From assembly GCA_017617035.1 (NCBI GenBank), contig JAFZWV010000023.1:1-63615 (forward strand): a stretch of DNA of 63,615 bases, written 5' to 3'. This document shows, piece after piece, positions 1-63,615 of this stretch; the stretch's first letter is position 1, and each line of letters begins with the position of its first letter. Under the pieces are notes generated by a model. It was not told the origin of the DNA. It ran no database searches and saw nothing but the letters and a program-made list of their open reading frames with translations. The translations under genes and the position numbers were made by a program. The stretch is from Bacteroidales bacterium. Its GTDB lineage: Bacteria > Bacteroidota > Bacteroidia > Bacteroidales > UBA932.

Positions 1-427
1 CAGACAGGATTCCACGTGTCCCGCCCTACTCAGGTGGCAAACTCGACCTAACCTCTTTACCCGTACGGGACTTTCACCCCCTGCGGTGCAACTTTCCAGA
101 TGCTTCCGGTTCATTGCTAGGTCTTAACGTCTGCTCCTACAACCCCGACGGCGCCGTAACGTCGCCGGTTTAGGCTCTTCCCATTTCGATCGCCACTACT
201 TTGGGAATCGATATTTCTTTCTCTTCCTCCGGGTACTAAGATGTTTCAGTTCCCCGGGTTCACCCCATCTTATGATGGTACTGGCCCTTCAAGCCAGTGG
301 GTTGCCCCATTCGGATATGTGCGGATCAATTCCTGTTTGCAGATCCCCGCACCTTTTCGCAGCTTACCACGTCCTTCATCGTCTCTGGAAGCCAAGGCAT
401 CCTCCGTTCGCTCTTCTTCTCTTTCTC
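1..427 (-). rRNA. rrl: 23S rRNA gene, 5' part, cut by the window edge
   Basis: The minus strand reads as the start of 23S rRNA, including the conserved GGATGCC, GACGATGAAGGACGTG and GGGGAATCCACCTGAG-type blocks. The mature 5' end is placed at about 427 by aligning the GGATGCC block with the E. coli 23S start, so it may be off by a few bases. The gene runs off the left edge. No 16S 3' end (anti-Shine-Dalgarno stretch), tRNA-Ile or tRNA-Ala lies upstream; instead a full promoter sits about 210 bases away. Confidence 0.95.
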
Positions 428-634
428 TTTCGTGAATCATACCAAGACTAACTGTTTTGCAACACCTAATCTCAATATTAACTCGATTTGCCTTGAAATT
501 GTAGTCCCATACTTTGCAACACGAAAAAACTCGTATTCTATAAATATTAGACTAATCTTTTCAATTATTTACCTCGTTATCTCTCTCAATAATTCAAAGA
601 ACTTTTCATCCCCCTCGCGTAATGCGCGAAAAGG
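428..634 (-). other. Leader of the solo 23S rRNA transcript
   Basis: This A/T-rich stretch separates the rRNA promoter from the 23S gene. It has no credible coding content. Just after the predicted transcription start it carries GAAAAGTTCTTTGAA, which also occurs (one base different) in the 16S leader at the right end of the window. That shared block is a likely boxA-like antitermination signal. An AATTATT/AATAATT pair could form a leader stem. The length is far too short to hide a 16S gene. Confidence 0.7.
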
Positions 635-638
635 ACTG

Positions 639-669
639 CAAAGATAGACACTTTTTTGATTATTACAAA
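639..669 (-). promoter_or_regulatory. rRNA promoter for the 23S gene
   Basis: On the minus strand TATCTTTG (639-646) is preceded by TTTG (666-669) with 19 bases between them, a match to the Bacteroidota -7/-33 promoter. The surrounding block, including CAGTCCTTTTCGCGCAT downstream, is nearly identical to the 16S promoter at 63420-63450, so it is an rRNA-class promoter. Confidence 0.85.
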
Positions 670-691
670 TTTTTTCGGGAAAATTTTTCGT

Positions 692-699
692 TATCTTTG
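692..699 (+). promoter_or_regulatory. -7 element for the OPT transporter gene
   Basis: TATCTTTG lies 24 bases before the ATG at 724 and points away from the rRNA promoter, so the two promoters are divergent and about 45 bases apart. Confidence 0.7.
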
Positions 700-723
700 T
701 CGTTAATCATACCTATTATATAT

Positions 724-2616
724 ATGAAGAAAGAAGTTACTCCCTACTCCGTTGCTGTAGGCATCCTGATGACAGTGTTGTTCTCCGCTGCGGCGGCATA
801 TCTGGGCCTTAAAGTGGGCCAGGTTTTTGAGGCCGCAATCCCCATCGCGATCATCGCCGTGGGCCTTACCGGCGCCCTTAAGAAGAAGGATGGACTCGGA
901 CAGAACGTCATCATCCAGAGTATCGGTGCCTGTTCAGGCGTGATAGTAGCCGGAGCAATCTTCACCCTCCCCGCCATTTACATTCTCGGCCTGGAGGTTA
1001 ACTTCACCCAGATGTTTCTCAGTTCGCTGCTCGGCGGCGTACTCGGTATACTGTTCCTGATTCCCTTCCGCAAGTACTTCGTGAAGGAGATGGATGGGCA
1101 GTATCCGTTCCCGGAAGCGACGGCGACAACCAAGGTGCTGACAAGCACCGAAGGTGGCAGCGCGAAGACGCTGCTGGCCGCCGGCCTGATCGGCGGCCTT
1201 TACGACTTTGTCGTAAGCACCTTCGGCGCTTGGGCCGAAACCCTCAGCACTACAGTCATGCACTGGGGCCAGGTGGTCTCAGACAAGGCGAAGGTAGTCC
1301 TGAAACTCAACACTGGCGCAGCCATCCTTGGCCTTGGATATATAGTAGGCCTTAAGTACGCGTTTATCATCTGCTGCGGGTCGCTGCTCGTCTGGCTGAT
1401 CATCATCCCGGGCATGAACCTGCTGTTCGGCGGGCAGGTCGTTGACCTCATGGGCACGGGCATCGCCCAGACCATAGGCGAGATGTCGCCCGACCAGATC
1501 TTCAAGGAGTACGCGCGCCACATCGGCATCGGCGGCATCGCTACCGCCGGAATCATCGGCATCATCAAGAGCGCGGGCGTAATCAAAAGCGCCGTCGGGC
1601 TGGCGGTAGGAGAATTCGGGAAGAAGGGTGCGAAGGCCCAGGCGGTCGAAGAAAGCCAGCGGGACCTCCCGATGCGGCTGATAGTTTTCGGTATCGCGTT
1701 CGCCTTTTTGGCGACCTTCGCCTTCTTCGCGTTCGGCGGCGTGGTCGCTAACGTCTGGCAGGCCCTAATCGGGGTGCTGATCGTCGGCGTGATTGCGTTC
1801 CTGTTCACGACCGTCGCGGCCAATGCCATCGCCATCGTGGGTACCAACCCCGTCAGCGGCATGACTATTATGACGCTGATTATCACGGCGTTAGTGCTGG
1901 TCGCGGTCGGCCTTAAGGGTAACGCCGGAATGGCTGCGGCCATGGTCATAGGCGGCGTAGTTTGCACTGCCCTCTCGATGGCGGGCGGCTTCATCACGGA
2001 CCTCAAGATCGGCTACTGGACCGGGGTCACGCCCGCGAAACAGGAGACATGGAAGTTCGTGGGCACGCTCGTCGCGGCTGCTACCGTCGGCGGCGTGATG
2101 ATGATCCTCAACAAAACCTACGGTTTCACGGGTGAGGGCGCGCTGGTTGCCCCTCAGGCTAACGCCATGGCGGCGGTGATTCAGCCCATGATGAACGGCG
2201 GCAATGCGCCATGGCTGCTCTACGGCATCGGCGCGCTGATCGCGATTCTGCTGACCGTCTTCAAGGTGCCGGCGCTGGCGTTCTGTCTCGGCATGTTCAT
2301 CCCGCTCGACCTCAACCTCCCGCTGCTCGTCGGCGGCGCTATCGCCTGGTTCGTCAGCCACCGCTCCACCGACGAGGCGCTGAACAAGGCACGGCTCGAC
2401 AAGGGTACGCTGATCGCCTCCGGTTTCATTGCCGGCGGCGCGCTGATGGGCGTCGTCTCCGCAATCCTCCGCTTTGCGGGCGTAGACTGGTTCCTCACCG
2501 GCTGGAACACCGTCGCCGCCGGCCACGCCGCCTCCGGCGCTCAGGCCATCGCCATCATCCCGCTGCTGGGACTGATCTTCTACATGGCCTGGTCCTCTTT
2601 GCGCGCTAAAAAATAA
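724..2616 (+). CDS. OPT family oligopeptide transporter
   Basis: A 630-residue integral membrane protein of the OPT (oligopeptide transporter) family, which imports small peptides or peptide-like metal chelates using the proton gradient. Many hydrophobic spans fill the length, and the family motif NPVSGMT is near residue 373. The ATG at 724 is chosen because an in-frame ATG at 622 would place 34 unrelated residues across the rRNA promoter and the -7 element at 692. The gene stands alone and ends at the palindrome at 2624-2655. Bacterial OPT substrates vary, so the cargo cannot be read from sequence. Confidence 0.88.
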   Translation: MKKEVTPYSVAVGILMTVLFSAAAAYLGLKVGQVFEAAIPIAIIAVGLTGALKKKDGLGQNVIIQSIGACSGVIVAGAIFTLPAIYILGLEVNFTQMFLSSLLGGVLGILFLIPFRKYFVKEMDGQYPFPEATATTKVLTSTEGGSAKTLLAAGLIGGLYDFVVSTFGAWAETLSTTVMHWGQVVSDKAKVVLKLNTGAAILGLGYIVGLKYAFIICCGSLLVWLIIIPGMNLLFGGQVVDLMGTGIAQTIGEMSPDQIFKEYARHIGIGGIATAGIIGIIKSAGVIKSAVGLAVGEFGKKGAKAQAVEESQRDLPMRLIVFGIAFAFLATFAFFAFGGVVANVWQALIGVLIVGVIAFLFTTVAANAIAIVGTNPVSGMTIMTLIITALVLVAVGLKGNAGMAAAMVIGGVVCTALSMAGGFITDLKIGYWTGVTPAKQETWKFVGTLVAAATVGGVMMILNKTYGFTGEGALVAPQANAMAAVIQPMMNGGNAPWLLYGIGALIAILLTVFKVPALAFCLGMFIPLDLNLPLLVGGAIAWFVSHRSTDEALNKARLDKGTLIASGFIAGGALMGVVSAILRFAGVDWFLTGWNTVAAGHAASGAQAIAIIPLLGLIFYMAWSSLRAKK

Positions 2617-2623
2617 TTTTTTG

Positions 2624-2655
2624 GACTTCTCCCCCCTTTTTTAGGGGGAGAAGTC
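2624..2655. repeat. Palindromic repeat family A, copy 1 (probable terminator)
   Basis: A 12-bp perfect stem, GACTTCTCCCCC with its complement, flanked by T and A runs just after the OPT stop codon. Closely similar palindromes with the same arms lie at 5514-5545 and 21597-21629, so this is a dispersed repeat that also works as a transcription terminator. Confidence 0.75.
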
Positions 2656-2688
2656 GAAATTTGACGATAGCCGTCCATTTTTTCTAGT

Positions 2689-2716
2689 TACTTTGCCCTC
2701 GGCGGGGCAAAGTAAC
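2689..2716. repeat. Inverted repeat AGTTACTTTGCCC
   Basis: A 13-bp stem (AGTTACTTTGCCC with its complement) around a short CGGCG-type loop, between the OPT terminator and the phosphodiesterase promoter. The core GGNAAAGTAAC recurs beside other intergenic palindromes at about 5490 and 30049, suggesting a shared element. Confidence 0.55.
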
Positions 2717-2722
2717 TGGATT

Positions 2723-2754
2723 TTTGGTTGGGGCGGAGGAATTTCGTATTTTTG
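2723..2754 (+). promoter_or_regulatory. Promoter of the phosphodiesterase gene
   Basis: TTTG (2723-2726) and TATTTTTG (2747-2754) are 20 bases apart. The ATG at 2763 follows after only 8 bases, so the mRNA would be almost leaderless. The box decides the start by ruling out the in-frame ATG at 2724. Confidence 0.6.
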
Positions 2755-2762
2755 ATGTTGAT

Positions 2763-3254
2763 ATGTTTGTAGGACTGATCAGCGATTCACACGGCGTGTG
2801 GAGTCCGGAGTTCCAGGAGTTTCTGGAGCCCTGCGACGTCGTGTGGCATGCTGGGGACTGGGGCGCTGATGTAGAGTTCACTAAACAGATTTCCGAATGG
2901 AAACCAGTTGTTGGAGTCTTCGGAAACTGCGACGGGCAGGATATACGCCTCGAATACCCTTCATATCAGTTTTTTGAGTGCGGAGGAATGAGTGTTCTGA
3001 TGACACATATCGGAGGGTATCCAGGGCACTACGACTATCGGGCCCGCGCGCTGATTGAGCGCTTCCGCCCGCAGGTTTTCGTCTGCGGTCATTCGCATAT
3101 CCTGAAAGTGATGTACGATGACTACTATCAGATGATGACCATCAACCCGGGCGCCTGCGGAATTCAGGGCTGGCACGTCCTCAGAACCGCATTAAGATTC
3201 AAAATTGACGGCGGACAGCTGTCCGATATGGAATTGTTTAAATTACCGAGATAG
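2763..3254 (+). CDS. YfcE/MJ0936-type metallophosphoesterase
   Basis: A 163-residue calcineurin-like phosphoesterase of the small YfcE/MJ0936 class, which hydrolyses phosphodiesters with two metal ions. Metal ligands are visible in order: D8 and H10 (SDSHG), D32 (HAGD), N55 (GNCD), H81 (MTHIGGY), H110 and H112 (CGHSH). The length is normal for the class. The start is set by the promoter 8 bases upstream. It is a single gene between OPT and radA. The physiological substrate is unknown. Confidence 0.85.
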   Translation: MFVGLISDSHGVWSPEFQEFLEPCDVVWHAGDWGADVEFTKQISEWKPVVGVFGNCDGQDIRLEYPSYQFFECGGMSVLMTHIGGYPGHYDYRARALIERFRPQVFVCGHSHILKVMYDDYYQMMTINPGACGIQGWHVLRTALRFKIDGGQLSDMELFKLPR

Positions 3255-3280
3255 ATTAGAGCCCGAAGGGCGACAGTAAG

Positions 3281-3301
3281 TCCCTCTCCCGAGGAGAGGG
3301 A
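3281..3301. terminator. Hairpin after the phosphoesterase gene
   Basis: TCCCTCTCC and GGAGAGGGA form a 9-bp stem 27 bases after the stop codon. There is no clear T run, so terminator function is tentative. Confidence 0.4.
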
Positions 3302-3411
3302 TTTAGGGAGAGGGTAACGTAATAGTCAGAATGTGCGAGGGGAAAAGTTTTTCAAGTGTGTCCTCGCCGCACATTTTAAGTAGAATGCTTATACACTTGA
3401 AAAACGTGCGC

Positions 3412-4773
3412 ATGCCTAAAGCGAAAACTCTTTGGTATTGTACCAGTTGCGGAAATGAAAGCCCGAAGTGGATGGGGCAGTGTCCGGCGTGTAAGGAGTG
3501 GAACACGATGGTGGAAGCTCCGGTGCAGCCGGCGACGAAGGCGGCGAAGAGCGCGTTCGGGCGCGATGAACGGCGCAAGCCGGTCAAGCTGACCGAGGTG
3601 TCTTCGTCGGCTGAGGAGCGCGTCAGCCTTGGCAGCGCCGAGGTCGACCGCCTTCTGGGCGGCGGCATGGTCCCGGGATCGCTGGTCCTGATCGGCGGAG
3701 AGCCCGGCATCGGCAAGTCCACCCTTTCGCTGCAAATTCCACTAAAGAGCCCTTCTCTCCGCACGCTCTATGTCACCGGCGAGGAAAGCGAGAAGCAGGT
3801 GAAGATGCGCGCGGCCCGTCTCGGTGGCGACGCGAGCAATTGCCTGATCTACGCCGAAACGCTGCTGGAGAACATCCTGGCCGAGGCCGAGGATATCCAG
3901 CCCGACCTCATGGTCGTCGACTCGGTCCAGACCATGTACACAGAAACCGTCGAATCCGCCGCCGGCTCTGTCTCGCAGATCAAGGAGGTCGCGGCGCGGC
4001 TACTGCGCTTCGCGAAGGAGTCCGGCGTCCCGGTGATCTTGATCGGCCACATCACCAAGGACGGTTTCATCGCCGGCCCGAAGATCCTCGAGCACATAGT
4101 CGACGTGGTCCTGCAATTCGAAGGGGAGAACCGCGGCTCGTACCGCATCCTCCGCTCGATCAAGAACCGTTTCGGTTCCACGGCCGAACTAGCCGTCTTC
4201 GAGATGACCGGCCAGGGCCTTCGCGAGGTCGCGAACCCGTCGGAGATGCTTATCCCCATGCACGAACAGGGTCTCAGCGGCACCGCCATCTGCGCCATGC
4301 TCGACGGCACTCGCCCGTTCCTCTTCGAAGTCCAGGCCCTCGTGTCCACGGCCGCCTATGGCACCGCCCAGCGTTCTGCCACCGGCTTCGACGTGCGCAG
4401 GCTAAATATGCTTTTGGCAGTTTTGGAAAAGCGCGCGGGCTTCCACCTCAGCGCGAAGGATGTATTCCTGAACATGGCCGGCGGCCTGAAGATCACCGAC
4501 CCGGCCTGCGACCTCGCGGTGATTTGCGCCGTACTGTCTTCGAACTTCGATTTCGCCATCCCCGCCAACTTCTGCTTCGCCGGCGAAGTCGGCCTCAGCG
4601 GCGAAATCCGCCCAGTCGCCCAAGCCGACCGCCGCGTCATCGAAGCCCAGCGCCTCGGCTTCAAGAAGATCTTCGTCAGCGCCTACTCCAACCTCGACGC
4701 CGTCAAGAACGCCACGATCAAGGTCGTCAAAGTCCCCGACGTCGCCAGCCTGGTCAAAACGCTGTTTAAATAG
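3412..4773 (+). CDS. radA: DNA repair protein RadA
   Basis: A 453-residue RadA (Sms), the RecA-like ATPase that drives branch migration at recombination intermediates. An N-terminal C4 zinc finger uses C10, C13, C24 and C27; the Walker A loop GEPGIGKST ends near residue 104; the RadA-specific KNRFGS motif is near residue 250; the C-terminus is the Lon-like domain. An in-frame ATG at 3331 would add 27 residues with no family counterpart, so the ATG directly before PKAKTLWYC is used. The gene ends just before a strong terminator at 4797. Confidence 0.96.
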   Translation: MPKAKTLWYCTSCGNESPKWMGQCPACKEWNTMVEAPVQPATKAAKSAFGRDERRKPVKLTEVSSSAEERVSLGSAEVDRLLGGGMVPGSLVLIGGEPGIGKSTLSLQIPLKSPSLRTLYVTGEESEKQVKMRAARLGGDASNCLIYAETLLENILAEAEDIQPDLMVVDSVQTMYTETVESAAGSVSQIKEVAARLLRFAKESGVPVILIGHITKDGFIAGPKILEHIVDVVLQFEGENRGSYRILRSIKNRFGSTAELAVFEMTGQGLREVANPSEMLIPMHEQGLSGTAICAMLDGTRPFLFEVQALVSTAAYGTAQRSATGFDVRRLNMLLAVLEKRAGFHLSAKDVFLNMAGGLKITDPACDLAVICAVLSSNFDFAIPANFCFAGEVGLSGEIRPVAQADRRVIEAQRLGFKKIFVSAYSNLDAVKNATIKVVKVPDVASLVKTLFK

Positions 4774-4796
4774 TACTTCCTCAATATTTCGTCACA

Positions 4797-4826
4797 TAGC
4801 CGTGTAAACACCTTTTTACACGGCTA
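4797..4826 (+). terminator. Rho-independent terminator of radA
   Basis: TAGCCGTGTAAA and its exact complement form a 12-bp stem with a six-base loop, 24 bases after the radA stop, followed by a T-rich stretch. Confidence 0.85.
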
Positions 4827-4876
4827 ATTCTTTTAATCTTTGTCCTATTGACGGGCTAGATATAAATTTTGATCAT

Positions 4877-5149
4877 ATGCAGAGCAAAGAGAACTGGTTT
4901 AAGGAAAAAATCAAGGGCGTAGATCCGGCCATTGCGGCAGAGGTGCAATTGTCGGCCGATATCATCGCGAGGATTAATAAGATTCTTAAAGAAAAGAACA
5001 TGACCCAACGCGACCTGGCCCGCAAACTGGGTAAAAGCGAGGCTGTCGTATCAAGATGGACGACGGGGTTCCCTAATCTTAGACTCAGTTCAATCGCCCA
5101 ACTCTCGACAGCTCTAGGAGAGCCGCTAATTATCATCCCTAACGATTAA
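4877..5149 (+). CDS. XRE-family helix-turn-helix regulator
   Basis: A 90-residue DNA-binding protein with a Cro/C1-type helix-turn-helix at about residues 42-61 (TQRDLARKLG, then EAVVSRW). This build is shared by HigA/MqsA-type antitoxins and small autoregulators. No toxin gene lies next to it: upstream is the radA terminator and downstream is 400 bases without a gene. It is therefore either a stand-alone regulator or an orphan antitoxin whose partner has been lost. Confidence 0.8.
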   Translation: MQSKENWFKEKIKGVDPAIAAEVQLSADIIARINKILKEKNMTQRDLARKLGKSEAVVSRWTTGFPNLRLSSIAQLSTALGEPLIIIPND

Positions 5150-5513
5150 ACAAATTTATTAATCCCCTAGTAGGGCGCTTCCCGCGAAGGGTAGGACATT
5201 CTTCACGCACTGCCGCCTCACTCGCGGCGTGAGTAAGAATTGGGGCTGTGTTTTTTCAAGGGGGCGCGCAAAATTCTTTGCGTGACCCCGCGGGAAAAAC
5301 ATAGACCTCGCGGACACTCCCGGTCGCGACTTGCTAATCGCGTCGGAGCGACCGTACGCCCCTCGTGCGGTCTCTCCCGTACGGCTCCACTCTCGCCCTA
5401 GCCAAATAGTGTTGATTACACCCCGTGAAATGTAAGTTGATGAATATCAGAGTTATATTTCACGCAAATATCGGCGGGCCGTAAGAAAAGGGGAAAAGTA
5501 ACTCGAAAATTTC
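5150..5513. other. Gene-free region with several inverted repeats
   Basis: About 360 bases without a credible reading frame, more G+C rich in the middle than other intergenic DNA here. It can fold extensively: GGGG(C)GCGCAAA pairs with TTTGCGTGACCCC at 5260-5289, CCGTACG pairs with CGTACGG near 5355-5395, and GTGAAAT pairs with ATTTCAC near 5425-5465. I tested it by eye on both strands for RNase P RNA, tmRNA, SRP RNA and 6S signatures and saw none. It could be an unrecognised structured RNA or a stack of repeat remnants. Confidence 0.4.
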
Positions 5514-5545
5514 GACTTCTCCCCGTAATTTAGGGGGGAGAAGTC
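5514..5545. repeat. Palindromic repeat family A, copy 2
   Basis: GACTTCTCCCC and GGGGAGAAGTC form an 11-bp stem directly after the rsmE stop codon (minus strand). It is preceded by GTAACTCGAAAATT, which reappears in inverted order beside copy 3 at 21597. It probably terminates rsmE transcription. Confidence 0.7.
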
Positions 5546-5551
5546 CAAAAA

Positions 5552-6262
5552 TTAAAGGTATTTGAAGTAGACCGATTCGGCGGCGGTGAGGGCGGCGGTT
5601 TCGGTGCGGAGGCGCGAGGATCCGAGGTGAACCGGCCGGAAACCGGCGCGGACCGCCGCCGCCACCTCTTTCGGGGAAAAATCTCCCTCGGGGCCAATCA
5701 GAACCACAATATCCGAAAGCGAAGAGGCCGCCAGAGCCTGGGCAATCGACACTTTCTCCCCTTCGAAACAGTAAGCGATGAGCTTCAATGCTCCTGCCGG
5801 AGCACTCGCGATGAAATCCAGAACGCTTACAGGCTCAGCAACCACTGGAACCGCAGCCTTAAGAGACTGTTTCGCGGCGCTCAGAACAATTCTATCCAAC
5901 CTATCAGTCTTGCAGACTTTTCTCTCGGAGCGCTCTCCTATGACGGGAGCGATGACATCAACGCCAATTTCGGTGGCTTTTTCGGCCATCCATTCGTAGC
6001 GATCGAAATTTTTAGTAGGGCAAACGGCAAGGGTCAGGCGGTAAGGATGAGAGCCAAATCCAGGTTCGCGGCGAACGACTCGCGCGACGGCTTCTTTGAC
6101 GGACGCATCCTCCAAAGTACACCAGAGAAGAGTTCCCTGGCCATCCATCACTGCGATCTCATCACCTACACGATGGCGCAGAACGCGGACGCAGTGCGCG
6201 GATTCCTCCGCGTTTAGTCTAACAAGGTCGCCTGAAATGTCGTTTGAGAAAAAAATTTCCAT
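5552..6262 (-). CDS. rsmE: 16S rRNA (uracil-1498-N3)-methyltransferase RsmE
   Basis: A 236-residue SPOUT-class methyltransferase that methylates U1498 in the decoding region of 16S rRNA. An N-terminal PUA-like domain is followed by the knotted SAM-binding domain, with GPEGDFS at residues 190-196 and LRTETA at 219-224, both diagnostic. The length is standard. It follows the rhomboid gene after an 85-base gap filled by GGAATGACA repeats, so it may be the last gene of the long minus-strand run or be transcribed separately. Confidence 0.95.
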   Translation of the reverse strand: MEIFFSNDISGDLVRLNAEESAHCVRVLRHRVGDEIAVMDGQGTLLWCTLEDASVKEAVARVVRREPGFGSHPYRLTLAVCPTKNFDRYEWMAEKATEIGVDVIAPVIGERSERKVCKTDRLDRIVLSAAKQSLKAAVPVVAEPVSVLDFIASAPAGALKLIAYCFEGEKVSIAQALAASSLSDIVVLIGPEGDFSPKEVAAAVRAGFRPVHLGSSRLRTETAALTAAESVYFKYL

Positions 6263-6274
6263 ACCGTACTAATA

Positions 6275-6347
6275 GATTCCTTCGCTACGCTCGGAATGAC
6301 AGTAAAAAAGCTCGGAATGACAGTAAAAAGGCTCGAAATGACAGAGA
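6275..6347. repeat. CTCGGAATGACA repeats
   Basis: Three imperfect direct units, each containing GCTCGGAATGACAG or GCTCGAAATGACAG followed by TAAAAA or GAGAC, abut the rhomboid stop codon. The same unit is found inside the coding sequence at 48634-48782 and 48862-48888, and a palindromic relative lies inside trmB at 9911-9992. Confidence 0.85.
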
Positions 6348-7046
6348 CTAATATTGGCCATATTCATTGAACAAAGTTCCCTTCTTTCTCCAGTAGCGGA
6401 TCATGAGCCAGCCGAAGAGCATGCCGCCGAGGTGGGCGAAGTGAGCGACGCCGTCGGCAACGCCCTTTACGCCAAGGAATAGTTCGATAACTGCGAACAC
6501 TATGATCCAGGTCATAGCCTTCATCGAAATCGGAGGGAAGATAAGAGTCAGGCGCCTCTGCGGGTACAGCAGCGCGTAGCTCATCAGCAAACCGTAGATT
6601 GCGCCTGACGCGCCCACGGTCGGGGTCGCTTTCAAACGAGCATATGACTCAGCAGCTCCGGCAACTCCAGACATAATCTGGTTCTCAAGGATATTGCACT
6701 CCAGGTGCATAACTCCAAAATGGAGAGCAACTGCACCAAACCCGGCAACAAAATACAGCCACAGCATCTTCTTCGAACCTATAGTCTGCTCGACGGCCGA
6801 TCCAAACATAATCAGAGCCCACATATTGAAGAAAATGTGCGCCCATCCGCCGTGCATGAACATATGCGTAAAAAGCTGCCACCAGTGGAAATAGTGCGAA
6901 GTGGGGTAAAAAAGTGCGAACGAACTCATCATGAACTTCTCATTGATGAGCGTCGCAATAAAAAAGACCACATTGACGTAGAACAAGTTCCGCGTCACGG
7001 TTGGTATGCGTGAGAAAAAGTTATCTCTCGGCTGGTAATACTCCAT
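6348..7046 (-). CDS. Rhomboid-family intramembrane serine protease
   Basis: A 232-residue polytopic membrane protein of the rhomboid family (GlpG-like), which cuts transmembrane substrates within the bilayer. The catalytic serine is S147 in GASGAIYG and the catalytic histidine is H205 in AHFAHLGG. The HGGWAH segment near residue 65 is the usual N-terminal rhomboid motif. It starts one base after the mutL stop codon, so it is co-transcribed. The substrate cannot be inferred. Confidence 0.92.
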   Translation of the reverse strand: MEYYQPRDNFFSRIPTVTRNLFYVNVVFFIATLINEKFMMSSFALFYPTSHYFHWWQLFTHMFMHGGWAHIFFNMWALIMFGSAVEQTIGSKKMLWLYFVAGFGAVALHFGVMHLECNILENQIMSGVAGAAESYARLKATPTVGASGAIYGLLMSYALLYPQRRLTLIFPPISMKAMTWIIVFAVIELFLGVKGVADGVAHFAHLGGMLFGWLMIRYWRKKGTLFNEYGQY

Positions 7047-8852
7047 CTAAAATCTCTTTTCTATGTCCTCAATAGGAACGATGCAGGTGATGCGCTTCCC
7101 CGAAGGCGTCAGATCCGCAGATGAGCAGGCGAACAAATCGTCCATTAACTGAGTGGCCTCGGCGGGAGTCTTCAACTCCGCGTAGCGGGCAGCGCCCATC
7201 TCCGCCAACTTGCGTGCTGTAGCGGACTGCATCATTTCCGGCAGGCAACCGTGCCCACCGTCGGAGAGAATCTGCAACAAGTCTGCCACTGTATCGCGCA
7301 CTGACATTTCGTCAGAGTTCAGACCTTCGGGCACTGCGTTCACGACCACCGAATCCGCACTAAACGGCGCGATATCGAAGCCGAGGCGCCCAAGGACGTC
7401 GGCGTACTCCTCGAACAGCGGGACATTCGCAGGGCCCACAGGGACCTCGACCGGGAACAACGCCGACTGGGCGACGGGCGCCTCGGCCTGCAGCGCGCGC
7501 AGCATCTTCTCATAGAGGATGCGGACGAGCGCACGACGGATATGGACCAGCATCACACCGGACGCCACCGGGGTCGCAATGAACCGGCCACCGATGATAA
7601 TGGCCTTGGAGAGGGCCAGCGTCCGCTCTTCGAAAAGAGCGCCGTAGTTCTCGCTCCGCCGGCCGAAGTCGGCCCCATGGCCCACCGCACCGCTCCCGAA
7701 ATCTGGAGTGTAATCGCTCGAAGGCTGGGTATCAAACGGATTATAGTCCGGATCAAAATCGCGGGACGGTGCGATCTCCGCATTCTTATATTCGGAGAAG
7801 CTGCGGGAAATCTGAGGCATCTCAACCGCGCCTTCTGTATCAAAATCGATAGACGCGCCGAAACTGTTACGTCCTAATGTTTCACGAACGCAAGCGTACA
7901 GCGTCTGGAAAATCACGCTGTCCTCCTCGAATTTGATCTCAGTTTTCGTCGGGCTGATGTTGACGTCTATGGAATGAGGGTCAACAGTCAGATAAATGAA
8001 ATATGACGGCGTTACACCCTCCGGGACCATCTCAGAGTAGGCGTTCATCACCGCCTTATGGAAATACGGGCTGCGGAAATAACGGCCATTAACGAAGAAA
8101 AACTGGTTTCCCAGAGTCTTGCGTGCGCTCTCCGGCCTGCCGATGAAACCGCTCAAAGAAACGAGCGAAGTCTCGGCGAAAATGTCGACCAAATCGCCAG
8201 TCACCCCTGCCCCAAGCAAATCCTGAATACGGTATTTCAGCGACTTCGCAGCCTTCAAGACGAACATGTCGCGGCCATTGTGCGTAAGCGTAAACGCCAC
8301 CTCCGGGCGAGTCAGCGCGACATGGGTGAACTCTTCGACTATATGCTTAAGCTCGACATTATCGGACTTCAAGAACTTGCGACGTGCCGGGGTGTTGTAG
8401 AACAGGTTGCGCACGGCAATCGAAGTACCAACGGGCGCTGCGCAGGGGGCGACCGAAATGGATCCGAAATTGCCCACGGTTACCTGCGTACCCATCTCAT
8501 CGTCGGGGCGACGCGTCTTCAGCGTCACCTCCGCGACTGCAGCAATTGAAGCCAGCGCCTCACCGCGGAAACCAAAGGTCGCTATCTGCTCGAGGTCCTC
8601 GGCCGTTGCAATCTTCGATGTGGCGTGGCGCTCGAAGCAGAGCACCGCGTCCTCGGCGGACATGCCGCAGCCGTCGTCAATCACTTGGATGAGGGTGCGG
8701 CCGGCATCGGTCACCACGACCGTCACCTTAGTCGCCCCGGCGTCGATAGCGTTCTCGGTCAGTTCCTTCACCACCGATGCCGGCCTGCCGACGACCTCGC
8801 CGGCAGCAATCATGTTCGCAATCTGTGCGGGCAATACCTGTAGTTTTCCCAT
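7047..8852 (-). CDS. mutL: DNA mismatch repair protein MutL
   Basis: A 601-residue MutL, the ATPase that links MutS mismatch recognition to strand excision. The N-terminal GHKL motifs are clear (ENAIDAGA, DDGCGM, GFRGEALAS) and the dimerisation domain is at the C-terminus. Around residues 430-445, where nicking MutL proteins carry DQHAxxE, this protein reads VHIRRALVRILYEK, so the metal-binding endonuclease motif is not recognisable. A central linker near residues 340-400 is variable. It lies in a compact run with tsaC upstream (2-base gap) and the rhomboid gene downstream (no gap). Confidence 0.95.
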   Translation of the reverse strand: MGKLQVLPAQIANMIAAGEVVGRPASVVKELTENAIDAGATKVTVVVTDAGRTLIQVIDDGCGMSAEDAVLCFERHATSKIATAEDLEQIATFGFRGEALASIAAVAEVTLKTRRPDDEMGTQVTVGNFGSISVAPCAAPVGTSIAVRNLFYNTPARRKFLKSDNVELKHIVEEFTHVALTRPEVAFTLTHNGRDMFVLKAAKSLKYRIQDLLGAGVTGDLVDIFAETSLVSLSGFIGRPESARKTLGNQFFFVNGRYFRSPYFHKAVMNAYSEMVPEGVTPSYFIYLTVDPHSIDVNISPTKTEIKFEEDSVIFQTLYACVRETLGRNSFGASIDFDTEGAVEMPQISRSFSEYKNAEIAPSRDFDPDYNPFDTQPSSDYTPDFGSGAVGHGADFGRRSENYGALFEERTLALSKAIIIGGRFIATPVASGVMLVHIRRALVRILYEKMLRALQAEAPVAQSALFPVEVPVGPANVPLFEEYADVLGRLGFDIAPFSADSVVVNAVPEGLNSDEMSVRDTVADLLQILSDGGHGCLPEMMQSATARKLAEMGAARYAELKTPAEATQLMDDLFACSSADLTPSGKRITCIVPIEDIEKRF

Positions 8853-8854
8853 GG

Positions 8855-9418
8855 CTATGCGCGAATAATCTGAATCTGGCCGTCTACCGCGACCTTGATA
8901 ATCTGGCTGGCGCGGCCCGTGCTACCCTTTTCGAGCTTCGGGTCGACAATAAAGTCCACGGCCCCCCGGATTTCCTCCGGAATATCGGCGAACTTCTTCG
9001 GCGCCGGCTCTCCGGAAATGTTGGCCGACGTCGACACTACAGGTCTGCCGAGCCTACGGCAAAGGTCTACACAATCTTCATTCAGCGGTATGCGAATACC
9101 CACCGACCCGTCTTCGGCCACGGCGTTCGGGGCAACGCCCACGGCATCGGGATAGATGATGGTCATCGGCGCGTCGTTGACCTCAACGAGCTGGATCGCC
9201 ATCTGCGGCACCTCGCGAATATAGCGGGCGACCATGTCCAGGTCTGCAGCGAGAAGGACGAGCGACTTCGCTTCGTCGCGGCGCTTCAAAGCGAAAACTT
9301 TAGCTACCGCTTCGGCATTGGTGGCGTCACACCCGATTCCCCAGATAGTATCTGTAGGATAAAGGATAACTCCACCGGCCTTCAAGACCTTTGCAGCTTC
9401 GATTATAGTGTCTTTCAT
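8855..9418 (-). CDS. tsaC: L-threonylcarbamoyladenylate synthase (TsaC/YrdC)
   Basis: A 187-residue YrdC/Sua5-family enzyme that makes threonylcarbamoyl-AMP from threonine, bicarbonate and ATP, the first step of the t6A37 tRNA modification. The N-terminal YPTDTIWG and the later RxP and STSANISG motifs match the family. There is no C-terminal Sua5 extension, so it is the short TsaC form. Its start overlaps the end of the upstream small membrane protein gene by four bases. Its partner tsaE is elsewhere in this window at 56140. Confidence 0.94.
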   Translation of the reverse strand: MKDTIIEAAKVLKAGGVILYPTDTIWGIGCDATNAEAVAKVFALKRRDEAKSLVLLAADLDMVARYIREVPQMAIQLVEVNDAPMTIIYPDAVGVAPNAVAEDGSVGIRIPLNEDCVDLCRRLGRPVVSTSANISGEPAPKKFADIPEEIRGAVDFIVDPKLEKGSTGRASQIIKVAVDGQIQIIRA

Positions 9419-9714
9419 TTTATGAGCATGTAGAATTTGAGGATATAGAACAGGATGGCGAATACCAGCAGAAGACCGACAATACCGATAATCTGCTGCG
9501 CACGGTTGACATGGGAACGGCTGCGGTTGCCGTCACGGAACGATCCTCGGATGTAGTCGCCCGGTCGATAGGTGCCTTCGGCCTTTTCCTTATCGGCAGT
9601 ACCGTCGACCTGGCCGAACATGCGCTTGCGCTCCTCCGCCTTTTCGTCGTAGTAGCGGGGAGTGTAGTGGAACACGCGGTGTTCCTGGTCTCCAAAGAAG
9701 TTAAACAGTGCCAT
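9415..9714 (-). CDS. Small conserved membrane protein, unknown function
   Basis: A 99-residue protein with a polar, charged N-terminal half (FHYTPRYYDEKAEERKRMFG) and one strong transmembrane segment near residues 76-96 at the C-terminus. The arrangement suggests a cytoplasmic domain with a C-terminal anchor. I recall similar proteins in Bacteroidales genomes without an assigned role. The ATG at 9714 is used because an upstream in-frame ATG at 9789 would overlap the trmB end by 70 bases. It lies between trmB (4-base gap) and tsaC (4-base overlap). Confidence 0.75.
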   Translation of the reverse strand: MALFNFFGDQEHRVFHYTPRYYDEKAEERKRMFGQVDGTADKEKAEGTYRPGDYIRGSFRDGNRSRSHVNRAQQIIGIVGLLLVFAILFYILKFYMLIK

Positions 9715-9718
9715 GGTT

Positions 9719-10576
9719 CTATTTTTTAGCGGGCTGATGGCTGAAAGACCTTCGGGGTCCTTCGGCATCGCGCCAGAATTTTTCATCAAAATCAGTGGGA
9801 TGGACGTATGGTCCGTCGTGGTCTATCACGAATTGCATATATGTGATAGGCAGACCCATCTCCAGGAACATCTTCTCATAGAAGGTCTGGACTTCATACA
9901 CGACAGGGTCGAGATCTCTCCACTCTCTGCGCTCGGTCGAGATGACAGAATTGTCATTTCGAGCGGAGCCGGAGGCGGAGTCGAGAAATCTCTGGTAAAC
10001 GTCCTCCGTGCAGCAGCGTAGCTTCAGCCCATTCGCCCGAACTACCGCTTTGGTGTACTCGTGGAGGAAGCGAGAGTCGGTTTTCAAATGCACTAAACCT
10101 CCCGGGCGCATAAAACTACGGTAACGTTCCAGGAACAGCGGAGACGAAAGACGAGAATTCTCACTCTTCATCTGAGGGTCGGAGAACGTGAGCCATATCT
10201 CCGAAATCTCACCAGGAGCAAAAAAAGCAGTTATGAATTCGATACGCGTACGTAGAAATGCCACATTACCTATCTTCTCCAGCGTTGCTGTCTTGGCGCC
10301 TTTCCAGAGGCGTGCGCCTTTTATATCCACTCCTATGAAACACTTGTCGGGATAACGACGTGCCAGATCGAGTGTGTACTCGCCTTTTCCGCAACCGAGC
10401 TCGAGAATTATCTCGGCTCCGGGTTCGCGCCCGAACATACGCTCTGCCCAATGCCCCTTTATAGGGTGGTCCTTCAGGTTGAAGTAGCCATCCGACAGGA
10501 GCTCCGCCGCAGAGGGTTGCAGCAGACAGGCGAACGTCTCATTCTCAGCGAACTTCCTTAGTTTGTCGTGTCCCAT
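9719..10576 (-). CDS. trmB: tRNA (guanine-46-N7)-methyltransferase, with in-frame repeat insertion
   Basis: A 285-residue TrmB that methylates G46 of tRNA using SAM. The SAM-binding motif LELGCGKGEY is near residue 60 and FSDPQMKSENSRLSS near 135 is the TrmB signature region. Residues about 195-222 (including SARNDNSVISTERREW) do not belong to the family: they are translated from an 82-base palindromic repeat at 9911-9992 that keeps the frame open. The C-terminal 40 residues are also an extension. The ATG at 10576 overlaps the gldH end by 19 bases; a longer frame upstream is rejected because it lies inside gldH. Confidence 0.9.
   Translation of the reverse strand: MGHDKLRKFAENETFACLLQPSAAELLSDGYFNLKDHPIKGHWAERMFGREPGAEIILELGCGKGEYTLDLARRYPDKCFIGVDIKGARLWKGAKTATLEKIGNVAFLRTRIEFITAFFAPGEISEIWLTFSDPQMKSENSRLSSPLFLERYRSFMRPGGLVHLKTDSRFLHEYTKAVVRANGLKLRCCTEDVYQRFLDSASGSARNDNSVISTERREWRDLDPVVYEVQTFYEKMFLEMGLPITYMQFVIDHDGPYVHPTDFDEKFWRDAEGPRRSFSHQPAKK
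9911..9992. repeat. GAGAAATCTC...CGAAATGACA palindrome inside trmB
   Basis: The left arm starts GAGATCTCTCCACTC and ends GAGATGACA; the right arm starts TGTCATTTCGAGCGGAGC and ends GAGAAATCTC. The arms are imperfect inverted copies around AGAAT. It belongs to the same repeat family found between genes at 6275-6347 and in the gene at 47951-49195. Confidence 0.85.
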
Positions 10577-10974
10577 CGTTTTTCTTTCCAGATAAGTCCA
10601 AGGCCCCTGAAGCCTTTCACCTCCGGGCTTACACCCACTTTTAGCGTCCACTGCCCGACGGAAGGGAAACGCACATAAGAGCGATAGCGCTGAAGTGTCC
10701 CTTCGCCAGTATCCGTAAGCATATACACCGTCTCGCGATAAACCGTATCGGATGGCGCCACCCAAGTTATATCAAGCCTGACAGGTTCAGAAACGCTGTC
10801 GTCGCTGTCGACCCTGGTATAGAACGCAAAGTCGAAGTGCGCCAGCGAATCCACCACCAGAATCGGGAAGTCATAGGAATTGCGAGGTGCAGCCAGGAAC
10901 AGCTCTCCCGACACGGGCCTCGCGCAGGACCAAAAGCATACAACTGCCAAAGCTATGAGCAGCCTACTTCTCAT
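10558..10974 (-). CDS. gldH: GldH-like gliding-motility lipoprotein
   Basis: A 138-residue envelope lipoprotein of the GldH family. A short hydrophobic leader ends in Cys17 (CFWSC), an imperfect lipobox, followed by a beta-rich domain. In gliding Bacteroidota GldH supports the gliding and type IX secretion machinery, but many non-motile Bacteroidales keep it. Identification rests on the sequence pattern plus position right after holB and ricT, the usual arrangement in the phylum. It overlaps ricT by 11 bases and trmB by 19. Confidence 0.75.
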   Translation of the reverse strand: MRSRLLIALAVVCFWSCARPVSGELFLAAPRNSYDFPILVVDSLAHFDFAFYTRVDSDDSVSEPVRLDITWVAPSDTVYRETVYMLTDTGEGTLQRYRSYVRFPSVGQWTLKVGVSPEVKGFRGLGLIWKEKRWDTTN

Positions 10975-12094
10975 TCTTACCCCTCTTCCTGCCCCTGTGT
11001 TTTTTCTTCTTGGGGCTGTCGAAACGAGTGATGCTGCCCTCGCCTGCCGCCGTAACGAACTCGGGAGCGGAGCTGACCGGCTCAGGCATAAGCGAATCGG
11101 GCTTGATGCCGTTGCGGTTCATCATGATAATCTCGCGGACGTCTTCGGCAGCGAGCGGATAGAGGTTTTCGTCCGAATTGCGGTCGTAGGAAAAGTACAT
11201 GGTCTCCGCGAGGATGTTGGTCTTGCGGAGCCAGGCCAGGCCGTCCTTGAATTCGAGCGGCTCGGTGACCTTCGGGATGCGACTCTGGGCATCCATGTAG
11301 GTCGCAACTTCATAGTTGATGCAGCACTTGAGCTTGCCGCACTGGCCGGCGAGCTTCTGCGGGTTGAGCGAAAGGTCCTGGCAGCGGGCTGCGGAAGTAC
11401 TGATGCTCTTGAAGTTGGTGATATAGTTGGCGCAGCATAGTTCGCGACCGCAAACGCCGAGACCTCCGATGAGGCCGGCTTCCTGGCGAGCGCCTATCTG
11501 CTTCATTTCGATTTTGATACGGAACTCCTCTGCGAAGACCTTGATGAGCTGGCGGAAGTCCACACGACCGTCGGCTATGTAATAGAATATCGCCTTGGTC
11601 CCATCGCCCTGGAACTCCACGTCGCCGATTTTCATCTCCAGGCCCATGGTGGCAGCGATGCGGCGGGCTTCGATCATAGTCTGCTGCTCGCGGGCGGTTG
11701 CCTCCAGCCACTTCTCCACGTCGGCCTGACGGGCTTTACGGTAGATCTTACGGAACTCGGCTGTCTCGGGATCTATCCTGCGGCGCTTCATCTGGCGCAG
11801 GACGAGCGGGCCTTCGAGGGTGACAATTCCGAGGTCATGGCCATTGGCCGCCTCCACCACCACCATATCGCCCTGACGCACGCTCTGGCCGCTATCGTTT
11901 CTGTAGAAGCCCTTACGGGTGTTCTTGAAACGGACCTCTAAGATGTCGGGGTATTCGTTGGCGCCTATGTCCTTGAGATAGTTGTGCTCTCCAAGCTTGC
12001 AGCAACCTTCCCTGTATGTACATACGGTCTCTCCTTCGGGTGTGGTGCATTTGACGCACCCGCGGAAGCAGTCGTAGTTGATAGTCTCACTCAT
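10964..12094 (-). CDS. ricT: PSP1-domain protein (RicT/YaaT-like)
   Basis: A 376-residue PSP1-domain protein. The cysteine-rich core motifs CGRELCCANY and CGKLKCCINYE are diagnostic; in Bacillus the homologue RicT is part of an Fe-S complex acting on RNase Y and development. The N-terminus adds its own Cys cluster (CFRGCVKC, then REGCCKLG) and the C-terminus ends in a basic tail. It overlaps holB by four bases, the common pairing in Bacteroidota. The specific role in this phylum is unknown. Confidence 0.88.
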   Translation of the reverse strand: MSETINYDCFRGCVKCTTPEGETVCTYREGCCKLGEHNYLKDIGANEYPDILEVRFKNTRKGFYRNDSGQSVRQGDMVVVEAANGHDLGIVTLEGPLVLRQMKRRRIDPETAEFRKIYRKARQADVEKWLEATAREQQTMIEARRIAATMGLEMKIGDVEFQGDGTKAIFYYIADGRVDFRQLIKVFAEEFRIKIEMKQIGARQEAGLIGGLGVCGRELCCANYITNFKSISTSAARCQDLSLNPQKLAGQCGKLKCCINYEVATYMDAQSRIPKVTEPLEFKDGLAWLRKTNILAETMYFSYDRNSDENLYPLAAEDVREIIMMNRNGIKPDSLMPEPVSSAPEFVTAAGEGSITRFDSPKKKKHRGRKRGKNEK

Positions 12095-13089
12095 AATGAC
12101 ATGTATAATCTGTCGGCAAGATCTGTAAAGAGTATCTTGACACTAACATTGCGCTCTATGTAACCCTGGGCGCGGCTGAGCGCTTCCGCAGCCTTACGCG
12201 GGAATGTCTTTGGGCATCTCGCAGCCCAGTCGCGGAGCTCGGCGAGCTCGGTTTCGGGCACCTCGACAAGGTTGTCGAGACCCTGCTGCAGGAGGAATAC
12301 GAAACGCAGCCTCTCTGCGGCGTACTTGCAGAAGCCCTTTGCGCGTTCGCGCGAAGGGAGCGCCGCAAGCGATTCGGCGGTATCGAGCGCGGCCCCGAGG
12401 TCGCGCGCCAGCACCGCCTGCATCAGGCGGCGCATAAGCTCCGGATCTTCCGCCTGACCCACCGAACGGAACGTTCCCTTTTGGGGCATGACGCGAAGCC
12501 TGAGGCAACGCGAGGCGATAGTAGGAAGGACCATGTCCGGCGCATGGGTAATCATAAGGAACAGAGTTTTCTCCGGCGGTTCCTCGACGGCCTTCAGCAA
12601 GCGGTTGGCCGCCTCCCTGTTCATCTTCTCCGGAAGATAGACGACAAGCGCGCGATAACCTCTCTCAAGAGCATAAAGCGACAGGACATCGAGTACCTTC
12701 TTCGCCTCTTCGACCTTGATCATGGCCGTTTTACCTTCTATTCCGAGGGCGTCGCTCAGTTCGTTTTCGGTAAACGAGGGATTGGACTGAACGAGTTCGC
12801 GCCACTGGACCACGAAATCGGTCGAACTGCCGGTATTGACAGGATAGATATAATGCACATCGGGGTGGATGAGCTTGCTAATCTTATTGCAGCCCGGACA
12901 GGAGCCGCAGGAATCTCCTCCCTCGCGGTTCTTGCAATACAAATACTGCAGGAAGGCCTGAACGATGGGGAAGGCTCCCCCGCCGTCGTCTTCGTGAAGC
13001 ATGATCGCATGGGGTATCTTACCGGAATCGACCATCCCGGCCAGAGCCCTTACGACATCTTCATTGCCTGCAATATCTGCAAATCTCAT
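12091..13089 (-). CDS. holB: DNA polymerase III delta' subunit
   Basis: A 332-residue clamp-loader subunit of the AAA+ family. The zinc site CGSCPGC is near residue 60, and where active clamp loaders have a Walker A loop this protein has DDGGGAFP, consistent with the non-hydrolysing delta' subunit. A downstream segment carrying NRLLKAVEEPP is the conserved sensor region. The start overlaps the prenyl synthase gene end by four bases, and the end overlaps ricT by four. Confidence 0.9.
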   Translation of the reverse strand: MRFADIAGNEDVVRALAGMVDSGKIPHAIMLHEDDGGGAFPIVQAFLQYLYCKNREGGDSCGSCPGCNKISKLIHPDVHYIYPVNTGSSTDFVVQWRELVQSNPSFTENELSDALGIEGKTAMIKVEEAKKVLDVLSLYALERGYRALVVYLPEKMNREAANRLLKAVEEPPEKTLFLMITHAPDMVLPTIASRCLRLRVMPQKGTFRSVGQAEDPELMRRLMQAVLARDLGAALDTAESLAALPSRERAKGFCKYAAERLRFVFLLQQGLDNLVEVPETELAELRDWAARCPKTFPRKAAEALSRAQGYIERNVSVKILFTDLADRLYMSL

Positions 13090-14060
13090 TTGTTCCTTAT
13101 GGTGTTGAATCTTGCTATTTCTGCAAGATAAGCAGTGTATCGGCTTTCCGGAAGAGCCTTCAACGCGGCGAGAGCGTTGTCAACATATTGATTGAGTATC
13201 TCACCGGCTGCTTCTACTCCTCCGCGCTCCGCTACAAATTTACGAATCTCTTCGCAATATTCAGGGTGCGCGTCGATAGCGAGAACCATTTTTCTTATTT
13301 CACTCTCTCTGGGCGAATCTTTCATCGCGCAAAGCAGCGGAAGCGTAATCTTCTTTTCAAGAAGGTCTATACCCACTGGCTTTCCCAACTCGCCGTCGCC
13401 GGCATAGTCGAGAATATCGTCCTTAATCTGGAAAGCAATACCAAGTGCGTCTGAGTACTCCTTGGCCGCAGCGACGTATTCTGCAGGTGCGCCGACGGAA
13501 ATAGCTCCGCTCAGGCCGGCCGTCTCGAAAAGAGAGGCGGTCTTACAGAAGATGATGCGAAAATACTCCTTTTCGGAAGTATCTGCGGCTCCTGCCTTTT
13601 CGAGCTGGAGCATCTCACCTTCGGCAAGATCGGACAAAGTCTTCGAGAAGATTTTTTTCACGGCGTCGCGAGAGTCGGCTTCAAGAATAAGATCCACCGC
13701 TTTTGAGAGCCAGAAGTCGCCGACGAGGACGGCCCGGCTGGGACCGAGACGCAGACGCATAGTAGGCTCTCCGCGCCGGACGTCGCTCTCGTCGGCGACA
13801 TCGTCGTGGAGAAGGGTTGCATTGTGGAGCAACTCGGCGGCGGCTGCGTAGCGGCGGGTGTCCTCCCCTATCCGGCCGTCGCTGCAAGCGCCGGCCATCA
13901 GGAGGGTGACCATCGGCCGCAGCATCTTGCCGCCGTGGGCTATAATCTGACTGTTGACTATGTTGAGCAGACCTATATCCGAACGCAGCGCGTCCGCAAT
14001 AAGAGTCTGCACCGACTGCCAGTCTTCTCCGAGGAAGCTTAGTATCTCTTCCCTGCTCAT
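13086..14060 (-). CDS. Polyprenyl diphosphate synthase
   Basis: A 324-residue trans-prenyltransferase that extends allylic diphosphates with isopentenyl diphosphate, probably to make the long side chain of menaquinone. The first aspartate-rich motif is DDVAD (86-90) and the second is DDILD (214-218), with the usual RRGEP after the first. Chain length cannot be deduced safely. The start overlaps the LOG gene end by four bases. Confidence 0.92.
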   Translation of the reverse strand: MSREEILSFLGEDWQSVQTLIADALRSDIGLLNIVNSQIIAHGGKMLRPMVTLLMAGACSDGRIGEDTRRYAAAAELLHNATLLHDDVADESDVRRGEPTMRLRLGPSRAVLVGDFWLSKAVDLILEADSRDAVKKIFSKTLSDLAEGEMLQLEKAGAADTSEKEYFRIIFCKTASLFETAGLSGAISVGAPAEYVAAAKEYSDALGIAFQIKDDILDYAGDGELGKPVGIDLLEKKITLPLLCAMKDSPRESEIRKMVLAIDAHPEYCEEIRKFVAERGGVEAAGEILNQYVDNALAALKALPESRYTAYLAEIARFNTIRNK

Positions 14061-14587
14061 AACTCTGCCTTGAATTCTTCGATAGTCCTTACGAAAATGA
14101 TCTTGCGGCGGGTAGGCACGTCTAGCATACCGGTTTCGACATAGTGGTCGAACAACTTTTCCAGTATGTCATAAAAACCTCCGACATTGAAGATCACCAT
14201 CTTCGCGTCGATCTGGTGTAACCTAATGAGCGTACAAGTCTCGGCGAGTTCATCAAGAGTTCCGATACCACCCGGAAGCGCAACGGCCAGACTAATCCCA
14301 GCACGCATTTCTTCCTTACGGGCGGACATGGTTTCGGTCCAGACCAGTTCATCGAGAGCCGGATATTCCAGACCGTCCATAAAACGGGGAAGGACGCCCT
14401 TGACATGTGCTCCACACTCGCGGGCAGTATCGCTGACGACCTTCATCGTTCCCTTGATAGTACCGCCTGATACGATCTCATAACCACACAAACAAGCCGC
14501 GCGGACTGCTTCCCGGGCGGCTTGGTTGTATTTAGGATCTATGTTCGAAGCTGCGGCGCAGAAGAAAAGCGCCTTTTTGCCTGTCAT
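14057..14587 (-). CDS. LOG-family (TIGR00730) Rossmann protein
   Basis: A 176-residue protein of the LOG family, whose plant members release cytokinin bases from their nucleotide precursors; bacterial members are usually nucleotide 5'-monophosphate nucleosidases. The signature PGGIGTLDE is at residues 105-113 and GGTIKGTM near 41 binds phosphate. The cellular substrate here is unknown. It follows the OMP gene after three bases. Confidence 0.9.
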   Translation of the reverse strand: MTGKKALFFCAAASNIDPKYNQAAREAVRAACLCGYEIVSGGTIKGTMKVVSDTARECGAHVKGVLPRFMDGLEYPALDELVWTETMSARKEEMRAGISLAVALPGGIGTLDELAETCTLIRLHQIDAKMVIFNVGGFYDILEKLFDHYVETGMLDVPTRRKIIFVRTIEEFKAEL

Positions 14588-14590
14588 CTA

Positions 14591-15310
14591 CTAGAAGTAA
14601 AGTGTTGCGGTTAAAGCAATACCGTTTGCTTTGCTGTTCTTAGCCTGATCGTACATAGCCTGGGCTGACCAGCTGGCCTGACCGTCTTCGTTATAGAGGT
14701 TACCGAAGTCCCAATACCACTTGAGCGAAACAGCGAGTTTGTCGAGGAGGAGAATACCCGCACCAACACCTACGCCATACTGGACACGGTTGCGGCCGTC
14801 CCACTTGTTCTCATCGTTGCTATCGGTATTCAGAGGAATTCCCGATGCGGTTGCGAGAGCCTCGAGGGCTGTCTGAGCGACGCCGTTCTTAGCCTCTGTC
14901 TTAGTTTCGGTCGTAATAGCATAACCGATGTAAGGCTCAATGAATGCGTAAGGTGCTATACCGGCAAGATCGAGTTTCCAACCGGCCTGGACGGGAATCT
15001 CAAGGAATCCGGTTTTAGTATCGATGTCAATCTCGAAGTTGTCTCCTGAGATGCCGAGGATCTGATCCTGAAGTCTTGCGCCTTTCATTTCGTACATAAC
15101 ACCCGGTTGCACATAGAAGCCGAGGGGAAGACCGAGTTTGAGGACAATACCGGCGTGGTACTGAGTCACTGACTGGTTCTCAACTACATCGCTGTATGCA
15201 GTCTTCAGGTCCGAAGAGTTGGAAGTAAGACCGCCAACGATACCGAGCTGAGCGGAAGCGCTTACAGCAAAAAGAACAAGAGCTGCTGCAGCGGCGATTA
15301 ATTTCTTCAT
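14591..15310 (-). CDS. Outer-membrane beta-barrel protein
   Basis: A 239-residue secreted protein with a clear signal peptide (cleavage after about residue 20, VSASA/QLG) and alternating hydrophobic strands ending in an aromatic C-terminus (TATLYF), as in small OmpX/OmpW-like barrels of the Bacteroidota PorT/OMP_b-brl type. Ligand and role are unknown. Its ATG overlaps the trxA stop codon by four bases. Confidence 0.8.
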   Translation of the reverse strand: MKKLIAAAAALVLFAVSASAQLGIVGGLTSNSSDLKTAYSDVVENQSVTQYHAGIVLKLGLPLGFYVQPGVMYEMKGARLQDQILGISGDNFEIDIDTKTGFLEIPVQAGWKLDLAGIAPYAFIEPYIGYAITTETKTEAKNGVAQTALEALATASGIPLNTDSNDENKWDGRNRVQYGVGVGAGILLLDKLAVSLKWYWDFGNLYNEDGQASWSAQAMYDQAKNSKANGIALTATLYF

Positions 15311-15630
15311 AACAGAGAATTTATTCGTTTAACTATTTCTTCTTTTGATACCAATCCGATAGTTTTATCGACCGGTACTCCATCTTTGAAAAAGATGAGA
15401 GTAGGGATGCTTCGGATTCCGTACTCTATAGAGATGTCCTGAACCTCGTCAACGTTGCATTTTGCAACGACGATTTTTCCGTCGAAGTCTTCAGCGACTT
15501 CCGCGACTGTCGGAGCAAGCGCCCTGCAGGGGCCGCACCAAACCGCCCAGAAATCGACAACCACTACGTGCGCCGAGGCTAGTATCTCTTTGAAATTCTG
15601 ACTGGTAACTGTTTTTTCCATTTCCTCCAA
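15307..15630 (-). CDS. trxA: Thioredoxin
   Basis: A 107-residue cytoplasmic thioredoxin with the WCGPC active site at 31-35 and the cis-proline loop IRSIPTL near 70. It has no signal peptide. It sits between the PII-like gene (13-base gap) and the OM barrel gene (4-base overlap), so it is transcribed with the efflux operon. Confidence 0.95.
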   Translation of the reverse strand: MEEMEKTVTSQNFKEILASAHVVVVDFWAVWCGPCRALAPTVAEVAEDFDGKIVVAKCNVDEVQDISIEYGIRSIPTLIFFKDGVPVDKTIGLVSKEEIVKRINSLL

Positions 15631-15643
15631 AAATAAGCATTTT

Positions 15644-15937
15644 TTAAATATGTTCGTCTACCGTCCAGCAAAAAGCCCTGAGTCCGAGGTCCTCGAACTT
15701 GAGGTCTTTTTCGTGGAGGGCGGCGAGAATCCCCGGCACTGCGGAGTCCTCGACCATAGCCAGCACGGCGTGGTTCATGACCGGCCAGGCATGTGAACCC
15801 ATATGGGGCTCACCATTTTCGGACCCGCGTCCGCTGACTTCGTCCCAGCGGGTGAACCCCCTCTGGCCGAAGCTCTCGAGGAGGTCCGCTATCTCCTCAT
15901 TGTAAGCCTGATTGTATGCTATGAATACAGCTTTCAT
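15644..15937 (-). CDS. PII-like small protein linked to the RND pump
   Basis: A 97-residue protein resembling PII-like/DUF3240-type ferredoxin-fold proteins that are found beside RND metal or drug pumps. The core RGFTRWDEVSGRGS and GEPHMGSHAWP, followed by a short beta-alpha-beta (AVLAMVEDS), fits that fold. The start is set by the ATGA overlap with the pump gene; an upstream in-frame ATG at 16048 lies inside the pump gene. Function is inferred as signalling or sensing, not shown. Confidence 0.65.
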   Translation of the reverse strand: MKAVFIAYNQAYNEEIADLLESFGQRGFTRWDEVSGRGSENGEPHMGSHAWPVMNHAVLAMVEDSAVPGILAALHEKDLKFEDLGLRAFCWTVDEHI

Positions 15938-18900
15938 TTCGCAGCTAGTTTTTTCTGTTTTCTTCTTTCCTGCCTTACCGCGAAAACGCAGTATATTGTA
16001 GGAATGAGCACGAGAGTGACGAGCGTGGAGATCGAAAGTCCCCAGCACACCACCACTCCGAGGCCCTGCCAGAGTTCGGAGCCCTCACCAAGGCCTATGG
16101 CCATAGGGAGCATACCGAGCACAGTAGTAAGGGTGGTCATAAGGATAGGGCGCAGACGGCTTCGGGCCGCGATGGACGAAGCCTCAACGGCGTTGTAGCC
16201 CCTTTCTCGCAGCAGTATCGTGTAGTCGATAAGAACGATACCGTTCTTCACGACTATACCCAACAGGATGATGATACCGATAAGGCCCATAACACCGATG
16301 GCCGAACCGCTCACGAGCATTCCAACCGCAACACCCACGAGAGCGAACGGAATCGAGAACATGATCACGAACGGCGAGAGGAACGACTCGAACTGCGCGG
16401 CCATCACGATGTAGACAAGCACGATGATGAGGATGATGAGGATGAGCATATCGCCGAACATCTCCTGCTGGTCTTCGTAATCGCCCGCGATGACGGTCGT
16501 CAGCTCGGCCGGAATCTCAGTCGCATCAATCACCTTCTGGGTCTTGGCCACAGCGTCGCTGAGCGCAACGCCGTTCTTGACTATGGCGCTGAGGGTGATC
16601 AGGCGCTCGCGGTCCTTGCGCTCGATGGTCGGAGGGACCTCGGTCTCGACGAGCGTTCCGAGCTCTTTCATCTTCACGGGCTTGCCCATGGCGTTGACTA
16701 TGGTTATGTTCTCCATGTCCTCTATCGAGCGGCGGAACTCGGGGGCGTAGCGCACGCGGATGTTGTATTCCTCGCCGTCTTCACGGTAGTAGGAGGCAAC
16801 CTGGCCCGACATGGCCGCGCTGAAAGCGGCGCCTGCTGTAGAAGAGGTAAGGCCGTTGAGCGCGAGCTTCGTGCGGTCGAAGTTGATCTGGTACTCGGGC
16901 GTGTACTCGTCGCGCGAGAGGCTCACCTGCACGAAGTCATTCTCCTTCGAGAGCTGGTCGCGAAGCTCGCGGGCTACCTGGTCGGTGGCGGCGAAGTCAT
17001 AGCCGTAGATCTCAACCTCCACGGTCGCAGCGCCGCCCATTCCACCGCCTCCCTCGTAGACGAGGCCCTTGCGGATCTGGGGGTAATGTGATAGGATGCC
17101 ACGGATGACGGTCGCGATCTCGTCGGAGCTGCGCTTACGAGTATCGACCGTGCCAACATTGAGGTTCATTGAGATAACGTGGGTGCCGTTGCTCTGCATG
17201 TTGGCGAAGGTGTTGTCGGTGTCGGCCTGGCCGTAGGTGATGTTGATGATCTGCAGCTCGGGGACGGCTTCGACTATCTCGTCGTAGATGTTGCGGGCGA
17301 GCTCGGCGGTCGTCGCCTGGGCGGTTCCTACGGGGAGGTTTATGTTAACCCTGATTCGGCCTTCATCCGTCTTCGGGAAGTATTCGGTCTTCATGCGGGG
17401 CACATAGAGGGCCGCTGTCACGATGAATATTGCGAAAGCGCCGAGGACAACCCAGCGGCGGTGAGTCGTACACCAGCGGATGAGCCTGCCGTAGCCGGCC
17501 GAGATTTTGTCGAGGATCCGGTTCCATGGCATGAAGAAGATGTCGTAGAGCTTGCCGCTGCGTTTACCGCTGCGAAGAAAGCGACTGCAGAGCATCGGGA
17601 CTAGGGTCAAGGCTGCCGTTGTCGAGACTATCATGATGATACTGACGATCCAGCCCAGCTGCCTGAACATGACACCGGTAAAGCCGCGTATCATGGTAAG
17701 GGGCAGGAACACGCAGAGCATCGTGAGGGTCGAAGCGATAACCGAGATCGAGACCTCGCCAGTCGCGAGCACGGCCGCTTCCTTCGGCTTTTCGCCACGG
17801 TCGAGGTGCGTCGTTATGTTCTCCAGGACGACGATGGCATCGTCCACGACCATGCCTATAGCTATCGACAAGGCGGACATGGACACGATATTGAGCGTAT
17901 TGCCAGTTGCGAACAGATAAACGATGGATGCGAGCAGCGCCACCGGAATCGACAGCACGATGATGAAAGTCGCCCTCCAGCGCCCAAGGAACAGGAACAC
18001 GACCAGCATAACCACCAGGAAGGTGATGATGATCGTGTCGCGCAGGGTGTTGATCGTGTTGATGATATTGGTCGAGCCGTCGACGACTGTTTCAATCTTG
18101 ATATCCGAAGGGAGGTTGCGCTCAATCTTGACGAGCTGCTTCTTTACCTTGCGGATAACGTCTACGGTATTCGCGCCAGACTGCTTTTGGATAATGATAC
18201 GGGCGCTGCGGCGGCCGTTGGTGTAGGATTCCTGCTCGCGTTCCTGGCTGCCGTCGCGAAGCGTCGCCACATCGCGGAGGTATACGGTCTTGCCGTTTGC
18301 GGTGCTGACTACTATGTCAAGCATTTCCTGGGGCGATGTAAACTCTTTCTGTACACGGAGGGTGTAGGTATCGGAGCCGACGTCGATGTTTCCCGAAGGG
18401 ATGTTGCGGTTTTCAGCCGCGATTATCTGAGCGATTGTGCTGACCGTAAGCCCGTAAGCCTGGAGCTTATTGGGGTCGCAGTAGACCTGGATTTCACGGG
18501 TGGGGGCACCGGCCACCGAGATTGTTCCGACGCCGCTGACGCGGGCGAGCGGGGTAGCGAGACGATCGTCGAGGATCTTGTCGAGGCCCGGGAGCGACTC
18601 GTCAGCGGTGGCGGAGAGGATCATGATAGGCATGTCCTCCGCACTAAACTTGAAGATGGTAGGCAGGCTCACCCCGTCGGGCAGAGAGGTCGCGACCATG
18701 TCCAATTTGTCGCGGACGTTGTTGGTCGCCTCTTCTATGTCGGTTCCGTATTCGAAGGTGAGGGTAAGGAGGCTGATGTTCTCCTTGGAATTGGAGGTCA
18801 GCTCCTTAAGGTCGGCCACACCGTTGAGCGCGTTTTCGAGCACCTTCGTCAGGTTGTTCTCAATATCTTCGGCGCTGGCTCCCGGATACGAGCTCATGAC

Positions 18901-19038
18901 CATAATGGTGTTGCTCTCGAATTCAGGGAACTGGGCTATGCTCGTCTTGGTAAGCGAGTAGACGCCGAATATTATGAAAACGACGAAAATGAGCGCGGTG
19001 GTTACCGGCTTGCCAACTGATGTACGGTAGATGCTCAT
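15934..19038 (-). CDS. RND efflux transporter permease (AcrB-type)
   Basis: A 1034-residue inner-membrane RND antiporter, full length for the family. Twelve membrane segments and two large periplasmic loops are visible, and the proton-relay aspartates lie in transmembrane helix 4 (GMVVDDAIVVLENI). With the adaptor and TolC genes upstream it forms a complete tripartite exporter. The N-terminus (TTALIFVVFIIFGVYSL) is typical of Bacteroidota hydrophobe/amphiphile exporters. Substrate unknown. Confidence 0.95.
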   Translation of the reverse strand: MSIYRTSVGKPVTTALIFVVFIIFGVYSLTKTSIAQFPEFESNTIMVMSSYPGASAEDIENNLTKVLENALNGVADLKELTSNSKENISLLTLTFEYGTDIEEATNNVRDKLDMVATSLPDGVSLPTIFKFSAEDMPIMILSATADESLPGLDKILDDRLATPLARVSGVGTISVAGAPTREIQVYCDPNKLQAYGLTVSTIAQIIAAENRNIPSGNIDVGSDTYTLRVQKEFTSPQEMLDIVVSTANGKTVYLRDVATLRDGSQEREQESYTNGRRSARIIIQKQSGANTVDVIRKVKKQLVKIERNLPSDIKIETVVDGSTNIINTINTLRDTIIITFLVVMLVVFLFLGRWRATFIIVLSIPVALLASIVYLFATGNTLNIVSMSALSIAIGMVVDDAIVVLENITTHLDRGEKPKEAAVLATGEVSISVIASTLTMLCVFLPLTMIRGFTGVMFRQLGWIVSIIMIVSTTAALTLVPMLCSRFLRSGKRSGKLYDIFFMPWNRILDKISAGYGRLIRWCTTHRRWVVLGAFAIFIVTAALYVPRMKTEYFPKTDEGRIRVNINLPVGTAQATTAELARNIYDEIVEAVPELQIINITYGQADTDNTFANMQSNGTHVISMNLNVGTVDTRKRSSDEIATVIRGILSHYPQIRKGLVYEGGGGMGGAATVEVEIYGYDFAATDQVARELRDQLSKENDFVQVSLSRDEYTPEYQINFDRTKLALNGLTSSTAGAAFSAAMSGQVASYYREDGEEYNIRVRYAPEFRRSIEDMENITIVNAMGKPVKMKELGTLVETEVPPTIERKDRERLITLSAIVKNGVALSDAVAKTQKVIDATEIPAELTTVIAGDYEDQQEMFGDMLILIILIIVLVYIVMAAQFESFLSPFVIMFSIPFALVGVAVGMLVSGSAIGVMGLIGIIILLGIVVKNGIVLIDYTILLRERGYNAVEASSIAARSRLRPILMTTLTTVLGMLPMAIGLGEGSELWQGLGVVVCWGLSISTLVTLVLIPTIYCVFAVRQERRKQKKLAAK

Positions 19039-20060
19039 TACTCGATAACGTTTACTTTGGAGCCGTTGCGCAGGGCGCCATGGCCGCTGGAGATAATTGT
19101 TTCTCCCTCGCTGAGGCCGCTGAGGACCTCGTACTGATCGCCGAGGTGGCGTCCGAGTTCGACCACCCTGACGCTGACGGTTTGATCTTCCTTGTCGAGG
19201 ACAAAGACCGTCTTCACTCCGGAGCCCTGCTGCTTGACGATAGCAAGGTCAGGGATAAGGATGCGGCTGGCGCTGCCGAAGATAAGGCGCGCATAGGCAT
19301 ACATTCCGGGACGGAGTTCGTTCGAAGCGTTGGGGATATGGACCTCTGCGGTGATGGTATGGGTAGCAGGGTCGATGGTCGGATAAATTCGGGCCACCTT
19401 GCCTTTGAAGGTCTTGCCGGGGATAGCTTCGGTCTGGATCTCTGCTACCGCGTCTTTCTTAAGCAGCGAGTAGTCTTTCTCGGAGACGGAGACGAGGGCC
19501 TTCAGAGGATTGACCTGCTGGACCACGAACAGGGGCGATGCCATGGAGTACATGTCGCCCTGGTCATAGTTCCTTGCGGTGACTACTCCTTCGAGGGGGC
19601 TCGTCAGAATTGTGTTGTCCTTAAGGTTCTTGTAGGCGCTCTGTCTTACCTTGTAGTTCAGTTCGACGGCCTCGAAGTCAGACTTGGAGACGCCGCCCTT
19701 TTCGTAGAGGGCTTTGGTGCGGTTGTAATCGCTCTCGGCGTTCTTGAGCTGCAGCTCGGCCTGGTCGAGGTTGGTGCGCTCCATCTCGGCGAGGGTCTGG
19801 CCCTTGCGTACCTTGTCGCCTATTTCAGCCTTGATGCTCACGATGCGGCCCGACGTCTGAGGGGCAATATTGTTGACCGCATATGCCTGGAGGGTGACTG
19901 AATAACTGTTGTCGATCGAGACTGTCTGCTTCTGGGCTACGATGGTCTTGACGTTGGGGAGAAGGAAGGCCCTGTCGTCCTGGGTTTTGGTCTGCTTCTG
20001 TCCGCAGGCTGCCAGGGTAAGAACCGCTGCTGCGAGAGCTACTGCTTTGATTGTATTCAT
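19038..20060 (-). CDS. RND periplasmic adaptor lipoprotein
   Basis: A 340-residue membrane-fusion protein. The signal peptide ends in lipobox LAAC with Cys19, so it is anchored in the inner membrane. A lipoyl/biotinyl-like hairpin region (GRIVSIKAEIGDKVRKGQ) and a short coiled coil (residues about 100-140) follow, then beta-barrel domains. Its last base is the first base of the permease gene. Confidence 0.94.
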   Translation of the reverse strand: MNTIKAVALAAAVLTLAACGQKQTKTQDDRAFLLPNVKTIVAQKQTVSIDNSYSVTLQAYAVNNIAPQTSGRIVSIKAEIGDKVRKGQTLAEMERTNLDQAELQLKNAESDYNRTKALYEKGGVSKSDFEAVELNYKVRQSAYKNLKDNTILTSPLEGVVTARNYDQGDMYSMASPLFVVQQVNPLKALVSVSEKDYSLLKKDAVAEIQTEAIPGKTFKGKVARIYPTIDPATHTITAEVHIPNASNELRPGMYAYARLIFGSASRILIPDLAIVKQQGSGVKTVFVLDKEDQTVSVRVVELGRHLGDQYEVLSGLSEGETIISSGHGALRNGSKVNVIE

Positions 20061-21511
20061 TTGGTTTGGTTTTCTTCTTCGAGGAAATCGTTGCCGAGGG
20101 TGCCTTCGAGGGCGGCCTTGGCCGTGAGGTAGTTGAATATCGACTGACCAGCGGTGAGCTGCGCCTGTGTGAGGGCAAGCTGGGCGTCGTTGAGGTCGGT
20201 GAGGGTGCTGCCGCCTATCTCGTAGGAGGCGAGGGTGATGTCGTAGGACTTGCGGGATGCCTCGAGTGCGGCGTCTGCTGCATCGAAGCTGCGCATGGCG
20301 GTCTCCATGGTGTTGAGACTCTGGCGTATGCTTATGCGCAGGCGCCTTTCGGTCTCGAGCTTCTGGATGTCGAGTTCTTCGGCCTGGACCTGGGCTGCCT
20401 TAATGCTGTGGTAGCGCTGGCCTCCGGCGAAAATGGGGATGCTGAGGGTCAAGCCCACGAACGAATATGGAGTCCAGTTGTAGTTCGAGAAGTCGAAGTC
20501 ATTGGCCATGGCGCTGTACTGGTAGGTAAAGCCCAGGGCGAGGCTCGGGAGGTTGGCGTATTTGCTGGCCTTGACCGAAGAGGCGAGCTGGGCGGCCTGG
20601 AGTTCGAGCTGGCGCATGGCGCTGTTGTTATCGAGGTTGAGCTCGTTTTCGCCGTAGAGGACGGTCATCTCTTCGGAGTAGTCGTGGAGCTCGCCTTTGG
20701 TATCAATCTGCAGGTCGAGGTCTACGCCCATGACAGCCTTGAGCTGCCATAGGGCCAGCGAGACCGCGTTCTCGGAGTCGTACATGTTGGGGATGGCGTT
20801 CGCCAGGGTAGTGAGGGCGCGGGCGAGTTCGAGATCAGAAGCTTTCTGGGCGTCGTGCCTCATCTTTATCTTTTCGCAGTTTGCGAGAGCGTTGTCGTAG
20901 ACCTCCTTGTATACCTTGGCGGCTTCCTTGGCGAAAAGGACCTGGTAGTAGGCCTGCTTGACCTGAGTGACCATATCCAGCCTACTGCTGCGCGCCTTTT
21001 CTACCGCGAGTTCGACTTCGTTGCCGCTGAGTTTGAGGGATTCCCAAACCTGGAAGTTGATAAGCGGCATCGAGGCGCTGAAGCCTGCCGAGAAGGAGTT
21101 CCAACGGCCGACTTCAATTCCTTTCTTGGAGCTGGAGGATGCGCTTGAACTGCTACCGGAACCGGAGCCCGAACCGCTGCCAGAGCCACCTGAGCCGCCT
21201 GAACCACCTGAACCGCCTGAAGCGCCGCCCATTATGCTGGACATGTCGAAGTCCATGTACATAACCTGCTTCTCGATGGTGCGCTGGAACGACGCCGACC
21301 CGTCGACCTTCGGGAACAGCGCGGCATACGAGCCTTTCTTGGCGTACTGCGCACGCTCAATCTCCTTGTCTGCGACCTTTACGGCTATGTTTTCGCTTAG
21401 CGCAATCTGCAGCGCCTGCTCTAGAGTTATTTCGATTGTGTCCTGCGGCTGCTGAATCTGCGTCGTATCCACCGCCGCCGCAATCGCCATTATACTAACT
21501 AATGCTATCAT
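20057..21511 (-). CDS. TolC-family outer-membrane efflux protein with Gly/Ser insert
   Basis: A 484-residue outer-membrane factor. The signal peptide is followed by two repeated helical halves typical of TolC. Residues about 95-130, encoded at 21122-21229, are almost pure glycine and serine (SGGSGGSGGSGSGSGS pattern), probably in an extracellular loop. The ATG at 21511 is chosen because upstream residues of the longer frame are not signal-like and cross the promoter at 21577. It heads the pump operon and overlaps the adaptor gene by four bases. Confidence 0.92.
   Translation of the reverse strand: MIALVSIMAIAAAVDTTQIQQPQDTIEITLEQALQIALSENIAVKVADKEIERAQYAKKGSYAALFPKVDGSASFQRTIEKQVMYMDFDMSSIMGGASGGSGGSGGSGGSGSGSGSGSGSSSSASSSSKKGIEVGRWNSFSAGFSASMPLINFQVWESLKLSGNEVELAVEKARSSRLDMVTQVKQAYYQVLFAKEAAKVYKEVYDNALANCEKIKMRHDAQKASDLELARALTTLANAIPNMYDSENAVSLALWQLKAVMGVDLDLQIDTKGELHDYSEEMTVLYGENELNLDNNSAMRQLELQAAQLASSVKASKYANLPSLALGFTYQYSAMANDFDFSNYNWTPYSFVGLTLSIPIFAGGQRYHSIKAAQVQAEELDIQKLETERRLRISIRQSLNTMETAMRSFDAADAALEASRKSYDITLASYEIGGSTLTDLNDAQLALTQAQLTAGQSIFNYLTAKAALEGTLGNDFLEEENQTK
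21122..21229 (-). repeat. Nine-base repeats coding the Gly/Ser tract in tolC
   Basis: Units like GGTTCAGGC on the minus strand repeat and diverge across this stretch, giving Gly-Ser-Gly runs and then Ser/Ala-rich sequence. Such arrays can change length by slippage. Confidence 0.75.
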
Positions 21512-21576
21512 ACTTTCCTTTATCGTCTTCGTGCGGCAACAACAATCGTGCCCGTACGCGCACGAGCGACGAAACG

Positions 21577-21584
21577 CAAAGATA
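21577..21584 (-). promoter_or_regulatory. -7 element of the efflux operon
   Basis: TATCTTTG on the minus strand, 65 bases before the tolC ATG. The leader contains TCGTGC(8)GCACGA, a 6-bp palindrome that could bind a repressor. No dedicated regulator gene adjoins it. Confidence 0.65.
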
Positions 21585-21596
21585 ACCACATTTTTG

Positions 21597-21629
21597 GACT
21601 TCTCCCCCCTGTTTTACGGGGAGTAGTCC
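21597..21629. repeat. Palindromic repeat family A, copy 3
   Basis: GGACTTCTCCCC and GGGGAGTAGTCC form a near-perfect stem, followed by AATTTTCGAGTTA, the inverted form of the flank of copy 2. It lies upstream of the tolC promoter, between two genes read on the same strand. Confidence 0.7.
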
Positions 21630-21720
21630 AATTTTCGAGTTAGAGTCATGCCCGGCTCCGGCCGGGCATCTTAATCTATTCTGTAACTGGACGGATGGCA
21701 AAGAGTACCATTATTTCAAA

Positions 21721-22206
21721 TTATTTGTCAGACTCAAGCAACAATTGCTTAAACATAGGCACAACCTTGCCGTGTTCACCCTTAACCTCGTTGCGCTCAA
21801 ACCCACACTTTAGATAAAAACCTTCTGCTGAATAACGTTTGTTATGGTAAGCGTCGACTGTGAGAAAAGGATAGTGTTTGCTGCGAGCATATGATTCAAT
21901 TGTTTGAACGACTTTCGTTCCTATGCCCTGTAACCTATAGTCTCGTCTCACGGCGATGAAGTCTATTTCTATTGATGGGTATGCCTTACCATCCAAAGCA
22001 ATTGAAGCTTCACTATAAACGAATACCGCCACGGGCTCATCCATAACGGAAACAATAAATGAATCGCACTCTACCTCAGAGACAAAAGAAGATAAACCGT
22101 TCTCCCTTTTGTGTATGAGTTGGTCGATAGCGCGCTCGCCACAGAAAAAAGAAGAGAGGACTTCAACATTGGAAGTCCTCTCGAATTGCAGCATATTGTC
22201 TGTCAT
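21721..22206 (-). CDS. GNAT acetyltransferase, toxin-like
   Basis: A 161-residue Gcn5-related N-acetyltransferase. The acetyl-CoA loop is RLQGIGT near residue 97, and the N-terminal FFCGERAIDQLIH resembles the start of TacT/AtaT-type toxins, which acetylate aminoacyl-tRNA. The DNA is visibly more A/T rich than neighbouring genes. Its ATG overlaps the stop of a 46-codon gene, with which it forms a two-gene unit. The toxin role is inference; an ordinary GNAT remains possible. Confidence 0.8.
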   Translation of the reverse strand: MTDNMLQFERTSNVEVLSSFFCGERAIDQLIHKRENGLSSFVSEVECDSFIVSVMDEPVAVFVYSEASIALDGKAYPSIEIDFIAVRRDYRLQGIGTKVVQTIESYARSKHYPFLTVDAYHNKRYSAEGFYLKCGFERNEVKGEHGKVVPMFKQLLLESDK

Positions 22207-22343
22207 TTCCAGGAAATGCTAAACTTATCTGGCATTCGGACTTTTCCGCCTGTCTTCTTATTATCTGTAGCTTCGAGCTGCTTCTTTATCTCTTTAGCCC
22301 GATCGCCTTTTATCTCTTGTTTGGTTCTCTTGTATCCTATCAT
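22203..22343 (-). CDS. 46-residue protein paired with the GNAT gene
   Basis: A small basic protein (begins MIGYKRTKQEIKGDRAKEIK, ends MPDKFSISWK) with no family I recognise. It is supported by an AAAGGAGG Shine-Dalgarno 7 bases before the ATG (rare in this window), a TAGTTTTG box at 22363-22370, and an ATGA overlap with the GNAT gene. The position matches that of an antitoxin, but it is shorter than and unlike the ribbon-helix-helix DUF1778 antitoxins that accompany TacT. Confidence 0.65.
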   Translation of the reverse strand: MIGYKRTKQEIKGDRAKEIKKQLEATDNKKTGGKVRMPDKFSISWK

Positions 22344-22350
22344 ACTGAGT

Positions 22351-22370
22351 CCTCCTTTTGCGCAAAACTA
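22351..22370 (-). promoter_or_regulatory. Promoter and strong Shine-Dalgarno of the GNAT pair
   Basis: TAGTTTTG (22363-22370) matches TAnnTTTG, and AAAGGAGG (22351-22358) is a canonical ribosome binding site, the only such one I noticed in the window. Confidence 0.6.
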
Positions 22371-22428
22371 AAGAATGTTTTATTGAATAGCAATACCCTA
22401 AAGCCGCATTTTATTACTTTTTTCTCAA

Positions 22429-22497
22429 ATGAAAAGTACCTCTATACGCGAATTCATCCGTAGTCGAGAATCTTTTGTCCACCAAAAGCGAGAATAA
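22429..22497 (+). pseudogene. 22-codon fragment resembling a Phd/YefM-like N-terminus
   Basis: The frame begins MKSTSIREFIRSRESF and stops after 22 codons. SIREF followed by an arginine-rich helix is like the start of Phd/YefM-type antitoxins, but the rest is missing. It could be a decayed antitoxin or chance. Confidence 0.25.
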
Positions 22498-22516
22498 TAA
22501 AGTCCGCTGATTTCAC

Positions 22517-22524
22517 TATATTTG
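22517..22524 (+). promoter_or_regulatory. -7 element of lgt
   Basis: TATATTTG ends 7 bases before the lgt ATG, so transcripts would start at or next to the start codon. Confidence 0.7.
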
Positions 22525-22531
22525 CAGCGCT

Positions 22532-23425
22532 ATGTTGGATTTACTCGTAATACATTGGAATATCGACCCGGTGCTGATTCATCTGGGATCGCTGGGAATC
22601 AGGTGGTACTCACTGCTGTTTGTTTCCGGATTCATTTACGGCATTTACATTCTGCGGAATTTCTATCGCAGGGAGGGAGTGAGCGAGGATATCCTCGATC
22701 CGCTTCTTTATTCGATGCTGATTGCAGTTATCGTCGGCGCGCGTTTAGGACACTGCATTTTCTATGATCCGGGATACTATTTCGGAACATGGCAGGGTTT
22801 CGGCGAGGTTTTTATGCCCTGGAAGGGCGGCCTGGCAAGCCATGGCGGCGCCATCGGTATACTTCTAGCGATGTGGTGGTACACCAATAAGTACGGAAAA
22901 AGAGAGGGATTCGATCTGCTTTGGATTCTGGATAAGCTTGTGATTATCATCTGCTTCGCAGGAGCTTGTATCCGTATAGGTAATTTCTTCAATTCAGAGA
23001 TTTACGGCTACAATACCAGCCTGCCTTGGGGTGTGATTTTCGAGCGCAGCGGAGATCCGCTTCCGAAGCATCCGACCATGCTCTACGAGGCGCTGTGCTA
23101 CATCATTCTCGGATTGGTGATGCTGTTCCTCTACAACAAGAAGAACGACAAGATGTTCCGCGGAGAGTACCTCGGAATCTTCTTCACCTTTTGCTTCGGC
23201 AGCCGCTTCCTTCTTGAATTCACCAAGGCCCCTTCGAGGATTCTCTTTACCATCGGCGATACCGTCATTAACATGGGGCACATGTTAAGCGTGCCCTTCA
23301 TCATCGCCGGTATCGTGATCTGGATTTTGAGCGTTCGCAGCGGAAAACCCTCCAAAATTATCCGCGAACCCGTCAAGCCCGCGAAGAAGGAACCTACCCA
23401 CTACGCGAAACCGCTGAATCAATAG
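22532..23425 (+). CDS. lgt: Prolipoprotein diacylglyceryl transferase
   Basis: A 297-residue membrane enzyme that moves diacylglycerol from phosphatidylglycerol to the lipobox cysteine of prolipoproteins. The family signature RIGNFFNSEIYG (about residues 149-160) and HGGAIG near residue 108 are intact, and seven membrane segments are visible. It stands alone and is followed by a twin-hairpin repeat. It serves the many lipoproteins encoded here. Confidence 0.96.
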   Translation: MLDLLVIHWNIDPVLIHLGSLGIRWYSLLFVSGFIYGIYILRNFYRREGVSEDILDPLLYSMLIAVIVGARLGHCIFYDPGYYFGTWQGFGEVFMPWKGGLASHGGAIGILLAMWWYTNKYGKREGFDLLWILDKLVIIICFAGACIRIGNFFNSEIYGYNTSLPWGVIFERSGDPLPKHPTMLYEALCYIILGLVMLFLYNKKNDKMFRGEYLGIFFTFCFGSRFLLEFTKAPSRILFTIGDTVINMGHMLSVPFIIAGIVIWILSVRSGKPSKIIREPVKPAKKEPTHYAKPLNQ

Positions 23426-23426
23426 C

Positions 23427-23518
23427 GTGCATTCCTGGTCGGTTTTGCGACCAGATGTGAGCGTTTTGGGATAAAAATGAACATACCTGGCACGATTTCG
23501 CGCCAGGTATGCACGTTT
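23427..23518. repeat. Twin-hairpin repeat family B, copy 1
   Basis: Two hairpins about 30 bases apart: CCTGGT/ACCAG with a TTTTGC-type loop, then CATACCTGGC/GCCAGGTATG around ACGATTTCGC. The unit ends GCACGTTTA. A near copy lies at 35205-35297. It separates convergent genes and probably stops transcription in both directions. Confidence 0.85.
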
Positions 23519-23530
23519 AAATAAGATAGA

Positions 23531-24283
23531 CTAATAGTAATTCTGACTCCAGTCCCAGTCTTCTTCTGTTTGTGGCGGTATCGTAAAGACGCTGGTTACT
23601 TTTCTTGTTCCGCCGTTGAATTCAATAGTGAATTGCTGTCCTGAAACGGGCGCACTAGGGAAGGTGATTTTACCACAAGGGTTACAGGCATTAAAGTCAG
23701 CCAGTTTTAATTCATTCAGGGGAATGGTTATATTTGAATAAACCGGTTTCCGTGTCTGAACGCCGTTATTGTCATAGTGCCTTGCTTTTATCCAAGGCAT
23801 GCAAGTTTTGTAAGTGAAGTTTACAATAGAATTTAGGGATTCTCCCGCAGGGACACCTTCATAATCAAGGTTGGACGTTAGATTCACGTTGGTGAAATCG
23901 TGAATATAGGCAAATCCGCCAGGCTGGGCGTCTGTCATAAGAAATTTAACTGTATCCCCAAGTTCTTTTCGTATCTCATCGTATTTTTCCTCTGGGACAG
24001 GAATAGCTTTATGAGCGGGAGCAGGCGTTGAGTTGTCCAGCACGAACAAGATTTCCCGATCTGGCTTTTTGTCGTTATTATAGCGGTTGTCCGAACTGAT
24101 TGGATGAAATGATACAATATATCTAAACGACATAAAGTAGTATGGATACCATCTTGTCCAACCGCCCGCCCTCGTCTGTTCATGATCCTCGTTCTTGAAC
24201 GAATTCTCTGACGTACAAGCAAGCAGACCTATAGATAGAAGGCTTACAATAAACAATCCGAATTTTCTTGTGATTCTTTTCAT
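23531..24283 (-). CDS. Lipoprotein of unknown function
   Basis: A 250-residue exported lipoprotein. The signal peptide (FGLFIVSLLSIGLLAC) ends in a good lipobox. The mature part is rich in Tyr, Trp and Asn and ends with a beta-strand-like domain (FTIEFNGGTRKVTSVF). The DNA is A/T rich for this window. The ATG at 24283 is preferred to one at 24301 because it starts the signal peptide directly. I do not recognise the family; it could be surface exposed. Confidence 0.7.
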   Translation of the reverse strand: MKRITRKFGLFIVSLLSIGLLACTSENSFKNEDHEQTRAGGWTRWYPYYFMSFRYIVSFHPISSDNRYNNDKKPDREILFVLDNSTPAPAHKAIPVPEEKYDEIRKELGDTVKFLMTDAQPGGFAYIHDFTNVNLTSNLDYEGVPAGESLNSIVNFTYKTCMPWIKARHYDNNGVQTRKPVYSNITIPLNELKLADFNACNPCGKITFPSAPVSGQQFTIEFNGGTRKVTSVFTIPPQTEEDWDWSQNYY

Positions 24284-24303
24284 ATAGATTAGTTTTGACA
24301 CTT

Positions 24304-24311
24304 CAAATATA
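24304..24311 (-). promoter_or_regulatory. -7 element of the lipoprotein gene
   Basis: TATATTTG on the minus strand, 20 bases before the ATG at 24283. It overlaps the end of the gene remnant upstream. Confidence 0.6.
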
Positions 24312-24316
24312 TAAAC

Positions 24317-24508
24317 TTAGTCTACAAAATCATAATTACGGCCTAATGCCTGTAATTGGTAATAGTAATCTACCCCCTCTGGCGCGTTTGTTAGTTTTGT
24401 CGCAAGTAGCGGATTTGATGTCCCCTCCCAAACGTCGAAGCGACTATTCGCATAATACCCATTATACTTTCCTCCCCAGCCCCTGACGAAAAACTCTTCC
24501 TTACAATG
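24317..24508 (-). pseudogene. C-terminal gene remnant without a start
   Basis: The minus strand is open for 64 codons and ends in TAA. The translation looks like real protein (KEEFFVRGWGGKYNGYY, then RFDVWEGTSNP and DYYYQLQALGRNYD), but there is no ATG in frame and a stop codon closes the frame upstream. It is probably the 3' end of a lost secreted-protein gene, possibly related to the lipoprotein just downstream. Confidence 0.45.
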
Positions 24509-24534
24509 CTAAATCGAGGATCGTGAAAAAGTCA

Positions 24535-24570
24535 AAAAGAGAGCCTGCGCAATTGCGCAGGCTCTCTTTT
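24535..24570. terminator. Perfect palindromic terminator of pgk
   Basis: A 36-base perfect palindrome with AGAGAGCCTGCGCAAT as its left half core, flanked by A4 and T4, 17 bases beyond the pgk stop codon. Confidence 0.9.
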
Positions 24571-24586
24571 GCTTATGATTCAACAT

Positions 24587-25840
24587 TTACTTGCGAATAG
24601 CCGCGATACCAGGGAGTTCTTTGCCTTCGAGGGCTTCGAGCATGGCGCCGCCGCCGGTCGAGACGTAGCTGACTTTCTTGGCGAAGCCCATGCGGGTGAC
24701 TGCTGCGACGGAGTCGCCGCCACCGACGAGGGTGTAAGCTCCGCGCTCGGTAGCCTCGGCGAGGTCGCGGGCGATCTCGAGAGTTCCGTTTGCGAACTTA
24801 GCGATCTCGAACACTCCGACAGGACCGTTCCAGAGGATGGTCTTGGAGTTCAGGATAACGTCCTTCCAAAGCTTGAGGGACTCTGCTCCGGTGTCTACAC
24901 CTTCCCAGCCTTCGGGGATCTTGTAGGCGTCTACTGAATCGACATTGGCGTCCTCCGAGAAGGCGTCTGCGATGACGGTCTGGCAGGAGAGCCATACCTT
25001 TACGCCCTTCTCTTCAGCCTTCTTGAGAATCTCAAGGGCGTTGGGCATGAGGTCATCTTCGTGGAGCGAGTTACCGATCTGGCCACCCTGGGCCTTGATG
25101 AAGGTGTAGCTCATACCGCCGCCGATGATAAGGTTGTCGACCTTGTCGAGCATATTCTCGAGAACTGCGAGCTTAGAGGAAACCTTGGAACCGCCGATGA
25201 TAGCGGTGAAGGGCCTCTGGGCGTTCTTAAGGACGTTGTCGATAGCCTTGATTTCGCCTTCCATCAGGTAACCGAACATCTTGTCGTTCGGGAAATAGTC
25301 AGCGATGAGAGCGGTCGAAGCGTGGGCACGGTGTGCTGTACCGAATGCATCGTTGATGTAGCAGTCTGCATATGAAGCAAGGGTCTTCACGAAGCCCTTC
25401 TGGGACTCCTTGACGACGGCCTTTGCAGCCTTCTTCTCTTCGTCGGTTGCATCCTCTTTAAGTCCACGGGGCTTGCCTTCCTCTTCTGCGTAGAAGCGGA
25501 GGTTTTCGAGAAGGAGAACTTCACCCGGCTTGAGGGCGTCTGCCTGGGCCTTAGCCTTCTGGCAGTCGTCTGCAAACTGTACGGGGACTCCGAGGAGCTC
25601 GCTTACGCGGCCGATGATGTGCTTCAGGGAGAACTTGGCGTCTACTCCCTTCGGACGGCCGAGGTGGGACATGATGATGAGGGAACCGCCTCCGGCGAGA
25701 ACCTTCTTAAGGGTAGGGATGGCGGCACGGATACGGGTGTCGTCGGTGATTTCGAACTTATCGTTCAGAGGAACGTTGAAGTCTACACGAACGATGGCTT
25801 TTTTGCCAGCGAAATCATAGGAATCGATAAACTGTTGCAT
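24587..25840 (-). CDS. pgk: Phosphoglycerate kinase
   Basis: A 417-residue glycolytic enzyme that transfers phosphate from 1,3-bisphosphoglycerate to ADP. N-domain VRVDFNVPL and SHLGRPKG and C-domain NGPVGVFE and GGGDSVAA are intact. The ATG at 25840 is used because a longer frame (ATG at 25891) would cover the promoter at 25871-25878. It is transcribed alone, divergently from the methyltransferase gene. Confidence 0.97.
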
Positions 25841-25870
25841 ATGTGTAAAATTTGAAATTTCAATAGCTTT

Positions 25871-25899
25871 CAAAGGTAGCAATTTTTTCAATATCTTTG
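25871..25899. promoter_or_regulatory. Divergent promoters for pgk and the methyltransferase
   Basis: Minus-strand TACCTTTG (25871-25878) serves pgk, 30 bases before its ATG. Plus-strand TATCTTTG (25892-25899) lies 7 bases before the ATG at 25907. Confidence 0.65.
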
Positions 25900-25906
25900 C
25901 ATTGAT

Positions 25907-26800
25907 ATGACCGAGTATCCATCACAAAACTGGCGCGATTACGAGCTTATCGACTGCGGAGACGGCGAAAAGCTCGAGCGTTTTGGACAGTTCACCATGA
26001 TTCGCCCCGAGCCGAAGGCAATATGGTCCAAGACCATGGACCAGGCCGAATGGCTCAAACTAGCGCACACGCGCTTCTCCCCCGGCGCCGGCTTTGGCAA
26101 GGCCGGAAAGGAAGACAGCGGAACATGGGACCGTCTGAAGAAGATGGAAGACCAGTGGCATATCATCTACCCCGGCCTGCAAAAGGGCCTCGAATTCGAC
26201 CTCAGGCTCGGCCTGACCTCCTTCAAGCATGTCGGAGTCTTCCCCGAGCAAGCCCCCAACTGGGAGTTCATCTACTCGCATTCGAAGCCCGGGATAAAGG
26301 TACTCAACCTGTTCGCCTATACCGGAGCGGCATCTCTCGCGGCGAAGGCGGCGGGCGCGGACGTGACGCACCTGGACTCCGTCCGGCAGGTCGTCACCTG
26401 GGCCCGCGGCAACATGGAAAGCAGCGGCCTAGACGGCATCCGCTGGGTGGTGGAAGACGCCATGAAGTTCGCCAAACGCGAAGCGAAGCGCGGCAACCGC
26501 TACAGCGGCATCATTCTCGATCCGCCCGCCTATGGCCATGGTCCCGACGGGGAGCGCTGGAAGCTCGACGACTGTCTGTTCGGCCTGCTGCAGAATGTGG
26601 CCCAGATACTCGAGCCCACGGGCTGGATGGTCCTCAACCTCTACTCCAACGGCTACAGCGCCCTGCTTGGCGAGACGGTCGTAAGGGAAGCATTCAAACT
26701 CAAGGGCGACAGTTATACGCTCGAGAGCGGGGAACTCGCTCTGCGTGACCGCTTCGGCAAAGATCTCCCGCTCTCGATAGTGGTGAGGCTTACCCGTTAA
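25907..26800 (+). CDS. RlmI/RlmK-like SAM methyltransferase
   Basis: A 297-residue class I methyltransferase of the COG1092 group that includes the 23S rRNA cytosine-5 and guanine-7 methylases RlmI and RlmK. The SAM loop is [12 protein letters not shown] near residue 128 and the catalytic-type DPPAYGHG is near residue 204. It lacks the N-terminal PUA domain of RlmI, so the target is uncertain. Its stop overlaps the end of the convergent DUF2723 gene by four bases. Confidence 0.85.
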
Positions 26801-29800
26801 CTTTCGAAGGGAACAGCCTGTCCCAGAATAGCCTTCAGATTGGAGGCTATCTTATCTGCCAGTTCGGTATTTCCACCCTTACGGACCTCGTCTTCGAGAT
26901 AATATGCGTACTGCACGATAGTTTCGAAGTCGTTCTGGGCATACTCGTAGAAATCGAAATAGAACACTGCCGCGGCTATCATCTCCTCCGCCATCTTTTC
27001 CGCAATTGCATTGGCCTTCTCGGCCTCCCCGTACTTGTAGTACTGCGAGATGATGTCGATGAGCATGTAGTCGTTGGCCACGAAACCGATGGGAATAGTC
27101 TCCAGAGGGAAACGGCGGGTTGCCTGCATTCCGCGGTCGAGCAGATCGACAGCTTCATCTATGAAGCCGCCCTTCGCCATGGAGCGGGCCGCAGTCGCGA
27201 AGACCTGACGCACCGACATGACTCCGAGGTGGGTGTATAAGTTCTGGTAGTCGACGAACCAGCCGTCGGATTCCAGAGCCTCGAAATGGTAGGTGTCCTG
27301 CAGCTTGCGGTAAAGGCCGTCAAGGTCGACAATTCCAGCGTTGAGGCTGCTGACCTTATTGCGAATAGGGACGAACCTGTAGGAATAACCGTCGTAGAAG
27401 AGGTAGTCCTTGATGCCTATATTGAGGTCGCCTCCCTGGTTGAGCATGTTGATGGGCCTGGACCAGTCATAGCCAGCCAGAAGGTCGAGCATGAAGAGTT
27501 CGGGCTTGGTCAGGTAATCTTTCGCTTTGGGGATGTTGAGAGTAATGCTCTCGGGGATGGCGTCCGCAAATTCAGGAGGGAGGATGCCGTACTTCAGGAC
27601 GTTCTCCTTATTGACCGGGACAACTATCTTGCGCGAAGGGATATAGTCCACCTTGCGTCCGCTTGAGAGGGCGACCTTCAACTGAGGATGGCGGAAAACC
27701 GCCATCACATCCTGGATGGAGACCTCCTGGTTCATGCGGTCGACGATGGGAATATATTCGTTGGTGCCATAGAGGTACTGGGCCTGAGGAACCGAGATCG
27801 GCAGCGGAGCCGACTCGTTGCAGGCGTACTTCATCTGGTCGATGTACCAATCCGTTCCAAGCAGCGAGGTGTTGAGGATGCGGACGTCGGTCCTGATATC
27901 CTCCACTTCCTGGGCATACCAGAGCGGGAAGGTATCGTTGTCGCCATGAGTGATCAGGAAGCCGTTGGGGCCTACCGAGTTGAGGTAGTTGCCGGCAAGT
28001 TCGACGGCGGTACGCCTGTTGGAACGGTCATGGTCGTCCCAGTTCTGGGCGGCCATCAGGACCGGAACAAGCAGGCAGGCAGCCGTCACACCGGAGGCGA
28101 TGAGCGTATTACCCTTGCCCTTCGCGGCATCCGTAATCCACTCGTAAATCGCGGCCACGGCGAGGCCTATCCACACCGAGAAGAAGTAGAACGAACCTGC
28201 ATAGGCATAGTCACGTTCGCGGACCTGGTAGGGCGGCTGATTCAGATAGAGCACGATCGCGATACCTGTCATGAAGAACATGAGAAAGGTCAGCCAGCAT
28301 CCGCGCTTATCTTTACCGAACTGGAAGCACAAGCCCAGGAGGCCGAGCAGCAGAGGCAGGAAGAAGTAGTGGTTCTTGCCCTTGTTGTTCTTCAGGATAT
28401 CCGGGGCATGGCTCTGGTCGCCAAGTCGCGCGTTGTCGATGAACTTCACGCCGCTCTCCCAGTTGCCATGGAAGATGTTTCCGGGCGAAGGGGAATGAAT
28501 CTCGTTCTGGCGGCCGACGAAATTCCACATGAAATAACGCCAGTACATCCAGTTCATCTGGTAGTCGAAGAAGTAGCGCAGATTCGCGCCCATGGTCGGT
28601 TTGCGATGCTGTGCGCCGGGGATCTTGCGGCCCTTGCCGCCGGTATATGCCTCGTAGAAATCTTCGAACTTTCCGTCTGGCGAGCTGCTCCACATACGAG
28701 GGAAGAGCATCTTGCCCTCACTCCTGTACTGGGCATCTACAGGACCATCGACCTTCTTGTACTTACCGTCGATCGGAGCCCAATATTTGGTGGTCTTCAG
28801 GTCGTATGGAGCATCGAAATACTGGCCATAGACCAGAGGAGTCTTACCATACTGCTCGCGGTTGAGATAGCGCACGAGGGTGAATGCATTGTCGGGCTGG
28901 TACTCGTTGGTCGGGGTCTTCGCTGTCGAACGAATGATATCCACAGTAAATACCGAGAAACCGATAACGGTAACGGTGAACGACAGAAGAACGGTATTCC
29001 AGAACACCTTCCCCGCTTTCTGCGTACGGAAGATACCCCAGAAGCAGAGAGCAAGCAGCGCTATCATGAAGAAGGCCGAGCCTGTGTTGTATCCAAGACC
29101 AAGTCCGTTGACGAAGAACAGGTCGAAGTAAGCCGCAATCTTGGGAAGCCATGGAATAACGATGAACACGAGAACACCCAGAATCACAGCTCCGATAAGC
29201 AGGATCTTCACATACTGCCAGAAGGTATAGTCTGGCTTCTGGCGGAAATAGTACATGAACACCAGGGCTGGGATAGCAAGCAGGTTCAGAAGGTGAACGC
29301 CTATACTCAGACCCATCAGGAAGGCGATGAGCACTATCCAGCGGTTGGCGTAAGGCTTATCTGCGCAGTCGTACCACATGGTCATGGCCCAGAACACGAG
29401 AGCCGTGAAGAGGCTGGACATGGCATAGACCTCGCCTTCGACCGCTGAGAACCAGAAGGTGTCGGAGAAGCAATATGCAAGAGCGCCCACGAGGCCGCTG
29501 CCGATGACGGCGATGGCTCCACCGAGGGTGTAGGAGCCGTCTTCGGCCGGCTTGACCAGGCGCTTAGCGAGCCAAACGATAGTCAAATAGAGAAGGAAAA
29601 TCGTGAGGGCCGAGCATATGGCGCTGAAGGCGTTGACCAGAATCGCCGCATGGGACGCGTCGCCGAAGAGGGTGGCGATGCGGGCGAAAAGCTGGAATAC
29701 GGGGTTTCCCGGAGGGTGTCCGACTTCCAGTTTATATGACGATGCGATGAATTCGCCGCAGTCCCAGAATGACGCTGATGGCTCGATAGTCAGCAGATAA

Positions 29801-29871
29801 GTCACTGCCGAAACCACAAACGCCACCGCCGCTGCGATCCTATTCCAAATATTAAACTGTTTGCTGTCCAT
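26797..29871 (-). CDS. DUF2723 large membrane protein (TMEM260-like)
   Basis: A 1024-residue protein with about a dozen N-terminal membrane segments and a long soluble C-terminal half containing TPR-like helices. The motif FWDCGEFIASSYKLEVGHPP near residue 45 is the hallmark of DUF2723, a GT-C-like family whose animal member TMEM260 is a protein O-mannosyltransferase. A glycosyltransferase role here is inference. The ATG at 29871 is fixed by the promoter only 7 bases upstream; the longer frame to 29976 is rejected. Confidence 0.88.
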   Translation of the reverse strand: MDSKQFNIWNRIAAAVAFVVSAVTYLLTIEPSASFWDCGEFIASSYKLEVGHPPGNPVFQLFARIATLFGDASHAAILVNAFSAICSALTIFLLYLTIVWLAKRLVKPAEDGSYTLGGAIAVIGSGLVGALAYCFSDTFWFSAVEGEVYAMSSLFTALVFWAMTMWYDCADKPYANRWIVLIAFLMGLSIGVHLLNLLAIPALVFMYYFRQKPDYTFWQYVKILLIGAVILGVLVFIVIPWLPKIAAYFDLFFVNGLGLGYNTGSAFFMIALLALCFWGIFRTQKAGKVFWNTVLLSFTVTVIGFSVFTVDIIRSTAKTPTNEYQPDNAFTLVRYLNREQYGKTPLVYGQYFDAPYDLKTTKYWAPIDGKYKKVDGPVDAQYRSEGKMLFPRMWSSSPDGKFEDFYEAYTGGKGRKIPGAQHRKPTMGANLRYFFDYQMNWMYWRYFMWNFVGRQNEIHSPSPGNIFHGNWESGVKFIDNARLGDQSHAPDILKNNKGKNHYFFLPLLLGLLGLCFQFGKDKRGCWLTFLMFFMTGIAIVLYLNQPPYQVRERDYAYAGSFYFFSVWIGLAVAAIYEWITDAAKGKGNTLIASGVTAACLLVPVLMAAQNWDDHDRSNRRTAVELAGNYLNSVGPNGFLITHGDNDTFPLWYAQEVEDIRTDVRILNTSLLGTDWYIDQMKYACNESAPLPISVPQAQYLYGTNEYIPIVDRMNQEVSIQDVMAVFRHPQLKVALSSGRKVDYIPSRKIVVPVNKENVLKYGILPPEFADAIPESITLNIPKAKDYLTKPELFMLDLLAGYDWSRPINMLNQGGDLNIGIKDYLFYDGYSYRFVPIRNKVSSLNAGIVDLDGLYRKLQDTYHFEALESDGWFVDYQNLYTHLGVMSVRQVFATAARSMAKGGFIDEAVDLLDRGMQATRRFPLETIPIGFVANDYMLIDIISQYYKYGEAEKANAIAEKMAEEMIAAAVFYFDFYEYAQNDFETIVQYAYYLEDEVRKGGNTELADKIASNLKAILGQAVPFES

Positions 29872-29878
29872 AGGACCG

Positions 29879-29886
29879 CAAATATA
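29879..29886 (-). promoter_or_regulatory. -7 element of the DUF2723 gene
   Basis: TATATTTG on the minus strand ends 7 bases before the ATG. Confidence 0.7.
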
Positions 29887-29899
29887 ACGATTTTGATTG

Positions 29900-29950
29900 T
29901 ATCTTTGTAATTCCTGCTCCGACAGAGTGCTTTGACGCCCTTTATCTTTG
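29900..29950 (+). promoter_or_regulatory. Two possible -7 boxes before the SUI1 gene
   Basis: TATCTTTG occurs at 29900-29907 and again at 29943-29950 on the plus strand. Either would give a 130-180 base leader containing the inverted repeat at 29970-30069. Confidence 0.45.
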
Positions 29951-29969
29951 TCCCCCAATGCCGGGTAAT

Positions 29970-30069
29970 GCGCCAAATGGTTGCTTTTCCGACCATTTGC
30001 CCGGACTAGGGTCGACGTCAGACGCGTTGCGTCTCCAGGCGATAGGGAGGAAAAGTAACCATTTGGTGC
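29970..30069. repeat. 100-bp inverted-repeat element before the SUI1 gene
   Basis: GCGCCAAATGGTTGCTTTTCC (written as two parts of one 21-base arm: GCGCCAAATGG and TTGCTTTTCC) pairs with the right arm at 30049-30069 with 19 of 21 matches. Inside, AGACGC and GCGTCT form a second stem. It may be a miniature transposable-like repeat or a structured mRNA leader. Confidence 0.65.
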
Positions 30070-30086
30070 ATAAATGTATACTATTT

Positions 30087-30431
30087 ATGTCAGACAACGA
30101 TTGGAAGAAACGTTTGGGGGTGGTCTATTCGACGAACCCGGATTTTCAGTATACTGAGGCCGCGGAGGCGGAGGCGGAGACGCTGGAGCCTTCGAAGCAG
30201 AGGTTGATCGTCAGGATCGACCGCAGCGGCCGAGGGGGCAAGCAGGTCACCCTGGTCCAGGGTTTCGTGGGCAGGGAGGATGACCTGGCCGAGCTCGGCC
30301 GCGCGCTGAAGAAAAAGTGCGGGGTGGGCGGAACGGCCAAGGACGGCGAGATCGTGATTCAGGGCGACTGGCGCGACCGCCTGGTCTCTCTGCTTCTCGA
30401 CATGGGCTATAACGCCAAACGTGGGAACTAA
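30087..30431 (+). CDS. SUI1/YciH-type translation initiation factor
   Basis: A 114-residue protein with an eIF1/SUI1 domain in its C-terminal two thirds (GGKQVTLVQGF, then GVGGTAKDGEIVIQGD). Bacterial YciH monitors start-codon fidelity, mainly with poorly structured or leaderless mRNAs. This fits a genome where many genes look leaderless, but the link is inference. The ATG at 30087 begins MSDNDW; upstream in-frame residues fall in the inverted repeat. Six bases separate it from DUF4271. Confidence 0.9.
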   Translation: MSDNDWKKRLGVVYSTNPDFQYTEAAEAEAETLEPSKQRLIVRIDRSGRGGKQVTLVQGFVGREDDLAELGRALKKKCGVGGTAKDGEIVIQGDWRDRLVSLLLDMGYNAKRGN

Positions 30432-30437
30432 ACGCAG

Positions 30438-31118
30438 ATGATCCAGGACTTCCCCAACGGCAGATTGTGGATGTCGGACGAGCCGCTTCAGGCCATCGCC
30501 CGCGAGGCGTCATGGTCCCAGGACCCAGTCCATTCCGTAATCGCGCTGGCGGCCATCGTCCTGCTGATCGTGTTCATGCGCGATTACTTCATCCTCTGGA
30601 CCCCGATCATGCGCTGCCTCGGCCGCGCCAAGGCGAACGTGGAGATTGAGCATAGCATCCAGCTGGCCCGAACCCGCAACCGCGCCGCCCTGCTGATGCT
30701 GCTGCCGATGTGGCTGATTGCCGAGCGGTTCAGCCTGCTCAGCGAGCGGATGTGGCTCTCGCTCGCGATCATGATCGGCTATCTGGTAGTGAAGCGGCTG
30801 CTCGCCGAAATCGTCCTGCCCTCCCGAATTCCGGCCGAACTGCGGTTGGCCGTGCGCAGGGCGCTGTATACCTACGGCATCGTGCTGGCGTTCGTGATGA
30901 TGGCGACCGTGGGCCTATGGCTGCTCATCCATTGGGACACCGATGCCATGGTCTGGGTCTTCGCGGCCGAGGCGGGCGCGACCCTTCTGCTGTCGATGGT
31001 GAGGGAGAGCGAAATTTTAAGCACAACATGTCGTCCATTGGCTAGATTTTTGTATCTTTGCGCCCTCGAACTTATTCCTGCAGCCGGGTTAGTGGCGGTT
31101 GGATTAGTAGTAGCCTAG
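30438..31118 (+). CDS. DUF4271 membrane protein
   Basis: A 226-residue protein with five or six membrane spans. Bacteroidota genomes commonly carry a DUF4271 gene directly before hemD, as here, and identification rests on that order plus the hydropathy and RDYF segment. Function unknown. The gene's 3' end contains a TATCTTTG box at 31053-31060 that may serve hemD. Confidence 0.8.
   Translation: MIQDFPNGRLWMSDEPLQAIAREASWSQDPVHSVIALAAIVLLIVFMRDYFILWTPIMRCLGRAKANVEIEHSIQLARTRNRAALLMLLPMWLIAERFSLLSERMWLSLAIMIGYLVVKRLLAEIVLPSRIPAELRLAVRRALYTYGIVLAFVMMATVGLWLLIHWDTDAMVWVFAAEAGATLLLSMVRESEILSTTCRPLARFLYLCALELIPAAGLVAVGLVVA
31053..31060 (+). promoter_or_regulatory. Internal -7 element upstream of hemD
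   Basis: TATCTTTG lies inside the DUF4271 gene, about 60 bases before the hemD ATG. Confidence 0.5.
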
Positions 31119-31119
31119 G

Positions 31120-31860
31120 ATGATGAAAAGAATACTTATATCTCAGAATACCCCCTCAAACCTTACTCCGTATACCTCTATAGAGGAAAAGTACGGCGTC
31201 AAGTTTGACTTCTTCCCGTTTTTCAAAATTGAGCCCCTGACTTCCATGGAATTCAGGACTCAGAGAGTCAATATCGCGGACTACACCGCAGTGGTGTTCT
31301 CTTCGCGCTTTGCGATTGACGCTTATTTCAAGCTTTCGGAAGAACTCAGGTTCAAGGTTCCTGAGACTATGAAGTATTTCTGCAGCACCGAGTTGGTGGC
31401 TATGTATCTGCAGAAACACATCGTGTATCGCAAGAGGAAGATCTTCTACGGAGACGGCTCTGTAGAGTCTATTTTGGCTCTTATCACCGGTAAGCATGCC
31501 GGCGAAAAATTCCTTATGACAGCGGCCGACTCGGCTAACGCTCAACACGCTCTTACATTGTTCCAGGACGCCGGAATCGATGTGAGCGCGGCGAACTTCG
31601 TAAAGTCCGTTCCGCAGGATCTTCGCGGCATCGACCTCCACTCATACGACATGGTGGTTCTCTACAACAAGGCCGACGTAGCTTCCATCTTCGCCAGCTA
31701 TCCCGACTTCAAGCAGGATAATCTCAAGATCGCATCCTACGGCAAGGGTGTGGTGAATGCCATCACCGAAGCCGGTCTCTCCATCGAGCTTCAGGCTCCT
31801 ACTCCGGAAGCTCCGTCTGTGGCGAAAGCCCTCGATCTGTACCTCGCCTCACACAAATAG
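31120..31860 (+). CDS. hemD: Uroporphyrinogen-III synthase-like protein
   Basis: A 246-residue HemD-fold protein: two alternating Rossmann-like lobes with VVFSSRFAID near residue 63 and MVVLYNKADV near residue 180. The canonical enzyme closes hydroxymethylbilane to uroporphyrinogen III, but no other haem gene is nearby. In Bacteroidota this gene is part of a conserved DUF4271-hemD-rnpA-yidD order even in strains lacking haem synthesis, so the true role is open. Start could be either of two adjacent ATGs (31120 or 31123). Confidence 0.82.
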   Translation: MMKRILISQNTPSNLTPYTSIEEKYGVKFDFFPFFKIEPLTSMEFRTQRVNIADYTAVVFSSRFAIDAYFKLSEELRFKVPETMKYFCSTELVAMYLQKHIVYRKRKIFYGDGSVESILALITGKHAGEKFLMTAADSANAQHALTLFQDAGIDVSAANFVKSVPQDLRGIDLHSYDMVVLYNKADVASIFASYPDFKQDNLKIASYGKGVVNAITEAGLSIELQAPTPEAPSVAKALDLYLASHK

Positions 31861-31864
31861 TGAG

Positions 31865-32224
31865 ATGGAAGGCGTCTCTCACACCTTCTCCAAAGCCGAA
31901 AGGCTGACTGGCAAAATTGCCCTCGCCCGTCTTCTTGAAGATGGACGCTGGGGTTCGACTGCTCATCTGAAGTATTGCTGGCTCGCGGGGGATGCCGATG
32001 TCAATCGCCTTCTGGTTAGCGTGCCCAAAAAGCTATTTAAGAGGGCCATCAAGCGTAATTTACTGAAGCGCAGGCTGCGCGAGAGCTACCGTTTACAGAA
32101 GGAGAAGTTGACCGGTCGCGGGATTGATTTCATGATCAGCTACAACTCTCCTGAGGTGATGGATTTTTCAGTTCTTTTTGAGGAAGTAGGGGAAATTCTG
32201 ACTAAAATCTCCTCGAAGCTATGA
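31865..32224 (+). CDS. rnpA: Ribonuclease P protein component
   Basis: A 119-residue RnpA, the protein cofactor that helps the RNase P RNA bind pre-tRNA leaders. The basic RNR-type helix [15 protein letters not shown] is near residues 60-75. The ATG at 31865 starts directly at the conserved [10 protein letters not shown]; an upstream ATG inside hemD is rejected. It overlaps yidD by four bases, a near-universal pairing. The catalytic RNA gene is not in this window. Confidence 0.95.
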
Positions 32225-32463
32225 GTTTCTGGGGTGTAGTGAAAAAGGTGCTGGCCGCACCTTTCATTCTTTTGATAAAGTTCTATCAGGTTTGCATATC
32301 TCCGCTGAAAGGCGGACCGACTTGCAGGTTTACCCCGACATGCTCGCAGTATGCGCTGGAGGCGTTCCGCAAGTACGGACCGTTTAAAGGTTTTTGGCTG
32401 TCGCTGAAACGTATACTAAGGTGCCACCCCTGGGGCGGAAGCGGATATGACCCTGTGCCATAA
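32221..32463 (+). CDS. yidD: Membrane protein insertion efficiency factor YidD
   Basis: An 80-residue YidD that aids YidC-dependent insertion of inner-membrane proteins. The conserved core [15 protein letters not shown] and the ending [12 protein letters not shown] are intact, and an N-terminal amphipathic helix is present. Confidence 0.96.
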
Positions 32464-32469
32464 ATTTGC

Positions 32470-32477
32470 TATATTTG
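32470..32477 (+). promoter_or_regulatory. -7 element of lepA
   Basis: TATATTTG lies 7 bases before the lepA ATG, giving lepA its own leaderless-type promoter at the end of the yidD operon. Confidence 0.65.
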
Positions 32478-32484
32478 TGACCGT

Positions 32485-34275
32485 ATGAGCAACATCCGCA
32501 ATTTCTGTATCATCGCCCACATCGACCATGGTAAGTCTACCCTGGCCGACCGTCTTCTTGAGCTCACGCAGACCTTGTCCGCGCGGGACATGGAGAACCA
32601 GGTGCTCGATGATATGGATCTGGAGCGCGAAAAAGGTATCACGATCAAAAGCCACGCGATCCAGATGGAGTACCTGTACAAGGGTGAGAAGTTCAAGCTC
32701 AACCTTATTGACACTCCCGGCCATGTCGACTTCTCATACGAGGTCTCGCGCTCGATAGCTTCCTGCGAGGGCGCGCTTCTGGTGGTGGATGCCACTCAGG
32801 GCGTGCAGGCGCAGACCATCTCGAACCTGTACATGGCAATTGACCATGGGCTCGAAATCATCCCGGTCATCAACAAGATCGACATGGATTCGGCGCAGGT
32901 GGAGGTGGTGACCGACGAGGTTTGCGACCTGCTGGGCTGTTCGCCCGAGGACGTGTTCCTTATCTCCGCCCGCACCGGCGAGGGGGTCGCGCCTATCCTG
33001 GACGCGATCGTGGAGAGGATACCCGCCCCCGTGGCCGATCCGTCAGCCCCGCTCCAAGCCCTGATCTTCGACTCCGTTTTCAACCCCTTCAGGGGCGTTA
33101 TCGCGTATTTCAAGGTCGCTAACGGTTCGGTCGCGAAGGGCGACAAGGTGAAGTTCTTCGCCACCGGCATGGAGTACGACGTGGAGGAAGTGGGACACCT
33201 AAAGATGAAGCTCATCCCGGCCGAGCGTATCGGGGCCGGCGACGTGGGCTACATCATCACCGGTATCAAGAGCGCCGTCGAAGTGAAGGTGGGCGATACT
33301 ATTACTCACGTTTTGGAGCCGTGCCTTGAAGCGATCGCCGGATTCAAGGAGGTTAAGCCCATGGTCTTCGCGGGCATGTACCCGGTCCAGGCCGACAAGT
33401 TCGAGGAGCTGCGCGCCGTGCTCGAGAAGTTCAAGCTCAACGACGCGTCGTTCTTCTATGAGCCCGAGAGCTCGCTCGCGCTGGGCTCAGGTTTCCGCTG
33501 CGGCTTCCTGGGACTGCTCCATCTGGAGATCGTTCAGGAGCGCTTGTTCCGCGAGTTCGACATGGACGTGATCACAACAGTGCCGAACGTCTCATACAAC
33601 GTCTACACGACCCAGGGCGAGGTGATTACCGTCCATAACCCTTCGGGCATGCCGGCGCCGACCCTCATCGACCATATCGAGGAGCCCTATATCCGCGCGC
33701 AAATCATCTCGAAGACCGAGTTCTTTGGGCCGATTATGAAGCTGTGTCTGGATAGGCGCGGGACGCTTATCAGCCAGCATTATATTACCGCAGACCGTAT
33801 TGAGCTTAACTACGACATGCCGCTTTCAGAGATTGTTTTCGACTTTTACGACAAGCTGAAGACCATCTCGAAGGGATATGCGTCGTTCGACTACCATATT
33901 ATAGGGTTCCGCCCGGCCAGACTGGTCAGGTTGGATATTCTTTTGAACGGCGAACCGGCCGATGCCCTTTCGACTTTGATACACGAAGACAACGCCTACA
34001 CCTTCGGGCGCAGGATGTGCGAGAAGTTGAAGGAACTTATCCCCCGCCAGCAGTTCGACATCCCGATTCAGGCTGCTATCGGCGCAAAAATTATCGCCCG
34101 CGAGACGGTAAAGCAGGTGCGCAAGGACGTTACCGCGAAGTGTTACGGCGGAGATGTGACACGTAAGAGGAAGCTTCTCGAGAAGCAGAAGGAAGGTAAG
34201 AAGCGTATGCGCCAGATCGGTACCGTCCAGGTTCCGCAGTCGGCGTTTATGGCTGTTCTCAAACTTGATTCTTAG
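32485..34275 (+). CDS. lepA: Elongation factor 4 (LepA)
   Basis: A 596-residue translational GTPase that acts on stalled or mispositioned ribosomes. G1 AHIDHGKS, G2 EREKGITI, G3 DTPGH and G4 NKID are all present, followed by EF-G-like domains and the LepA-specific basic C-terminal domain ([15 protein letters not shown]). Full length. tatA starts two bases after its stop. Confidence 0.97.
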
Positions 34276-34277
34276 TT

Positions 34278-34439
34278 ATGTTGGGTAATATCGGTACTGG
34301 CGAAATCATCATTATCGCTCTGGTAGTTCTGCTGCTTTTCGGCGGCAAGAAAATACCCGAGCTGATGAAGAGCATAGGTAAAGGAGTCCGACAGTTCCGC
34401 GACGGAGTCAAGGATATAAAAGACGATCTGGATGTCTAG
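34278..34439 (+). CDS. tatA: Sec-independent translocase TatA
   Basis: A 53-residue TatA/TatE-type pore component: one N-terminal membrane helix (IIIIALVVLLLFGGKKIPEL, with the conserved FG at its end) followed by an amphipathic helix and an acidic tail. The ATG is two bases after the lepA stop and the gene overlaps tatC by eight bases. The gene is short even for TatA. Confidence 0.92.
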   Translation: MLGNIGTGEIIIIALVVLLLFGGKKIPELMKSIGKGVRQFRDGVKDIKDDLDV

Positions 34440-35196
34440 CGGTGAGATGACTTTCTGGGACCATCTCGAAGTTCTCAGATGGTCTATTTTCAGGACGCTT
34501 GGAGCGATCCTGATTTTGTTTATCGCAGCCTTCGCAGTAATGCCATCGCTTTTTGATGCGGTCGTATTGGCTCCAACCACAGGGGAATTCTTTGTTTATA
34601 AGTGGCTTGGAGGCATTTTCACAGGTGATTTCAAAATCGATATAGTCAATATCAATGTCACAGCGCCTTTCTTCACCCATATGCGTACAGCGTTTTTGCT
34701 GGCGCTTGTTGTGGGGTTCCCGTATTTGCTGGTTGAAGTGTGGCTGTTTGTGAAGCCTGCTCTGTATAAGAATGAAAAGCGCGGGATGGGATTCGCGATG
34801 CTTGCTGTAGCGCTGCTGTTTTATATAGGCTGCGCGGTAGGATATTTACTGGTTTTTCCCCTGACTTTCAGGTTCTTAGCAGGCTACCATATAGGAACGG
34901 GAATCTTGACTCAGATATCGCTGAACTCCTACATCTCGACTTTCGTGTCCATAATTTTTATTATGGGCCTGGTGTTCGAACTGCCAGTTCTTGCATGGGT
35001 ACTGGGTAAATTCGGATTAGTGAATAAGTCGTTGCTGCGAAAGTACCGTCGCTATGCAATAGTGATTCTGCTGATTCTCGCAGCTGTCATCACCCCAACC
35101 GGCGACCCGTTCACCCTGATGGTCGTCTTCCTGCCTATTTATCTACTGTACGAGGTCTCAATCCTCGTCGTTCCCGCTGCAGCCGTCTCAGAATAG
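34432..35196 (+). CDS. tatC: Sec-independent translocase TatC
   Basis: A 254-residue polytopic TatC, the receptor for twin-arginine signal peptides. MTFWDHLEVLRW near the N-terminus is the TatC signature and six membrane helices follow. With tatA it makes a minimal TatAC system; no tatB is seen. The twin-hairpin repeat at 35205 follows. Confidence 0.96.
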   Translation: MSSGEMTFWDHLEVLRWSIFRTLGAILILFIAAFAVMPSLFDAVVLAPTTGEFFVYKWLGGIFTGDFKIDIVNINVTAPFFTHMRTAFLLALVVGFPYLLVEVWLFVKPALYKNEKRGMGFAMLAVALLFYIGCAVGYLLVFPLTFRFLAGYHIGTGILTQISLNSYISTFVSIIFIMGLVFELPVLAWVLGKFGLVNKSLLRKYRRYAIVILLILAAVITPTGDPFTLMVVFLPIYLLYEVSILVVPAAAVSE

Positions 35197-35204
35197 TCTT
35201 CGGC

Positions 35205-35297
35205 GTGCATACCTGGTTGTTTTTTCGACCAGGTGTGAGCATTTTCGGCCAAAAACGCACATACCTGGCACGATTTCGCACCAGGTATGCACGTTTA
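35205..35297. repeat. Twin-hairpin repeat family B, copy 2
   Basis: Close copy of 23427-23518: CCTGGT/ACCAGG hairpin, a TTTTCGG spacer, then CATACCTGGC/CCAGGTATG, ending GCACGTTTA. As at copy 1 it lies between a plus-strand gene end and a minus-strand gene end. Confidence 0.85.
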
Positions 35298-35301
35298 TTC
35301 G

Positions 35302-35351
35302 AAAAGTTGGCACATCTCCCTATCATCGCGTAGGGAGATGTACCAACTTTT
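35302..35351. terminator. Long bidirectional terminator between tatC and transketolase
   Basis: AAAAGTTGG, a mismatch, and ACATCTCCCTA pair with their complements to give a 20-bp stem around TCATCGCG, with T runs on both sides. It overlaps the last codon of the transketolase gene. Confidence 0.8.
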
Positions 35352-36303
35352 ATTTGCGTTTCAGCACTTTGCGGGCAGCGGCCGCGATCGCCTCAGCGTT
35401 GAGGCCGTAGGCGGCGAGGAGCTCCGCGGGGGTGCCGGACTGGCCGAAGCGGTCGGCACCGTTGACGAAGTCAATCGGCACGGGGACCGCGGAGGCCGCC
35501 ACTCCGGCAACCGCCTCTCCGAGCCCGCCTGCCATATTGTGCTCTTCGGCGACAACTGCGCAGCCGGTCTTCTTCAAAGAAGCTATAATAGCCTCTGCAT
35601 CAAGCGGTTTGATAGTCGGAACGTTCAGCACTTCGGCGCTGATGCCTTCTGCCTCGAGGGCCTCGGCCGCCAGCAGCGCCTCCCATACGAGATGTCCGCA
35701 AGCGACTAAGGTGACATCCTTTCCAGGATTCAGATTATAGACCTTTCCGATTTCGAACGGTTCGTCTTCTCCAGTGAAATTCGGGACTGACGGGCGGCCG
35801 AATCTCAGATAAACGGGCCCATTGTATGCCGCGGCGGCAATAGTCGCGTTTTTAGTCTGATTGAAATCGCACGGGACGATGACCGTCATGCCAGGAAGGG
35901 CGCGCATGAGGGCGATGTCCTCCATGGTCTGGTGGGTCGCACCGTCCTCGCCAAGGGTAATTCCGGCGTGGGAAGAAGCGATCTTGACATTAGTATGGCC
36001 ATAGGCCACCTCCTGGCGGAGCTGGTCATAGACGCGGCCGGTCACGAACTCGGCGAAGGAGCCGATGAAGGGGATCTTCCCCGTCGTGGCCAGACCGGCC
36101 GCTACACCGACCATGTTCGATTCGGCGATTCCGCACTGGATGAACCTGTCGGGAAACTCGGCCGCAAATGCGTCCATTTTGACCGAACCCTTAAGGTCGG
36201 CTGTAAGAGCGAGTACGCGACTGTCGCGTTTTCCTGCTTCGAGAAGGCCCGCGCCGAAACCGCTGCGGGTGTCCTTCTTTCCTGAGTCGATATACTTCTT
36301 CAT
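35350..36303 (-). CDS. Transketolase, C-terminal subunit
   Basis: A 317-residue protein covering the pyrimidine-binding and C-terminal domains of transketolase (DGATHQTMEDIALMRA near residue 108). Together with the next gene upstream it makes a split transketolase, a two-subunit form common in Bacteroidota, archaea and some Firmicutes, moving two-carbon units in the pentose phosphate pathway. The gap to the N-terminal subunit gene is one base. Confidence 0.92.
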   Translation of the reverse strand: MKKYIDSGKKDTRSGFGAGLLEAGKRDSRVLALTADLKGSVKMDAFAAEFPDRFIQCGIAESNMVGVAAGLATTGKIPFIGSFAEFVTGRVYDQLRQEVAYGHTNVKIASSHAGITLGEDGATHQTMEDIALMRALPGMTVIVPCDFNQTKNATIAAAAYNGPVYLRFGRPSVPNFTGEDEPFEIGKVYNLNPGKDVTLVACGHLVWEALLAAEALEAEGISAEVLNVPTIKPLDAEAIIASLKKTGCAVVAEEHNMAGGLGEAVAGVAASAVPVPIDFVNGADRFGQSGTPAELLAAYGLNAEAIAAAARKVLKRK

Positions 36304-36304
36304 A

Positions 36305-37144
36305 CTAGTAGTCTCCCAATGTTTCTTCCAGCTGGGCGAGGGCCTTCTCTACCTCTTCGGGGCTGGGGGCCTTGCCGTGCCATTTGTGTGTTCCTGCCAT
36401 GAAATCGACGCCATGGCCCATTTCCGTCTTGAAGAGTATCATCTTCGGTTTGCCGTTCGCGGCGTGCGCCAGCTCGAAGGCCTGCAGAATGCTTTCGAAG
36501 TCATGGCCGTCGGCAAGGATGACATCCCATCCGAACGCCGCCCATTTGTCGCTGAGGTTGTCGATGCCGGTGATAGTCTCGGTCGGGCCGTCGATCTGCT
36601 GGCCGTTGAGGTCCGTGAAGGCGACGAGGTTGTCGACCTTATGATGCGGAGCCCACATTGCGGCCTCCCAGATCTGGCCTTCCTCGCTCTCACCGTCGCC
36701 CAGAAGGACGAAGACGCGATGATCGTCGCCGTCGAGCTTCTTACCTAACGCCATGCCCGCGGCTGCGGAAAGACCCTGACCGAGCGAGCCCGAAGGGGCG
36801 AAGACGCCGGGGAGATGGTCGGTGACGCAGGGGTGACCCTGGAGACGGGTACCGAAGCGGCGGAGCGTTCCGAGCTCGCTGACCGGGAAGTAGCCGGCGC
36901 GCGCAAGGATGCTGTAATAGACGGGCGCGAGGTGGCCGGCGGAGATGACAAACATATCCTGTCCATGGCCTTCGCGGGTCCATGTCGCCGGGTCGTGGCG
37001 CATTTCACTGAAGTACAGCGCGGTCATCACGTCCGTGATGCCGAGCGAGCCGCCCGGGTGGCCCGATTTGGCAGCGCCTACCATCCTGACGATGTCGCGC
37101 CGCACCTGCGAGGCGGTTTTCTTTAGGGTTTCGATATTGGTCAT
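36305..37144 (-). CDS. Transketolase, N-terminal subunit
   Basis: A 279-residue thiamine diphosphate-binding domain. The cofactor motif starts at GDGESEEGQIWEA near residue 145, and GHPGGSLG near residue 27 is the transketolase signature. The ATG at 37144 is used in preference to one at 37168, which would overlap the lolD gene. It starts two bases after the lolD stop. Confidence 0.93.
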   Translation of the reverse strand: MTNIETLKKTASQVRRDIVRMVGAAKSGHPGGSLGITDVMTALYFSEMRHDPATWTREGHGQDMFVISAGHLAPVYYSILARAGYFPVSELGTLRRFGTRLQGHPCVTDHLPGVFAPSGSLGQGLSAAAGMALGKKLDGDDHRVFVLLGDGESEEGQIWEAAMWAPHHKVDNLVAFTDLNGQQIDGPTETITGIDNLSDKWAAFGWDVILADGHDFESILQAFELAHAANGKPKMILFKTEMGHGVDFMAGTHKWHGKAPSPEEVEKALAQLEETLGDY

Positions 37145-37146
37145 AG

Positions 37147-37803
<657 letters not shown>

Positions 37804-37808
37804 TTCTA

Positions 37809-37850
37809 CAAATTTAATAAAAAACCTGATACGAACTATTTGTATATTTG
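37809..37850. promoter_or_regulatory. Divergent promoters for lolD and a lipoprotein gene
   Basis: Minus-strand TAAATTTG (37809-37816) lies 5 bases before the lolD ATG. Plus-strand TATATTTG (37843-37850) lies 5 bases before the lipoprotein ATG. Confidence 0.65.
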
Positions 37851-37855
37851 CCGTT

Positions 37856-38284
37856 ATGAAACGCATTCTATTCCTTATTATGTTTCTTTGCGCGGTGGGG
37901 GCCTGCAGCCAACCGGGCGTGGATAATCATGAATTGGAGGGGAATTGGGAATCCATGAAGTTGGACAAGCCCAAATTGGAGTTCACGTCAGAAGGCGGAG
38001 TTGACACTGTTACCGTAAAGAACTATACCTCATGGTGGATTTCCGTAGGATACAACCTCAAACGGGACGAGAATGGCATAGGAACGCAAGACGGAAAATA
38101 TTACCACCCCACTCGTTTCGATTTTCTTGATGCCGAATGGTTTCAAGCCCTGGTTCCAGACAACGGAAAGAGCAATCAGGTTATCGTAACAGTCGGCGCA
38201 AATACTCTCGGCAAGCCAAGAGAAGCAGTCCTAGAAATGACGGCTGGCGACATCTTCGGCACCATATTGATCTACCAGCAGTAA
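37856..38284 (+). CDS. Lipoprotein with a BACON-like domain
   Basis: A 142-residue lipoprotein: signal peptide with Cys17 (CAVGAC), then a single beta-sandwich whose strands [22 protein letters not shown] and the ending [16 protein letters not shown] match the BACON pattern (sugar- or protein-binding module of Bacteroidota surface proteins). It has no partner domain, so it may bind a ligand or mucin-type glycan; that is inference. Single gene. Confidence 0.72.
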
Positions 38285-38292
38285 AAAAAGGT

Positions 38293-38323
38293 TTTGATAT
38301 TTGCCTAAACGCGCCTATCTTTG
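38293..38323 (+). promoter_or_regulatory. Promoter of the tRNA-Pro gene
   Basis: TTTG (38293-38296) and TATCTTTG (38316-38323) are separated by 19 bases, a textbook match to the phylum consensus. Confidence 0.75.
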
Positions 38324-38342
38324 CAACCCCTTACAGGGAATT

Positions 38343-38407
<65 letters not shown>

Positions 38408-38415
<8 letters not shown>

Positions 38416-38455
38416 CGAAATGAGCCGCCTGCGGGCGGCTTTTTTCGTCGGGGTG
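38408..38455 (+). terminator. tRNA-Pro terminator overlapping the tRNA 3' end
   Basis: AGCCGCC-TGC-GGGCGGCT followed by T6 (38423-38445) is a strong terminator. The stem extends outward, since CACCCCGACGAAA at the tRNA end (38408-38420) pairs with TTTCGTCGGGGTG (38443-38455). Confidence 0.85.
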
Positions 38456-38645
38456 TAAAAGGTGTCCCGAAAAATGTGATATCTTATGCATTTTACCCCC
38501 ATTTTCGCGCAAGATGTTCCAAAAACAGGGACATCTTTTACACTTAATGCGCAAGGTGGAAACACAGGGGCGGGACCTTGCGCGTTAGATGGCTTGTATT
38601 AAGGATTTTTGCACAAGGTCCCCGGATTAAAGTTCCACCTTGTGC
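38453..38645. repeat. Nested inverted repeats downstream of tRNA-Pro
   Basis: Arms GTGTAAAAGGTGTCCC (38453-38468) and GGGACATCTTTTACAC (38528-38543) are inverted copies with one mismatch. Next come two hairpins with near-identical stems, GCGCAAGGT (38549-38583) and GCACAAGGT (38611-38645), which are also inverted copies of each other. The region between the tRNA and the acyltransferase gene has no coding content. Confidence 0.7.
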
Positions 38646-38663
38646 GTTTGGGCAAAATATTCG

Positions 38664-39848
38664 TCAACCCATTATCCACTTTCCGACGCGGGGGATGCGG
38701 CGGATGAGCACGCAAATCAAAGCGACCGAGACAAAGGAAATAACGGCAGTCAATAGAATCTGAGTAGGAGTAGTCCAAACTGGGCCGAGAACACCTTCAG
38801 CGCCAAGGCCGAGGGTCGAACGGAGCCAGCCGGAGACCAGGCCGAGCAGCAGCAGGTGGCTGAGGTACATACCATATCCGGCCTGCGAGACGGGGACAAC
38901 GACGCGGCGGGTGAAAGCGCCGGCCCCAGAAACATCGACCGCACTACCCGAGCCAATCTTCCTCAACACCAGTATCCATGCAATAGTCATAAGCGCGACG
39001 CCGAGAGTATCGTTGAGCCATGGTCCTTCCCACAAAGCGGCAAGACCGACCGGGCCCTCAACGGGGAACGAACCCCCGCAGTCAGCCCAGACACGGCTGA
39101 GGAAACCGCCGGAGCAAATAGCTAAGCCGGCCAGGAACGAAGGCAGCGCAACAGCCAATGTCCGTCCCCATGACAGCGAACCCACGAACTTCCTGAAGTA
39201 CAGCCCCAGCAGCATGTACCCCACGAAACCGCTCAGGTAATAGAATACGCCATAAGCGTTCCAACTGGCCTCACCCCAAAGCGGATAAAGCGCGGCGTTC
39301 GGGATACCCGAAGGGCCATAAATCACCGGCGCGGGGCCGCCAACCAACTGGCGGATCAAAGGAATCACGGTCGTAAACAGCCAAATACCAAGATACACCT
39401 GCAGCTCGCGCTTCCCCACCTTCTCCGCCCAAGGAGACAGCAGCGGCATCAGCAGATACAGGCCGATAAGCATGTAGACGAACCACATGTGCCCGGCCGC
39501 ATAGTTAAAGTTCAGCAGCAAGTCGCGAAAGTTCTGGACGGGCTCGCCCCACACGAGCGCATAGACCACCGACCAAACCGCGAACGGGATTAGTATCCTA
39601 ACTGCGCGCCGCTTGAAGAACTCGGCGGTCGAATAGTGCAGCGGGAACTGCAGGTAGCTCGAGGCCACGACAAACAGCGCCACACACGCGCGCGGCAGCA
39701 CATTGAGGAACCCTACCCAGAAGGCGTCGGCCTTCGTCAGGATCAGCGAGCCTTCGCCGCCAAGATAGAACGGTTCCACGCTATGGGTCAGCATCACCCC
39801 GAAGCAGGCGATGATGCGCAGCCAGTCTATCCAGATTTCGCGTTTCAT
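38664..39848 (-). CDS. Membrane acyltransferase (acyltransferase 3 family)
   Basis: A 394-residue protein with about ten membrane helices and the family start IDWLRIIACFGVMLTH, where the histidine is catalytic in the OatA/acyltransferase 3 family. These enzymes O-acylate extracellular glycans, peptidoglycan or lipids. It overlaps the thioesterase gene by four bases, so the three genes 42468-38664 form one operon. The substrate is unknown. Confidence 0.85.
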   Translation of the reverse strand: MKREIWIDWLRIIACFGVMLTHSVEPFYLGGEGSLILTKADAFWVGFLNVLPRACVALFVVASSYLQFPLHYSTAEFFKRRAVRILIPFAVWSVVYALVWGEPVQNFRDLLLNFNYAAGHMWFVYMLIGLYLLMPLLSPWAEKVGKRELQVYLGIWLFTTVIPLIRQLVGGPAPVIYGPSGIPNAALYPLWGEASWNAYGVFYYLSGFVGYMLLGLYFRKFVGSLSWGRTLAVALPSFLAGLAICSGGFLSRVWADCGGSFPVEGPVGLAALWEGPWLNDTLGVALMTIAWILVLRKIGSGSAVDVSGAGAFTRRVVVPVSQAGYGMYLSHLLLLGLVSGWLRSTLGLGAEGVLGPVWTTPTQILLTAVISFVSVALICVLIRRIPRVGKWIMG

Positions 39849-40567
39849 GCGGCGAACTCAAGTCTAACGAGGAAGCGGACGATGTCGGCCGACACCCCGC
39901 AGAAGTACCATACATCGCCGTCGCGGCCAAGGCGGAAGTCCACCGTCATTCCGGGCGAGACCTCGGCGAAGTAGTTGATTTCGAGGTCCTTCAGCGCGTG
40001 GACCGAAAGGTAATCGAACGACAGAGCGTCGAACGCCCACTCGGTGTAGCAGCAGTTGTTGACATGGCCATTCGTATCGATCTCGCTGAACAGCGGCTGA
40101 TGGGAGCCAGCCGGGGCCATGGTCATACCCTCGGGCAGGACGAGTTTAGTGCAGAACGGGAGGGTGTCCTCCTCGCAGTGGGAGTCCTCGCGGAACGGGG
40201 GCATCCCGCGGAAGATCGAGCGGTTCGCCAGGTCGAGCACGGTCCATGCCGACGTGGCCTGGAAAAGCACATCGGAGCCACGGTAGCCCTTGAAGTTACG
40301 GTGCCACAGCGGGCCAGTCTTCCCGCGCGACCATGTCTCAAGACGGAGCTCGTCGCCCCAAAGGGGCATGGTCTCGAAGGAGACATGGATGCGGTTGAGC
40401 ACCCACGCCAGCCCGAGCGGACGGAGCGCGTCGTAACCGGCCCCGCAGAACGACGAACCCGCGTAGGCCGCCTCTTGGAGGTAGCACTGCAGGTAAAACG
40501 GTTTCAACCTGCTCTGGCAGTCCACTTCGTGGCTCTGCACCTTAACGTTTATCGATACTTTGTTCAT
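39845..40567 (-). CDS. Acyl-ACP thioesterase
   Basis: A 240-residue double-hotdog enzyme of the plant FatA/FatB-like family that frees fatty acids from acyl carrier protein. The catalytic region SEIDTNGHVNNCCYTEW is near residue 165, with the Asn and His in place. An N-terminal FYLQCYLQEAA segment fits the hotdog helix. It sits between a FAD-dependent lipoprotein gene and a membrane acyltransferase gene, with four-base overlaps on both sides. Confidence 0.88.
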   Translation of the reverse strand: MNKVSINVKVQSHEVDCQSRLKPFYLQCYLQEAAYAGSSFCGAGYDALRPLGLAWVLNRIHVSFETMPLWGDELRLETWSRGKTGPLWHRNFKGYRGSDVLFQATSAWTVLDLANRSIFRGMPPFREDSHCEEDTLPFCTKLVLPEGMTMAPAGSHQPLFSEIDTNGHVNNCCYTEWAFDALSFDYLSVHALKDLEINYFAEVSPGMTVDFRLGRDGDVWYFCGVSADIVRFLVRLEFAA

Positions 40568-42468
40568 AATAATTCACCATCAAGGCCGACAGCGCGAGTG
40601 TGGAAGGGGTCGAGGACCTCATCTATGAGGCGGGCGGCTTCGAGACGGGTCACGGAGGACTTGTCGCGGAGCGAAGTCTCAATTGAATGACCCGCGATCG
40701 ACTCTATAAGTTCTACGAAAGCGGCGCCGGTAAACGAGGCCGTTGAATTGTCGTGTGGTATTCCGTAGTAATCCGTCAGATAGAGTTCGCTGCGCTTGAG
40801 GAGGTCGCCTGTGCGGAAGCGCATTTCGTTCGACCAGCCGACAGTCTCGCCCTTGCCGCGCATGATGCCGGTCGAACCGACGCGCTGGAGCACCAAAAAG
40901 TCGGGGCTCGTAGGCTCGAGGTCGAGATAGGGCTGGAGCCGGGCACCGCCCTTGAGCAGAGCGTCCTGCACATCGCGAACGGACACCTCGCGCAGGGGCT
41001 TGCCTTTGCGAATCGCAAGGGCGGCAAGCGCTCCAGCCGCCTGGCCCAGCTCCATGGTCACGGGCTGAAGCCGCGTAGAGCCGTTGATGAGGTTGGTCAC
41101 GCTGATTGACTTCTCGGCAACGAGCATGGCCTCTTTATCCTTGGGTATCATCACTCCCAGGGGGACGGTGAAGGGCACTATCTTCGGGAAGTTTATCGTG
41201 ATGCTCTGCCAGTTGTAGTACTGGTAGTGATGGTGGTCGACGGGATAATCGCCGACCGCGATGCCGGTGCGGTAGCCTTTGTAGTTAAATGGCGATGCGG
41301 CTTCCATCACACTGAAGAGGTACTCGCCCTCGATGCGGCGAGACTCGCGGTGATAAGGAATAAGCGGGAAGCGGTCGGCTGTAGGATACTGGTCGTCGGC
41401 AAGGCCCCAGGTCTTATATCCTATCTTTGTCTGGAGGTAGTAGAGGAAACCGAGCGAATGGTTCTTGGCGTGCTTCAAGGCCTGCTCGCGCTCGCTGCAG
41501 CTCATCTCGATCAGGTTGACATAGTAGTCGTTGCCATGGATAGGCCAGTTGATCATTATCTCTCCGCCGGGCAGTTTGCCGTAGGACATCATTTCCTCGG
41601 GAGACCAGATGGTCTGGCCGGTGGTGTTGGTGACGTTGTACTGGCTCTTGCAGCTGTTGTAGTAGAGGCTCTCGTCGTAGTCTTCGGGCTGGGAGATAGT
41701 TACGTCGCGGCCGTAGTTCTTGAGGGTCATGACCATGGTCAGGTCCTGCACAACGTCGTTCGGGCCGATAGCCATCGTCTCTCCCGCATACGAAGGGGAG
41801 TCCATGCCCACACGGTAGCGGACGCCGGCGGCCTTGGCCACGTCACCCAACTCCGTGCAATCGATTACGATGTCCGCGCTGACCGTTCTCGTCCCGGACG
41901 GGGTGGAGAACGTGGCAGTCCAACCGCCGGCTCCCCCGCTGATCGATTCGAAAACCGCTTCTTTGATGACTGTAAGGTCGTTGTAGCTCGACACCCAGGT
42001 CTCGAAAATCTGCTCGGCGACCTTGGGGCTATAGAGCATGTTGCTCACCCAGCCGGTCTTGAGCGCCTCCAGCGAACCGTAGTGCATTACGAGGGCGTTG
42101 GCAAACTCGCCGAAGAGGCCCTGGCGCATTTTGTAGTTGCCGTCGGTCGCGCTGACTCCGGCCGAGGTAAGCATGCCGCCCAGCCATGGCGTTTCTTCAG
42201 CCAGGACGACGGTGACACCGAGCCTGGCGGCCTGCACGGCCGCGCAGACGCCGCTCGACCCGCCGCCTATGACCAGCACCGTACCGGTGCCGTCTTCAGG
42301 CTCCGGCGGATTTGGCGGCGTCACATCGGTCGAATCGACCGGTATCGTAATATCGACTTCGGTACTGTCCATCGGGTCGACGGAGGGCGTCGGCCATGGC
42401 GGAGTCTTATGTTGCGCTTCGGGAACGCAAGACGCCAGCAGCGCAAGTGCTATCAGACAACGTTTCAT
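40564..42468 (-). CDS. FAD-dependent oxidoreductase, lipoprotein
   Basis: A 634-residue FAD_oxidored-family protein exported as a lipoprotein (ALALLASC; Cys14). A 45-residue Pro/Asp/Thr-rich linker is followed by the FAD loop VLVIGGGSSGVCAAVQAA near residue 65. A second domain ends with a C-terminal SLH- or dockerin-like tail (about 570-634). Substrates of related surface enzymes include sugars and steroids; here unknown. Its ATG is 7 bases after TATATTTG. Confidence 0.82.
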   Translation of the reverse strand: MKRCLIALALLASCVPEAQHKTPPWPTPSVDPMDSTEVDITIPVDSTDVTPPNPPEPEDGTGTVLVIGGGSSGVCAAVQAARLGVTVVLAEETPWLGGMLTSAGVSATDGNYKMRQGLFGEFANALVMHYGSLEALKTGWVSNMLYSPKVAEQIFETWVSSYNDLTVIKEAVFESISGGAGGWTATFSTPSGTRTVSADIVIDCTELGDVAKAAGVRYRVGMDSPSYAGETMAIGPNDVVQDLTMVMTLKNYGRDVTISQPEDYDESLYYNSCKSQYNVTNTTGQTIWSPEEMMSYGKLPGGEIMINWPIHGNDYYVNLIEMSCSEREQALKHAKNHSLGFLYYLQTKIGYKTWGLADDQYPTADRFPLIPYHRESRRIEGEYLFSVMEAASPFNYKGYRTGIAVGDYPVDHHHYQYYNWQSITINFPKIVPFTVPLGVMIPKDKEAMLVAEKSISVTNLINGSTRLQPVTMELGQAAGALAALAIRKGKPLREVSVRDVQDALLKGGARLQPYLDLEPTSPDFLVLQRVGSTGIMRGKGETVGWSNEMRFRTGDLLKRSELYLTDYYGIPHDNSTASFTGAAFVELIESIAGHSIETSLRDKSSVTRLEAARLIDEVLDPFHTRAVGLDGELL

Positions 42469-42475
42469 ACTACCA

Positions 42476-42483
42476 CAAATATA
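42476..42483 (-). promoter_or_regulatory. -7 element of the oxidoreductase operon
   Basis: TATATTTG on the minus strand, seven bases before the ATG at 42468, sets the operon start. Confidence 0.65.
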
Positions 42484-42496
42484 GAAAAAAGCATTA

Positions 42497-42769
42497 TCAC
42501 TTATGGTAATGCCCTTTCATTGAGAAGATATAGACTATGACTATCTTTCCGTCGACGGAATAGATGATGCGATCAGTTCTATTGATGCGGCGAGACCACT
42601 TGCCCGCCAGATTGTTCTTCAATGGTTCCGGTTTCGCAATTCCCGTGAAAGGATGCTCCGCAATATCCCGAAGAATCTCCTTGATTCTCTCTACCGTTTT
42701 CGAGTCGGTGCGCTTCCACTCGTCGAAGTCTTTTCTGGCGCGCGGAAGAAAAGCGATCTTATAGCTCAT
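42497..42769 (-). CDS. yoeB: YoeB-family mRNA interferase toxin
   Basis: A 90-residue RelE-fold toxin that cuts mRNA in the ribosome. KPEPLKNNLAGKWSRRI and the ending GHYHK place the catalytic Glu, Arg and His as in YoeB. The ATG at 42769 overlaps the antitoxin gene by 11 bases, as expected for antitoxin-first modules. Start could alternatively be the ATG at 42787. Confidence 0.93.
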   Translation of the reverse strand: MSYKIAFLPRARKDFDEWKRTDSKTVERIKEILRDIAEHPFTGIAKPEPLKNNLAGKWSRRINRTDRIIYSVDGKIVIVYIFSMKGHYHK

Positions 42770-43013
42770 TGATATCGACAATCTCATAGTTACCCTTCTT
42801 CACATCCTCGTCCCCCTGGCGCACGGCCTCAACGAGATCGGGCTGAGACATCACATACGCGGTCTCCAGCATCGACTCGTATTCCTCCAGGGACATGATG
42901 ACGACGGCCGAGCCGCCGCCCCTGTTAACTATGACATTGTCAGAGTCCCGAACCACCCGGTCAAGATACTCCTTCAGATTGGCCCTAAGATCAGTGTAAG
43001 TCGCTGTAATCAT
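42759..43013 (-). CDS. yefM: YefM-family antitoxin
   Basis: An 84-residue Phd/YefM antitoxin that binds DNA through its N-terminus (ATYTDLRANLKEYLDRVV) and YoeB through its C-terminus. It is preceded by a TATCTTTG box and a palindromic operator. The ATG at 43013 is chosen because the longer frame to 43100 would cover both. Confidence 0.93.
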   Translation of the reverse strand: MITATYTDLRANLKEYLDRVVRDSDNVIVNRGGGSAVVIMSLEEYESMLETAYVMSQPDLVEAVRQGDEDVKKGNYEIVDINEL

Positions 43014-43019
43014 CGGATA

Positions 43020-43046
43020 AGTACTTAAATACGTACTGCAAAGATA
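43020..43046 (-). promoter_or_regulatory. yefM promoter and operator
   Basis: TATCTTTG (43039-43046) is followed by AGTACTTAAATACGTACT (43020-43037), an imperfect palindrome whose GTAC halves resemble the TGTACA sites bound by YefM. It covers the transcription start, as for autoregulated antitoxin genes. Confidence 0.6.
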
Positions 43047-43152
43047 GCCAATAATCTTTAAGGCGCAAGACGCCAGCTCAGAACTTGTTCTGTTTTCCAT
43101 AATTCAATAGGTTTTTTAACTGTTTAACATTCGGGATTCACTCCCGCTAAGA

Positions 43153-43160
43153 CAAATATA
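43153..43160 (-). promoter_or_regulatory. Additional upstream -7 element
   Basis: TATATTTG about 140 bases before yefM; a possible second promoter, unsupported by other signals. Confidence 0.35.
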
Positions 43161-43202
43161 CACTTTTAATTCGAGCGCCCAAACCCGCCTGCGGACGGGC
43201 AC

Positions 43203-43231
43203 AAAAAAAGACCCCCGGTCGAGGCCGGGGG
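43203..43231 (-). terminator. Terminator of mdh
   Basis: CCCCCGG and its complement around TCGAG form a stem; on the minus strand it is followed by seven T residues (43203-43209). Confidence 0.85.
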
Positions 43232-43271
43232 TGACTTTCAAAGATTCCCAATCTGGTCGGGGTGACAGAAT

Positions 43272-44258
43272 CTAAAGATTCGGATTCTCCTTCTTCCAGT
43301 CTGCGACTGCGGGGATGATGCCGAGGCTGACGATCTCGTCGCGCATCTTGCAGAGGTGTGCGTAGGAGGCGTCGAGCGCTGCGAGCTCCTCAGGAGTTCC
43401 GGTGGGCTCTACGAAGTGAACTCCGGTCTTGTCGATAGTTGTCGGCATGGCCATCATCACGTTCTTGAACTTGTCGGTATTGACATAGGTTCCGGCAGGG
43501 AGAGTGAACTCAGCACCGCCCATGGATGCTTCAATCATCTTGATTGCGCAGTAAGCAGGGCTCTGGAAGGAGCTGCGGCCGCGGAGCTTGATGATTGCGC
43601 TACCACCCTGGATGGTGTTCTGCTTAATCTCGGCGAAACGCTCGGGGGTCAGGCCCATCTCTGCGAGAGGCTTACCGTCGACCTTGACCTGGGAGGCGAA
43701 GACTGCCATCTGCTCGCCATGACCACCATAGGTGTGGGCTCCGGTCACTGAGCTCTGAGGTACGCCGAACTCCTTGGCGAGATTGCTCTGGAGACGGGTG
43801 CTGTCGAGGGCTGCGAGGGAGGTGAGCTGGCACGGCTTAAGGCCGGAGTGGATGAGAGCCGTAAGAGCGGTTACGTCGGCAGGGTTGAAGATAACCACGA
43901 CATGCTTGACGTCCGGGCAATACTTCTTGATGTAGTCACCGAACTCGGCTGCGATCTGGCAGTTGCCCTTGAGGAGATCCTCACGGGTCATTCCTTCCTT
44001 ACGGGGTGCGCCGCCAGAAGAGACGATGTACTTCGCATCCTTGAAAGCGACGGCAGGGTCGACAGTCCAGGTGATGTTGGCGTTCTCGAAGCCGCAGTGA
44101 TACATTTCTTCCGCTACGCCATGGACACCGGGCTCGAAGATATCATAGAGGCAGATGTTGGGCGTAAGGCCGAGCATAAGCGCGGTCTGGGCCATGTTGG
44201 AACCGATCATTCCGCCGGCGCCGACAATGGTCAACTTTTCGTTGGTTAGGTACTTCAT
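43272..44258 (-). CDS. mdh: Malate dehydrogenase
   Basis: A 328-residue NAD-dependent LDH/MDH-fold enzyme. The NAD loop GAGGMIGSNMA is near residue 14 and the substrate arginine loop GGAPRKEGMTREDLL near residue 88; the catalytic His sits in TGAHTYGGHGEQM. It interconverts malate and oxaloacetate, feeding the fumarate/succinate branch typical of anaerobic Bacteroidota. The ATG at 44258 is used; upstream residues lie in the leader. Confidence 0.93.
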   Translation of the reverse strand: MKYLTNEKLTIVGAGGMIGSNMAQTALMLGLTPNICLYDIFEPGVHGVAEEMYHCGFENANITWTVDPAVAFKDAKYIVSSGGAPRKEGMTREDLLKGNCQIAAEFGDYIKKYCPDVKHVVVIFNPADVTALTALIHSGLKPCQLTSLAALDSTRLQSNLAKEFGVPQSSVTGAHTYGGHGEQMAVFASQVKVDGKPLAEMGLTPERFAEIKQNTIQGGSAIIKLRGRSSFQSPAYCAIKMIEASMGGAEFTLPAGTYVNTDKFKNVMMAMPTTIDKTGVHFVEPTGTPEELAALDASYAHLCKMRDEIVSLGIIPAVADWKKENPNL

Positions 44259-44294
44259 GATGATATAATGTGTTACAGTATTTGCTAAGCCTCG

Positions 44295-44321
44295 CAAATT
44301 TAGCAAAAATCACTATATTTG
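44295..44321. promoter_or_regulatory. Divergent promoters for mdh and the PPTase gene
   Basis: Minus-strand TAAATTTG (44295-44302) serves mdh; plus-strand TATATTTG (44314-44321) serves the PPTase gene, 20 bases before its ATG. Confidence 0.6.
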
Positions 44322-44341
44322 TGGCGGATTTTAAACCTTTT

Positions 44342-44983
44342 ATGGCACTTTTTCTGACAAAAGACTTAGACGACCCTGTGCACTTGCGCATCGGTGTCTG
44401 GCAAATTTCTGAAAGCGAGGCGGAGCTTCGCGCGATGACGTCCATCCCCTCAGACGAACTTGAGGAAATCTCTTACATAAAAAGCGAAACGCTAAGAAAA
44501 CAGAAGCTGGCAGTACGTGCCCTTCTGGACGCGATGTTTGAAGACAAGGTGTATCTTTCTCACCACGACAACGGTAAGCCGTATATCGAGAACGATCCCA
44601 CCAATATCAGCATCACTCATACCGACAAATACGTAGCGATTATCCTCTCGACCGAGGCCGAGGTGGGTATCGACTGCGAGTCTCTGGACCGCGACTTCTC
44701 CGCAGTGGAGAAGAAAGCTCTTTCAGAAGACGAAATCGACGATCTCGACGACAACAAACGTAACGAGCAGCTCGCAATTTACTGGTGCTCGAAAGAGGCT
44801 ATTTACAAGCTTACTTCGCAGTACGATGTAGACTTTGCGGAGCAGATCGAGCTCGACAATTTCCGCTTCCGCGACGAGGGCGACCTCGACGCCACCTTCA
44901 CCGACGACGACGGTTATGAAAGGGAGTACGAACTCCATTATTTCACCTTCGACCGCCACGTATTGGTCTGGGTAAGCGATTAA
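44342..44983 (+). CDS. 4'-phosphopantetheinyl transferase (Sfp-type)
   Basis: A 213-residue enzyme that moves phosphopantetheine from CoA to carrier proteins. The Mg-binding motif GIDCESLDR is near residue 104 and WCSKEAIYK near residue 146. The ATG at 44342 begins MALFLTKD; earlier in-frame residues lie in the promoter. It stands alone before a strong terminator. Whether it serves fatty-acid ACP or another carrier protein is not visible. Confidence 0.9.
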   Translation: MALFLTKDLDDPVHLRIGVWQISESEAELRAMTSIPSDELEEISYIKSETLRKQKLAVRALLDAMFEDKVYLSHHDNGKPYIENDPTNISITHTDKYVAIILSTEAEVGIDCESLDRDFSAVEKKALSEDEIDDLDDNKRNEQLAIYWCSKEAIYKLTSQYDVDFAEQIELDNFRFRDEGDLDATFTDDDGYEREYELHYFTFDRHVLVWVSD

Positions 44984-45063
44984 AAAAGTTATCCACAAAC
45001 GGCGTTTTCGCGCGTAACAAAGAAGTTATCGATTTAGAATAATTCTAAATTAAGTCTTTTTGG

Positions 45064-45097
45064 AATTCCCTGTTGGTCAACGACTTAACAGGGAATT
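45064..45097 (+). terminator. Terminator of the PPTase gene
   Basis: AATTCCCTGTT and its exact complement form an 11-bp stem with a 12-base loop, followed by a T-rich run. Confidence 0.8.
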
Positions 45098-45131
45098 TTA
45101 GTTTTTGTTAATAACTTTTTCTGCCCGTTTG

Positions 45132-45163
45132 TTTGCTTTATCAATAAAGCTTGTTCATCTTTG
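45132..45163 (+). promoter_or_regulatory. nrdD promoter with embedded palindrome
   Basis: TTTG (45132-45135) and CATCTTTG (45156-45163) are about 20 bases apart, and the perfect palindrome GCTTTATCAATAAAGC (45135-45150) fills the spacer, an ideal site for a repressor. Confidence 0.55.
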
Positions 45164-45191
45164 CACATACCAATTAAAATATTTGAAGCCA

Positions 45192-45217
45192 TCCTTGCTC
45201 TCCTAAATCGGCAAGGA
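45192..45217 (+). promoter_or_regulatory. Leader hairpin before nrdD
   Basis: TCCTTGC and GCAAGGA form a 7-bp stem with a 12-base loop in the 5' leader, 20 bases before the ATG. There is no T run, so it may act in translation or RNA stability. No known ribonucleotide-reductase riboswitch signature is recognisable. Confidence 0.4.
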
Positions 45218-45237
45218 CATAAAATATTCGCCACATT

Positions 45238-47445
45238 ATGATACAAACTGTTATCAAAAGAGACGGCCGCAAGGTCGAATTCAACAACCAGAAAATAGTC
45301 GCGGCCATCCTCAAGGCAATGGATATCACCGAGGCCGGACAAGACATAGTTCTCGCCGCCAAGATCGCCGACACCATCTCCCGCTCGGGCAAAACCGAGA
45401 TGAGTGTGGAGGAGATCCAGGACTGCGTCGAAATGGAGCTCATGAAGAGCCCCCGCAAAGAAGTTGCAAGAGCATACATCGCATACCGCAACCAGCGTAA
45501 CCTCGCCCGTAAGGCGAAGACCAACGAGATCTTCCAGGAGATCATCGACGCACAGGCAAACGATATCACCCGCGAGAATGCAAACATGAACGCCGACACC
45601 CCTGCCGGTATGATGATGAAGTTCGCCTCCGAGGCAACCAAATCATATGTGGACGAATGCCTTCTCTCAGAGGACGTAAGGGAAGCCGTGGCCGGAAACT
45701 ATATCCACATCCACGACAAGGACTACTATCCTACCAAGTCCCTTACCTGCATCCAGCACCCTCTGGATCTCATCCTCGAGCACGGCCTTAAGGCCGGCCA
45801 CGGCGAGTCCCGCCCCGCGAAGAGGATTGAGACCGCTTCGGTGCTGGCTTGCATCTCGATGGAAACTGTCCAGAACGAAATGCACGGCGGTCAGGCCATC
45901 CCCGCATTCGACTTCTATCTCGCTCCTTTCGTCCGCAAGACCTATGAGGAGGAGATCGACAAAGTCAGCGCTCTGATGAACACCGACTTCTCCGAGCTCA
46001 AGGGTGCCCCCATCGACGACTATCTCAAGCGCGACCTCGTAGGCCTTCAGGGCAAGGAGCGCGCAATGCAGCACGCCATCAACCAGACCGTCGGCCGCGT
46101 CCACCAGGCGATGGAGGCGTTCGTTCACAACATGAACACCATCCACAGCCGCGGTGGCAACCAGGTCGTGTTCTCCTCGATCAACTACGGAACCGACACC
46201 TCCGCAGAGGGCCGCTGCATCATACGTGAAATCCTAAACACCACCTATGAAGGCGTGGGCAACGGCAGCACTGCAATCTTCCCCATCCAGATCTGGAAGA
46301 AGAAGAAGGGAGTCAGCTACCTCCCCGGCGACCGCAACTACGATCTCTACAAGTTCGCATGCAAGGTTACTGCCCGTCGTTTCTTCCCTAATTTCCTTAA
46401 CCTCGACGCAACCTACAACCAGGATGATGCCTGGAAGGAAGACGACCCCAAGCGCTATGTCCACGAAGTAGCCACCATGGGTTGCCGTACCCGTGTCTAC
46501 GGTAACAAGTTCGGCCCGAAGACTTCCATCGGCCGCGGCAACCTCAGCTTCACCACCATCAACATCGTGAAGCTCGCCATCGAGTGCATGAGCATCGAAG
46601 ACAAGGATACCCGTATCCAGAAGTTCTTCCAGAAGCTCGACTGGGCTCTCGATATCGCAGCGAAGCAGCTCAACGAGCGCTTCGACTTCCAGAAGACCGC
46701 CCTCAAGAAGCAGTTCCCTCTGCTCATGAACGGCCTCTGGCTCGGCAGCGAGAAGCTCGACGACAACGACACTATCGAGAGCGTGATGAACCAGGGAACC
46801 CTTTCCATCGGTTTCATCGGCCTCGCTGAGTGCCTCATCGCCCTGATCGGCAAACACCACGGCGAGAGCGAAGAAGCTCAGGATCTCGGCCTCAGAATCG
46901 TCTCCCACATGGCGGAGAAGATCAACGGCTTCGCAGAGACCTATCAGCACAACTTCACCTTCCTCGCAACTCCGGCCGAAGGCCTCTCGGGAGCATTCAC
47001 CCGCAGAGACAAGAAGACCTTCGGAGTCCTGCCCGGCATTACCGACAAGGACTACTACACCAACTCATCGCACGTCCCGGTCTACTACCACTGCACCCCC
47101 GAGCACAAAGCTAAGATCGAGGGCCCGTACAACAAATACGAGAATGCAGGTCACATCTTCTACGTAGAGATCGACGGCGACGCGACACACAACCCGGAGG
47201 CTATCATGCAGATCGTCGACCTGATGGACAAGTACGACATCGGCTACGGTTCTGTGAACCACAACCGCAACCGCTGTCTCGACTGCGGCTATGAGGACTC
47301 TACCGAAGACCTCGCAGAGTGCCCTCACTGCCATGGCCACCACATCGACACCCTCCAGCGTATCACCGGATACCTGGTTGGTACTACCAACAGGTGGAAC
47401 AGTGCCAAGCTGGCAGAGCTTAAAGACCGCGTGGTCCACAAGTGA
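45238..47445 (+). CDS. nrdD: Anaerobic ribonucleoside-triphosphate reductase
   Basis: A 735-residue class III ribonucleotide reductase, an oxygen-sensitive glycyl radical enzyme. An N-terminal ATP-cone spans about residues 1-95. The C-terminal zinc site uses C680, C683, C695 and C698, and the radical glycine is G711 in RITGYLVG. nrdG follows with a four-base overlap. Confidence 0.97.
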   Translation: MIQTVIKRDGRKVEFNNQKIVAAILKAMDITEAGQDIVLAAKIADTISRSGKTEMSVEEIQDCVEMELMKSPRKEVARAYIAYRNQRNLARKAKTNEIFQEIIDAQANDITRENANMNADTPAGMMMKFASEATKSYVDECLLSEDVREAVAGNYIHIHDKDYYPTKSLTCIQHPLDLILEHGLKAGHGESRPAKRIETASVLACISMETVQNEMHGGQAIPAFDFYLAPFVRKTYEEEIDKVSALMNTDFSELKGAPIDDYLKRDLVGLQGKERAMQHAINQTVGRVHQAMEAFVHNMNTIHSRGGNQVVFSSINYGTDTSAEGRCIIREILNTTYEGVGNGSTAIFPIQIWKKKKGVSYLPGDRNYDLYKFACKVTARRFFPNFLNLDATYNQDDAWKEDDPKRYVHEVATMGCRTRVYGNKFGPKTSIGRGNLSFTTINIVKLAIECMSIEDKDTRIQKFFQKLDWALDIAAKQLNERFDFQKTALKKQFPLLMNGLWLGSEKLDDNDTIESVMNQGTLSIGFIGLAECLIALIGKHHGESEEAQDLGLRIVSHMAEKINGFAETYQHNFTFLATPAEGLSGAFTRRDKKTFGVLPGITDKDYYTNSSHVPVYYHCTPEHKAKIEGPYNKYENAGHIFYVEIDGDATHNPEAIMQIVDLMDKYDIGYGSVNHNRNRCLDCGYEDSTEDLAECPHCHGHHIDTLQRITGYLVGTTNRWNSAKLAELKDRVVHK

Positions 47446-47948
47446 TGAAGATCAGCGTACTGGACATAGTGCACCAAACAATGGCGGACGGACCAGGATT
47501 CCGTACCGCCATTTATTGTGCGGGCTGCAACCACGCCTGCCCGGGTTGCCATAACCCCCAGTCGTGGAATATAGCCAACGGACACTGGATGAGCGTCGAC
47601 GAGCTGATGGAGATCATCAAGGCCGACTCGATGTCCAATGTAACCTTCACAGGCGGCGATCCGTTCTGCCAGGTGGAAGCGTTTACGGAGCTCGCGCGCA
47701 GGATCAAGGCCGAAACGACCAAGAACATCTGGTGCTGGACCGGATACACCATCGAGGAAATCCAGGCCGACGAGCGTCTCGCCCAGCTGCTGCCTTACAT
47801 CGACACCCTCGTCGACGGCCCCTTCATCCTGGCGCAGCGCGACACTACCCTTCTTTTCAGGGGCAGCCCCAACCAAAGAATCATACATCTCACTCCGGTG
47901 GAGGAAGATGTATGTCCTGGTGCTGTCGAGCTTGTTAAGCCCAGATAA
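47442..47948 (+). CDS. nrdG: Class III RNR activating enzyme
   Basis: A 168-residue radical SAM activase that installs the glycyl radical on NrdD. The 4Fe-4S cluster motif CNHACPGC uses C29, C33 and C36. It overlaps nrdD by four bases and ends two bases before a convergent gene. Confidence 0.96.
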   Translation: MMKISVLDIVHQTMADGPGFRTAIYCAGCNHACPGCHNPQSWNIANGHWMSVDELMEIIKADSMSNVTFTGGDPFCQVEAFTELARRIKAETTKNIWCWTGYTIEEIQADERLAQLLPYIDTLVDGPFILAQRDTTLLFRGSPNQRIIHLTPVEEDVCPGAVELVKPR

Positions 47949-47950
47949 GA

Positions 47951-49195
47951 TTAAAGGTTGAATCTGAAACCAGCCTCGAAACTGAACATCAACGGTTTAT
48001 CCGTCCTGATGCTCTTAGGCTGGTTTCCGGGGAAGTAGTACTTCACGCAAGGGTCTACATACAGACCGAGCAGGTCGGAGACCCTGAATTCCACACCTAT
48101 ACCTCCGAACAGGCCATACTGAAGGCCCGGAACTTTCTCGGTATAGAGCGGAGCTGCGCTGTCGGAATAGATGAAGTACTTACTCGAAATCGCCTTTTCG
48201 GCGCTTCCACCTGCGTAGCAGTAGAATAAGAGAGTCTTACTGTTGACCACGTCGTAGGACAGGCTGACGGGGACTCCTATATACTGCATGTTGTGGGTGA
48301 AATTACCTTCCGCAGTCTTATACTTACCCTGGAAGGTTCTGCTGAGGAACGACCAGTTGACACCGGCGCTCACTGCGAGCTTCTCAGCGAAATGATAACG
48401 CGCGCTCAAACCGAGAGATACGGGGATACCGTACACTGAAACACTTGTTTCGGTCACCACGGGAGAGTAGCCGCTGGAGAATGCGGGGCGTGCTGCTTTG
48501 AAATGTGCATCGTTACCCGTGAGGGTGCCTCCGAGTTTGATTGCGGTCTGGCCTAGTTGCTTATGGCCGGAAGCAGAAGCCTCTTCGGCTTCGAGTTCGT
48601 TCCAGAAGGACTGGGATGATTCCTCTTTTACTACAGATTCCTTCGCTTCGCTCGGAATGACAGGAGAGGAGCTCGGAATGACAGGAGAGGAGCTCGAAAT
48701 GACAGGAGAGGAGCTCGAAATAACTTCGGCGGAGGGTTCTTCCTTGTCATTTCGACCGAGCGTAGCGAGTGGAGAAATCTCTTCGTCGTTTGATGGCAGA
48801 ACGGTGATCTGGTCGGGGGTCTGGATTTCCTTCGGGACGTAACCGGCGCGAGGGGAAGAAGATTCCTTCGCTTCGCTCGGAATGACAAGGATTTCCTCTG
48901 CGACGGGGCCTGACGGCTGTTCGACGACAGAGAGGATTTCCTCGCCGGATTGTATGATAGTTTTTTCAGTAGTACCTACGAAGAATACAACAGCTACTGC
49001 GGCTGCCGCAAAGGCAAACGCAGGTGCGCCCCAAAGTAGCCATGACCGTTTAGGGGCGGCAGCTGCGGCGGCCGGAGCCGCTGAATCGAGACGAGCCGAC
49101 ACAGCCTTCCAGACGCCACGGGGTGCTTTCACCCTGGCATCTGCGAGACCTTCCTGAAAGAGAAGGTCGAGGTCTTTATTTGTGTCGTTACGCAT
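47951..49195 (-). CDS. Anti-sigma-like transmembrane protein fused to an outer-membrane beta-barrel
   Basis: A 414-residue protein co-transcribed with the ECF sigma factor (one base between stop and start). A short soluble N-terminus (1-50) and one membrane helix (about 52-74, LLWGAPAFAFAAAAVAVVFF) look like an anti-sigma factor. A Ser/Glu/Pro-rich linker (about 90-205) is largely read from the GGAATGACA repeat family, with VIPSEAKES twice and SSSPVI units. The last 200 residues are an OMP barrel (GIPVSLGLSARYHF, ending EAGFRFNL). Function is inferred from context. Confidence 0.72.
   Translation of the reverse strand: MRNDTNKDLDLLFQEGLADARVKAPRGVWKAVSARLDSAAPAAAAAAPKRSWLLWGAPAFAFAAAAVAVVFFVGTTEKTIIQSGEEILSVVEQPSGPVAEEILVIPSEAKESSSPRAGYVPKEIQTPDQITVLPSNDEEISPLATLGRNDKEEPSAEVISSSSPVISSSSPVIPSSSPVIPSEAKESVVKEESSQSFWNELEAEEASASGHKQLGQTAIKLGGTLTGNDAHFKAARPAFSSGYSPVVTETSVSVYGIPVSLGLSARYHFAEKLAVSAGVNWSFLSRTFQGKYKTAEGNFTHNMQYIGVPVSLSYDVVNSKTLLFYCYAGGSAEKAISSKYFIYSDSAAPLYTEKVPGLQYGLFGGIGVEFRVSDLLGLYVDPCVKYYFPGNQPKSIRTDKPLMFSFEAGFRFNL
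48634..48782. repeat. CTCGGAATGACA repeats inside the anti-sigma/barrel gene
   Basis: A TTCCTTCGCTTCGCTCGG unit is followed by three direct 21-base copies, GGAATGACA plus GGAGAGGAGCTC, then a fourth degraded copy and an inverted arm (TGTCATTTCGACCGAGC to GAGAAATCTC). The sequence stays in frame and codes for the linker. Confidence 0.85.
48862..48888. repeat. Second CTCGGAATGACA unit in the same gene
   Basis: TTCCTTCGCTTCGCTCGG followed by AATGACA is repeated here and read as VIPSEAKESS. Confidence 0.85.
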
Positions 49196-49196
49196 C

Positions 49197-49751
49197 TTAA
49201 TACTGTTCTTTGATCTTTTTCTGCAGCGTGACCCTGGCTCTCTGGAGCTGGGAGCGGGATGTAACTTCCGAGATTCCGAGGGCCTCGCCAATCTCTTTGT
49301 GAGAATAGCCTTCAAGCACATACATGTTGAATACGGTCCTCAGGCCAGGGGGCAAAGCAGCAATCAATTTCAAAAGCTCTTTGTACCCGATCTGAGAAGT
49401 CGCGGAAGGGGTGTCGGCAATGATGCCGCGCGCCTCCTCTACGTCGTCGCTCTGCTTCAAAACGTCGTGTTTTCGCAGGGACATCAGCGCAGTGTTTACA
49501 AAGATCTTGCGGGCCCAGCCCTCGAAAGAGCCTTCGCCCAAATAGGTGTCCAACTTGCTGAAGAGAGTCACAAAACCGTCTTGCAGCACATCCTGCGCCG
49601 AATCCCGGTCTCCCATGTAGCGCAGACAAACGGCGAACATTTTGTCCGCCAGCATGTCGTAGATTCGCTTCTGGGCCCGACGGTCGCCGGACTTTGCGTC
49701 TTCCAACCACGTATTAAGATGCGACTTGCCTCCAAAAAGTTGCATGCGCAT
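49197..49751 (-). CDS. ECF-type RNA polymerase sigma factor
   Basis: A 184-residue sigma-70 family factor with regions 2 (DSAQDVLQDGFVTLF) and 4 (YSHKEIGEALGISEVTSRSQL helix-turn-helix), lacking region 3, i.e. the extracytoplasmic function class. Its regulator is presumably the membrane protein encoded one base downstream. Start could be ATG 49751 or 49745. It is divergent from the TPR gene. Confidence 0.9.
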   Translation of the reverse strand: MRMQLFGGKSHLNTWLEDAKSGDRRAQKRIYDMLADKMFAVCLRYMGDRDSAQDVLQDGFVTLFSKLDTYLGEGSFEGWARKIFVNTALMSLRKHDVLKQSDDVEEARGIIADTPSATSQIGYKELLKLIAALPPGLRTVFNMYVLEGYSHKEIGEALGISEVTSRSQLQRARVTLQKKIKEQY

Positions 49752-49767
49752 CGAAATTACTGCTATA

Positions 49768-49795
49768 CAAAAGTAAGCATTTTATAGTATTTTTG
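49768..49795. promoter_or_regulatory. Divergent promoters for the sigma factor and TPR genes
   Basis: Minus-strand TACTTTTG (49768-49775) precedes the sigma gene; plus-strand TATTTTTG (49788-49795) lies 6 bases before the TPR gene ATG. Confidence 0.55.
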
Positions 49796-49801
49796 TGGAA
49801 C

Positions 49802-51175
49802 ATGCTTCGCAGAACTATCCTAGCTACCTTCGCGGCACTCGCACTTTCCCTCCCTCTCCGCGCCCAGGAGATACTGGAGGGACCCGGCCCGTATGTGCCC
49901 ATGGACCCGGATATCACCGACGTGTCGGCCATGATCGGGGAGGGTCTGCTAGAGGAAGCGCTGGCCGAGCTCGACTCGCTGATGGCCGCCGACTCGCTCG
50001 ACGACGCGCTGTGGTACTACCGCGGCATGTGCCTGCTGGACCTTCAGCGCTTTCCGGAGGCCACCGAATGTCTCGAACGGGCCGTCGCCATGGACCCGGA
50101 AAACAGCAGCTACTACGAGCTGCTCTACAGCGCCTACAGTTTCCAAGGCCTGGAAAGCCAGGCGGACTCGCTGCACCTCGCCATGGCCAAGATCTTCCCG
50201 CGCAAGTACCGCACGCCCTACATTCTGACCAAGTTGGCCGAGCAAGCATGGCTCGAATCGCGCGACGACACGCTCGCGCTTCGCTATTTCGAGGAGGCCC
50301 TGGCGGCCGAGGAAGGCTATCCGCCCGCCCTGTACGGGAAGGCCGAGATTTGCAGGGGCATGGGCAATTATCCCGCCTATTTCGCGACCGTGGAGGAGCT
50401 CGTCCGCTCGGGAGGGCTGCACGCCGAGACCAAAACCAGCTACCTCGACCGTGTGGTAGACCGTCTGGACGGGCCGACCTATCGGGTCTGGCACAACCAG
50501 CTGGATGCCATTATGGACGCTCTCGCGGAGACTCACCCTACGGACTCATGTTCGCTGGTGTGCGCGGGGCGGTGGTTCTATTCGACCGATCAAAAGGAAA
50601 AGGGCATAGCCTACTTCCACCAGTGGCGAGACACTAATCCGACGAACTATAACGCCACGTCGCTGTGTATCACCATCGTTATGAACGAGGGGACTGACAA
50701 GGACGTGATTGCAGCCTGCGACGAGGCGCTTACGCGCTTCAAGAGGCCCGAGCACAGGGTGATCCTGCTCTGCACCAAGGCCGATTGCCTCTACAAAATC
50801 GGGCGCAAGAACAAGGCTTTCTGTACCTACGAGAAGGCTCTAAAGGCCGACCCGGACAATATGATGGTGCTGAACAACTACGCCTATTTCCTGTCGCTGG
50901 AAAAGCGCAATCTTGCGAAGGCCGAGAAGATGAGCCGCAGGACGGTAGAGGCGGAGCCGGACAATGTCAATTCGCTGGATACTTACGGATATATACTCTA
51001 TCTGCTTAAGCGCCCTGCCGAGGCGAAGGTTTGGTTCAAGAGGGCCATTATCTACGGCGGCAAGGAAAATGAGGCGGTTCTGTATCACTATTATCTGGTA
51101 CTGGAGGCCCTGGGAGAAAAGGACCTGGCCTTGTACTATAAATCGCTTTACGAAGCCAAGACCAAGAAGAAATGA
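49802..51175 (+). CDS. Secreted TPR-repeat protein
   Basis: A 457-residue protein with a signal peptide (RTILATFAALALSLPLRA, cleavage near residue 22) and about ten tetratricopeptide repeats (e.g. ALWYYRGMCLLDLQRFPEA), likely a periplasmic scaffold. In Bacteroidota similar genes precede envC; here envC overlaps by four bases. The role is presumably in the cell-division envelope machinery, by inference. Confidence 0.82.
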   Translation: MLRRTILATFAALALSLPLRAQEILEGPGPYVPMDPDITDVSAMIGEGLLEEALAELDSLMAADSLDDALWYYRGMCLLDLQRFPEATECLERAVAMDPENSSYYELLYSAYSFQGLESQADSLHLAMAKIFPRKYRTPYILTKLAEQAWLESRDDTLALRYFEEALAAEEGYPPALYGKAEICRGMGNYPAYFATVEELVRSGGLHAETKTSYLDRVVDRLDGPTYRVWHNQLDAIMDALAETHPTDSCSLVCAGRWFYSTDQKEKGIAYFHQWRDTNPTNYNATSLCITIVMNEGTDKDVIAACDEALTRFKRPEHRVILLCTKADCLYKIGRKNKAFCTYEKALKADPDNMMVLNNYAYFLSLEKRNLAKAEKMSRRTVEAEPDNVNSLDTYGYILYLLKRPAEAKVWFKRAIIYGGKENEAVLYHYYLVLEALGEKDLALYYKSLYEAKTKKK

Positions 51176-52368
51176 GACGCTTTTTGTGTGGTGCTTTGAT
51201 TGTTTTGATGGCCTGGCCCGTCTGGGGACAGACCACCAAAGCAGGCATGCAGCAGAAGCTCTCCAAGGTGCAGAACGAGATAGCCGCGCTCGACAAGCAG
51301 ATCAAGGCCAACGAGGCCCAGAGCTCCGACGCTTTATCGCAACTCACGCTAACGCGCAAGAAGATTGCGGCGGGCAAGGAGCTCGTCGGCGAGTTGGGTC
51401 GGCAGATTGACTCAACTAATACAAAGATTTCCGCCAAGAAAAAGGACATCGCACGCGCCTCTGAGCGTTACGACATGATGGTCGACGCATACGAACTTCT
51501 GGTGCGCAAGGCCTACGTCAACCGCGATACCAGGATGTGGCTGACCTACATCTTTACGGGCAAGGATCTTGGCCAGGTCCTCAGGCGCTACAACTACCTG
51601 AGGAGCATGTCTGAGGACATGCGCGCCCAGGCCCGCGACATACGCGACCAGAAATCGCTGATGGAGCGCGAGATGTCTGCGCTGGACTCGCTTAAGGCAG
51701 AATCAGTGGCGCTGCTCGGCTCGCGCGCTTCGGAGTTAAAGGCGCTTCAGGGCGACGAAAAGAAGGAAAAAGCCCTGGTCGACAAACTCAGCCGCAACAA
51801 AGCCGACTTCCAGAAGCAGTTGGCGCGCAAGCAAAAGGAAGCCGAGGCGCTCAATAAGTCGATTCGGGATTTCGTGGCCAAGCAAGCATCGGGCAAGAGC
51901 AGCGGCAAGAAAGGCACGACTACCGGGAAGAGCAGTCCCAAGAGCCAGGCCGACATCAAGCTGTCCAACGAGTTCGCCGGCAATAAGGGCAAGTTGCCAT
52001 GGCCAGTTCAGGGCACGGTCGTGGGCCAGTTCGGACAGCACAACCACCCCGTCTACACGAACGTGAAACTTCCGTTCAACAACGGCTGCAATATAGCCAC
52101 AGCCGCAGGCGAACCGGTAAAGGCCGTCTTCGCGGGTACGGTCAAGAACGTCGCGGTCATGCCGGGCTACAACCAGTGTGTGCTGGTCCAGCATGGCGAC
52201 TATTATACTTTCTACTGTAAACTGCGCGACGTCCGCGTAGGTACCGGCGACAAGGTGAAGGTCGGCGATGTCCTCGGTTCGGTCGACACCATCTCAGGCG
52301 AGACCCAACTCCACTTCCAGCTCTGGTCCGGAACCAATCCCCAGGACCCGGAGATGTGGTTGAGATAA
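51172..52368 (+). CDS. envC: EnvC-like murein hydrolase activator
   Basis: A 398-residue periplasmic protein: signal peptide, long coiled coil (about 20-230), a Ser/Gly/Lys linker, then a LytM/M23 domain (about 270-398). The metal ligands of M23 peptidases are lost: NNGCNI replaces the usual HxGxD and QLHF replaces the first His of HxH, so it is a degenerate, non-catalytic activator as in E. coli EnvC. It ends three bases from the convergent GT4 gene. Confidence 0.88.
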   Translation: MRRFLCGALIVLMAWPVWGQTTKAGMQQKLSKVQNEIAALDKQIKANEAQSSDALSQLTLTRKKIAAGKELVGELGRQIDSTNTKISAKKKDIARASERYDMMVDAYELLVRKAYVNRDTRMWLTYIFTGKDLGQVLRRYNYLRSMSEDMRAQARDIRDQKSLMEREMSALDSLKAESVALLGSRASELKALQGDEKKEKALVDKLSRNKADFQKQLARKQKEAEALNKSIRDFVAKQASGKSSGKKGTTTGKSSPKSQADIKLSNEFAGNKGKLPWPVQGTVVGQFGQHNHPVYTNVKLPFNNGCNIATAAGEPVKAVFAGTVKNVAVMPGYNQCVLVQHGDYYTFYCKLRDVRVGTGDKVKVGDVLGSVDTISGETQLHFQLWSGTNPQDPEMWLR

Positions 52369-52371
52369 GAC

Positions 52372-53538
52372 TTAGAACATCTTCTTCCTCTCGATAAGCG
52401 CGCGGTAGCGGTCCAGAACCTCATCCACCACGTTTTCCCAACTGCGGACGATAGTGTGAGAGGCTTCGATTCCTGCTCGGCGCACGAGGTCGCGGTCTGC
52501 GGCCAGGCCTCTGAGTTTGTTCTCGAAAGATTCTATACTGTTTTCGATAAGGAAGCCATTGTAGCCGTCCTGGAGGATGGTTGCGGCTGTTGAACCCTGG
52601 ACCATGACGGCCGGAGTGTGAAGCGCGGCGGCTTCGCGAACGACCAGCGGAGCATTATCGTAGAGTGACGGGAACAGGAACAGGTCCGCGACTGCGTAGT
52701 ACTTCTTGATCTGGTCACGCTGGGTAAGAACACCGACGAAAGTCGTTTTGTCGTCCAGGCCCTTTTCGCGTACCAGCCTCTTCATCTCCTCGGCGGCATA
52801 GCCGGTTCCTACGAAGAACATGCGGAACGGGAGGTCTTTGATTTGCTCGAGAGCATCAATTATGAAACGTGTTCCTTTTTCCCAGATGTGCTGGCCTACG
52901 AAAAGAAGGACGAATTCATCCTGTCCGACGCCGAGCTCACGGCGAACGTTTGCGAAATACTCGTCTGAATAGTCGGCCACGAGATCCGAGCCGTTGTCGA
53001 CGACCTGGACATCGCCTTTATAGCCATATTCATAGATGACCTCCTTGACGGATTCCTGGGGGACCCAGACTTCGTCGGCCTGCTGGTAGAAGGCTATGAT
53101 GGTCTTGACCACCTCGTCGACGACGAGACCGCTCTTAAGGACGCGCTTGAAGTCGTCGCGGTACTTGGAGTGGAAGGTCGCGACCATGGGGATATTCTGG
53201 ACCTTGGCGATGCGGAGGGCCGCCTTGCCCGAGCTGAACGGGCAGTGGGCATGGACTATTTTAAACTGCCTCTGGAGGAGGCGGGAGAGGTAGATGGCGT
53301 CCATTTCGGCTATTCCGGTCACATAAGGATGACGGAAGGGAACCGGAACTGAAGGATATGCCAAGACCTCGTAATCACATTTGCTATAGTCGGCCGAAGG
53401 GACATTTGGAGTAATAACACCTACCCCTCCCACTTTCTTTTGAAGCCAATATGCATAGTTCTCCATGCAGACGGATACGCCGTCCATTACGGGCGGGAAG
53501 GCGTCGCAGAAGAGTCCGATATTTAGATTGTCTGCCAT
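52372..53538 (-). CDS. Family 4 glycosyltransferase
   Basis: A 388-residue GT-B fold glycosyltransferase. The nucleotide-sugar motif region FLFPSLYDNAPLVVREAAA (EX7E-type) is near residue 290. Similar proteins make glycolipids (1,2-diacylglycerol 3-glucosyl-transferase-like), but the acceptor cannot be assigned. Stand-alone gene with a short gap to queF. Confidence 0.85.
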   Translation of the reverse strand: MADNLNIGLFCDAFPPVMDGVSVCMENYAYWLQKKVGGVGVITPNVPSADYSKCDYEVLAYPSVPVPFRHPYVTGIAEMDAIYLSRLLQRQFKIVHAHCPFSSGKAALRIAKVQNIPMVATFHSKYRDDFKRVLKSGLVVDEVVKTIIAFYQQADEVWVPQESVKEVIYEYGYKGDVQVVDNGSDLVADYSDEYFANVRRELGVGQDEFVLLFVGQHIWEKGTRFIIDALEQIKDLPFRMFFVGTGYAAEEMKRLVREKGLDDKTTFVGVLTQRDQIKKYYAVADLFLFPSLYDNAPLVVREAAALHTPAVMVQGSTAATILQDGYNGFLIENSIESFENKLRGLAADRDLVRRAGIEASHTIVRSWENVVDEVLDRYRALIERKKMF

Positions 53539-53585
53539 AGTTTAATTATTGTTTATGCGCCGGTTATTGCCGCAAAAAGCGGGCC

Positions 53586-54047
53586 CTACTCGTGGGTGGC
53601 AAAACGCTGCTCGGCCAGTTTCTCGTACTTGGTGCCCGGACGGCCGTAATTGGCATACGGGAAGATGGAGATACCGCCGCGAGGAGTGAAGAGTCCGGTA
53701 ACTTCGATGTACTTGGGGTCCATCAGTTCGACGAGGTCCTTCATGATCTTGTTTACGCAGTCTTCGTGGAAATCTCCATGGTTACGGAAGCTGAAGAGAT
53801 AGAGTTTGAGGCTCTTGCTCTCTACCATCTTTACGTCGGGTATGTAGGAAATCCTGATTTCCGCAAAGTCGGGCTGGCCGGTGATAGGGCACAGGGAGGT
53901 GAACTCCGGGCAGTTGAACCTTACCCAGTAGTCGTTGTCGGGATGGAGGTTGTCGAAGGTCTCCAACACATTAGGAGCATACTCCCAAGTGTATTCTGTT
54001 GCGTTTCCAAGGGCGTTGAGCTTCCCGCGTTCTCTTGCTTTTGCCAT
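53586..54047 (-). CDS. queF: preQ1 synthase (NADPH-dependent preQ0 reductase)
   Basis: A 153-residue QueF that reduces the nitrile of preQ0 to preQ1 in queuosine synthesis. The catalytic Cys is in [12 protein letters not shown], the Asp in HGDFHEDC, and the NADPH-binding [11 protein letters not shown] is present. Single-domain YkvM type. It follows the transporter gene after three bases and shares its riboswitch. Confidence 0.95.
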
Positions 54048-54050
54048 TGT

Positions 54051-54746
54051 TTATTCTGCGAGTTTGAAAGGGTTGTACGAAATGTTCTGGTCGAAGGTGT
54101 CGATGCCTTCTTTTTGTTTGAGTTTGCGCACCACAATACTGGTGACGGGGAGAATGATAATCTCATAGAGCACCTTGGCCGTTACCTGGGTGAGCGTCAT
54201 GGTGACGATTACATTCATGGGCAGGACGCCTGCAAATGCTATGGGCATGAAAACCAGCGAGTCGGTGAATTCACCGGCAAGCGACGAGATGATGGCGCGC
54301 CAGCCGAAGCCACGACCGTTGGTCGCCACCTTCATCCTGGACATGACCCATGCGTTGACGGTGGAGCCGCACACGAAAGCGAGCAGCGAACCGGCCATCG
54401 AGCGGGGGACAAAGCCGAATATGCGGTCGAAACTGGCTGCGATTTCTTTACTGTCGTCGAAAATCGGCTCGGGAAGGTTTGTGACAAGCAGTGACGCAAG
54501 TGTGACAAAAAGACACATGGCGAAGCCTATCCAGATGACCGCCTGGGCTTTCTTATAGCCATAAACTTCGGTGAGGCAGTCGTTGACTATGTATGAAATC
54601 GGGAAAAGGATGACTGCGCCGGGAAGTTGGAACGGAAGAAAGCCTACCTGCCAAAGGCGCGGTACAAACAGATTTGAGGTGACTAGGCAAACGTTGAAGA
54701 TGATTGCCAACACCAAAAATGTCGGGGTATAAGATGTTTTGCTCAT
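54051..54746 (-). CDS. yhhQ: Queuosine precursor transporter (QPTR/YhhQ family)
   Basis: A 231-residue polytopic membrane protein of the VUT_1/DUF165 family that imports preQ0 or preQ1. Signature stretches YIVNDCLTEVYG near residue 50 and SLLAFVCGSTVNAWVMS near 120 are intact. Co-transcribed with queF, which makes precursor salvage likely. The ATG lies four bases after a probable preQ1-I riboswitch. Confidence 0.92.
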   Translation of the reverse strand: MSKTSYTPTFLVLAIIFNVCLVTSNLFVPRLWQVGFLPFQLPGAVILFPISYIVNDCLTEVYGYKKAQAVIWIGFAMCLFVTLASLLVTNLPEPIFDDSKEIAASFDRIFGFVPRSMAGSLLAFVCGSTVNAWVMSRMKVATNGRGFGWRAIISSLAGEFTDSLVFMPIAFAGVLPMNVIVTMTLTQVTAKVLYEIIILPVTSIVVRKLKQKEGIDTFDQNISYNPFKLAE

Positions 54747-54780
54747 TTTCTTGTTTTTTTAGTGGTACCAAGCACACTTG
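54747..54780 (-). promoter_or_regulatory. Probable preQ1-I riboswitch
   Basis: On the minus strand, AGTG and CACT (54775-54778 and 54761-54764) form stem P1 around loop TGCTTGGTAC, and an A-rich tail AAAAAAACAAG ends with CAAG (54750-54753), which can pair with CTTG of the loop to make the P2 pseudoknot. The loop has the UNCUWGSUAC look of class I aptamers, including the C that pairs with preQ1. P2 lies just before the ATG, suggesting translational control. The P1 stem (4 bp) is one pair shorter than usual. Confidence 0.7.
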
Positions 54781-54809
54781 AAAAGCCCACAGGGGCGTTT
54801 TCTCGGGTG

Positions 54810-54817
54810 CAAAGGTA
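54810..54817 (-). promoter_or_regulatory. -7 element of the queuosine operon
   Basis: TACCTTTG on the minus strand; the leader down to the ATG is about 60 bases and begins with a GCCC/GGGC hairpin before the riboswitch. Confidence 0.6.
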
Positions 54818-54915
54818 TGAAAAGTTTTTCTTTCTAAAAAAAATGTCGCGATGTGACAGAAGATTTGGCTTGTGACGAAACGTTGACTTCCTTTGCTCCA
54901 GATAAACGAACGACT

Positions 54916-56139
54916 ATGAGAATTGCTTCATATATCGCTTTGGCGCTTCTTTTGGCGTCCTGCACCGAAAAACCCGGGGCCATCTGTCTTAGGCGAGGAG
55001 ATTATTTGAAAAGAGATATCCATCGCGATTTGTCCCCTGGCCCCGGAGGCTTCGTAGCCCCGCCGCAGGACGACTCTCTGGCATTAGAAGATACGGTCAT
55101 TGACCAACCAATTATAGAAGAGCCGGAAATACCTCCCAGGATATATGCCTGCGGCGTTGAGAATCCGGAATCAGAGAACCCTCTCTTTGTCGTCTTTAAG
55201 GACGGAATCCGCGTGTCGGAGTATAAACTCAGTGCGTCAGCACTCGACTCCGACTCGCATTTCCTCGTAGAAGAAAGTTTTTTCATAGTGATTACCGAGG
55301 GCTCGACGACTACTGTTTATCTCAATGGAGCAAAGGCGTTTTCTTTTCCTGCAAGAGAGTATATCTCCTCGCTCATCAGGCGCCGGGACGGAGTGTGGAC
55401 GCTCGGTCTGGAAAGAAGCGGCGACGGCTTCGCGCTGAGGCGCGACGGCGCGGCCGTCTTCTCCAAGTCGAGCGGCACTCCAGGGCGCCTTTATGAGGAT
55501 CAGGATCATCTGTACTTCGATTATTCAATGACTGTCGGAGGGAAAACACTCCGTTATCTGGTTAAAGACGGAGACGATTATGCCATATCGGCACCGTTCG
55601 GAGGGACCCTTCTGGCAGCGACTGTATCAGAGGGAGAGATGTGGTTTCTGGAAAGTTGTTCCGACGGGTGGTTGTTGTCATGCGGCGAGCGGCAGTTCCG
55701 CTATCCTGCGAAACCGGGCTTCGGCTTCCGCTCAGCGGAACTCTATGGCTCGCCGGGCGGATGTTCGGCAGTCATAAATCTTGTCGCGCTGGCCGTAGGG
55801 ATGCCCGTGGAATTGATTTGTCATGAGGATTCGACCTGGCTAAAGGGCGGCGGAAGCGGCTCTTATCACTATTATACTTACGAGCCGGATGTCCATCTCA
55901 CTTTCACAAAAGATATGTCGAGACTGGCAGTAAGCAGTTTCGATGGAATAAACTCAGAGACTATCGAAGGCGTTCGCTTCGAGGGCGGCCGTTGCGCCAT
56001 GCAGTATGGCGGCCAGATTTATCTGGCCTGCTCGCCCATGGACGGTTCGCCGCCCTTTATATGGAAAAGGGGGAATATGCGAATGACGCTTGATTTAAAT
56101 GGATACCTTAGCGGAATCTGGGTTGAGGCTCCGGATTGA
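54916..56139 (+). CDS. Lipoprotein of unknown function, beta-propeller-like
   Basis: A 407-residue lipoprotein: signal peptide with lipobox ALLLASC and Cys16. The mature protein is almost all beta strand with repeated short motifs that look like propeller blades (RDGVWTLGLERSGDGF, KDGDDYAISAPFG, DLNGYLSGIWVE). A Gly-rich stretch is at ~KGGGSGSYH. I do not recognise the family. The ATG at 54916 begins the signal peptide directly; an upstream ATG at 54853 is rejected. Confidence 0.65.
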   Translation: MRIASYIALALLLASCTEKPGAICLRRGDYLKRDIHRDLSPGPGGFVAPPQDDSLALEDTVIDQPIIEEPEIPPRIYACGVENPESENPLFVVFKDGIRVSEYKLSASALDSDSHFLVEESFFIVITEGSTTTVYLNGAKAFSFPAREYISSLIRRRDGVWTLGLERSGDGFALRRDGAAVFSKSSGTPGRLYEDQDHLYFDYSMTVGGKTLRYLVKDGDDYAISAPFGGTLLAATVSEGEMWFLESCSDGWLLSCGERQFRYPAKPGFGFRSAELYGSPGGCSAVINLVALAVGMPVELICHEDSTWLKGGGSGSYHYYTYEPDVHLTFTKDMSRLAVSSFDGINSETIEGVRFEGGRCAMQYGGQIYLACSPMDGSPPFIWKRGNMRMTLDLNGYLSGIWVEAPD

Positions 56140-56565
56140 TTAGTCCTCCCAGCGAAGAACGCGCGCACCGTCTTCTAGAACTGAAATACTGACCTTAAGA
56201 GTCTCTTCCGGAAGGAGGTTTTCAATATTCTCCGGCCACTCCATCAGGCAGAGGTAACCGCTGTCGAGGTAGTCGTACAGGCCAATATCCAGGGCCTCGG
56301 ACTCTTTTTCGATACGGTAGAAGTCGAAATGGAAGATCGATTCTCCCTTCGCCGTGCGATACTCATTCACTATAGCGAAGGTGGGTGAGCTGACTGCGTC
56401 TTCGCGTACGCCAAGCTCGCGGCAGAGAGCCGTAGTGAAAGTAGTCTTTCCCGCTCCCATGGGGGCATAAAAGGCTATCAAGCTATGGCCAGCTGTCTGC
56501 GACAGGAATTCTTTCGCGGCGGCGTCTATCTCCGACAAGTTCGCTATTCTGATTTCGTGATTCAT
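56140..56565 (-). CDS. tsaE: tRNA t6A synthesis ATPase TsaE
   Basis: A 141-residue P-loop ATPase that drives the TsaBD complex of t6A37 tRNA modification. Walker A MGAGKTTFTTAL (residue 36 onward), LMEWPENIENLL and the family's C-terminus are present. Its 3' end abuts the lipoprotein gene stop, which lies on the other strand. It is the partner of tsaC at 8855. Confidence 0.94.
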   Translation of the reverse strand: MNHEIRIANLSEIDAAAKEFLSQTAGHSLIAFYAPMGAGKTTFTTALCRELGVREDAVSSPTFAIVNEYRTAKGESIFHFDFYRIEKESEALDIGLYDYLDSGYLCLMEWPENIENLLPEETLKVSISVLEDGARVLRWED

Positions 56566-56593
56566 ATCCGTCCGGCGCGGTTATTCGCCGGCA

Positions 56594-56601
56594 CAAAGAT
56601 A
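56594..56601 (-). promoter_or_regulatory. -7 element of tsaE
   Basis: TATCTTTG on the minus strand, 28 bases before the tsaE ATG. The ComM-like gene starts divergently at 56610. Confidence 0.6.
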
Positions 56602-56609
56602 AGGAAAAA

Positions 56610-58148
56610 ATGCTGACACACGTATATGGAGCCAAATGCATCGGCATAGATGCGATAGGCGTAACCACCGAGGTTGACATCTCCAATGGAATTGGAGTGC
56701 ACCTCTGCGGCCTGGCCGATGCCGCAGTAAGAGAGAGCCTTCTGCGAACGGTCACCGCCCTCCAAAGCCTGGGCTACCGGATCCCTGGCAGGAAAATAGT
56801 AATCAATCTGGCACCAGCCGATACACATAAAAACGGATCGGGTTATGACCTGCCAATCGCAATAGGTATCATAGCTGCATCCGAACAGGCCTCCATGCCG
56901 TATCTGAGTAATTTCCTGCTTATGGGAGAACTTGGGCTCGACGGATCGGTAAGGAGCGTTCCGGGTGGTTTGCCTACCGCGGAGCTAGCGCGAAAAGCAG
57001 GCTTCGACGGCTGTATTCTCCCATACGACTCCGCCATGGAAGCGGCCCAGTTGGAGGGAATAAACGTTTACGGGGTCCACAACATGGCCCAGGTCATCCA
57101 AATCCTTGGAGGCGAACTCGAAAGCGAGCGCTACTGCGTCTCCGGAGCCATCCCAGTCGAAACCGCGCCTCCCCCGCCTGAGATCGACTTTGCCGACATC
57201 ATCGGGCAGGAAAACGCCAAGCGCGGAATCGAAATAGCGGCTTCCGGCGGACACAACCTGATTCTCATTGGCAGTCCTGGCTCTGGAAAGAGTTCACTCG
57301 CCAAGGCCATGGCCGGGATTATGCCCCCTCTGTCGATGGAAGAGTCGCTGGTCACCAGCAAGATTTACTCCGTCGCCGGCAAGGGCAACCTCCGATGCGG
57401 GTTTATGCGCTCGCGCCCCTTCCGTGCTCCGCACTACAGCGCGTCGCTCCCCGCCATCATCGGAGGCGGAGGCGGCGACGGAGTTTTCCCGGGGGAGGTT
57501 TCACTCGCGCATTCGGGCGTGCTCTTTATTGATGAGATGGCCCACATGCCCAAGTCGGTAGTCGAGGCTCTCCGGGGTCCTTTGGAAGACCGTCAAGTGA
57601 CTATTTCCAGGCTTAAGACAAAGGTTGAGTATCCGGCTTCTTTCACTTTAGTTGCTGCATCTAACCCCTGTCCGTGTGGATACTATGGCGAAGGCGATCG
57701 CTGTACCTGCACCCCAAGCCAGCGCGCGGCTTACCTCTCTAGATTAAGTGGGCCAATTCTAGATAGGCTGGACCTGCAGATAACCGTCAAGGCAATATCG
57801 CCCTCCACAATAGCTGAGCGCGCTTTACATCCGGCGGAATCATCATCCGTCGTCGCGGCCCGTGTCCTCAAAGCGCGCTATATCCAGCGCTTGCGCTTCT
57901 TCGGAGAAAGCATCAATTGCAACGCCGAGATGAACAACAGGCAAATAGAACGCTATTGCAGACTCTCACCCGAGTGTCAGGAAACCATGCAGCAACTCCT
58001 CACAAAAATGCAATTCTCCATGCGGGCTTACTATCGCATTATAAAAGTCGCCCGTACCATCGCCGATCTCGAAGGCGCCCAAGATATCTCAGTACAGCAC
58101 CTCCTCGAAGCCGCAGGGTACAGGTTTTTGGATAGGCAGAATATATAG
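56610..58148 (+). CDS. comM: YifB/ComM-like Mg chelatase AAA+ ATPase
   Basis: A 512-residue AAA+ protein. An N-terminal Lon-protease-like domain (about 1-170) is followed by an AAA+ module with Walker A LIGSPGSGKSSLA near residue 220, Walker B LFIDEMAHM and the family's zinc segment CPCGYYG...CTC. ComM/YifB proteins act in homologous recombination and natural transformation as branch-migration helicases. The gene is transcribed alone. Confidence 0.92.
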   Translation: MLTHVYGAKCIGIDAIGVTTEVDISNGIGVHLCGLADAAVRESLLRTVTALQSLGYRIPGRKIVINLAPADTHKNGSGYDLPIAIGIIAASEQASMPYLSNFLLMGELGLDGSVRSVPGGLPTAELARKAGFDGCILPYDSAMEAAQLEGINVYGVHNMAQVIQILGGELESERYCVSGAIPVETAPPPPEIDFADIIGQENAKRGIEIAASGGHNLILIGSPGSGKSSLAKAMAGIMPPLSMEESLVTSKIYSVAGKGNLRCGFMRSRPFRAPHYSASLPAIIGGGGGDGVFPGEVSLAHSGVLFIDEMAHMPKSVVEALRGPLEDRQVTISRLKTKVEYPASFTLVAASNPCPCGYYGEGDRCTCTPSQRAAYLSRLSGPILDRLDLQITVKAISPSTIAERALHPAESSSVVAARVLKARYIQRLRFFGESINCNAEMNNRQIERYCRLSPECQETMQQLLTKMQFSMRAYYRIIKVARTIADLEGAQDISVQHLLEAAGYRFLDRQNI

Positions 58149-58347
58149 ATCATTATCTTGAATCCTGCAAGAAGGCAGGTAAAGAACCTGAGCGCCCATA
58201 CAAATGGCGGTCAGATAATAAATGATGCCGGTCGCGATTTCACATCGGGACCGGCATTCAATTCTAACCTAAATTTAACCTATGAAAAAACTATTCGATG
58301 GGACTTAATACAATTGCCGTGCCACGATCTCGCAGCACGGCAACTTT
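58149..58347. other. Intergenic region with two terminator-like hairpins
   Basis: GCCGGTC and GACCGGC form a hairpin at about 58226-58257, and TTGCCGTGC with GCACGGCAA form another at about 58314-58339 followed by T5, between the convergent ComM-like and cyclophilin genes. An 8-codon frame (MKKLFDGT) at 58281 is the only reading frame of note. Confidence 0.6.
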
Positions 58348-59043
58348 TTATTTCACCAATTGAATTTTTACGATTTTAACCGGGCTGAGCGGACAGTCAC
58401 GGATGTCCGTATCGACTCTCGCAATATTTTCAATTACCTCGAAACCATCAATAGTCTCGCCGAAGACAGTGTACTGACCATCAAGCTGAGCACAGGCTCG
58501 GGGATCCTGAACGATATAGAACTGCGAACCGCTGGACTCACGAAGAGGATTTGCGGCATCGCCGCGGCGGGCCGCAGCGAGGGCGCCCAGGACATGGCGG
58601 TGATTGGGAAGAATTTCGGCGGGGACATTGTAGCCAGGGCCGCCGGTGCCGAACATGCTCTTGTTGGACATATCCTTTGTAAGCGGATCTCCGGTCTGAA
58701 TCATGAAGCCGAAGATTATACGGTGGAAGAGGATTCCGTCGTAGAAGCCCTCAAGGGCAAGTTTGGCGAAGTTGGCCTTATGCTTCGGAGTGTCGGCGTA
58801 GAGCTTCACCCTGATTGTACCCATAGTAGTGATGATGTCGAACACAGGCTCCTCGGCCAGATTCGCGAGCAGGTCGCTTACCTTAGCGGCTTTTTCCGCC
58901 GATGCGAGTGAATCCAACTGAGCCTGCTGAGCCGCCTCGGCTGCGGCCTTTTCCGCTGCAGCCCGCTTAGACTCACGGCTTCCGCAGCTTGTAAACATGA
59001 GCGCTGCGCTTGCAAGTAGTGTCATAACCAGTAATCTTTTCAT
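58348..59043 (-). CDS. Cyclophilin-type peptidyl-prolyl isomerase lipoprotein
   Basis: A 231-residue periplasmic lipoprotein: lipobox FTSC (Cys20), an Ala/Glu coiled segment (about 25-60), then a cyclophilin domain (MGTIRVKLYADTPKHKANFAKLA, GFMIQTGDP, GSQFYIV). It catalyses proline isomerisation during envelope protein folding. Its start overlaps the end of the flippase gene by four bases. Confidence 0.9.
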   Translation of the reverse strand: MKRLLVMTLLASAALMFTSCGSRESKRAAAEKAAAEAAQQAQLDSLASAEKAAKVSDLLANLAEEPVFDIITTMGTIRVKLYADTPKHKANFAKLALEGFYDGILFHRIIFGFMIQTGDPLTKDMSNKSMFGTGGPGYNVPAEILPNHRHVLGALAAARRGDAANPLRESSGSQFYIVQDPRACAQLDGQYTVFGETIDGFEVIENIARVDTDIRDCPLSPVKIVKIQLVK

Positions 59044-60485
59044 TTTGTTATCGAACGTTTTTTAATATCCATGAAAATAAGGGCGGTGAAAGCCGCAAGC
59101 ATGACGGTTCCGATTCCCATACGCAGCCATGCGTTGTCGGGAAGAACGACATACACCGCATATACGGCAGCCGCCATCAGGGTGAACCTACAGATACCCC
59201 AGAGGTCATACGGCACAGGGTAATACTTCTGACCTATGAAGAAACTCATAAGCATCGCTATGCCATATCCGGCAAAGCCACCCCATGCACAGGCCATATA
59301 GCCAATTCGCGGAACGAAAATGACGTTGACCGCTATCATTACAGCTACGCCAACCGCACTCATTATAGCCCCCCACCATGTCTTATCGGTAAGTTTATAC
59401 CAGAACGAGAGGTTGAAATATACGCCCATGAAGATTTCCGCCATCATCACAATAGGAATGACTTTGAGGCCGTCCCAATATGAAGGATGAATGAAGTGAC
59501 GAATAATAGGCATATAGAACATTACGGCAAGCCATGCCAGCAGGGTAAACAAGACGAAATATTTGGTCCCTTCAGCCAAAGTATTAGGGCTATTTTTATC
59601 CCTGCCACCAAAAACCATGGGCTCATAGGCATACCTGAACGCCTGTGTAATGAGCGACATGATCATCGCCACCTTAACACAAGCGCCGTAAATACCAAGC
59701 TGCACCTGGCCTTCCTGTCCGGGCATCAGATACGGGAACAATATCTTATCCGCCACCTGATTCAGCACGCCCACAACGCCCAGCAACAACAGGGGCCATG
59801 AGTAAGCGAGCATCTCGCGACACAGCTTACGGTCTAAGCCGTAGAAGATACCCTTGATTTCCGGGATGAATCCCAGTGTCACCAGCGCAGTACAGGCAAG
59901 ATTGGCGAAGAAAATTAGGCCAACACCGCCGTTGAACTGCTGATAGATCCCGGCGAGTGACGAAATATTCGGCATCGCGAGGAAAATGAACAGGTTCAGG
60001 CCTATGTTGACGAAGATGAAGCTCATCTTCAGGGCCATGAACTTGATCGGGCGGTGCTGTTGCCTCAGGCGGCTGAACATAACGGCCTGGAAGGCGTCGA
60101 GACCCACGATAAGGGCGAAGCAGCCCACATATTCGGGATGGGCGTCATAGCCCATGGCCCCGGCTATGGGGTGCAGGAACACGAACACCAGCGAGACGAA
60201 GACCACCGAGACAAGTCCTACCATGCGCAGGGCATTGCTGAAGACCATGCGCTCGTCGTTACCCTCTTTCGAGGCGAACCTGAAGAGGGTGGTTTCCATA
60301 CCGAAAGTGAGCAGCGCCAACAGCAGCGCGCTGTAGGCGTAGAGGTTGGTGACGATTCCGTAGCCGCCGGTCTCAGCAGCTATCTTGTAGGTATAAAGCG
60401 GTACGAGCAGATAGTTCAGGAACCTGCCTACTATACTGCTCAGACCGTAAATCGCAGTGTCTTTGGCCAGCGCCTTAAGATTCAT
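59040..60485 (-). CDS. Polysaccharide flippase (Wzx/MATE-like)
   Basis: A 481-residue membrane protein with about 14 helices. The N-terminal DTAIYGLSSIVGRFLNYLLVPLYT is the usual beginning of polysaccharide biosynthesis flippases in Bacteroidota. It moves lipid-linked glycan precursors across the inner membrane. No glycan assembly genes adjoin it here. Its first base is the last base of the GH20 gene. Confidence 0.88.
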   Translation of the reverse strand: MNLKALAKDTAIYGLSSIVGRFLNYLLVPLYTYKIAAETGGYGIVTNLYAYSALLLALLTFGMETTLFRFASKEGNDERMVFSNALRMVGLVSVVFVSLVFVFLHPIAGAMGYDAHPEYVGCFALIVGLDAFQAVMFSRLRQQHRPIKFMALKMSFIFVNIGLNLFIFLAMPNISSLAGIYQQFNGGVGLIFFANLACTALVTLGFIPEIKGIFYGLDRKLCREMLAYSWPLLLLGVVGVLNQVADKILFPYLMPGQEGQVQLGIYGACVKVAMIMSLITQAFRYAYEPMVFGGRDKNSPNTLAEGTKYFVLFTLLAWLAVMFYMPIIRHFIHPSYWDGLKVIPIVMMAEIFMGVYFNLSFWYKLTDKTWWGAIMSAVGVAVMIAVNVIFVPRIGYMACAWGGFAGYGIAMLMSFFIGQKYYPVPYDLWGICRFTLMAAAVYAVYVVLPDNAWLRMGIGTVMLAAFTALIFMDIKKRSITK

Positions 60486-62197
60486 TATTCGTCTTTGTTA
60501 CGGAAGTTGAAGCCCTTGAGTTCGAGCATCTTATAGCCGTTGCCCTTGACCTTCTCGATGAACTTGTCGTAATCTTTATTGCGCAGCTCGCACCACTGCA
60601 CCTCGCTCATCGCGAAGAGGCGGGGCATGATCATGTATTCGAGCTGTTCGGGAGTCGGGATATACTCGGTCCAGACATTGGCCTGGGCGCCCATGATGTG
60701 GGAGGCGGCAGCCTTATCCAGACCGGCGGTAGGATTGAAACTGTAGGCCTGCTTGATGGTAAGATTACCCCACCATGCGCATGTAGGCTCGCCGACCATC
60801 TCTTCGAGAGATTTGGATTCCGCAAGGGCGGCCATTTTTTCGTCATAATTGAACTGGTCGCTCTGGCAATAATCGAAGTAGCAGTAGTCTGTCGGGGTCA
60901 TGATTACATCGAATCCCCTGTTGGAAGCCTCGATGCCGCCCCTAAGGCCACGCCAGCTCATAACGGTAGCGCCTTCCTCAAGATCACCCTCGAGAATTTC
61001 ATCCCAGCCGATGAGTTTTTTACCCCTGGTAGCAAGGAAAGCCTGCATTTCGGATGTGACGTAATTCTGAAGACGGGTCTCTGCGCTGGCGTGTTCGTCG
61101 GATTTCAGCCCAAGGGCTGCTATACGGGCCTGGCAGTCGGGGCACTGGGCCCATGCCGTCTTCGGGCATTCGTCACCGCCAATGTGGAAGTACTCGCCGG
61201 GGAAAATGTCGCAAAGCTCGCCGATCACGGTCTTCAGGAACTCCATGGTTGAGTCCTTACCGGGGCAAAGGACGTCCGGAGATACGCCCCAGATGGTCCA
61301 AACCTTATAGTCGCCGCCGGTCTCGATCGACTTGCCGGAGCAACCGAGCCAAGGGTAGGATGCCAGGGCCGCGACCATATGGCCGGGAAGGTCTACCTCA
61401 GGGACGATTGTAATGCCGAGTCTGGCTGCATATTCGACCACGTCGCGCATCTCTTCCTGGGTGTAGAATCCACCATGGCGCTGGCCGTCGAACTTGAACT
61501 TGCCGTCGAGATACATGCCCTGGTAGCCGATAATGGTTTCGGGGCGCCATGCTCCTATTTCGGTCAGGAGCGGGTAGGCCTTGATCTCAGCGCGCCAGCC
61601 CTGGTCCTCGGTGAGGTGCCAGTGGAAACGGTTGAGCTTGAGGGTGGCCATCACGTCGAGTATTTTCTTGACCTCGTCGACCGTCCAGAAATGACGGCAG
61701 CAATCGAGGTGCATTCCGCGGTATGCGAAGCGCGGCTTGTCCTTGATCTCGCAGCAAGGCAGTTCCCATTTGGCTTTTTCGTCTGTATCGTGGCCATAAA
61801 TCGAGACCGGCATAAGCTGCTTTAGGGTCTGAATCGCATACAGGAAGCCGTTGTCGGAGTTCGCCAGAATCACCGCTTTTCTCTTATCGATATTGATGGT
61901 GTAGGCTTCATCGACCAGGGTCGGGTCCACGGCGAAGATGATGCCTTTGCCTGAGCCGGCACGCACTGTCTCGGTGATTCCCACCGGCTTGGAGACAGGG
62001 TAGACCTGGCCGGCGACTATGGTCATTTGGGCCGAAAGCTCGGCTATGGCCGCCAGCGGAATCTCGCCCATCTGTGCATCGCACGAAATCTGGGTTCCCT
62101 TAAGTTTGAAGCTGCCCTTATCCTCACGCACGCTGAGGGGCTGGGGAATAATGTTGATCGCCGTTGCAAGCAACATTGAAAGAATGGTAAGTGTCAT
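60485..62197 (-). CDS. Beta-N-acetylhexosaminidase (GH20)
   Basis: A 570-residue exported enzyme with a signal peptide (ILSMLLATAINI) and a (beta/alpha)8 GH20 domain. The catalytic Asp-Glu pair is in HIGGDECPKTAW near residue 340 and the substrate-binding histidines and tryptophans (HWHLTEDQGWR) are in place near residue 195. It removes terminal GlcNAc or GalNAc from glycans such as mucin or chitin. No susCD pair adjoins it, so it is not a full utilisation locus. Confidence 0.94.
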   Translation of the reverse strand: MTLTILSMLLATAINIIPQPLSVREDKGSFKLKGTQISCDAQMGEIPLAAIAELSAQMTIVAGQVYPVSKPVGITETVRAGSGKGIIFAVDPTLVDEAYTINIDKRKAVILANSDNGFLYAIQTLKQLMPVSIYGHDTDEKAKWELPCCEIKDKPRFAYRGMHLDCCRHFWTVDEVKKILDVMATLKLNRFHWHLTEDQGWRAEIKAYPLLTEIGAWRPETIIGYQGMYLDGKFKFDGQRHGGFYTQEEMRDVVEYAARLGITIVPEVDLPGHMVAALASYPWLGCSGKSIETGGDYKVWTIWGVSPDVLCPGKDSTMEFLKTVIGELCDIFPGEYFHIGGDECPKTAWAQCPDCQARIAALGLKSDEHASAETRLQNYVTSEMQAFLATRGKKLIGWDEILEGDLEEGATVMSWRGLRGGIEASNRGFDVIMTPTDYCYFDYCQSDQFNYDEKMAALAESKSLEEMVGEPTCAWWGNLTIKQAYSFNPTAGLDKAAASHIMGAQANVWTEYIPTPEQLEYMIMPRLFAMSEVQWCELRNKDYDKFIEKVKGNGYKMLELKGFNFRNKDE

Positions 62198-62203
62198 ATG
62201 GTC

Positions 62204-62800
62204 TTAATAAATTATTAGTCCTAGTATTCCTCCCGCTAATATAACATAAATCGGGTTGGCTTTGAAGAAATAGGTTACAATAAATGCGCCCGCGAACAGC
62301 ACCCAGCTCTTCCAGTCCGGGAAGTTCTCCGCTATCACGCTGACCTGCGGGACAAGACCGTCCATGGTCACATGCAGGCACAGGATCACGGCGGCGGCGA
62401 ATATGAGGCCGGCGACCGTGGGCTTGAGGGCCGACATCATGGTTATGAAGCGCGGGTCGTCATGGAACCGGTTGAAGGCACGCATGAGCACGTAGAAGAT
62501 GATGAACGAAGGTAGCACGACCGCGAGGGTGGCGCTGGCCGAGCCGATGACGGCAAGCAGGTTCGAGTAGCCGGCGTCGTGGATGACCTGGTAGCCCACA
62601 TAGGTCGCGCAGTTGATGCCGATGGGGCCGGGGGTGGTCTGCGAGATCGCTATGATGTCGGTGAACGCGGCCTCGGTCAGCCAGCCATGGACCTCGACGA
62701 CCTGGTTCTGGATGAGCGAGATCATGGCCCCGCCGCCGCCGAAATTGAACAGGCCGATGACGAAGAAGCACCAGAATATCTGTAGCAGCAGGCTGATCAT
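62204..62800 (-). CDS. chrA: Chromate transporter subunit (CHR domain, second)
   Basis: A 198-residue single-CHR-domain protein. The GLFNFGGGGAMISLI and QTTPGPIGIN segments are the CHR signatures. Its ATGA overlap with the preceding CHR gene shows that the two short proteins form a bipartite chromate (or related anion) exporter. Start at 62800 is fixed by that overlap. Confidence 0.9.
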   Translation of the reverse strand: MISLLLQIFWCFFVIGLFNFGGGGAMISLIQNQVVEVHGWLTEAAFTDIIAISQTTPGPIGINCATYVGYQVIHDAGYSNLLAVIGSASATLAVVLPSFIIFYVLMRAFNRFHDDPRFITMMSALKPTVAGLIFAAAVILCLHVTMDGLVPQVSVIAENFPDWKSWVLFAGAFIVTYFFKANPIYVILAGGILGLIIY

Positions 62801-63360
62801 CTTCGCTGGCCCTCCCTTATCAATGCAATGCCGAGCGAGCATACAAGCACGGCGAGAATTATCCAGATCGCTGAGACCTTAAGGAACGCGACGGCTACCA
62901 CGGTCGCGGCCGTGATGACCCACGCCCACCATTTGGTGCGGCTTTTCATGGCCATGTTCACGGCGGGCACCAGAATCAGCGCGATTGCCACCGGGCGCAG
63001 GCCCTGGAAGATGCGGGTGACGATGGGGTTTTCTTTGAACGCAGTGAAGAACATCGCGATCAGCAGGATCATGATAAACGACGGTAGAACAGCCCCTATG
63101 GTCGCTGCGATGCTGCCTTTGATGCCGCGAATCTTGTAGCCAGCGAAGATAGCCATATTCACGGCCAGCAGGCCCGGCGCGCTCTGGGCCAGGACGACAA
63201 CGTCGTCAATCTCGTTGCTTGAGATCCAGTTGCGTTTGAGCATCTCCCGCTCGATCAGCGGAATCATCGCGTATCCACCACCTATCGTGAATGCCCCGAT
63301 CTTCGAAAAAACTCCGAAGATCTGCCAAAGCGACGCGCGTGTTTGTGGGGTGGCGGGCAT
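62797..63360 (-). CDS. chrA: Chromate transporter subunit (CHR domain, first)
   Basis: A 187-residue single-CHR-domain protein (FSKIGAFTIGGGYAMIPLI, QSAPGLLAVN). With the following gene it makes the short-chain two-gene CHR type. The TATCTTTG box at 63368-63375 is 7 bases before its ATG. The exported anion is unproven. Confidence 0.9.
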   Translation of the reverse strand: MPATPQTRASLWQIFGVFSKIGAFTIGGGYAMIPLIEREMLKRNWISSNEIDDVVVLAQSAPGLLAVNMAIFAGYKIRGIKGSIAATIGAVLPSFIMILLIAMFFTAFKENPIVTRIFQGLRPVAIALILVPAVNMAMKSRTKWWAWVITAATVVAVAFLKVSAIWIILAVLVCSLGIALIREGQRR

Positions 63361-63367
63361 AGTAGTA

Positions 63368-63375
63368 CAAAGATA
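63368..63375 (-). promoter_or_regulatory. -7 element of the chromate transporter operon
   Basis: TATCTTTG on the minus strand, 7 bases before the ATG, another leaderless-type promoter. It may also drive the GH20, flippase and cyclophilin genes, which follow closely on the same strand. Confidence 0.65.
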
Positions 63376-63419
63376 AGTAAATTATGGGAGCTTGCCGACA
63401 TCAAAAAAACGTAAAAAAA

Positions 63420-63450
63420 TTTGTATTCATCAAAAAAGTGTCTATATTTG
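63420..63450 (+). promoter_or_regulatory. rRNA promoter for the 16S gene
   Basis: TTTG (63420-63423) and TATATTTG (63443-63450) with 19 bases between them, followed by CAGTCCTTTTCGCGCAT, matching the 23S promoter at 639-669 over more than 40 bases. Confidence 0.85.
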
Positions 63451-63454
63451 CAGT

Positions 63455-63594
63455 CCTTTTCGCGCATAGCGGAAAAGTTCATTGAAAATACTGAAAGATA
63501 AGTACAAGCAAGTACCGAGAAACAAGAAAAATCGAGAGCGTTAATTTCTTTAGAAATGAAGCGTCGGGATCAAGCTAGTAATATTAAAGAATAT
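63455..63594 (+). other. 16S rRNA leader
   Basis: A/T-rich leader with GAAAAGTTCATTGAA (boxA-like block shared with the 23S leader) and a small perfect hairpin ATTTC-TTTA-GAAAT near 63545, a possible processing stem. Confidence 0.7.
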
Positions 63595-63615
63595 ACAAAG
63601 AAGAGTTTGATCCTG
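63595..63615 (+). rRNA. rrs: 16S rRNA gene, first bases, cut by the window edge
   Basis: GAAGAGTTTGATCCTG is the universal 5' end of 16S rRNA; position 1 is placed at about 63595 by alignment with the E. coli 5' end. The rest is outside the window, so linkage to a 23S gene downstream cannot be seen. Confidence 0.93.

Follow-up and report, generated by a model that had tools for sequence, protein, structure and literature searches.

A 23S rRNA gene with its own promoter motif and no linked 16S rRNA gene in Candidatus Cryptobacteroides and related Bacteroidales

The stretch of DNA analysed in the current work (referred to as "the window") corresponds to the whole of contig C8, 63,615 bases in length, of a draft genome which consists of 33 contigs, amounts to 1.64 Mb and is 80% complete. 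Because the window represents an entire contig, the 23S and 16S rRNA genes located at its two extremities are both cut by contig ends. At the left end, the 5' part of a 23S rRNA gene occupies positions 1..427 on the minus strand (Rfam RF02541, LSU_rRNA_bacteria, model positions 1-440 aligned to window 427..1; 320 bits, E 1.8e-101). This gene is preceded by a leader of approximately 210 bases (428..637, minus strand), extending from the initial transcribed region to the 23S 5' end and delimited by its sequence and by homologous leaders of the genus, and then by a promoter motif (TTTG-N19-TATCTTTGC; 638..669, minus strand) which is directed toward the 23S gene. The first gene beyond this motif starts after 54 more bases and encodes an OPT transporter (724..2616, plus strand; Pfam PF03169, E 9e-106), being a conserved neighbour that is divergent from the 23S gene and from which the promoter motif faces away. 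At the right end, a second promoter motif (TTTG-N19-TATATTTGC; 63420..63451, plus strand) is followed by a 16S leader (63452..63601, plus strand; identified by its sequence and by homologous 16S leaders of the genus), which contains a boxA-like element, GTTCATTGAA, at 63477-63486, and by the first 14 bases of the 16S rRNA gene (AGAGTTTGATCCTG; 63602..63615, plus strand), recognized from the sequence. This 16S start points away from the 23S gene, so that the two units are divergent, and neither a 16S gene nor a spacer tRNA is encountered upstream of the 23S gene in the 63-kb window up to the 16S start at its far end. The sole RNA gene in the window besides the rRNA ends is a tRNA-Pro gene (38343-38416).

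A preliminary description of this DNA had proposed a 23S gene with its own promoter and without a linked 16S gene, a proposal which is supported by the Rfam match at 427..1, the promoter motif at 638-669 and the OPT gene upstream. The coordinates given at that time (23S 5' end at about 427, promoters at 639-669 and 63420-63450) were right within a base or two, and the stated absence of a 16S 3' end or a spacer tRNA between promoter and 23S gene holds for all of the window upstream of the 23S gene. The split arrangement is confirmed, and it is wider than had been supposed. Whole-genome searches with the Rfam families for 16S and 23S rRNA returned few or no matches even where DNA searches found genes, and DNA queries were therefore used for both genes in the comparisons reported below.

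The motif TTTG-N19-TAnnTTTGC, the boxes of which we take to be those of a "-33/-7 promoter", has exactly three matches in the window against 0.03 expected from shuffled sequences, two of these preceding the 23S and 16S genes. The only third match (TTTG-N19-TATCTTTGC; 38293..38324, plus strand) is positioned 18 nt before the tRNA-Pro gene, which consequently carries the same promoter class as the rRNA genes. When the left end of the window was compared by BLAST to its own genome, positions 622-675 matched 63414-63467 (54 nt at 94%, E 2.8e-17), bearing out the earlier remark that the promoter near the 23S gene is almost identical to that of the 16S gene; around the two promoters, 54 of 65 positions are alike, and an early transcribed segment (603..637, minus strand), defined by BLAST and by the promoter-region comparison, is partly common to the 16S leader. 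Across 13 genomes of the genus, the mean identity between 16S and 23S promoters was 0.711 within a genome versus 0.634 between genomes (permutation p 5e-5; where a genome had two candidate promoters one was chosen by score, this being the more distant one in two cases), and the own 23S promoter was the best or joint best match to the 16S promoter in 6 of the 13. This likeness resides in the spacer and in the initial transcribed part, no such effect being seen upstream of the -33 box in the same genomes (p 0.30), and is consistent with gene conversion or with a shared selection that may keep both units in step. The promoter of the stand-alone 23S unit is present as a sequence motif, and its use is predicted from what is generally held of Bacteroidota promoters. 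Directly after the promoter, a hairpin followed by a T-run, resembling an attenuator, was noticed by eye in L131 and L036 (G091), L031 (G069) and L120 (G063); in G091 the same hairpin was seen, also by eye, in both the 16S and the 23S leader.

Within the 23S leader, the segment 569..602 (minus strand) is composed of an element which is presumably a boxA, GTTCTTTGAA (593-602), and of a conserved block after it, TTGAGAGAGATAACGAGGTAA, both identified by sequence and by the leaders of the genus. It represents the junction between a promoter part and a spacer part, as is likewise the case at boxA in two complete genomes of a sister genus. A boxA-like pattern, defined permissively, was retrieved from 97 of 102 23S leaders of the genus as opposed to 4% of shuffled leaders, and in 92 of the 102 it lies no more than 80 bases from the promoter. 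Binding of antitermination factors to this element would be expected from general knowledge of rRNA antitermination. A processing stem formed between the lone 23S leader and the 23S-5S spacer found no support (z of -0.0, 0.6, 1.0 and -1.4).

The other half of the arrangement is found elsewhere in the same genome. Contig C6 (77,584 bases) has a 16S 3' end at its right extremity, followed by tRNA-Ile(GAT), tRNA-Ala(TGC) and two terminator-like hairpins (one obtained from scans and one by eye), and no 23S gene is present within 5.3 kb after tRNA-Ala. Considering contigs C6 and C8 together, the genome therefore possesses a 16S end without a 23S gene and a 23S start without a 16S gene, neither of the two genes being complete. 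Among the 30 best 16S 3' loci of the genus, 28 have a detectable 16S end and 29 contain the two tRNAs, and a 23S gene was absent from the 1.3-1.5 kb downstream of the tRNAs in all 30. A terminator-like hairpin was located within 150 nt past tRNA-Ala in 30 of 36 scorable entries of the genus (37 tried, one locus being counted twice) against 6.5% in shuffled sequences. The scan returned none for the remaining six of these entries and for three of five 5S ends; it may miss a terminator by extending the stem into the T-run. Two further 16S 3' ends, G054:C144 and G054:C88, were noted in which the matching sequence does not extend as far as tRNA-Ile and tRNA-Ala.

In order to describe the 23S side throughout the genus, 200 genomes were sampled from a larger group, 172 of which gave any match, and entries were taken among the matches listed: those reaching the 23S gene, a few ending in the leader, and the entries of the genus among the best loci of the family search described below. 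Over the stretches compared, some contigs of this set show full identity to records of Candidatus Cryptobacteroides choladohippi and faecavium. The resulting 117 entries comprise 5 without a scorable 23S gene, 1 with only 58 nt upstream, and 111 (from 107 genomes, two loci being counted twice) with at least 1,400 nt upstream. Neither a 16S gene nor a tRNA-Ile or tRNA-Ala gene was found in this upstream sequence in any of the 111 (for two of them, L035 and L041, the absence derives from a separate Rfam scan), while one entry has tRNA-Pro and tRNA-Glu upstream of the 23S gene. The TAnnTTTG box is present within 500 nt upstream of the 23S gene in all 111 (19% of shuffles), and the full two-box motif in 110 (6% of shuffles). 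An OPT gene lies within 3 kb upstream in 71 entries and was not found near the 23S gene in the other 40, which means that the locus moved or arose more than once. A collection of 115 loci from named records, selected by a common leader motif and including several instances of the same record, yielded 72 loci in which a 23S start is preceded by 1,400 bases or more of sequence; all of these carry TAnnTTTG, and 2 have a 16S end approximately 7.4-7.7 kb upstream of the 23S gene. The named relatives come from rumen and faecal sources, with which the host-associated lifestyle suggested earlier is consistent.

The distal part of the unit falls outside the window, the 23S gene being cut by the contig end, and was therefore viewed in other genomes. 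In G339, a complete 23S-5S pair with a terminator after the 5S gene is embedded in a 206-kb contig, no 16S gene being present in the 8.4 kb upstream of the lone 23S gene. A 5S gene follows the lone 23S gene in G339, G127, G096, G036, G209 and G265, with a terminator in two of five tested. Stretches of the 23S gene that do not match the reference were noted in L158 (10824-10981), L159 (9343-9474 and 9691-9903) and L428 (491-633), belonging to G250, G237 and G056, and may be intervening sequences or variable helices.

The genus belongs to a family which we take to be UBA932. A search of 24 genera of this family produced matches in 16, and its 30 best loci included 23 entries from seven other genera, 22 of which have enough upstream sequence; a 16S gene upstream of the 23S gene was found in none of these 22 and TAnnTTTG in all of them, while an OPT gene is located within 3 kb upstream in 11 of the 23 (g6, g14, g15, g18 and g21). 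As judged from sequence, the same make-up of units is thus shared by at least seven further genera. Complete genomes are represented by G202 (g4), in which both of two operons are linked, and by G209 and G265 (g11), each with two linked operons in addition to a lone 16S-Ile-Ala unit and a lone 23S-5S unit, the latter two being separated by about 110 kb and 30 kb, respectively. The lone 23S gene is 99.9% (G209) and 100% (G265) identical to the linked ones. One family thus offers a graded series, from all operons linked through a mixed state to no linked copy seen. Outside this family, 29 loci of other Bacteroidales families were retrieved, of which 26 were scorable and 23 have a 16S gene upstream, so that the earlier statement that Bacteroidota rRNA genes are normally linked holds as a comparison. 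The three unlinked loci belong to three other families (G352, G402 and G408; 8.6-10 kb upstream examined). A lone 23S gene with a promoter motif and a boxA-like element was observed at L460 (G352), L459 (G402) and L458 (G408).

The number of units was addressed by a search for 23S flanks in 131 genomes (the genome of the window and 130 of the genus that are at least 93% complete), 93 of which contain some 23S sequence. Among these 93, one 5' flank was found in 81, two in 2 and none in 10, while one 3' flank was found in 35, two in 2 and none in 56. Both flanks were present in 27 genomes, 26 with exactly one of each (including G504, where the 3' piece is doubtful at 69% identity) and one, G096, with two of each. 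The 16S flanks, among the matches listed, often number two or three per genome, and exceed the 23S flanks in 10 of the 20 genomes in which both 23S flanks were found and a 16S flank was listed, 23S 3' flanks being poorly detected. These counts, derived from drafts, suggest one 23S gene and several 16S genes in most species.

We conclude with high confidence that the 23S gene of the window belongs to a stand-alone unit, promoter-boxA-23S-5S, which is separate from a promoter-boxA-16S-Ile-Ala-terminator unit and is inherited across Candidatus Cryptobacteroides. A mis-join of the 23S 5' end at a repeat to an unrelated promoter region, during assembly or binning, would account for the fact that both rRNA genes terminate at contig ends, where mis-joins usually occur, in a draft genome of 80% completeness. 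It would not account for the same promoter-leader-23S order in 107 genomes of the genus, for the repeated proximity of an OPT gene (71 of 111 entries of the genus, 11 of 23 of other genera), or for the same kind of unit in the complete genomes G209 and G265. Furthermore, a 79-kb contig of another species (G080:C10) carries 16S and 23S genes at the same two ends, and its 20 reciprocal best hits with the window, running from a chromate transporter near the 16S gene to the OPT gene near the 23S gene, broadly keep their order, with several local swaps and strand changes. Given this broad collinearity of the inter-promoter segment in a second species, mis-assembly is considered very unlikely. A 16S gene joined upstream, which according to the preliminary description would have revealed a chimera, was encountered in none of the 107 genomes over at least 1.4 kb. 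It is hardly conceivable, too, that the motif at 638-669 serves something else, or that the 23S gene is a decaying copy: a divergent gene does begin at 724 and the promoter is putative, being known as a motif, yet this motif faces the 23S gene rather than OPT, is followed by a boxA-like element in 97 of 102 leaders, and is of the class that also precedes a 16S gene and a tRNA gene in the window. As regards decay, the 23S fragment attains 320 bits on the Rfam model, and in G209 and G265 the lone 23S gene is practically that of the linked operons (99.9% and 100% identity).

More weight, even if it is still improbable, is given to the reading that the lone 23S gene is a minor extra copy and that linked operons lost from the drafts supply most 23S rRNA, as in the mixed genus g11. 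In G209 and G265 one split pair indeed coexists with two linked operons, the Cryptobacteroides genomes examined are all drafts, from which rRNA repeats are often missing, and the 23S 3' flank was found in just 37 of 93 genomes. Against this, linked copies appear in none of the 111 entries of the genus and in none of the 30 loci on the 16S side, and in 26 of the 27 genomes where both 23S flanks were found, each flank occurs exactly once. In addition, in 28 genomes besides G096 the 5' flank match extends for 978 nt or more inside the 23S gene, which is unexpected if identical copies were present, and the assemblies of G339 and G127 run through the whole gene. The other complete operon envisaged earlier as a potential source of 23S rRNA was not seen in the genus, the genomes examined being drafts. 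A more far-reaching proposal, which we put forward tentatively and as falling just short of an even chance, is that Cryptobacteroides has fully abandoned the linked operon, with several 16S-tRNA units and, in most species, a single 23S-5S unit per genome, balanced via promoter strength or feedback and with recombination or selection keeping the promoters alike.

In functional terms, RNA polymerase with the Bacteroidota vegetative sigma factor would start transcription just past the TAnnTTTG box, near window position 630, and the boxA in the 23S leader would then allow an antitermination complex to assemble. With its own promoter and boxA, the 23S gene would no longer need the 16S transcript for either. 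The 16S and 23S units share a promoter type, and the likeness of their promoters within a genome would keep both rRNAs made in step; if several 16S genes indeed accompany one 23S gene, promoter strength or feedback would have to equalize the amounts of the two subunit RNAs.

The unit most likely originated when a promoter of the 16S type was joined, at boxA, to the spacer between 16S and 23S. Such a joining could result from recombination of the leader boxA with the spacer boxA, or from DNA having been inserted into the spacer. Over the stretch that begins with the boxA-like element (GTTCTTTGAAG, AGTTCATTGACA) and ends at the 23S gene, the lone leader is 93% (G209) and 100% (G265) identical to the linked spacers, while just before boxA no match between lone and linked copies is found in either genome, the lone copy having an rRNA promoter there and the linked copy the 16S end and spacer. 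The linked spacers themselves (L144 and L145, of G209 and G265) contain no complete tRNAs and display a T-arm-like remnant, GGTTCAAGTCCC. At boxA, the 16S leader and the spacer share 18 identical nt in G265 (linked operon) and 12 nt at 92% in G209; the 18-nt identity is a possible recombination site. Deletion of the 16S gene from a complete operon would be expected to leave what is found in G352, where the lone 23S leader consists of promoter, a 28-nt tRNA-Ala remnant, boxA and 23S: these 28 bases agree at every position with the 3' end of the spacer tRNA-Ala of a relative (200 shuffles gave a longest match of 15), so that just the 3' part of this tRNA is kept after the rRNA promoter. Alternatively, genes may have been inserted between 16S and boxA, opening the operon within its spacer, an option which we hold to be plausible, if somewhat short of probable. 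Two named records, L375 and L387, carry on a single contig a 16S 3' end, a terminator-like hairpin (by eye), five co-directional genes, a promoter, boxA and the 23S gene, with a 16S-23S gap of approximately 7.4-7.7 kb, a spacing which is easier to reconcile with an insertion into the spacer than with the loss of a 16S gene; L356 shares this 16S end and gene block with them, its sequence ending within the 23S leader. By eye, the five-gene block seems to consist of two ABC transporter genes together with genes for an aldo-keto reductase, an alcohol dehydrogenase and a sugar transporter. Insertion is also favoured by G265, G209, G089, G190, G195, G021, G032 and G011, where a single contig or chromosome carries the 3' side of the 16S gene (its end or the tRNAs that follow) in the same orientation as the 23S side (the gene or its leader), at a distance of about 30-110 kb, whereas the units are divergent in the window and in G080:C10. 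The choice between insertion and deletion is regarded as about evenly balanced.

Should the operon be split in Cryptobacteroides as proposed, surveys based on long 16S-ITS-23S amplicons would miss or undercount the genus, as is reported for other unlinked taxa in PMC8178347. Methods which assume linkage would consequently overlook a large uncultured group of the gut and rumen (Cryptobacteroides and its relatives); PMC12918008 reports Cryptobacteroides as the most abundant genus among cattle gut epithelium genomes (7.4%). PMC7825169 finds Bacteroidetes underrepresented in such amplicons, primer specificity being one proposed cause. The graded series, with its junctions inside one family, makes the origin of a split operon testable and offers a setting for asking how bacteria balance 16S and 23S rRNA without co-transcription.

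Unlinked rRNA genes as such are already known. They have been defined by a distance of more than 1,500 bp between 16S and 23S (Brewer et al., ISME J 2020, as quoted in PMC8178347), relative to which no 16S gene lies upstream of the 23S gene in the window or in the 111 of 111 entries of the genus with at least 1,400 nt, and no 23S gene lies within 5.3 kb on C6 or within 1.3-1.5 kb at 30 of 30 loci of the genus. Deinococcus-Thermus and Planctomycetes are given as phyla with highly prevalent unlinked rRNA genes (PMC11261877; for Planctomycetes also PMC7825169), Lachnospiraceae of horses are reported to contain them, and the human gut is quoted as having none (PMC8178347), a phenomenon to which an abundant lineage of the animal gut would now be added. 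Split units in symbionts are treated in PMC7761764, with references to Wolbachia, Buchnera and Helicobacter. The passages retrieved by our literature search, in which Brewer et al. 2020 figures through quotations, mention no split rRNA genes for Cryptobacteroides, UBA932 or other Bacteroidota; as far as checked, the family-wide case in Bacteroidales is new.

What sets the present case apart from unlinked rRNA genes in general is its occurrence throughout a gut and rumen family of Bacteroidales. In Thermus, the 16S gene is unlinked from the 23S gene or 23S-5S unit. The same likeness extends to Wolbachia, Buchnera and Helicobacter, and the arrangement reported here would differ from all four in that tRNA-Ile and tRNA-Ala stay with the 16S gene and in that the 23S leader has the look of a spacer fused at boxA to a 16S promoter. 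The coexistence of linked and unlinked copies in the genomes of G209 and G265 corresponds to the "mixed type" of Cellulosilyticum (PMC8178347), Cellulosilyticum being a member of the Lachnospiraceae while G209 and G265 belong to the Bacteroidota. The conventional Bacteroidales operon, 16S-Ile-Ala-23S-5S (e.g. that of G442), has the same promoter class, the tRNAs after the 16S gene and boxA before the 23S gene, and is one operon where two units are found here.
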